A DNA stretch of 22,781 bases from a virus. The stretch is taken from positions 1-22,781 of the IMG/VR virus record IMGVR_UViG_3300045009_000122; one strand, given 5' to 3'. Position 1 is the first letter of the stretch. Every line of letters starts with the position of its first letter. This document shows positions 1 through 22,781 of the stretch, one piece after another. Position numbers and translations under genes: made by a program. Under the pieces are notes generated by a model. That model searched no databases, had not been told where the DNA came from, and saw only the letters and a list, made by a program, of their open reading frames with translations.

Positions 1-891
1 TGATGGGCCAAAGGTCTGTGCTGCACCATCAAGGAATTCTTGACGGTTTGCTTGTGTGCTACCAATTCTGTCAGCGAATGCTGCAGAAATAGCATCTGCA
101 AGTGTACCGTTGTTTCGAACGATACCAGCAAAAGCATCAGTGCCTGCATAGAACTTTAAATTACTCTTAATGGCACGATATTTACGTGGCATTGCCAATA
201 ACAAGTCTTGCATCACTGTTGTTGTGAAGTTATTGTCTGATATTGTTTCGCTTAATTCGTGTGCAGCATTTCCTACTGTTCCACGAGTTTGCTTGATGAA
301 TCCAGACATAATTGAAAGGAATGTGCCTGTTGCACCGTCACCGTTAATAGCCAAGTCTTCAATATCATTACCGAAAGCATTGGTCATTAAACGAACTAGA
401 CGATCTTCAAGGGCTGCACCTTCAATATTGTCTTCCAAAGACTCTGTAGAAACTTCCCAATCAAGACGAATCTTTTTGGTTGTAAGTTCTACTTTGCTGA
501 ATGTAGCACCTGCGTTTGTGTAAGTGTCATCTGCTTGTGCAGCGGCACGAATCACACGCTCACCAACGTTAACCTTTTCGATCTCCATGGTGTTTGCTCT
601 CATTGTAACTCTGCGACCATCTTTGGCGAGAACTGTTGCATCCCACACGTAGTCGATAAAGCGGCGAGCCTGTTCTGGATTAAGTACGCCTCCGTTTGTT
701 CCTGGGAATGGATTAACAGCGTTTGGTCCAGTTGTTACACCAAAAGTTCCACCGCTAACGTTACCAAGAGAACCTGCAGGAGATACGTTACCATCTGGAT
801 CTGTTGCAGTTGCACTTCCAATACCACCAGATACGAAAGCACCTGCTTCAGCAGCCTTAATCAGTTTTTCTTGTATTTCTTGTTCCGACAT
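1..891 (-). CDS. Major capsid protein, HK97-fold type (3' end cut by window edge)
   Basis: The first 297 residues of the shell-forming capsid protein are present; the reading frame is open to base 1, so the C-terminus is missing. ATG start at 891 with a strong GGAGG eight bases upstream. The N-terminal ~70 residues are Gly/Ser/Thr-rich. They are followed by a segment typical of phage coat proteins of this class: LDWEVSTESLEDNIEG, then an acidic DIEDLAINGDG motif near residue 180 and a FLSIMSGFI segment. Family membership is recognised from these motifs and from position: it lies 24 bases after the protease-scaffold stop, downstream of the portal, which is the standard portal-protease-capsid order. 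It has no promoter box of its own, so it is probably transcribed with the protease gene from the site at 2221-2229. HK97 fold is inferred from neighbours; the exact subfamily is uncertain. Confidence 0.88.
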   Translation of the reverse strand, partial: MSEQEIQEKLIKAAEAGAFVSGGIGSATATDPDGNVSPAGSLGNVSGGTFGVTTGPNAVNPFPGTNGGVLNPEQARRFIDYVWDATVLAKDGRRVTMRANTMEIEKVNVGERVIRAAAQADDTYTNAGATFSKVELTTKKIRLDWEVSTESLEDNIEGAALEDRLVRLMTNAFGNDIEDLAINGDGATGTFLSIMSGFIKQTRGTVGNAAHELSETISDNNFTTTVMQDLLLAMPRKYRAIKSNLKFYAGTDAFAGIVRNNGTLADAISAAFADRIGSTQANRQEFLDGAAQTFGPS

Positions 892-915
892 ATTATTCAC
901 CTCCATTTTCGGTTT

Positions 916-1464
916 TTACTTAAATAGGTCGGCATTTGTGAGGAAACGTCCGCCCCATAGGGATTTTTGAGCCTTCATTTCTGAAAACTCCTGCACGATC
1001 TCGCCTAGATCGCCAGACTTGCGGAAAGCGGTATCTGCTTCTACTGCATCTACTCTCTTTCCAAACTCATCAAAAGAACCCTTTACTTCTTTTATTTCAT
1101 TTGTTACGGAATTTACTTTTCCTGTAACATCTTCAAGGGACTTTGTAATTGCTGCAACGGTGTCTTGTACAGACTTTACTGTTGCTGCAAGATCGCTCAA
1201 GGCATTAGTTAGAGAATTTTTTATGTCTGTTACAGACTTATTAATTTCTGAAACAACATTAGTTTGATTCTCCACAACTTCTGTTATAGAAGGAGCAACT
1301 TCATCAGATTTAGCAAGAACAGGTTCTGCAACTGCTTCTTCAACAATTGCCTCTGCTTCTGCTACAACTTCTGCTGTAGCCTCTGGAGCAACCTTAACAT
1401 CTTCAACAACTTGTGTCTCTTCAACAATTTTTGCTTCAGTCACAATTGATGTTTCTTCTGTCAT
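916..1464 (-). CDS. Nested in-frame scaffold protein (internal start in protease gene)
   Basis: An in-frame ATG at 1464 (Met250 of the protease-scaffold protein) is preceded by AAAAGGAGG with eight bases of spacing, one of the best ribosome binding sites in the window although it lies inside a coding region. Initiation here would give a 182-residue protein containing only the acidic, heptad-rich scaffold region and its C-terminal tail. This is the arrangement known from lambda C/Nu3, where protease-scaffold and free scaffold share a C-terminus so that scaffold can be made in excess. The ribosome binding site is seen directly; production of the shorter protein is inferred. Confidence 0.72.
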   Translation of the reverse strand: MTEETSIVTEAKIVEETQVVEDVKVAPEATAEVVAEAEAIVEEAVAEPVLAKSDEVAPSITEVVENQTNVVSEINKSVTDIKNSLTNALSDLAATVKSVQDTVAAITKSLEDVTGKVNSVTNEIKEVKGSFDEFGKRVDAVEADTAFRKSGDLGEIVQEFSEMKAQKSLWGGRFLTNADLFK

Positions 1465-2211
1465 AAGATTATCCTCCTTTTTAATCTTAATTGTACTAAT
1501 GCCTTTTGCACTATCAACTAAGAATTTTATTTTTTCTGTATTTTCTTTGTCAGATTTTTCTACAAAACCAATATTCTGCATGGGTTTTCCAGAATGTGGA
1601 CTTGCTTCTGTTTCTGAAGATGAAATTAAAACTAGATCGTTTTCTTCATCCCAAAAAACATTTTCAATTTCTGTTTTTGCTAAGTACCCGCTAAGTTCTC
1701 CTTTTTCAATAGAGATTACATTTGCAAATTCATTGGCTGGATTATCAACAAGCGATAATTCGCTTAATTCATATTCCTTAATGATACGCACTGATTTTTT
1801 TAATTCTTCGTTGAATTCATCATCAAATTTTTTGATGCTGCCACCGATTGAAAAACCAGTCAAGGTTCCATCAAGAACTTTTTCCCATGTATTTTGTGCT
1901 CCTTTAGAAACATATGCTGAAACATAAACTCCGCTATAAAACTTTTTTACTTTAGGATCAAAATAACGATCTTCTTTAAAAGAAACAACCTTACCTACAG
2001 CACTGGGTTGATGCATTTCACGAAGGTTGCCACGGAATTTCTTAAAAGCAGTCATACTTGCATCTGTTGTTACAATATCATTCTGCTTATCAACATTGTC
2101 TAAGGTTGCAAAACCAGAAACAATTCTGCGTTCTTGATCAATCTTGTCAATGGGCATTGAAAAGCGAACATTGTCGCCATCAGTAACCCAGTGTGCTATA
2201 TTAGTGATCAT
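916..2211 (-). CDS. Prohead protease (XkdF/S78-like) fused to C-terminal scaffold domain
   Basis: 431 residues. The N-terminal ~165 residues look like a phage capsid-maturation serine protease of the HK97 prohead/XkdF-like group: IVSGFATLDNVDKQNDIV, a probable catalytic His67 in REMHQPS, a probable Ser121 in TGFSIGGSI, and the family-typical ELSLVDNPAN near 152-160. A linker follows, and from about residue 250 comes an acidic, Val/Ala/Glu-rich, heptad-like scaffold region (to ~410) ending in a short aromatic/basic tail that could bind the capsid protein. In this family the protease cleaves scaffold and capsid N-termini inside the prohead. ATG start at 2211 has no Shine-Dalgarno and lies nine bases after an extended -10 box, so translation is probably leaderless or nearly so. 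It sits between portal and major capsid genes. An internal start at 1464 likely yields free scaffold. Confidence 0.85.
   Translation of the reverse strand: MITNIAHWVTDGDNVRFSMPIDKIDQERRIVSGFATLDNVDKQNDIVTTDASMTAFKKFRGNLREMHQPSAVGKVVSFKEDRYFDPKVKKFYSGVYVSAYVSKGAQNTWEKVLDGTLTGFSIGGSIKKFDDEFNEELKKSVRIIKEYELSELSLVDNPANEFANVISIEKGELSGYLAKTEIENVFWDEENDLVLISSSETEASPHSGKPMQNIGFVEKSDKENTEKIKFLVDSAKGISTIKIKKEDNLMTEETSIVTEAKIVEETQVVEDVKVAPEATAEVVAEAEAIVEEAVAEPVLAKSDEVAPSITEVVENQTNVVSEINKSVTDIKNSLTNALSDLAATVKSVQDTVAAITKSLEDVTGKVNSVTNEIKEVKGSFDEFGKRVDAVEADTAFRKSGDLGEIVQEFSEMKAQKSLWGGRFLTNADLFK
1465..1481 (-). promoter_or_regulatory. Strong internal Shine-Dalgarno for nested scaffold
   Basis: Minus-strand AAAAGGAGG lies eight bases before the internal ATG at 1464, within the protease coding sequence. 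The codons covering it encode a Lys-Glu-Asp stretch between the protease and scaffold domains, exactly where a domain-separating start would be expected. Confidence 0.75.
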
Positions 2212-2220
2212 TGCTAAACA

Positions 2221-2229
2221 ATTATATCA
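2221..2229 (-). promoter_or_regulatory. Extended -10 promoter before protease/capsid genes
   Basis: TGATATAAT on the minus strand, nine bases before the ATG at 2211 and without a recognisable -35. The start codon falls at or within about three bases of the expected transcription start, and no Shine-Dalgarno is present, so the protease mRNA is probably leaderless or nearly so. Confidence 0.7.
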
Positions 2230-2253
2230 CCTGTTTATATCAATATATGGATA

Positions 2254-3876
2254 TTACTGAGAAGAACGACCTTCTCCTTGTGCATTCCGTCCTAATAATG
2301 TAGATGGTGAATCTGAATTGTTATTTGTTCTTTCTGTGTCTCTTTGTCTATTCCCTGCTAAATTTGCCCTAGCATCAGTTGCCTGTCTTGGTGACATAAT
2401 AAATGGCTCATCTCCATCTGACCTTTGTGGCAGGTCTAACTTGTCACGAGCCTCATTTGGAGTCATAACCTGAGTCTTAACATATCTTTCTAAAATTTGA
2501 GATTGTGCAATTTCATCAGTTAGAGTTAACTCGTTGAACTTGAGTTCAAGAACATCTGTTTTTTCTTTTAACAACTTGTTGACCATTTTTTCTAAATATT
2601 TTTGTGCTGGACGAGATACTTGCTCTTTAAATGTGCGATCTTGGGCTAAAGCAGCAGCAATTGATGCAGAGTCTGATCCTCCAAGTTTAGAAATAGGGAC
2701 CTGATGAGCAATTAAAATATCATCACGATTTTGTTTACGATACTCTTTAAAGGAGCCTTCCTGAATACCGTTTTCAATAGGCTCCATTTTAAACTCAACC
2801 TTATTGCCATCGCTGTCTCCTGGAAGCGGAATATATAAAGTTCTATGTGACTGAGATTTAAGTCCAGTCTGCAAAAATCTAAACATTTTATCTTCTGCGT
2901 CTGCGGACAACTTAGCGCCTTTGACCGTAATAACATACCTTGGAACAGCCTTATTTTCAAAATAATCAATGTTGTATTGAGCGGCAAGTTGATCTCCAAT
3001 TAAAGACGGCATGGCTGCCAAAATATCTGGAATGCCATAAAATGTGTTTAGTGGAGAGTATTGTTTAAGATGAATAATTTCATTTGGTCTAGAATCTCCA
3101 GTTACAGGGTTTGGGTTCTTTGCTCCAAAATTGCGGAAATATACTATCTTGTTACCAATGATTTGTAAGAAGCCATCTTTTAAACGACGAACACGAACTG
3201 TGGTTGCTGGAATATGACCAATATATCCAATCTCTCCATTTACTTTACGACCAACTTCAAGAAATCCATTACCAGTTGATTGTAAATCAGTATATATTTT
3301 TTCCATTATCGTAGTAAAAGAGTCATCATCATTTAAAGACTCTAGCCAATCACGAAGCACAATCTTTGCTCTTTCAATTCTATTTCTTGCTCTACCCACC
3401 ATTTCCTGATCTTCATTCATTTCAAAACTTAACATTGTGCGATCTGTAATATCAAAACGGTATCCCAAACCAACAACATTTTCTACCTTAGCATCAATAG
3501 CAGCATGATTGGCAAAGTTTGTATCATAAAAGTTGGCAAACTCATACATGTTGTATGGAGGGGTAATTACGTCAAATAATCCGTAGCCATTTCTATATAC
3601 CGTGCCAGGATTAATTTGTTTTGAACCTGAATTATCTCCAGTAGGAAAGGCATTAGCAGAATCAAGATATGCAGAACTGGTAATGTCTATTTTTGTTAAA
3701 TTTCTATTAGTTCTACGACGAAAGTTGTTGTCAATTCCTGACAAGTTTTTTAACTCGTCCCATGATTTAGAAAAAGGGTCTAAATTAGCAAATTGATTAG
3801 TTTCTTTGTATTGAGTATTTAAACTAGCGTGTATATATTCAAAATCATCACTCACTTTCGTAAGCCTCTCTTCCAT
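2254..3876 (-). CDS. Portal protein (HK97/PBSX-type)
   Basis: 540 residues, normal length for a portal, the dodecameric ring through which DNA enters and leaves the capsid. Recognisable blocks are an N-terminal YEFANFYDTNFANHAAIDAK segment, a STGNGFLEVGRKVNGEIGYI core, PLNTFYGIPDILAAMPSLIGD followed by NIDYFENKAVPRYVI, and the VPISKLGGSDSASIAAALAQ block near residue 400 that is typical of PBSX-family portals. The C-terminal ~40 residues are Asn/Arg/Ser-rich and probably disordered. The ATG at 3876 overlaps the previous gene by 29 bases and has a weak ribosome site. A GTG at 3855 with GAGAGG nine bases upstream would reduce the overlap to eight bases and is a credible alternative, giving 533 residues. 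No promoter box precedes it, so it is coupled to the 3848-4231 gene. Confidence 0.92.
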   Translation of the reverse strand: MEERLTKVSDDFEYIHASLNTQYKETNQFANLDPFSKSWDELKNLSGIDNNFRRRTNRNLTKIDITSSAYLDSANAFPTGDNSGSKQINPGTVYRNGYGLFDVITPPYNMYEFANFYDTNFANHAAIDAKVENVVGLGYRFDITDRTMLSFEMNEDQEMVGRARNRIERAKIVLRDWLESLNDDDSFTTIMEKIYTDLQSTGNGFLEVGRKVNGEIGYIGHIPATTVRVRRLKDGFLQIIGNKIVYFRNFGAKNPNPVTGDSRPNEIIHLKQYSPLNTFYGIPDILAAMPSLIGDQLAAQYNIDYFENKAVPRYVITVKGAKLSADAEDKMFRFLQTGLKSQSHRTLYIPLPGDSDGNKVEFKMEPIENGIQEGSFKEYRKQNRDDILIAHQVPISKLGGSDSASIAAALAQDRTFKEQVSRPAQKYLEKMVNKLLKEKTDVLELKFNELTLTDEIAQSQILERYVKTQVMTPNEARDKLDLPQRSDGDEPFIMSPRQATDARANLAGNRQRDTERTNNNSDSPSTLLGRNAQGEGRSSQ

Positions 3877-4231
3877 GTCTTTTTAAAGTTTTTTGAGCAT
3901 CATAAACTGCTCCAAGGTCGTTAACGTTTGGAATTAAACCTTGTCTCATTCTATCTTTCATTTCTGAGTACTGTTCTTCAGATACCCTGTTTAAACCAGG
4001 GATAAAAATACATTGTCCATCTCCTTCATCACCATAATACATAGCGGCTTTCTTTAATTCTGCAATCTTAGACACGTCTCCACGCATTGCTGGAATGTTT
4101 AATACATTTTCCTGTCCATCCATAAACCATTTGCCGTTGGCTTTTTTGTACACATAAAGACCCCAATCATAGTTTTTTTCTATGACTTTGCGCCTAATGT
4201 TACCAATTATTGGTTTTTTTCGCTTACCCAT
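3848..4231 (-). CDS. Small basic protein upstream of portal, function unknown
   Basis: 127 residues from the ATG at 4231; a GTG two codons upstream at 4237 is the other possible start. I do not recognise the family. The N-terminus is strongly basic (GKRKKP, then IRRKVIEKN). A segment with YDWGLYVYKKANGKWFMDG and a hydrophobic CIFIPGL stretch follows, and the C-terminal third is charged and probably helical. No signal peptide or membrane segment is seen. It directly precedes and overlaps the portal gene, a place often taken by small head or terminase-associated genes, so a role in head assembly is possible but unproven. ATG lies seven bases after the -10 box at 4239-4247 with no Shine-Dalgarno, so it is probably leaderless. 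Confidence 0.7.
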   Translation of the reverse strand: MGKRKKPIIGNIRRKVIEKNYDWGLYVYKKANGKWFMDGQENVLNIPAMRGDVSKIAELKKAAMYYGDEGDGQCIFIPGLNRVSEEQYSEMKDRMRQGLIPNVNDLGAVYDAQKTLKRHGREAYESE

Positions 4232-4238
4232 ATCCACA

Positions 4239-4247
4239 AGTATAGCA
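4239..4247 (-). promoter_or_regulatory. Extended -10 promoter before small gene and portal
   Basis: TGCTATACT on the minus strand, seven bases before the ATG at 4231, placing the predicted transcription start on the start codon. It lies within 20 bases of the stop of the large LamG gene. No -35 is recognisable. Confidence 0.65.
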
Positions 4248-4249
4248 GA

Positions 4250-7200
4250 TTATACTGGTGTACCAACCTTCAACGTCCATGTTGTATCTGCATATATTTT
4301 AATTTTGTCTGCATCTATCGTCAATCCTTCTTCATCATCAAAAATAATCTTATTAGTTCCTATATAAGTATTATAAACATTGACAGGATTTACTCCATAT
4401 CTGTCTGATGATCCTATTACTAATACCCCTTCCCAAGTGGAAGAGTTAAGCCAATACTGCCAATCAAGGCCTGTTCCTTCATAAGATATTACCTGTTGCC
4501 ATGGTCTAGTTAATCTGCTTTGAATCTGTTGTAAATTATTTGCTTGGTAGAATGAAATATTATTAAATACAAATTGACCATTGAGATTAATAGAACCTAG
4601 AAATAAATCATAAAGCAAAGCACTACTAAAGCCAATTCCAAGGACTCCCCATTCATTTCTGGTAACAACTGGTTCTCTTACAAGTTTGCCGTTCCAATAA
4701 TAAGATAAACCATTGTAAGTTTGTCCTGAGTTTAAACTTTTTGCGTATACTCTGGCGCGATTGCCAGTTTCGCTATCTGCAACAAAATAAAATTTAATTG
4801 TGTCAGCCTTATATTTAATGTCAAAAAGTTCTACTGGAGTTTCTGGAAATTGTCTTTCGTCATATTTCATCCACATTTGTATGGCACTTACACGATAATT
4901 ATCTGCTTTATTTATATTAATTGGAACCGATAGTCCTCTATTTATTAAAGGATCGTAGTCTCCACGAACCTTGATTCCAGAACTTTTATTTAAGTAAAGA
5001 TAAGGGGTGCTTCCTTTATAAATACTAAATGGATTTTTAGACTTATAGTCATAATAAATTCCCGCTTTTTTATATGGAAAAATATCTACTCCAAATCTAG
5101 TTCCTACTGGATTAAAAGAGTTATCATTAAACGCTTGAGATGCAAGTTCTAATCTTCTTAATTTTAATGGTTTCTTTAAAATACCACGAATATTAAAATC
5201 TAAATGTGTTACGACTGCAAGTTGATTAAAGTCAATATTTTTAGCAGGATATAATAATGTATTATCTACAACTTCAAATTTTGTTGTTGGCCAATTAGAA
5301 AATTCTGACATGTCAATAATAGAACCTTCTCTAGCAGTTCTGGTTGTAGTAAAGTTAGACCTTGGAGCATTGGCTCCTTCTTCAACATATTGAAAAGTTA
5401 TATAACTTCTAATTGATGCGTCTTCTGTATCATATTCGTAATACTTTTCTGTTTGTCCTGACATTTGCAAGTAACTGTCCCAGCCAGTAAATAAATAATT
5501 ATCTAGTTGACTATACGATCTTTGTATTGGATATTCGTATTCATCTTTTAATTCTTGATAAGTCCAAGTGCTTGTTGAAGCCTGATCAACTAATTCAGAT
5601 GGAGATGGATATCCAATGTTGAATTGTAGAAAATCAAGTCCGTAGTATGAGTTGCCTGCTGAGTCATCAATAAATTGTGCAAAATATGAAAGAGGTAAAT
5701 AGTCTTCCCAATAACCAGCAACTCCAATATCTAAGAAATATGTATCATATGCTTCTGTTGGCAATAAAGTATAACTTGCTGTAAATGCAATTAATGATTG
5801 ACCAGAAGTGCTAACTGCAAATCCACTACTAAAATAATCTTCGCCTTCTTTTAAATTAACTGCGGTACATAGTCCAAAAGAATACATTTGTCCTTCAAAT
5901 GTATTAGCGGCAGTTGTGTCGCCCCCTACATATAATTCAAGACCATTTCTATTTCCAAAGAAAGAAGAAACATTTCCTCCAAACCTTGTAACCAAATCTG
6001 GAATATTAATGCCTACTGAAAATATTTGATCTACAGATATTGAAGAAAATGTATATAAAGAAGTAGTTGCTCCATTGTAATATAAACTATACACAAGAGA
6101 GTTATCATCTTGAATAACTTTAAAATAGTTACCATTTGTTTTATTGTATATTTTAAATAGAGTTTGTTCTATTGAGGTAACATCGTCATGACTAAATACT
6201 CCGTATACCGCTTTTACTTCTTCATTTAAAACATCAAAGTTTGTAAAATTATAATAAGCATGAACAGAGTTCCAACTAGTAGTTGGTCTAAAGGTTATAA
6301 ATTTATTGTCTTCATCTTGTATTGTTTGATTGTCATCATATAAATCTTGTAAGGTTTCATCTCCTATAAAAATTGTTGGCAATTGATATTCTGGCGTTCC
6401 AATATAGGTTGAAGTTGTTAATAAATTATCAAAACTTCCTTGATTCCAACTAGCAAAATCTGGATAAGTATAATTAGCAGTATAGTCAGCAAAACCATAA
6501 TCTATAAATGCTGAAGTTCCACCATATCCAGAATCAATTCCTTCTGGAGAAACAACTCCTTGTCCATAAACCCATCTGCGCTTTGCTACTGGAATAGGAA
6601 CTTGATATGAATAAATACCAACACAATCTATTTCTATTGGAGATACATCTGTGTATGAATAAAATCCAAGCCAATCTTGTTCGTCATCCCCATCTAAAAT
6701 TGCTGGCAAACTTAAATTATCTGTATCTATAGTAAAGTTTATAACTTCTTCACCATTTACTAAAACTGATGCATTGTTTCTAATTAAACGAATATGAATA
6801 AGCATTGGCCTAAACCATTCGCCTACGAAATGAGATCCAAAATTATTTCCTATAACAAAAGTTAAAAATCCGCTTTCTACATACAAACCATCTGATGATG
6901 CTATTGGACCAAATATTCTTTTAGGAGTAATTGCATTTGAATTTATTCTGGTCCAAAATTCTACAGTATATTCTTTATATTGTCCAGCCTCATTTAAAAA
7001 TCCTTTTCCTGGAATTATTAAAGAAGGTTCTCCAGAAGCATTTGGAGATAAAATAGTTGAACCGCTTGCACCGTATACCATAGGAACACTAGAGTTTCTT
7101 GCTACTAAAGCATTGTCATTAATTAAATAATATCCTGAATCCCCGCCCAAACCATATGCTTCTGCTTCAACTCCACTAGTTGTAGCAATCGCTATAGTAG

Positions 7201-7831
7201 GAGAAGTAATTTCTGATCCTGCTACTCCAAGCGAATAACTGTTGTGCTCTTCTGACCATTGTCCTACACTAACCCCATTAATAAAAAATGAAGTTGTTGA
7301 TGTTGATGCTCCGCCGTTAAAGGTTGCTTTTACAACCGCTCTCATTGTTGTATTTTCATTTGGAGTTTCAAATGTTCCAGACACAAATCCCCAAGAAGCA
7401 TTTAGTGTTGTTTCAAAAGTGTTTAGTTCTTGTATATCTAGGGCTGTTGTTGTATCTGTATATTCATATCCTATTGATACAGAACTTAATAAAGCAGAAG
7501 AATCAAAAAAATATGTGCCAACAGCAAATGTTGCAAGATCTGAATTTAAATTAGAAAAATTTACTAAACTATCGCTTATACATGTAATTGTAAAACTGGT
7601 ATTTGCTGGAATTACCAAATTTAATTTATTAACTACGCTATCCGTAAAAGGCTCTACAGAAGGAGCGCTGGTTGAGGCAATAGATGTTACATTTGTTCTA
7701 ATCCAACTAGTAAAGGCCCTCTGTTCTTCTGTTATTAATGTTAAATAATCAGCGGTATCGTCTAAAGCCCATAAGATCGTAGGGTGTTCTGCATATACTT
7801 TTTCTGCATATAAGTTAGACGGATTAGACAT
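4250..7831 (-). CDS. Large virion-surface protein with LamG/concanavalin-like domains
   Basis: 1193 residues, the largest gene in the window. There is no signal peptide or membrane span. It is rich in Tyr, Ser, Thr and Asn with short beta-strand patterns. Three stretches look like concanavalin A/LamG-type jelly rolls. One is at ~285-410, with YTVEFWTRI, then HIRLI, then VLVNGEEV. The second is at ~510-655, with FFGNRNGLELYVGG and GQMYSFG. The third, near the C-terminus, has IQMWMKY, then YYWNGKLV, then FNNISFYQ. Such domains in phages usually bind glycans or decorate the virion surface; the ligand is unknown. ATG at 7831 has AGGAG at proper distance and an extended -10 box 17 bases upstream. 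It lies between the B12 operon and the head module, so it could be a head-associated or tail-associated surface protein. Domain calls are from pattern recognition only. Confidence 0.72.
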   Translation of the reverse strand: MSNPSNLYAEKVYAEHPTILWALDDTADYLTLITEEQRAFTSWIRTNVTSIASTSAPSVEPFTDSVVNKLNLVIPANTSFTITCISDSLVNFSNLNSDLATFAVGTYFFDSSALLSSVSIGYEYTDTTTALDIQELNTFETTLNASWGFVSGTFETPNENTTMRAVVKATFNGGASTSTTSFFINGVSVGQWSEEHNSYSLGVAGSEITSPTIAIATTSGVEAEAYGLGGDSGYYLINDNALVARNSSVPMVYGASGSTILSPNASGEPSLIIPGKGFLNEAGQYKEYTVEFWTRINSNAITPKRIFGPIASSDGLYVESGFLTFVIGNNFGSHFVGEWFRPMLIHIRLIRNNASVLVNGEEVINFTIDTDNLSLPAILDGDDEQDWLGFYSYTDVSPIEIDCVGIYSYQVPIPVAKRRWVYGQGVVSPEGIDSGYGGTSAFIDYGFADYTANYTYPDFASWNQGSFDNLLTTSTYIGTPEYQLPTIFIGDETLQDLYDDNQTIQDEDNKFITFRPTTSWNSVHAYYNFTNFDVLNEEVKAVYGVFSHDDVTSIEQTLFKIYNKTNGNYFKVIQDDNSLVYSLYYNGATTSLYTFSSISVDQIFSVGINIPDLVTRFGGNVSSFFGNRNGLELYVGGDTTAANTFEGQMYSFGLCTAVNLKEGEDYFSSGFAVSTSGQSLIAFTASYTLLPTEAYDTYFLDIGVAGYWEDYLPLSYFAQFIDDSAGNSYYGLDFLQFNIGYPSPSELVDQASTSTWTYQELKDEYEYPIQRSYSQLDNYLFTGWDSYLQMSGQTEKYYEYDTEDASIRSYITFQYVEEGANAPRSNFTTTRTAREGSIIDMSEFSNWPTTKFEVVDNTLLYPAKNIDFNQLAVVTHLDFNIRGILKKPLKLRRLELASQAFNDNSFNPVGTRFGVDIFPYKKAGIYYDYKSKNPFSIYKGSTPYLYLNKSSGIKVRGDYDPLINRGLSVPININKADNYRVSAIQMWMKYDERQFPETPVELFDIKYKADTIKFYFVADSETGNRARVYAKSLNSGQTYNGLSYYWNGKLVREPVVTRNEWGVLGIGFSSALLYDLFLGSINLNGQFVFNNISFYQANNLQQIQSRLTRPWQQVISYEGTGLDWQYWLNSSTWEGVLVIGSSDRYGVNPVNVYNTYIGTNKIIFDDEEGLTIDADKIKIYADTTWTLKVGTPV

Positions 7832-7848
7832 TTTTCTCCTATTGACCT

Positions 7849-7857
7849 ATTATAGCA
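7849..7857 (-). promoter_or_regulatory. Extended -10 promoter before LamG protein gene
   Basis: TGCTATAAT on the minus strand, 17 bases before the ATG at 7831. The short predicted leader contains AGGAG. No -35 is visible. Confidence 0.68.
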
Positions 7858-7866
7858 GGGTAAAAA

Positions 7867-8361
7867 TTAGGTTTTAGGAATCCACAATTTTTCGTTGCCT
7901 TTATTATGATACCTTGCCATAACAAACAATAAGTCTGAAAGCCTATTCAAATATTTAGGAATGTTTATATTGATGCCTTCTATTTTCCATGCCTGGCGCT
8001 CTGCTCTTCTGACAATAGTTCTTGCATTGTGCATAGGTCCAGTAGGTAAAATAAAAGAATGAAGAGGCTCCAGATATTCGTTATAATCATCAATTACGTT
8101 TTCTAAATAAGTTATTCTTTCTTCTGATATTGATATTGTTGGTGCCCCCGCAAGTTCTGCCCCCAAATCAAATAGATCACTTTGTATTCTATCTATAATG
8201 TCATTATGAAATTCAGTTGCCATGCCAATAGCGGAGTTGGCTTCATCTACTGCTCCTATTGCTTCAATTAAATCACTACTCTTGTGTATTCTTTCGTTAG
8301 TAACAGTAGAAGTTTTACCATCATCACCAGTCTTTGTGTATATGCGAGTTAAATGTACCAT
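7867..8361 (-). CDS. pduO: PduO-type ATP:cob(I)alamin adenosyltransferase
   Basis: Transfers the 5'-deoxyadenosyl group of ATP to cob(I)alamin, making adenosylcobalamin (coenzyme B12), in the cytoplasm. The 164-residue length fits the PduO/MMAB family. Its hallmarks are present in order: ATP-binding RIYTKTGDDGKTS (6-18), IGAVDEANSAIG (35-46), FILPTG (103-108), RTIVRRAERQAW (114-125) with the conserved Arg and Glu residues, and NIPKYLNRLSDLLFVMAR (133-150) with the conserved Asn-Arg-x-Ser-Asp. The ATG at 8361 is preferred over an upstream in-frame TTG at 8385 because the family starts just before the ATP loop, AGGA lies five bases upstream, and it overlaps the previous stop as TAATG. Fourth gene of the nrdJ operon; it likely supplies the reductase's cofactor. 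No key residue appears to be missing. Confidence 0.96.
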   Translation of the reverse strand: MVHLTRIYTKTGDDGKTSTVTNERIHKSSDLIEAIGAVDEANSAIGMATEFHNDIIDRIQSDLFDLGAELAGAPTISISEERITYLENVIDDYNEYLEPLHSFILPTGPMHNARTIVRRAERQAWKIEGININIPKYLNRLSDLLFVMARYHNKGNEKLWIPKT

Positions 8362-8495
8362 TAGTGTCCTGTCAAAGATCGCCAAATATCTACTGTTTTA
8401 GCATTAGCAATATACAAACATAATAAAGTTAATCCTAATTGAACTATGACTTTGTAAGTAGATTTTTGTTCTATGTCTCTATCAGTTAGTTTCAT
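8361..8495 (-). CDS. 44-residue single-pass membrane protein in the B12 operon
   Basis: A short ORF that is easily overlooked. ATG at 8495 overlaps the stop of the preceding gene by four bases (ATGA), and its TAA shares one base with the adenosyltransferase ATG (TAATG), so it fills the gap between them exactly. The product has a charged N-terminus (KLTDRDIEQKS), one hydrophobic segment around residues 14-31 (YKVIVQLGLTLLCLYIANA) and a short polar tail (VDIWRSLTGH). I recognise no family. The reading frame crosses the adenosyltransferase ribosome site without a break. Possible roles are a membrane anchor or partner for the secreted protein encoded just upstream, or an unrelated small membrane protein of the holin type; neither is shown by the sequence. 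Confidence 0.72.
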   Translation of the reverse strand: MKLTDRDIEQKSTYKVIVQLGLTLLCLYIANAKTVDIWRSLTGH

Positions 8496-8947
8496 GGAAA
8501 CTTTAACTCTCCTTTAGGACCAGTCCAAACTAATCCAAGCGAATCTCCTGGATTTAAATATTGTTGATCTACAGCCAATTGTCCCCAACCCCATTCTTTT
8601 TTAGGAAAAGGAATTGTTTGTTTTTCTTTTATGATTATTGCCCAATATGCTTCTGCTGGTGGCATAACTTCACAAGATTCAGCCTTTGCATCTGGCAAAC
8701 CATTTATCCTGCAAACCACACCCAAACCATATTTCTTGGTACCCTCTATTTCAAGATTTGCTTTTTGTAAAACATCTAAAGCAAGTATTTTGTTATAAGA
8801 TTCTACGCACTTTGTTAATTTTGTACCGTCGTCTAGTTGACCGTAGTCAACATAAAGATTAATGCAACTTTCATCTGACTTGACAAAACCTTGTAGTCCA
8901 GCAAATGCCAATATAAAGATTGCTATTGATATTAATATTTTTTTCAT
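8492..8947 (-). CDS. Secreted transcobalamin C-terminal-like (DUF4430-type) protein, putative B12 binder
   Basis: 151 residues. The N-terminus is a signal sequence: Lys2-Lys3, a hydrophobic core to about residue 20, and a possible AFA|G cleavage after 16, so the rest is outside the membrane. The mature part resembles the small beta domain that caps cobalamin in transcobalamin/intrinsic factor (DUF4430 family) and the secreted actinobacterial relatives. ALDVLQKA (56-63) is followed by YGLGVVCRINGLP (73-85), CEVMPPAEAYWAI (92-104), and a final YLNPGDSLGLVW (130-141). Four cysteines (28, 47, 79, 92) could form two disulfides. The ATG at 8947 is nine bases after the nrdJ stop with AAGGAG, so it is translated from the same mRNA. 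Family assignment is from remembered motif patterns and rests on context too; corrinoid binding is inferred. It could bind another small ligand. Confidence 0.7.
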   Translation of the reverse strand: MKKILISIAIFILAFAGLQGFVKSDESCINLYVDYGQLDDGTKLTKCVESYNKILALDVLQKANLEIEGTKKYGLGVVCRINGLPDAKAESCEVMPPAEAYWAIIIKEKQTIPFPKKEWGWGQLAVDQQYLNPGDSLGLVWTGPKGELKFP

Positions 8948-8956
8948 TATTTCTCC

Positions 8957-10987
8957 TTAGTATAATTTTATCTCACAAGCGTCTGTACTGCAATAGGCTT
9001 CGCCTAGCGCTTCTAAGTTTTCTACACCATCATAAATTGCAGACCAGTCAATCTTTGCAATTTTTCCAACATAGGAATTGTATTCTTCTCTTGTTATTTC
9101 GTTATATGGCTGTTGTGGATATACTTCATTTCCCATAGGTAAAAATGATACAGCCTTTAACTCTCCCTCATGCAAATGTAATGCTGGAGCAATATATTTG
9201 CTTTCTGTCTCTTTATTAAAAGATAATGTAACAGAAACTCCATTGTCAGACCAATATTTTTGAGCAGTGGCTGCCAAACCAATTTTCTCAAAAAGACTTA
9301 CATCTTTTTCAGACCTTGGATGTCCAGATGCAACTGGGAAGTATACTACTGATGTATTTGCTGATACAAGGTCTGCTTCAACTTTATACCCCGCTGCTTT
9401 AAACAAATGAAGCATTGGATCTACATTGCCAAACCTAATAGCACGTAAATAAAATGGTCCTCCAGGACCCCAGTGAACTCCAGGGGTAGCACCAGAAAGC
9501 AATGATACAGAACCAGAAGGTTTTACAGTTGTAACTCTAATTGACTCTCTTACACATAACCACTCAGAATATGTATGATCATAAGATCTAATTTTTTTAT
9601 ACCCCTCGTCCATCCACTCACGAAGAACTGGAATACCTTTTGTATCTGCAAAAGATGCAATGCCAGTTAAAGATGTTCCAATGCGACGATTACGTTGCAT
9701 AATTCCATTTGTAATCTGCCAATGTGTTGGAAGAAGAGTAACAGTTTTGCCATACAAATATGCAAACTTTAATGTTCTTAGAAAATCTTCTTTGTCTTCA
9801 TGACGATTTAAGTGAACTTCTACAAGTGTGCAAAGTTCATATGATTCTAATGGTTGTTCAGCACAAGGATTAAATCCCATAACTCTTAAATCTTTTTCAT
9901 CTGCAGGATCTGCAAGACGACCATAATTACGTGCAACATCAAGCCATATAAATCCTGGCTCTCCATTGTTTGAAATTAAATTAACATAATCTTCATATTT
10001 TGTTCCAACTTCTGCAGCAATAGAATTATTTGACATCCATGCCCATCCTGGTTTTGCTGGATTATACGAGTTTCTTTCTGGATATATTTCTGGATTTTTT
10101 AAATTACTAAAAACTTTATCATCTGGATTACCTAATGCTAATGTTGCAGAACGACGAACATTACCAGAAACAACGCAGGTACCAATTAAATTAATAATAT
10201 CAACTATTGCACGAGAGTCAAACTTGTCTCCAGTTCTAGAACCAATTACATTGCGAATTCTAATATGAAGATCCATTAATGGTTGTGGACCACTGGCAAC
10301 TCCTCCAAAGCCTTTTATAGGGGATCCTAGGGGTCGTATTAAAGAGTAGTCAAATTCTTGAATATTTTGATTTGCACGTAAAAATGAATTAATTAACATT
10401 CTAACTGACTCTACCCAACCTTCACGAGTATCAGGAATTTGATAAGTAACGACTGGTTCTGTAGGTAAATAAATTAACATTTCTTTGTCTTGTCCTACAG
10501 TATCAAACCCTACACCTACGCCTAACATTAAGGCATCCATTACCCAGCCAAACAAAGCCCCTGGATCATTACGGTCTATGTCTCTTGTTGATACCATTGC
10601 ACAATTTTGAAGGGCTGCTGAGTTTTTACGCTCCATAGTCATAGGAGTACCAAATGCCCATAAACCTCGTCCAGGAGGGGTCCATTTAAGGTTAAACATG
10701 CGATCATAGGCCTCTTGAGCAGACTTCTGTGCCTTATTGTCATTCCAGGGCAAACGGCTCTCTTTAGCCCAGTTTTTCTGCACTGAGTACATTCCTTCAA
10801 TTACCCGTTTGCAAACCTCATACCATCTTTCTTTTTTACCGTCTTCTTTCATGCGAGAGTAGGTACGAATAAAAGTAATCTCTCCAAGAGAGTTTGATCC
10901 TGCGTCTGTAAAACCAAAAGGGGGTTGTAAATTTTTATATTTATTGACAAATTCGTCTAAAAGACGAAAAGAAAATACGTCTGCCAT
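8957..10987 (-). CDS. nrdJ: Class II adenosylcobalamin-dependent ribonucleoside-triphosphate reductase
   Basis: Reduces ribonucleoside triphosphates to dNTPs using a radical generated from coenzyme B12; needs no oxygen and no small subunit. 676 residues, the single-chain RTPR type best known from Lactobacillus leichmannii (739). The active-site set is complete: Cys129 in QNCAMVST, radical Cys375 and Glu377 in FNPCAEQP, partner Cys386 in YELCTLVE, and a C-terminal CX4C (Cys666, Cys671) in YCSTDACEIKLY for re-reduction. KPSGSVSLLSGATPGVHWGPG (489-509) is the conserved phosphate/substrate-binding segment. The ATG at 10987 is chosen over an upstream ATG at 11056 because AAAGG precedes it by eight bases and the earlier start would overlap the promoter. 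No intein interrupts it. First gene of a four-gene operon that also makes its cofactor. Confidence 0.97.
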   Translation of the reverse strand: MADVFSFRLLDEFVNKYKNLQPPFGFTDAGSNSLGEITFIRTYSRMKEDGKKERWYEVCKRVIEGMYSVQKNWAKESRLPWNDNKAQKSAQEAYDRMFNLKWTPPGRGLWAFGTPMTMERKNSAALQNCAMVSTRDIDRNDPGALFGWVMDALMLGVGVGFDTVGQDKEMLIYLPTEPVVTYQIPDTREGWVESVRMLINSFLRANQNIQEFDYSLIRPLGSPIKGFGGVASGPQPLMDLHIRIRNVIGSRTGDKFDSRAIVDIINLIGTCVVSGNVRRSATLALGNPDDKVFSNLKNPEIYPERNSYNPAKPGWAWMSNNSIAAEVGTKYEDYVNLISNNGEPGFIWLDVARNYGRLADPADEKDLRVMGFNPCAEQPLESYELCTLVEVHLNRHEDKEDFLRTLKFAYLYGKTVTLLPTHWQITNGIMQRNRRIGTSLTGIASFADTKGIPVLREWMDEGYKKIRSYDHTYSEWLCVRESIRVTTVKPSGSVSLLSGATPGVHWGPGGPFYLRAIRFGNVDPMLHLFKAAGYKVEADLVSANTSVVYFPVASGHPRSEKDVSLFEKIGLAATAQKYWSDNGVSVTLSFNKETESKYIAPALHLHEGELKAVSFLPMGNEVYPQQPYNEITREEYNSYVGKIAKIDWSAIYDGVENLEALGEAYCSTDACEIKLY

Positions 10988-11014
10988 CGTAATACCTTTC
11001 CACAAAAATAAGAT

Positions 11015-11041
11015 GAGTGCTTTTAAATTTTCAAAGCACTC
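11015..11041 (-). promoter_or_regulatory. Hairpin at the 5' end of the nrdJ mRNA
   Basis: Perfect nine-base inverted repeat GAGTGCTTT/AAAGCACTC with a nine-base loop. It begins three bases after the -10 box, so it would form the first structure of the transcript, about 27 bases before the start codon. It may stabilise the mRNA or act as an operator. Its 24-base core recurs at 11120-11143. Confidence 0.65.
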
Positions 11042-11044
11042 TAT

Positions 11045-11053
11045 AGTATAGCA
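11045..11053 (-). promoter_or_regulatory. Extended -10 promoter of the nrdJ-B12 operon
   Basis: TGCTATACT on the minus strand, 57 bases before the nrdJ ATG, the longest leader among the minus-strand units with this box. No consensus -35 is seen; an inverted repeat (11061-11079) occupies that position instead. Confidence 0.7.
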
Positions 11054-11060
11054 CAAATTT

Positions 11061-11079
11061 TTATAACAAAAAGTTATAA
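11061..11079. promoter_or_regulatory. Inverted repeat over the -35 region of the nrdJ promoter
   Basis: TTATAAC and GTTATAA, a perfect seven-base inverted repeat with a five-base A/T spacer, centred about 20 bases upstream of the -10 box. Placement suits a repressor or activator site. It could also form a weak hairpin at the end of the upstream transcript. It is AT-rich, so chance occurrence is possible. Confidence 0.45.
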
Positions 11080-11119
11080 TTTACGATTATTTTATAAGGA
11101 CAACTATAAAGTAAAGGTT

Positions 11120-11143
11120 GAGTGCTTTTATTTTTGCAAAGCA
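11120..11143. repeat. Second copy of the nrdJ leader repeat
   Basis: 24 bases matching 11015-11038 at 21 positions (GAGTGCTTTTA, then a variable A/T stretch, then CAAAGCA). The two copies start 105 bases apart and flank the promoter. This copy has only a six-base stem (TGCTTT/AAAGCA) and lies just after the stop of the 11148-11786 gene. Confidence 0.6.
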
Positions 11144-11147
11144 GTGA

Positions 11148-11786
11148 TTAAATTGCTCCACCTAATTTAACTTGTCCCCATGTTAAAGCAGGGAAGTTGC
11201 CACTAGTAATAACAGTGCCACTAACGTTAGGAAGAGTAATTGTGCGATCTGCAGTTGGGTCTACAAGCGTTAAGGTTGTTTCGTATTCGTCAGCGGTAGC
11301 CCCTTCAAAAACAAGTGATTGTACTACACTTGTAGATTCAACTGTTGTAGTTGTACCACTTACGGTTAGGTTTCCAGATATAGATACGTTTCCACTATCA
11401 TCTGCAAGAACAAGAGTTCCAGTTGAGTTTGGAATAGTAATTGTTCTATCTGCTGTAGGATCTGTCACTACTAAACTTGTTTCATAAGCATCAATTGTAG
11501 CGCCTTCAAATATAATACCTGCTGGAGCAATAATATTTTTAGAAGCATCTAATTCTGCAACACCGCTAACGTTACTTTTTTGAGTTAATGGTATGTAATC
11601 ACCAATGCTACTATCCATTGTATCTTCGTCTACAAAATATGGTAAGTCATCCCATGCAGTTGATCCATCGCCAATTTTAAATTTATTGGTATTTGATTCC
11701 CAGCCAATTTCTCCAGGCTCTGGAGTTGGGTTTGCATTAGTCCATTGACTACTTGTCCCCCTACGAACTTGAATTCTAGTTGCCAT
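11148..11786 (-). CDS. Tail fibre protein with Mtd-N-like head domain
   Basis: 212 residues. The N-terminal ~55 residues (RIQVRRGTSSQW, then EPGEIGWESNTNKFKIGDGSTAWDDLPY) match the small N-terminal fold of the Bordetella phage Mtd receptor protein and many fibre proteins, which attaches the fibre to the virion. Two copies of a ~35-residue unit follow, FEGAT-D-YET-L-DPTADRTIT-PN-(S/T)GT, at about 93-128 and 162-197. A NLTVSGTTTTVES shaft segment lies between them. The C-terminus (GQVKLGGAI) is short, so the receptor-binding part may be on another protein. ATG at 11786 with AAAGG and a promoter box 24 bases upstream. Last structural gene before the nrdJ operon. Confidence 0.75.
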   Translation of the reverse strand: MATRIQVRRGTSSQWTNANPTPEPGEIGWESNTNKFKIGDGSTAWDDLPYFVDEDTMDSSIGDYIPLTQKSNVSGVAELDASKNIIAPAGIIFEGATIDAYETSLVVTDPTADRTITIPNSTGTLVLADDSGNVSISGNLTVSGTTTTVESTSVVQSLVFEGATADEYETTLTLVDPTADRTITLPNVSGTVITSGNFPALTWGQVKLGGAI

Positions 11787-11810
11787 GACTACCTTTCTTC
11801 ACTAACAGTC

Positions 11811-11819
11811 ATTATATCA
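11811..11819 (-). promoter_or_regulatory. Extended -10 promoter overlapping a stop codon
   Basis: TGATATAAT on the minus strand, 24 bases before the ATG at 11786. Its first three bases are the TGA stop of the preceding gene (11817-12182). Confidence 0.65.
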
Positions 11820-12182
11820 GAATTGTTCACTTGGACTACCACCGTCGGCTTGTGGAACAGCATTACCAAAATTAGTGCTTGGAGTGCCACCATCTAATTT
11901 TGCAAATAATGTAGGATATGTAATTCCATTGCCATCATATTCTGATTGAGCATCAAAGTAAGTGGCTAATGGGTTCCATTCTGCATTGTAATAAAAATAA
12001 ATACGTTCTGTTACTGTATATAAAAATAAATCACCATTGCTTGGTGATTCTGGAAATGAATTACCTACTGTTAATCCCCCGCCAGTAAAAGCGGTAGTTT
12101 GAGTAGTATTATCTGGGAAGGTAACTCCAGTAGCAACCTTAAGTCCTGCCTTGACGACAAAATCTTTATTCGTTGTTGCCAC
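11817..12182 (-). CDS. Small fibre/baseplate-like structural protein
   Basis: 121 residues from a GTG at 12182. The N-terminus ATTNKDFVVKAGLKVATGVTFPDNTTQTTAF resembles the start of the neighbouring 519-residue protein (ATVDKDFRIKNGLVVEG), so both probably attach to the same virion site. A middle segment with FPESPSNGDLFLYTVTERIYFYYNAEW looks like the short beta unit common in phage and cyanophage fibre proteins. The C-terminal part has LDGGTPSTNFG and ADGGSPSEQF near-repeats. The ribosome site is poor (AAGGGA 12 bases away). It lies 28 bases after the previous stop and without its own promoter box, so it is read from the upstream gene's mRNA. Confidence 0.68.
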   Translation of the reverse strand: MATTNKDFVVKAGLKVATGVTFPDNTTQTTAFTGGGLTVGNSFPESPSNGDLFLYTVTERIYFYYNAEWNPLATYFDAQSEYDGNGITYPTLFAKLDGGTPSTNFGNAVPQADGGSPSEQF

Positions 12183-12210
12183 TGAAGTTCACTGTCCCTT
12201 CGTGGTCACA

Positions 12211-13770
12211 TTACGCTTCAATTAGCGTCTTGTGTACCTTTACTGTTACGTTGGCACCTGCTGCAGTTACTTTTAGACGTACGTTTCCGCCATTGTAGTC
12301 TGCATCAGTTGTTCCAAGTTGTTCATTGCTAATAACATCAGCATACTCTGTAATGTAAACGTTGTTATTTCCATCAACATTTACAAGTACTTCGATGGTT
12401 TCAATATCATTTCCTACACGCATTTGAACAAGATATTTTGCACTGCTGTAGTTTGTTGCTGACCATGAATCAATAACTGATCCGCTGGTTGTAGCAGTTG
12501 CAGTTGCTGTTGCTATTTCAGCGTCTGTAAGAGTAACAGCGCTAGCGGTTAAAGCATTTGTAAGAGTTAAAGAACCAAATGTTGGAGTTGCTGCTGTATG
12601 AATATTCTGTGGTAAAGACAGAGTTACTGCTCCAGTTGAAGCAGATACAGTTACTTGATTTGAAGTTCCTGTTAATCCTGTAACACCTACGTTAGTAACT
12701 GTTAAGGAGTCGGCAGATGTTGATACCGCTACTGCAATACCAGTTCCAGCAGCAAATGTAAATGTATCATTTGAACTGTCTGGAGTTGCTGTTTGAGTAC
12801 CGTCTGTAAAATTTGCAAAGGTATTAAATGTTGCATCTCCAACCAAAGCAATTGCCTTGGAAGTAGTTGAATCATTTACATACCATTTATCATCTGATTC
12901 ATTCCAGAATAGAGATGCATTTGTTGAACTACCACGCTCAACTTCAATACCTGCGTCAATTGACGGAGCACCTGTAACGTTGCTATTAAGAAGAATTAAA
13001 TTATCTTCTACAGCAAGAGTCTCTGTATTAAGAGTAGTTGTGCTTCCATTAACTGTTAAGTTTCCAGTAACGGTTAGGTTGTTACCAATTGTTACATTAT
13101 CTGGAAGACCAACTGTAATTGAGCCAGTTGAAGCAGAAATCTCAACCTCATTAGCAGTTCCAGTAAGTTGTGTAACACCACTGTTGGTTACTGTAATTGT
13201 GTCTGTAGATGTTGCTGCTGCTAGAGTAATACCAGTTCCAGCAGTAAGAGTTACAGTGTCATCATTTGAATCTGCTGCAATTGTTGCTCCACCTGTAATT
13301 GCAATATTTTTGAAAATATTTTGTGAAGAACCTTTATCATCGTTTGCCACTACAATTGCAGAATTTTCTCCAATTGTTCCAGATGAAATTGTGATTCCTG
13401 TGCCAGATGTAACAGATGCTACATAGTTACCTGTTGTGTCTGTGCCAAGTGCAACAGAGTCTGCTGCAATGGATGCGGTAAGAGTTGCGTTTGCAAGATC
13501 TGTAATCGTTACAGCACCTGAAAGATCTCCACCAAGTGTAATTGTAAAATCTGCAACATCAAAATCTAGTGTGTTATCTGCGTCTTGGTAGGTTACTGAA
13601 ATACCAGATTCGGTATTACCTGATATCATTGCACCTACGGTGTCTGCAACATACTCTGCTAAAAATGATGTTGATGCTTCCGTAAGAACGTTTTGACCAT
13701 TGACGGTAGCCGTACTACCTTCAACAACTAAACCATTTTTAATTCGAAAGTCTTTGTCTACTGTTGCCAT
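12211..13770 (-). CDS. Long tail fibre protein with beta-repeat shaft
   Basis: 519 residues, Thr/Ser/Ala/Val-rich and low in aromatic residues, typical of trimeric beta fibres. An N-terminal KDFRIKNGLVVEG head is followed by a shaft of GTGIT-type segments. Two near copies of a ~40-residue unit (VTNSGVTQLTGTANEVEISASTG and VTNVGVTGLTGTSNQVTVSASTG) flank a cyanophage-like NLILLNSNVTG block and SLFWNESDDKWYVND. The last ~85 residues (KYLVQMRVG, then NNNVYITEYADV, then VKVHKTLIEA) are paralogous to the C-terminus of the adjacent 145-residue protein. ATG at 13770 with AAGGAG. Probably host-recognition or virion fibre; the receptor is unknown. Confidence 0.75.
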   Translation of the reverse strand: MATVDKDFRIKNGLVVEGSTATVNGQNVLTEASTSFLAEYVADTVGAMISGNTESGISVTYQDADNTLDFDVADFTITLGGDLSGAVTITDLANATLTASIAADSVALGTDTTGNYVASVTSGTGITISSGTIGENSAIVVANDDKGSSQNIFKNIAITGGATIAADSNDDTVTLTAGTGITLAAATSTDTITVTNSGVTQLTGTANEVEISASTGSITVGLPDNVTIGNNLTVTGNLTVNGSTTTLNTETLAVEDNLILLNSNVTGAPSIDAGIEVERGSSTNASLFWNESDDKWYVNDSTTSKAIALVGDATFNTFANFTDGTQTATPDSSNDTFTFAAGTGIAVAVSTSADSLTVTNVGVTGLTGTSNQVTVSASTGAVTLSLPQNIHTAATPTFGSLTLTNALTASAVTLTDAEIATATATATTSGSVIDSWSATNYSSAKYLVQMRVGNDIETIEVLVNVDGNNNVYITEYADVISNEQLGTTDADYNGGNVRLKVTAAGANVTVKVHKTLIEA

Positions 13771-13788
13771 TTTTTCTCCTTATCGGCG

Positions 13789-14226
13789 TCAGGCCTTCAA
13801 ACCAGTGCGGTAATACCTTATGGTCATCGGACTTAGAACGGGGGTAACCGTCATGCTAATTGTACCAGAATTTAATGATGCAGATAGTGTTCCAACATCA
13901 CTGTTTGTGTTTTTAACAGAACCGTATTCTGTTATATTTTGATTGGTACCATCAAAAATTAAGTTTATTTCACTGCTTCTATATGAAGAACTTGAGGCAT
14001 GGGATAATTGAATTAAATATTTAACAGTTCTAAAAACTGTAGTATCTATAGTATCAAATACTGTTGCTGATTCTATACCATTGATTGTTAGGCTATTATT
14101 TCCATCCCCGCCCAAAGAATCTGCACGATATGTTGTAGTATCAATTAAATCAACAAAATCTGCACCTGTTGGAATGTCACCAGTTTCAAATTTACCTTTA
14201 AGTGTATTAATTGGGATGATGGCCAT
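13789..14226 (-). CDS. Short fibre-type protein sharing the C-terminal domain of its neighbour
   Basis: 145 residues. The N-terminus (IIPINTLKGKFETGDIPTG, then DLIDTT) resembles the short attachment segments of phage fibre proteins. The C-terminal ~85 residues (FRTVKYLIQLSHASS, then NQNITEYGSV, then IRYYRTGLKA) align with the end of the 519-residue protein next door, so the two are products of domain duplication. The ATG at 14226 is eight bases after a -10 box with no Shine-Dalgarno, so translation is probably leaderless. It is followed within 18 bases by the long fibre gene. Confidence 0.68.
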   Translation of the reverse strand: MAIIPINTLKGKFETGDIPTGADFVDLIDTTTYRADSLGGDGNNSLTINGIESATVFDTIDTTVFRTVKYLIQLSHASSSSYRSSEINLIFDGTNQNITEYGSVKNTNSDVGTLSASLNSGTISMTVTPVLSPMTIRYYRTGLKA

Positions 14227-14234
14227 AATTAATG

Positions 14235-14243
14235 ATTATATCA
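14235..14243 (-). promoter_or_regulatory. Extended -10 promoter overlapping a stop codon, leaderless gene
   Basis: TGATATAAT on the minus strand, eight bases before the ATG at 14226. The TGA is also the stop codon of the 14241-14456 gene. No Shine-Dalgarno and no -35. Confidence 0.68.
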
Positions 14244-14456
14244 TAAAATGATAAAACTACTACCAATGACTGCTACACCAATACCTTGTGATGGCGGGAT
14301 TGAAACGCCAATGTTTTTAAACCTTACTCTAAAAGGATAAACACCATTTACCTCTGCAGTAAATGATCCTATAGTAGATGCTTTTGCTTTAGAATAATTG
14401 ATGGTATTTAAAAATACCCTGCGACCATCAACATCTTTAACTCTTGCAACTGGCAT
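14241..14456 (-). CDS. Small structural protein, function unknown
   Basis: 71 residues, from the ATG at 14456, two bases after the preceding stop. It contains YPFRVRFKNIGVSIPP and ends with IGVAVIGSSFIIL, a beta-rich pattern that recurs in small proteins near fibre genes of marine and freshwater phages. No signal peptide. It ends inside the promoter of the following gene: its TGA is part of the -10 box. It likely forms one translational unit with the two genes before it. Identity is uncertain. Confidence 0.62.
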   Translation of the reverse strand: MPVARVKDVDGRRVFLNTINYSKAKASTIGSFTAEVNGVYPFRVRFKNIGVSIPPSQGIGVAVIGSSFIIL

Positions 14457-14458
14457 AA

Positions 14459-14854
14459 TTAACTTTCGTAAGGACCAGTTACATCTTCAATTACTGTGAT
14501 TGTTCCTTTTGCTACCGTCCAAGTTCTAGTAGCATCTGATAGTTGAATATCAAAAATATCATCTGTTTCTAAAAGATCTGATTCATCAGCAGTTAACGCC
14601 ACTGTAAATTCTCCGTCTTCATCATCTGCAGTTACTCCTGGAGTTAAAGAAACTATAACTGTATCGCTTGTTGATCCTTCTCTAACAATATCCATTGCAA
14701 TATCCCAATCAGCAATAGTTAATGGATTACGATCTTCATCTGTTACATAAACTCTAAATGCTGTTGTGTCGCCACGAACAACTGTCCAAGAAATATTTGG
14801 TGGTGTTACTCCTACTGAAAATGATTCAGATCCCGCACCTCTATAATTTGTCAT
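14459..14854 (-). CDS. Beta-sandwich baseplate/fibre-like protein
   Basis: 131 residues from the ATG at 14854, whose A is the last base of the previous stop (TAATG); AGGA lies eight bases before. An in-frame start ten codons earlier would only add overlap. The body reads WTVVRGDTTAFRVYVTDEDRN, then a strand with DWDIAMDIVRE, then FTVALTADESDLLETD, then YDIQ-like DIFDIQLSD with TWTVAKGTITV. This order of strands resembles the BppU/LtfC-like N-terminal beta-sandwich domains of siphophage baseplates; that assignment is tentative. Likely a virion component made with its neighbours. Confidence 0.62.
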   Translation of the reverse strand: MTNYRGAGSESFSVGVTPPNISWTVVRGDTTAFRVYVTDEDRNPLTIADWDIAMDIVREGSTSDTVIVSLTPGVTADDEDGEFTVALTADESDLLETDDIFDIQLSDATRTWTVAKGTITVIEDVTGPYES

Positions 14855-15378
14855 TATGATAATCCTGCTTTCATTGATCCCCAAGTTCCATTGCCTTTAC
14901 TTGCACCAACAATAATTATTCCTGAAGTTGCTGCTTTTGCTACCACGCCAATTACACCTCCACCTGTTGTTGGTTGTGTTTCGGTAAGTCCTCCACCTGC
15001 TGCAACATATAGTCTATTTCCAATAGTAAAAGAAGAAGTATTAACTCCACTAAATACTCCTGTTAATACAACAACACCATCAGATGTATTTGTCATAGTT
15101 GCTTGCGCTAAACCAATTACAGGAAATGTTGATAATGTGCTTGCATTTGATTTTGCAACTCTTGGTTTTGTTGCGCCATGGTCAATAATATAAACAGGAT
15201 CGCCTTTTGTTATTGTTACACCGCTTGTATTTGAAACTTCTAATGTAAGATACGGAAGTCCAAGGTTAGGTAAAATAGCATCAATTGCTTCTGCCAAATT
15301 TTGAATATCCTCATGTACGTTAACACTATCAGATGATAATGGATAGGGCAAGTCGTAATTCGTGGTTTCCGCTGGCAT
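14854..15378 (-). CDS. Virion structural protein, fibre-associated
   Basis: 174 residues. The N-terminus TTNYDLPYPLSSDSVNVHEDIQNLAEAID is a pattern I associate with fibre-module proteins of actinobacterial phages. The rest is a Gly/Val/Thr-rich beta region (VTITKGDPVYI, FPVIGLAQATM, GNRLYVAAGGGLTETQP, GVIGVVAKAATSGIIIVG) similar to small capsid-decoration or tail-spike head domains. ATG at 15378 lies six bases after the -10 box TATAAT and has no Shine-Dalgarno, so the mRNA should start at the start codon. First gene of the leftward unit that diverges from the lysin. Confidence 0.68.
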   Translation of the reverse strand: MPAETTNYDLPYPLSSDSVNVHEDIQNLAEAIDAILPNLGLPYLTLEVSNTSGVTITKGDPVYIIDHGATKPRVAKSNASTLSTFPVIGLAQATMTNTSDGVVVLTGVFSGVNTSSFTIGNRLYVAAGGGLTETQPTTGGGVIGVVAKAATSGIIIVGASKGNGTWGSMKAGLS

Positions 15379-15384
15379 GTATTT

Positions 15385-15393
15385 ATTATATCA
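15385..15393 (-). promoter_or_regulatory. Extended -10 promoter of the leftward structural unit, leaderless
   Basis: TGATATAAT on the minus strand, six bases before the ATG at 15378, which places the expected transcription start exactly on the start codon. It faces the lysin promoter across about 80 bases. Confidence 0.7.
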
Positions 15394-15410
15394 CTTTCAC
15401 TAAAAATAAA

Positions 15411-15431
15411 TATTAACATTGTGTGTTAATA
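15411..15431. promoter_or_regulatory. Perfect dyad between divergent promoters, candidate operator
   Basis: TATTAACA and TGTTAATA, perfect eight-base arms with a five-base spacer, centred on 15421. It lies between the leftward structural promoter (15385-15393) and the rightward lysin promoter (15454-15483), the usual place for a regulator that controls both. Confidence 0.5.
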
Positions 15432-15453
15432 CGTATAATATATCATATTTAAT

Positions 15454-15483
15454 TTGACATATTGTTTCAAAATATGTTATACT
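15454..15483 (+). promoter_or_regulatory. Lysin promoter: -35 TTGACA, extended -10 TGTTATACT
   Basis: TTGACA at 15454-15459, an 18-base spacer and TATACT at 15478-15483 preceded by TGT. This is the only promoter in the window with a perfect -35. The spacer contains a second dyad, ACATATT/AATATGT (15457-15477), that could also bind a regulator. Confidence 0.8.
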
Positions 15484-15510
15484 GGTGCTATGGCACCATT
15501 AAGGTGTCAT
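15484..15510 (+). promoter_or_regulatory. Alternative hairpins at the 5' end of the lysin mRNA
   Basis: GGTGC/GCACC (15484-15497) and TGGCACC/GGTGTCA (about 15491-15509, one G-T pair) share the GCACC arm and cannot form together. With transcription starting near 15490, the second would be the first structure of the mRNA, about 10 bases before the AGGAGG ribosome site at 15521-15526. Confidence 0.45.
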
Positions 15511-15532
15511 TCTGTTTCTTAGGAGGTAAAAC

Positions 15533-16087
15533 TTGATACGTAATAAGAAACTATCTGGGGGCTGGGCTTTATCATTTGCTTTGATCATGATTTTTGGTGT
15601 TCAAATTGATGCTTTTGCTCAGAATAATTTATTAGGAAAACAGGGGCTAAATGCTACAACCGCTGACAAAGCGGTTTTTTTGGTCTCTAAGACTAATAGA
15701 GATAAAATACTAGAAAAGTACGAAAACGCAACATCTTTAACTGATTCTCAATTGATAGAATTATTAAAGTTTGTTGGTTTTACTGGCAAAGGTCTTAAGA
15801 TTGCTTATGCTGTAGCAAAGGCAGAAAGTAATGGCAGGCCTTATGCATATAATGGAAACAAGGAAACCTTTGATCAAAGTTACGGCATATTTCAGATTAA
15901 TATGATATCTTTGCTTGGAGAAAGACGTCGTGACAAGTTTGATTTAAATCATAACGCAGATTTGTTTAATCCAGTCATAAATGCTGAAGTTGCATATTTT
16001 ATGACAAATGGCGGGGTAGATTGGAAAGCCTGGTCTTCCTACAATACTGGTGCTATTAATAAGTGGTTAAATAAATACCCTGGATAA
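15533..16087 (+). CDS. Secreted lysozyme/transglycosylase-like lysin
   Basis: 184 residues from a TTG at 15533 with AGGAGG six to seven bases upstream; the only plus-strand gene. An N-terminal signal sequence (basic RNKK, hydrophobic 11-22, AFA|Q near residue 29) indicates export by the host Sec system. The rest has a lysozyme-like/SLT pattern: IAYAVAKAESNGRPYAYN with likely catalytic Glu98, then DQSYGIFQINM (114-124), then NPVINAEVAYFM with a C-terminal DWKAWSSYNTGAINKW. It probably cleaves peptidoglycan glycan strands, either for lysis or during entry. A signal-bearing endolysin can reach the wall without a holin. Own promoter and terminator separate it from the flanking structural genes. 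Host-derived wall enzyme is the main alternative. Confidence 0.82.
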   Translation: MIRNKKLSGGWALSFALIMIFGVQIDAFAQNNLLGKQGLNATTADKAVFLVSKTNRDKILEKYENATSLTDSQLIELLKFVGFTGKGLKIAYAVAKAESNGRPYAYNGNKETFDQSYGIFQINMISLLGERRRDKFDLNHNADLFNPVINAEVAYFMTNGGVDWKAWSSYNTGAINKWLNKYPG

Positions 16088-16100
16088 TTTAGGAAATAAA

Positions 16101-16133
16101 AATACCCCCTTGCTTTTGGCTTGGGGGTTTTTA
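16101..16133. terminator. Intrinsic terminator after the lysin (probably bidirectional)
   Basis: CCCCC (16105-16109) pairs with GGGGG (16123-16127) around a 13-base loop, followed by five T on the plus strand and preceded by an A-rich run, so it also reads as GGGGG with a T-rich tail on the minus strand. It lies between the convergent ends of the lysin and the 16156-16371 gene. Confidence 0.82.
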
Positions 16134-16150
16134 TTAACTATCTTGGGGGA

Positions 16151-16256
16151 TTCTGCTATAAGCCCAACGCCTGCAAATCATCAACAGTTAAACCTAATGC
16201 TACTAATTTAGCCTGTGCTGCTGCTTTGGCTTCCGCCTTTGCTTGGGCTTCGGCTC
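16151..16256. repeat. DNA repeat, copy 1 (C-terminal part of small partner gene)
   Basis: About 100 bases encoding the AKAEAKAAAQAKL-ALGLTVDDL-ALGL end. It is strongly similar at DNA level to 17913-18010 and 18976-19080, with long identical runs such as GCTTGGGCTTCGG and ATCAACAGTTAAACC. Confidence 0.75.
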
Positions 16257-16371
16257 TTCTAATTATGGCTAATTCTTGGTCTGCTTCATAAATAGCCAAT
16301 TCATTATCATTCATTTCTCTATCAATGTAAGTGCCATCATTTTGATATATTCTTGTTATAGGTCTTGTCAT
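16156..16371 (-). CDS. Small Ala-rich fibre partner protein, copy D
   Basis: 71 residues. A short N-terminal part (ITRIYQNDGTYIDREMNDNELA) is followed by a charged, Ala/Glu/Lys-rich helix and the end AQAKLVALGLTVDDLQALGL shared with three paralogs in the window. The helix is likely a coiled coil or helical hairpin. The start overlaps the stop of the preceding adhesin gene as TAATG, so the two are translationally coupled. Position after a fibre gene suggests an assembly helper or a small structural subunit; the biochemical role is not known to me. It ends facing the lysin terminator. Confidence 0.72.
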   Translation of the reverse strand: MTRPITRIYQNDGTYIDREMNDNELAIYEADQELAIIRRAEAQAKAEAKAAAQAKLVALGLTVDDLQALGL

Positions 16372-16907
16372 TATTTCACTCCATAAATATAAACTGTGCC
16401 ACTTGTCCAGGTTCCTGAATCTGGGAAAAAAGTAACTGTTGTAATTGCTGATGTTGTATTCAATAGTGCTTTACCACCTCTAGCAGACCAATTAGATGAG
16501 GCGGTGTAATAGTTACCATAACCCCATAAATCAACTGTTTTCCAAGTAGTAGTATTTGTATAATCATAAATATTTAACCAAGCAGTCAAATTTGAGGCGC
16601 CATTATCAATTTGGTCACCAAAATAAATTGCAATATTACCAAAAGGACCTGATGTTTGTGTGCCGCTTTCCGAAGTATATCCAGATGTAGCGCCATTCAT
16701 TCTAAAACCAAGATAGGTTCCGTCAGTTGCAGGTCTTGCTTGTCTGATAATTATCTGTAAATTTATGTAATTTTGACTAAGACTTGAACTGGTTACACTT
16801 GCACCTGATAAACTTAATGTTTCAAGTAAAGTCATACCACCACTTGAAGGTGTAGCCACACCCAATATGCCATCAATAGAACTAGATGGGATTGTTAACG
16901 AACCCAT
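16371..16907 (-). CDS. Tail adhesin (beta-sandwich, LYGIK family), short form
   Basis: 178 residues from an ATG at 16907, one base after the preceding stop, with GGAG ten bases upstream; an in-frame GTG at 16928 would add seven residues and overlap. The first ~27 residues carry the VATPSSGGMTL junction also found inside two larger fibres, and the rest is the shared C-terminal domain: SQNYINLQIIIRQARPATDG, then YDYTNTTTWKTVDLWG, then TTSAITTVTFFPDSGTWTSGTVYIYGVK. It therefore looks like the distal half of a fibre made as a separate protein, with its proximal half perhaps supplied by the 17271-17840 gene. Confidence 0.7.
   Translation of the reverse strand: MGSLTIPSSSIDGILGVATPSSGGMTLLETLSLSGASVTSSSLSQNYINLQIIIRQARPATDGTYLGFRMNGATSGYTSESGTQTSGPFGNIAIYFGDQIDNGASNLTAWLNIYDYTNTTTWKTVDLWGYGNYYTASSNWSARGGKALLNTTSAITTVTFFPDSGTWTSGTVYIYGVK
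16827..16857. repeat. Fibre-junction DNA repeat, copy 1
   Basis: A stretch encoding PSSGGMTL that is identical over 28 bases (TAAAGTCATACC onward on the plus strand) to 18632-18659 and 19689-19716. It marks the boundary between fibre shaft and C-terminal adhesin domain. Confidence 0.75.
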
Positions 16908-16908
16908 A

Positions 16909-17235
16909 TTACACGATCTCCACTCCACTTATATGGAAAGTCACAGCAGTTGTTACTGCACTTGCTGTAATTTGCATATTAGATGTTGTTGCATTGTATG
17001 GAAGAACTTGTTTAAGATCAATTAGTTGAGTTGTACTTGGTGCTACCGCCGAAGTTGCAGCAAAAGCAATTCCACCAATATTTAATGAAAATGTTGATGT
17101 TGATGCTAGTGGATTACATACTGCAATGTTTGTTACAACAGTGGTCATGCCTGAAGTTCCAACGGTATACAAAACGCCAGCGGTGCCAGATGTTGTTGCA
17201 GCACCTCTATAAAGTACTTTAGTTGTTGTAGCCAT
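16909..17235 (-). CDS. Small beta-rich structural protein of fibre module
   Basis: 108 residues, Thr/Ser/Ala/Val-rich. TTTKVLYRGAATTSGTAGVLYTVG, VVTNIAVCNP, FSLNIGGIAF, LIDLKQVLPYNATTSN and FHISGVEIV form a beta-sandwich pattern that recurs as small proteins beside fibre genes in aquatic phages. ATG at 17235 with AGGAGG and an extended -10 box 22 bases upstream. It starts the transcription unit that includes the short adhesin and partner D. It could trimerise as a knob or cap; no enzymatic motif is seen. Confidence 0.68.
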   Translation of the reverse strand: MATTTKVLYRGAATTSGTAGVLYTVGTSGMTTVVTNIAVCNPLASTSTFSLNIGGIAFAATSAVAPSTTQLIDLKQVLPYNATTSNMQITASAVTTAVTFHISGVEIV

Positions 17236-17257
17236 TAATTACTACCTCCTATTCTTT

Positions 17258-17266
17258 ATTATATCA
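17258..17266 (-). promoter_or_regulatory. Extended -10 promoter before the 108-residue gene
   Basis: TGATATAAT on the minus strand, 22 bases before the ATG at 17235, with AGGAGG inside the leader. Confidence 0.68.
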
Positions 17267-17270
17267 CTTC

Positions 17271-17840
17271 TTAAATTGCATCCATTAGTAAAAGTGTTAA
17301 TTCGTCTATAACACTTCCTGGACCGCCTGCAGCACTCAAAACAATATCTCCTGATGCTGTTACTGTTTCAGTTAATGTTGGTGCAGTCAAAGTCTTATTG
17401 CTCATTGTCATTGTATTGCTTGTAGTAGCAACAAATGTTGTGTCTACCGTTAAAGTTACGCTGCCAGCGCTTCCGCCTCCGCTCAAACCTGTGCCTGCTA
17501 CTACTGCAGAAATATCACCATCATTAGCAACCCAATCAGATCCATTGTAGTATTGCCATTGATTTATTGTGGTACCGCCAGCATCTTGACGAACAAATGC
17601 AACTGTTCCATGGACAGGAGATGCAATTGCTGCGTTTCTTGCAGCGGGATTTAAAAAGTTATTAATACCCTCCCTAGAAGTCAGGGAATCTTCAAAAGAA
17701 ATATCATTAGCAAAAGAATGAACACCTGTCCAATCATATCCAGAAGAGGTATCTACAATTCCAGACATTTGAAACCAGGTATCAGATGAAAGTTGATACA
17801 TATACCCTGGTCTACCTGTATAGTTAAATGATGCTGGCAT
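17271..17840 (-). CDS. Fibre proximal half lacking a C-terminal adhesin domain
   Basis: 189 residues. The N-terminus (PASFNYTGRPGYMYQLSSDTWFQMSGI) is paralogous to that of the 410-residue fibre at 19209-20441 (TFNTDSPRPAYVYDSTDDVWYPLAGV). The middle has GDISAVVAGTGLSGGGSAGSVTL, shared with the 267-residue fibre. It stops after GPGSVIDELTLLLMDAI, without the shaft and adhesin found in its relatives. ATG at 17840 lies six bases after the -10 box and has no Shine-Dalgarno, so it is probably leaderless. It may be a degenerate fibre or a real base piece that assembles with the separately encoded adhesin at 16371-16907. Confidence 0.68.
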   Translation of the reverse strand: MPASFNYTGRPGYMYQLSSDTWFQMSGIVDTSSGYDWTGVHSFANDISFEDSLTSREGINNFLNPAARNAAIASPVHGTVAFVRQDAGGTTINQWQYYNGSDWVANDGDISAVVAGTGLSGGGSAGSVTLTVDTTFVATTSNTMTMSNKTLTAPTLTETVTASGDIVLSAAGGPGSVIDELTLLLMDAI

Positions 17841-17846
17841 ATTGTT

Positions 17847-17855
17847 ATTATAGCA
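17847..17855 (-). promoter_or_regulatory. Extended -10 promoter, leaderless gene
   Basis: TGCTATAAT on the minus strand, six bases before the ATG at 17840, so transcription should begin at the start codon. No Shine-Dalgarno. Confidence 0.68.
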
Positions 17856-17912
17856 GATTTACTTGCTATGACTCCCTTCGGTTTTTTGGATTGAGGTTTG
17901 ACATTTTAAGGT

Positions 17913-18010
17913 TTACAACCCCAAAGCAGTTAAATCATCAACAGTTAAACCAAGTGCTTCCAACTTAGCCTGCGCTACTGCTTTGGCTTCTGCCTTTGCT
18001 TGGGCTTCGG
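17913..18010. repeat. DNA repeat, copy 2 (C-terminal part of small partner gene)
   Basis: Matches 18976-19080 and 16151-16256 through most of its length; differences are scattered single bases. It encodes the AKAEAKAVAQAKLEALGLTVDDLTALGL end. Confidence 0.75.
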
Positions 18011-18122
18011 TTTCATAAGCATCTGCTTTGGCTTGGTCTATTGCCTGTTGTTGTAATTCGTCAGCATTAAGTTCACGCTTAACAATTTCGCCAGTTTCAC
18101 AATTAATAATTAATTTCGTCAT
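17913..18122 (-). CDS. Small Ala-rich fibre partner protein, copy C
   Basis: 69 residues, paralog of the other three small partner proteins. The N-terminal TKLIINCETGEIVKRELNADELQQQA has the CETGE and acidic -EL patterns seen in copies A and B. A helical AQAKAEAKAVAQAKL region and ALGLTVDDLTALGL end follow. Start/stop overlap TAATG with the preceding fibre gene. The constant C-terminus and variable N-terminus suggest that one end contacts a common virion part and the other its own fibre, but this is inference. A 57-base gap with no gene follows before the next promoter. Confidence 0.72.
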   Translation of the reverse strand: MTKLIINCETGEIVKRELNADELQQQAIDQAKADAYETEAQAKAEAKAVAQAKLEALGLTVDDLTALGL

Positions 18123-18925
18123 TATGCAACCCCATATAATCTAATTGTAGTGTTTGTTTCATTTGAAAAAGTTGCAGAACCAGCAGTGCGAACTATATCT
18201 ATTGAACTTATTGCGCTAGTTGAATTGTAGTATCCAATAGTAAATCCGCCCCTTGCTACCCCTGCAGTATCACTTGCCTGTTTAAATAAATTAAATAAAT
18301 TGTATGTTTTAACTTTTGAAGTGGAAGTATAATTATCAATTATTAACCATCCATTGGCAGCACTACTACCGCCACCAGTGCAATTAACACCAAAAGCAGC
18401 CATACCTGCGTTATTTAATTGAGTATTTGTAAAAATAGCAACATCAAATCCGCCACCATACCAAAGATTTTGTCCGATATAATTGGAACCGCTATCATTA
18501 TTTAATCTAATTGAAAAGGCTGTAGCACTGGCTAAATGTGTTATACCAGACCAACATAATAATAATTGTTTGTGACTGCCTAATGATGTAAATGATAAAC
18601 TTGATAAAGCACTTGCAACTGTTTCAGATATTAAAGTCATACCACCACTTGAAGGTGTAGCCCAACTTGGAATACCGCCTGAAACTACCAAAGTCTGTGA
18701 CGTGGTACCAATACTTAACTTAGCCAGAGTATTAGCAGCAGATGCGTATAATATATCTCCTGTTGTGAAGGTTGATTGTGCTGTACCGCCGTTTGTAGCA
18801 GAAACGGGGGTATCAAGAGAAAGTGTTAAAGCACCACTTGATCCACCACCAGTTAGCCCTGTGCCAGCGGTAACTCCAGAAATATCTCCTGCTACATTTG
18901 ATGCATTGTCTCTGGCTCTTGTCAA
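18122..18925 (-). CDS. Tail fibre with C-terminal beta-sandwich adhesin
   Basis: 267 residues from a TTG at 18925 with AAGGAG six bases upstream. A short N-terminus (TRARDNASNVAGDISG) is followed by TGLTGGGSSGALTLSLDTPVSATNGGTAQSTFTTGD, the ASAANTLAKLSIGTTSQTL shaft and the PSSGGMTLIS junction, all nearly repeated in the 410-residue fibre. The C-terminal ~150 residues form the shared adhesin domain: SLGSHKQLLLCWSGI, then YTSTSKVKTYNLF, then NSTSAISSIDIVRT ending in IRLYGVA. The C-terminal part is diverged from its relatives while the shaft is conserved, which suggests exchange of the tip. Translationally coupled to partner copy C. Confidence 0.75.
   Translation of the reverse strand: MTRARDNASNVAGDISGVTAGTGLTGGGSSGALTLSLDTPVSATNGGTAQSTFTTGDILYASAANTLAKLSIGTTSQTLVVSGGIPSWATPSSGGMTLISETVASALSSLSFTSLGSHKQLLLCWSGITHLASATAFSIRLNNDSGSNYIGQNLWYGGGFDVAIFTNTQLNNAGMAAFGVNCTGGGSSAANGWLIIDNYTSTSKVKTYNLFNLFKQASDTAGVARGGFTIGYYNSTSAISSIDIVRTAGSATFSNETNTTIRLYGVA
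18632..18812. repeat. Fibre shaft/junction DNA repeat, copy 2
   Basis: 181 bases aligning without gaps to 19689-19869, with a perfect first 28 bases; it encodes the NGGTAQST to PSSGGMTL segment. Long enough for homologous recombination between the two fibre genes. Confidence 0.72.
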
Positions 18926-18948
18926 TTTATTCTCCTTAAACTGTTCTT

Positions 18949-18957
18949 ATTATATCA
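18949..18957 (-). promoter_or_regulatory. Extended -10 promoter before the 267-residue fibre
   Basis: TGATATAAT on the minus strand, 23 bases before the TTG at 18925, with AAGGAG in the leader. No -35. Confidence 0.67.
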
Positions 18958-18975
18958 GAATAACATTCTTAAAGA

Positions 18976-19080
18976 ATTCTGCTATAAACCCAACGCCTGC
19001 AAATCTTCAACAGTTAAACCAAGTGCTTCCAACTTAGCCTGTGCTGCTGCTTTGGCTTCTGCCTTTGCTTGGGCTTCGGC
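18976..19080. repeat. DNA repeat, copy 3 (C-terminal part of small partner gene)
   Basis: About 100 bases closely matching 16151-16256 and 17913-18010, including the shared ATTCTGCTATAA flank with copy 1, just beyond the stop codon. Confidence 0.75.
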
Positions 19081-19209
19081 TTTTGTTCTTGCTGCATTAG
19101 CAACATCCAATTCCATCTGAGCAATTTCCTCAGCATTAGCATCTCTGACAATTTCCTCGCCAGTTTGACAATTCACAATTTTTACTTGTGGTTTATTTGA
19201 TTTAGTCAT
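18982..19209 (-). CDS. Small Ala-rich fibre partner protein, copy B
   Basis: 75 residues; paralog of copies A, C and D. N-terminal KPQVKIVNCQTGEEIVRDANAEEIAQ, then an Ala/Lys/Glu helix and AAAQAKLEALGLTVEDLQALGL. The start shares its A with the stop of the 410-residue fibre gene (TAATG). The C-terminal half is nearly identical in DNA to copies C and D, the N-terminal half is not, so the duplications are recent or kept uniform by gene conversion. Confidence 0.72.
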   Translation of the reverse strand: MTKSNKPQVKIVNCQTGEEIVRDANAEEIAQMELDVANAARTKAEAQAKAEAKAAAQAKLEALGLTVEDLQALGL

Positions 19210-20441
19210 TATTTAATCCCGTAAAGTAGGGCTGTGCCTGATGTCATATTTCCTGAATTCATTTTTATTAAAATAGATGATATTGCAGTTGTTTGACGAT
19301 AAATAGCAGGATACGAACCAAAATAATGTGATGTTGTAGTTGTTGGATCCGTGGTTACAGCATAAGTAGTTGTAATTTTAAAAGTTGTTGAATTGGTATA
19401 ATCATAAATTTCGTGCATAATATGAGAATTGGTCACCGAATTGTCAAGTCCAGTTGTGCCAGCAATATCCATAGCACTAACAAAATAACCTGATAATATT
19501 GGGTTGTATGCATAATAAGGATTAACGCTACCAAAATATTGGTTTGTTGTTACTCCATTGTATTGAAGTTGTAAATAAGATCCATCTGTTGCTGGTAGTG
19601 GATTTCTTAAAACCAACCTAAGATCATTATAGATTTGCGGTATTGATGACAATGTAACAGATGCACCTGTCAATGTTGTTGTGCTAATTAAAGTCATACC
19701 ACCACTTGAAGGTGTAACCCAACTTGGAATACCGTCCACTACAGTTAAAGTTTGTGACGTAGTGCCAATACTTAATTTGGCTAAAGTATTAGCAGCAGAA
19801 GCGTAAAGCATGTCACCAGTTGTATAAGTTGATTGTGCTGTACCACCATTTGTAGCAGAAACAGGTGTGGTTAATGCAACTGAAGGAATAGGACCTGTAC
19901 CATTTGTTACTGTTATGCCTGTTCCTGCTGATACCGCCGTTAAATCGCCAGGATCTCCCCAAGTTAAACCAGTTGCGGTGCTTGAGTCAACTTTTAAATA
20001 TTGTCCAGCAGTTCCTACTGATAAAATTCCTGCGGTATTGTCTGCAGTACCCGCAATTAAATCACCTTTAGCATTAATTGATGTTGATAAGATTGCACTT
20101 GTTTTTTCAATATTCGACGGGTTAAAAGTAATAACCTCAACAATATCATTTGTAGTAAGTGCTGCTAATCCTGTAATAGATGTACCATTAGTTGCAGTAT
20201 AATCATCTGTTCGTACTAGTAATACACCGTTTAGATATACTTGCTCAGTACCCGCGGTATATGCCAAAGTTGCACCATTGTTATCAACTCCACTAATTGA
20301 GGTAGCACCGCTGGTGGCAGTAAAATAATATCTATCAACACTAGATCCAGGAGCAACACCTGCTAACGGATACCAGACGTCATCTGTTGAATCATAGACA
20401 TAGGCTGGTCTTGGTGAATCTGTATTAAATGTGGTTGGCAT
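19209..20441 (-). CDS. Long chimeric tail fibre with adhesin tip
   Basis: 410 residues, the most complete member of the array. An N-terminal attachment domain (TFNTDSPRPAYVYDSTDDVWYPLAGV) is followed by a YYFTATSGATSISGVDNNGATLAY unit with QVYLNGVLLVRTDDYTATNG, common in phage fibres. Then come a Gly/Thr-rich shaft with AGTGITVTNG and ASAANTLAKLSIGTTSQTL, the PSSGGMTL junction, and the C-terminal adhesin (SIPQIYNDLRLVLRNPLPATDG, then YDYTNSTTFKITTTYA, then QTTAISSILIKMNSGNMTSGTALLYGIK). ATG at 20441 with GGGAG and a promoter box 17 bases upstream. Coupled to partner copy B by TAATG. Probably host-receptor binding. Confidence 0.78.
   Translation of the reverse strand: MPTTFNTDSPRPAYVYDSTDDVWYPLAGVAPGSSVDRYYFTATSGATSISGVDNNGATLAYTAGTEQVYLNGVLLVRTDDYTATNGTSITGLAALTTNDIVEVITFNPSNIEKTSAILSTSINAKGDLIAGTADNTAGILSVGTAGQYLKVDSSTATGLTWGDPGDLTAVSAGTGITVTNGTGPIPSVALTTPVSATNGGTAQSTYTTGDMLYASAANTLAKLSIGTTSQTLTVVDGIPSWVTPSSGGMTLISTTTLTGASVTLSSIPQIYNDLRLVLRNPLPATDGSYLQLQYNGVTTNQYFGSVNPYYAYNPILSGYFVSAMDIAGTTGLDNSVTNSHIMHEIYDYTNSTTFKITTTYAVTTDPTTTTSHYFGSYPAIYRQTTAISSILIKMNSGNMTSGTALLYGIK
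19689..19869. repeat. Fibre shaft/junction DNA repeat, copy 3
   Basis: Gap-free counterpart of 18632-18812. The two copies are about 1.06 kb apart in direct orientation. Confidence 0.72.
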
Positions 20442-20458
20442 AGTTCTCCCTGTTTCTT

Positions 20459-20467
20459 ATTATAGCA
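20459..20467 (-). promoter_or_regulatory. Extended -10 promoter before the 410-residue fibre
   Basis: TGCTATAAT on the minus strand, 17 bases before the ATG at 20441; the leader carries GGGAG. Confidence 0.67.
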
Positions 20468-20489
20468 GATTTGTTTTATTTACCCGCTA

Positions 20490-20723
20490 TTATTTTATTA
20501 GTGCGTTGGCTTCTGCTTCTGTAAGACCAAGTCCCAATAGTTTTGCAAGTCCACTTGCTTTTGCTGCTGCTTCTGCTTCTGCTGCTGCATCTGCTGCTGC
20601 TTTTTCTGCTGCGTATGCTGCTGCGTCTGCTTCACGCTGTGCGATTTCTTCAGCGGTAAGGGGAATAATTTCCTGTACTCCCGTCTCACAATTTACTACT
20701 ATTTTAGTTAATGTTTCTGGCAT
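20490..20723 (-). CDS. Small Ala-rich fibre partner protein, copy A
   Basis: 77 residues, the most diverged of the four partner proteins. N-terminal ETLTKIVVNCETGVQEIIPLTAEEIAQ keeps the CETG and -EEIAQ pattern. The helix is almost pure Ala with Glu/Asp/Lys (AAYAAEKAAADAAAEAEAA), encoded by a low-complexity GCTGCT-like DNA tract. It ends LAKLLGLGLTEAEANALIK. The ATG at 20723 has AAAGGAG and lies 15 bases after the preceding adhesin stop. Unlike the other copies it is not overlapped, but the adhesin-then-partner order is the same. Confidence 0.72.
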   Translation of the reverse strand: MPETLTKIVVNCETGVQEIIPLTAEEIAQREADAAAYAAEKAAADAAAEAEAAAKASGLAKLLGLGLTEAEANALIK

Positions 20724-20738
20724 TGTTTTCTCCTTTCG

Positions 20739-21245
20739 TTAAGCGTTGGATATTCCATATAAATAGAATGTTGAGTATTGAGCAAATTTATCGGGCGCTC
20801 CTGCATCAAATGTGCCAAAAGAAATAGATGTAATTGCTGAAGTATTTGACCAAAGCCAAGCATATAAACTATTTGAGTTGTTTGTTGCATTATTTTCAGC
20901 CACAGAATCTATTGATGCAGATTTATATGAAGAACCAGTATAATTTGGAATATAAATTGAAGTGCTACTAAATACGCTCCCAGTAAAGTCAGATGGGTTC
21001 CAATGTATGTCTGTGCTTGTGTCGCTAGCAACAGTAGTTCCGCTTTGTCTTAATCTGCGAGAAGTGTAACCACTACTGTTGCTATTGAAGCGCATATAAA
21101 ATCCGTAATAATTATTATGGGTATTTCTCGCTGATATTAAAACATTCAAATCAGTATAAGTCTGCGGAATAGAAGTAAAATCTACTTGTGATGAACCACT
21201 ACTACCAACAGTTGAACTTGAAATTAAAGTATATGTAGTTGCCAT
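20739..21245 (-). CDS. Stand-alone tail adhesin, LYGI family
   Basis: 168 residues, consisting of only the beta-sandwich adhesin domain. The block DFTSIPQTYTDLNVLISARNTHN is followed by FYMRFNSNSSGYTSRRLRQSG, then NTSAITSISFGTFDAGAPDKFAQYSTFYLYGISNA. The ATG at 21245 shares a base with the preceding stop (TAATG). Middle segments differ strongly from the neighbouring paralogs while the first and last blocks are conserved, the pattern expected for a receptor-binding protein with variable loops. No promoter box lies before it, so it is transcribed with the two adhesins upstream. Confidence 0.73.
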   Translation of the reverse strand: MATTYTLISSSTVGSSGSSQVDFTSIPQTYTDLNVLISARNTHNNYYGFYMRFNSNSSGYTSRRLRQSGTTVASDTSTDIHWNPSDFTGSVFSSTSIYIPNYTGSSYKSASIDSVAENNATNNSNSLYAWLWSNTSAITSISFGTFDAGAPDKFAQYSTFYLYGISNA

Positions 21246-21760
21246 TATGCCGCCTTGATTCCGTAGAGTGTAAAGGTTGAGCCAGCAGCCAAATTAGCAC
21301 CGCTCATAGGTGCAATAACTAAACTTGTAATTGCAGATGTAAAAGGATAAAGATAAACAGTTGCTTGGGCATTAAAGCCACCAGTATTTGAAGCATTGCT
21401 TGCTCTATACAATGTAGTTTTGTATGTAGTTGTATTGGAATAATTCATAAAATTCCAAGTATAAACGCCCAAATCTGCGCCAGCAGTACCCATCATATAA
21501 TCACTTACGATACGAATTGATAAAGTTTGTCTGCCTGTTGTTGCAGAACTTCCACTACCTTCTAAGTATGTTCGTGAATACACTGAACTTCCAACACCAT
21601 TGACTGCAATTCCAAAAGAATCAGTAGCAGAAGCGGTTGATGATTTAGCAGATGCTATCAAAATTAAATCAGTATAGGTTTGCGGAATAGAAGAAAAAGT
21701 TACATTTGCTTGAGAACTACTCAAAGTAGTTGTATCTATCTTTTCATAGGTTGAAGCCAT
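21245..21760 (-). CDS. Stand-alone tail adhesin, LYGIK family
   Basis: 171 residues. Conserved blocks: TFSSIPQTYTDLILIASAKSS, then FGIAVNGVGSSVYSRTYLEGSG, then WNFMNYSNTTTYKTTLYRAS, then PFTSAITSLVIAPMSG and FTLYGIKAA. Start overlaps the preceding stop (TAATG) and its own stop overlaps the next start in the same way, so three adhesins are translated in series. There is no attachment domain, so it either trimerises onto a separate fibre stem or docks through the conserved ends. Confidence 0.73.
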   Translation of the reverse strand: MASTYEKIDTTTLSSSQANVTFSSIPQTYTDLILIASAKSSTASATDSFGIAVNGVGSSVYSRTYLEGSGSSATTGRQTLSIRIVSDYMMGTAGADLGVYTWNFMNYSNTTTYKTTLYRASNASNTGGFNAQATVYLYPFTSAITSLVIAPMSGANLAAGSTFTLYGIKAA

Positions 21761-22353
21761 TATGCACTTCCTTTTATTCCATAAAGGGCGAATTGAGTGT
21801 ATTGACCCATAGTTCCTTCAAGATAAATATCAATTCTTGTAATTGCAGATACTGACATCCATACACCTGATGATGAAGCAATTCGTTCAGCCGTTGTAGC
21901 CTGCAAATTGTGACCACCCAAAATGCGAACTGTTTTATATTTATTAGTATTAGCGTAATCTAAAATATCTACAATTTGAGCGCTAAATGTATTTGATAAA
22001 TCTCCACCTCTTGGACCAACGTGAAGTGTGTAAATTAAATTTTGAGATGCCGAACCACCCGCACCTACTGATATTCCATTACCCAATAATGTATGAAATG
22101 CGTAATTACTACCTGTATCAGAATTCATTCTAATATAACATCCGAAATTTCCACCTGTACCTGCATCAGAAGTTCTTCCAATACCTCTAATTTGTAAATG
22201 TTTATAAGTTTGAGGTATGGAAGTAAATTCAGCACTAGCACTTCCACCTGCACCAACAGTTACAGTGGCAATAGATTCGTAAGCGGTATTAGAAACAATA
22301 GCACCCCACCCAAATGCTTTTACGCTACCTATTGAATCTAGTATAGGACTCAC
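21760..22353 (-). CDS. Stand-alone tail adhesin, LYGIK family, with short leader
   Basis: 197 residues from a GTG at 22353 with AAGG seven bases upstream, ten bases after the preceding stop. A ~25-residue leader (SPILDSIGSVKAFGWGAI) precedes the domain: EFTSIPQTYKHLQIRGIGRTSD, then CYIRMNSDTGSNYAFHTLLGNG, then ILDYANTNKYKTVRILGG, then MSVSAITRIDIYLEGTMGQYTQFALYGIKGSA. First member of the uninterrupted adhesin triplet 22353-20739. The leader may be the docking segment. Confidence 0.72.
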   Translation of the reverse strand: MSPILDSIGSVKAFGWGAIVSNTAYESIATVTVGAGGSASAEFTSIPQTYKHLQIRGIGRTSDAGTGGNFGCYIRMNSDTGSNYAFHTLLGNGISVGAGGSASQNLIYTLHVGPRGGDLSNTFSAQIVDILDYANTNKYKTVRILGGHNLQATTAERIASSSGVWMSVSAITRIDIYLEGTMGQYTQFALYGIKGSA

Positions 22354-22362
22354 TAGATCACC

Positions 22363-22781
22363 TTACGCAAACTTTGTTTGACTTGCTAATACCGTGAAAG
22401 TTGCAGAGGCTGTCTTTATAATGTTATAAACATATGCGTCAACACTTGATGCATTGCCACTGCTTGGTGCTGTGCCACCCTGCCACTTTGTGCTAACTCC
22501 ACTAGTTGCACTATCTACTAACAACACTGTTGGATAATAAGCGGTACCGCCATTTGTATTTAACCAAACCACAGTAATTGAATCTCCTGTAGTTAAAGTA
22601 TTATTTAACGAAGTACTTGAACTATGACGAACATTAATAACATGATTAGAACTTGCGCTACTTGTGTAGTATAGTGTTCCTGATGTTGCTGTGTCTATAT
22701 TTATAGTTCCCGTCGCAGATGCAGCAGTAATTGTTAAACGCTCTTCTGGAGCAACAAAAATTGGATTTGTAAGTGTTTTAT
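22363..22781 (-). CDS. Fibre/structural protein, C-terminal part (5' end outside window)
   Basis: At least 139 residues, open to the right edge (first complete codon ends at 22779), so the start lies beyond the window; the ATG at 22572 is internal. The sequence NPIFVAPEERLTITAASATG, then INIDTATSGTLYYTSSASSNHVINVR, then LNNTLTTGDSITVVWLNTNGGTAYYP, then TKWQGGTAPSSGNASSVDAYVYNIIKTASATFTVLASQTKFA is a pattern I know from the ends of fibre/virion proteins of aquatic phages. Exact role is unknown. Its stop lies ten bases before the GTG of the first adhesin. Confidence 0.75.
   Translation of the reverse strand, partial: KTLTNPIFVAPEERLTITAASATGTINIDTATSGTLYYTSSASSNHVINVRHSSSTSLNNTLTTGDSITVVWLNTNGGTAYYPTVLLVDSATSGVSTKWQGGTAPSSGNASSVDAYVYNIIKTASATFTVLASQTKFA

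Follow-up and report, generated by a model that had tools for sequence, protein, structure and literature searches.

A phage gene cassette probably linking a predicted transcobalamin-type protein and its membrane partner to cobalamin adenosylation and a class II ribonucleotide reductase

The window analysed here comprises 22,781 nucleotides of an IMG/VR record (IMGVR_UViG_3300045009_000122, positions 1 to 22,781), in which four genes of the minus strand form a cassette at 7867-10987. They are, in order, nrdJ, a gene for an exported or membrane-anchored protein that we call SEC, a gene for a small membrane protein (TM) and pduO; all features described below lie on the same strand. The coordinates bear out the tight packing given in the original prediction, with 9 bases between nrdJ and SEC, an ATGA overlap of SEC with TM and a TAATG overlap of TM with pduO. 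The single promoter that it also proposed is not established: the promoter and terminator scan stayed at chance level, with 14 sigma-70-like sites found where shuffled sequence gives an expectation of 12.8 +/- 3.4. A search for B12 riboswitches in the window and in seven phage loci found none.

The nrdJ gene (8957..10987) encodes a putative adenosylcobalamin-dependent class II ribonucleoside-triphosphate reductase of the RTPR type, 676 aa long. This RTPR/NrdJ assignment is based on the family model TIGR02505 (340.2 bits, cut-off 340.05), on matches to PHROG_367 (E 7.8e-141), PF17975 and PF21995, and on the motifs LQNCAM, NPCAEQ...YELC and C-terminal CSTDAC, with the active-site cysteines C129, C375, C386, C666 and C671 at their expected places in the motifs. 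At the other end, pduO (7867..8361; 164 aa from the ATG) encodes a putative PduO-type ATP:cob(I)alamin adenosyltransferase, as predicted by two family models that both score above cut-off (PF01923, 160.4 bits; TIGR00636, 148.6 bits, cut-off 108.45). In the tree it belongs to a short viral lineage, cellular PduO being longer by about 25 aa.

The two middle proteins match no family in Pfam, PHROG or NCBIfam, and a sequence comparison of SEC with PDB chains gave no detectable match. SEC (8492..8947) is 151 aa long and carries four cysteines, at positions 28, 47, 79 and 92, that are invariant in the alignments; Y101, W102, W119 and W121 are invariant too. It had been described as a secreted protein with a signal peptide. 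Its N-terminus is indeed strongly hydrophobic (residues 4-22, 8882..8938, Kyte-Doolittle mean 2.46 over 19 residues), but release is less secure, since no lipobox is evident and SEC may be membrane-anchored instead. TM (8361..8495), a 44-aa single-span membrane protein, is always encoded directly 3' of SEC. Its alignments reveal a conserved C-terminal tail, WRSLTGH (8364..8384), which ends in His in every viral copy seen; host copies end in His (or HisTyr) or Cys.

With two AF2 models of SEC (pLDDT 73.6 and 87.7), the best matches among solved structures were the beta-domains of transcobalamin, intrinsic factor and haptocorrin, plus the DUF4430 protein 3u7z. These reached Z scores of 8.7-9.4 and 10.7-11.5 in the two models, the next folds scoring 5.9 and 6.7, and the alignment with the beta-domains of the B12 carriers extends across 92-99 residues. 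SEC is thus predicted to adopt the beta-domain fold of transcobalamin, a human B12 carrier; no significant match was returned from a library of viral predicted structures. The isolated beta-domain of transcobalamin binds both cobalamin and cobinamide (PMC5599065), and its structure with cobalamin bound has been solved (5np4). In SEC such binding is only predicted, and the protein differs from the transcobalamin group by its lack of an alpha-barrel domain, its bacterial or phage origin and its pairing with a membrane mini-protein. Caution on the ligand of SEC is called for, since the functions of beta-grasp folds are diverse and the annotation of 3u7z is that of a putative metal-binding protein.

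The gene order whose conservation the original prediction had proposed to check was recovered in a survey of 78 distinct viral SEC genes, NrdJ being scored by presence or absence only. NrdJ lies directly upstream in 57 of the 70 genes with room for it, PduO lies downstream in 74 of 76, and the recurrence of the same order across dozens of viral contigs argues that it is not due to chance. The SEC-TM pair remains constant across exchanges for other NrdJ or PduO lineages and across two genomic locations. One viral locus (L060) keeps it with a different NrdJ (28% identical) and PduO (47%), TM and SEC being 86% and 66% identical; others carry it without PduO (L038, L039, L170), and in L063 and further loci NrdJ lies at a separate place in the genome. 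Among 50,697 GenBank phage records no relative of SEC was found, and the closest NrdJ genes known from isolated phages, those of DSL-LC01 and Gaia, have different neighbours.

In cellular genomes, a profile search of whole genomes revealed SEC-TM homologue pairs in the order Nanopelagicales (acI), where a pattern scan of genome contigs had given none. In all ten SEC-positive genomes the pair stands directly behind an AdoCbl riboswitch. In acI genomes without SEC, the same chromosomal slot holds a riboswitch followed by genes for an exported protein, EcfT, EcfA and EcfS, and this acI ECF transporter has been proposed to carry B12 (PMC5301498). The host pair and the ECF locus thus have riboswitch and slot in common, but SEC-TM has no adjoining ATPase, EcfT or S component, and the phage copies lack the riboswitch as well. 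EcfT of the slot type occurs in 128 of 201 genomes and in none of the ten with SEC, which are likewise devoid of a BtuC-type permease (PF01032, FecCD/BtuC), although this anticorrelation may reflect one event, since the SEC-positive genomes tested cluster in the PduO tree. SEC-TM does not qualify as part of a BtuFCD system, nor as an ECF-type transporter, no ECF gene being present among the ORFs adjoining the phage cassette or the acI pairs. No known permease adjoins SEC-TM, and EcfT and BtuC are absent throughout the single-contig genomes G031 and G033. Only diverged high-GC SEC homologues adjoin ECF genes, several of them also metH (profile E 5.7e-35). The SEC-positive genomes encode PduO in ten cases of ten and NrdJ in nine, and the phages probably infect abundant lake bacteria of this acI type.

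From gene order, homology, predicted fold, the host riboswitch and locus context, we estimate at roughly three in four the probability that SEC and TM are a host-type B12-acquisition pair, placed in a riboswitch-free phage cassette that captures, adenosylates and uses the cofactor together with PduO and NrdJ. That the two middle proteins obtain corrinoid for such a unit had been proposed from the locus itself; the proposal is now well supported, short of proof, by the transcobalamin-like predicted fold, the riboswitch-led host pairs, the ECF slot and the ECF and metH neighbours of the high-GC homologues. We did not find the opposite pattern, in which most SEC-TM homologues would lie apart from B12 genes.

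At the outer surface of the host membrane, SEC would bind corrinoid through its transcobalamin-type beta-domain. TM, made just after SEC, would partner it at the membrane and help to pass the corrinoid inward, and its terminal His or Cys might touch the cobalt. Once imported, the cobalamin would be adenosylated by PduO, and the phage NrdJ would use the resulting AdoCbl to supply dNTPs for phage replication. SEC-TM would represent the viral form of a pair of genes that, in acI-type freshwater Actinomycetota, is kept under an AdoCbl riboswitch; as the phage copies lack this switch, uptake would be expected to continue even in abundant B12. That the cassette makes the phage independent of coenzyme supplied by its host is nevertheless too strong a claim, since corrinoid has still to be drawn from the surroundings, and acI genomes encode PduO and, for the most part, NrdJ themselves. 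More tentatively, and with the odds rather against it, SEC and TM might make up a minimal importer or hand-off system for B12 without BtuCD or ECF, the sole recognisable B12-acquisition locus in some streamlined acI, of which freshwater phages carry their own copy, free of the riboswitch and linked to PduO and NrdJ.

Other readings of the pair are unlikely. SEC-TM could handle another ligand, such as cobalt, a tetrapyrrole like heme or a B12 fragment, its tie to B12 being indirect; 3u7z, the closest bacterial structure, carries the metal-binding annotation mentioned above and heme auxotrophy occurs in some acI-type bacteria (PMC12381374). We consider this improbable given the AdoCbl riboswitch at all ten host loci, a predicted fold that is that of B12-carrier beta-domains, and neighbours that are PduO, NrdJ, ECF genes and metH. 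Phage exclusion systems typically involve small exported and small membrane proteins, and in other bacteria some phages are known to use the B12 receptor as their own. The pair might accordingly be a surface decoy or blocker that sits on the host's B12 receptor or imitates it and so keeps out superinfecting phages, its position between nrdJ and pduO reflecting a shared expression class. The constancy of SEC-TM while its neighbours change would suit such a role, but host copies behind AdoCbl riboswitches in the slot of a B12 transporter point to uptake, and PduO or NrdJ, neighbours that exclusion does not need, stand next to nearly every viral copy, so that we rate it slightly lower still. That two small genes of unrelated function simply hitch-hike in a nucleotide or cofactor operon would fit the tight packing of unrelated small genes in phage genomes and the other neighbours of NrdJ in DSL-LC01 and Gaia, but was already disfavoured and is very improbable for a pair that outlasts swaps of both enzymes and a change of genomic location and that forms a riboswitch-controlled unit in host genomes.

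Phages with a B12-dependent ribonucleotide reductase are already known, class II NrdJ/RTPR being likewise encoded by cobaviruses, RTPR virioplankton and mycobacteriophage Gaia (PMC6775973, PMC10547690), and have so far been assumed to depend on B12 supplied by the host. By term search, neither of these two papers mentions a B12 transporter, nor does PMC10547690 mention an adenosyltransferase; no earlier account of the four-gene cassette was found in the open-access literature searched. With SEC-TM read as an acquisition pair, phages whose hosts are probably B12 auxotrophs seem to unite the capture, activation and use of B12. The results also point to a candidate, previously unrecognised family of B12-acquisition proteins in abundant lake bacteria. 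A transcobalamin-like predicted fold is now found in bacteria and phages, and direct tests of binding and uptake become possible.

The relation of SEC to DUF4430 (PF14478), the family of 3u7z, is more distant than strict membership, as the PF14478 HMM matches none of 35 SEC members. A profile-profile comparison (hhalign) gave a weak to modest collinear match, with E 7.6e-5 and a probability of 62%, column shuffles giving E >= 0.036. SEC differs from the DUF4430 sequences read by a conserved EWGW-type segment and the four cysteines. At one DUF4430 locus (L343), a cobalamin riboswitch lies upstream.

The 22.8-kb record belongs to a tailed phage, its genes including those for the portal, head protease, head and tail fibre. 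On its minus strand the four ORFs lie where the original prediction placed them and are packed as it described: NrdJ (676 aa, 10987-8957), the exported or membrane-anchored protein SEC (151 aa, 8947-8492), the single-span membrane protein TM (44 aa, 8495-8361) and PduO (164 aa, 8361-7867), with a 9-base gap between NrdJ and SEC, an ATGA overlap between SEC and TM and a TAATG overlap between TM and PduO. Promoter-like sites occur in the window no more often than after shuffling, so that co-transcription of the four genes rests on this packing. NrdJ contains the expected cysteine motifs and matches the RTPR family (TIGR02505, barely over cut-off; PHROG_367, E 7.8e-141), PduO matches PF01923 and TIGR00636, both far over cut-off, and no family match was obtained for SEC or TM. 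Elsewhere on the minus strand, four small paralogous proteins (16156-16371, 17913-18122, 18982-19209 and 20490-20723), with similar Ala/Lys-rich C-termini ending in LGLTVDDLQALGL or similar, are interleaved with tail-fibre-like ORFs, as if a unit of fibre and small partner had been duplicated.

The hydrophobic N-terminus of SEC and its four cysteines, invariant in alignments of viral and host copies, fit an exported domain with disulphide bonds. AF2 models of the window SEC (pLDDT 73.6) and of the extracellular domain of a diverged SEC, L119 (pLDDT 87.7, pTM 0.80), share their top solved-structure matches: the beta-domains of transcobalamin, intrinsic factor and haptocorrin, and the DUF4430 protein 3u7z (Z 8.7-9.4 and 10.7-11.5, respectively; next folds 5.9 and 6.7). 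On its own, the TC beta-domain binds both cobalamin and cobinamide (PMC5599065). SEC thus resembles, and presumably functions like, a transcobalamin beta-domain, although a predicted fold common to B12 carriers does not prove that it binds corrinoids. The sequence link to DUF4430 is weak (no PF14478 match; hhalign E 7.6e-5, probability 62%, column shuffles at least 0.036), and SEC was therefore not assigned to that family. At locus L343, a cobalamin riboswitch (6398-6614; RF00174, 79 bits) lies 5' of a large exported ORF adjoining a DUF4430 match, suggesting that DUF4430 proteins of other Actinomycetota are B12-linked too.

The closest cellular PduO sequences are those of freshwater acI-type Actinomycetota and the window portal protein is closest to portals of large Streptomyces phages, making an actinobacterial host likely. 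A SEC profile matches 10 of 201 genomes (E about 1e-40) in Nanopelagicales, the acI order of Ca. Planktophila lacus. Host and phage SEC are 38-43% identical, and in the nine host neighbourhoods read a single-span protein of 53-56 aa directly follows SEC, ending in WR.WGGH(Y) or WR.WGAC/WAAC (WRSLTGH in phages). An AdoCbl/cobalamin riboswitch stands directly 5' of host SEC in all seven loci scanned with Rfam; genome-wide, a riboswitch 5' of SEC was found in 10/10 SEC-bearing genomes, as the only one except in G039, where it is one of two. The second (L396, G039:C1:253658-253798, minus strand) precedes an apparent class I RNR operon of ORFs resembling glutaredoxin-like NrdH, NrdI, NrdE and NrdF, suggesting that the alternative RNR of an acI genome is under B12 control. 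Neither the phage unit nor seven further phage loci yielded a riboswitch, and the phage genes would have escaped this control. Five metagenome bins are titled Bifidobacterium breve (L221, L257, L261, L262) or Ca. Fonsibacter lacus (L235); these titles misfit their acI-like PduO, and the bins are probably mislabelled or mixed.

In six acI genomes lacking SEC, the genes behind the riboswitch encode an exported protein and then EcfT (PF02361), EcfA (two PF00005 stretches) and EcfS (PF12822), as assigned by Pfam on the G023 copy, and the flanking genes match those at the SEC-TM slot wherever the fetched stretch extends to them. Such a riboswitch-led ECF module has been proposed to transport cobalamin in B12-auxotrophic acI strains (PMC5301498). 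EcfT of this locus type occurs in 128/201 genomes and in none of the ten with SEC, two of which are single-contig genomes (G031, G033) with no match to any EcfT; a BtuC-type permease was found in 0/10 of them and in four of six reference acI genomes. As PduO is present in 16/16 genomes tested and NrdJ in 15/16, the SEC-bearing genomes still appear to require AdoCbl. The six of them included in the PduO tree cluster as one group, so replacement of ECF by SEC-TM may have been a single event. Other Actinomycetes have SEC-like lipoproteins (profile E 5.7e-35) adjoining ABC/ECF genes and, at L384 and L388, the methionine synthase MetH; Pfam confirms both MetH genes and the L384 ATPase gene, several further neighbours being assigned by reading ORFs.

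Predicted fold, host riboswitch and ECF slot thus lend independent support to the original idea of B12 capture. SEC would capture a corrinoid outside the membrane, TM would help it across or hand it over, PduO would then make AdoCbl and NrdJ would consume it; from its conservation, the terminal His/Cys of TM could, speculatively, be a cobalt ligand. That such a module frees the phage from host coenzyme supply was overstated. Cobaviruses and RTPR virioplankton are known to encode a B12-dependent RNR (PMC6775973, PMC10547690). The terms searched gave no mention of a B12 transporter in either paper and none of an adenosyltransferase in PMC10547690, and the paper on isolated Nanopelagicales phages contains none of the RNR or B12 terms looked for; no description of the cassette or of SEC-TM was found in the open-access literature. 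The cassette is of a known kind, phage nucleotide metabolism, with SEC-TM possibly a new B12-acquisition pair.

IMG/VR scans returned 104 and 179 coding stretches related to SEC and 243 related to PduO; no SEC relative was found in GenBank phage records. Among the matches listed (at most 80 loci per scan; 78 distinct SEC genes), TM directly follows SEC in every copy with room, including L044, L059 and L205, where neighbourhood reading showed a TM missed by the pattern search, NrdJ lies directly upstream in 57/70 with room and PduO downstream in 74/76. The exceptions for PduO are L038 and L170, where TM is followed by a gene that matches the 1193-aa ORF of the window; those for NrdJ are L203 and L204 (about 350 bp from SEC), L205 and the L063-like group, which keeps SEC-TM-PduO among replication genes and NrdJ elsewhere. 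One NrdJ of the type at locus L060 occurs in each of G001, G002 and G003, the long L063-like records, and in G009; none was seen in shorter L063-like records, which may merely reflect their length. The phage NrdJ match in G003 (L208, C1:80020-81966) includes one TAA by search count.

SEC-TM is the constant part of the cassette. Relative to the window, L060/L061 retain 86% identity in TM and 66% in SEC with NrdJ (28%) and PduO (47%) of other lineages, and at L046 NrdJ and PduO are 61% and 51% identical. In the PduO tree, the viral lineage that includes the window is short (mostly 164-166 aa) and separate from a longer viral one of 187-191 aa, which lies beside acI bacterial sequences; SEC-TM has thus been joined to two lineages each of NrdJ and PduO. 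In Actinomycetia phage DSL-LC01 and mycobacteriophage Gaia, which carry the nearest NrdJ of isolated phages (61% identity), the neighbours of the gene differ from those in the cassette. One phage with a short-lineage PduO and no SEC (L132) carries in the SEC-TM place (6366-6634) a pair of ORFs, each about 50 aa long, that seem to encode membrane proteins.
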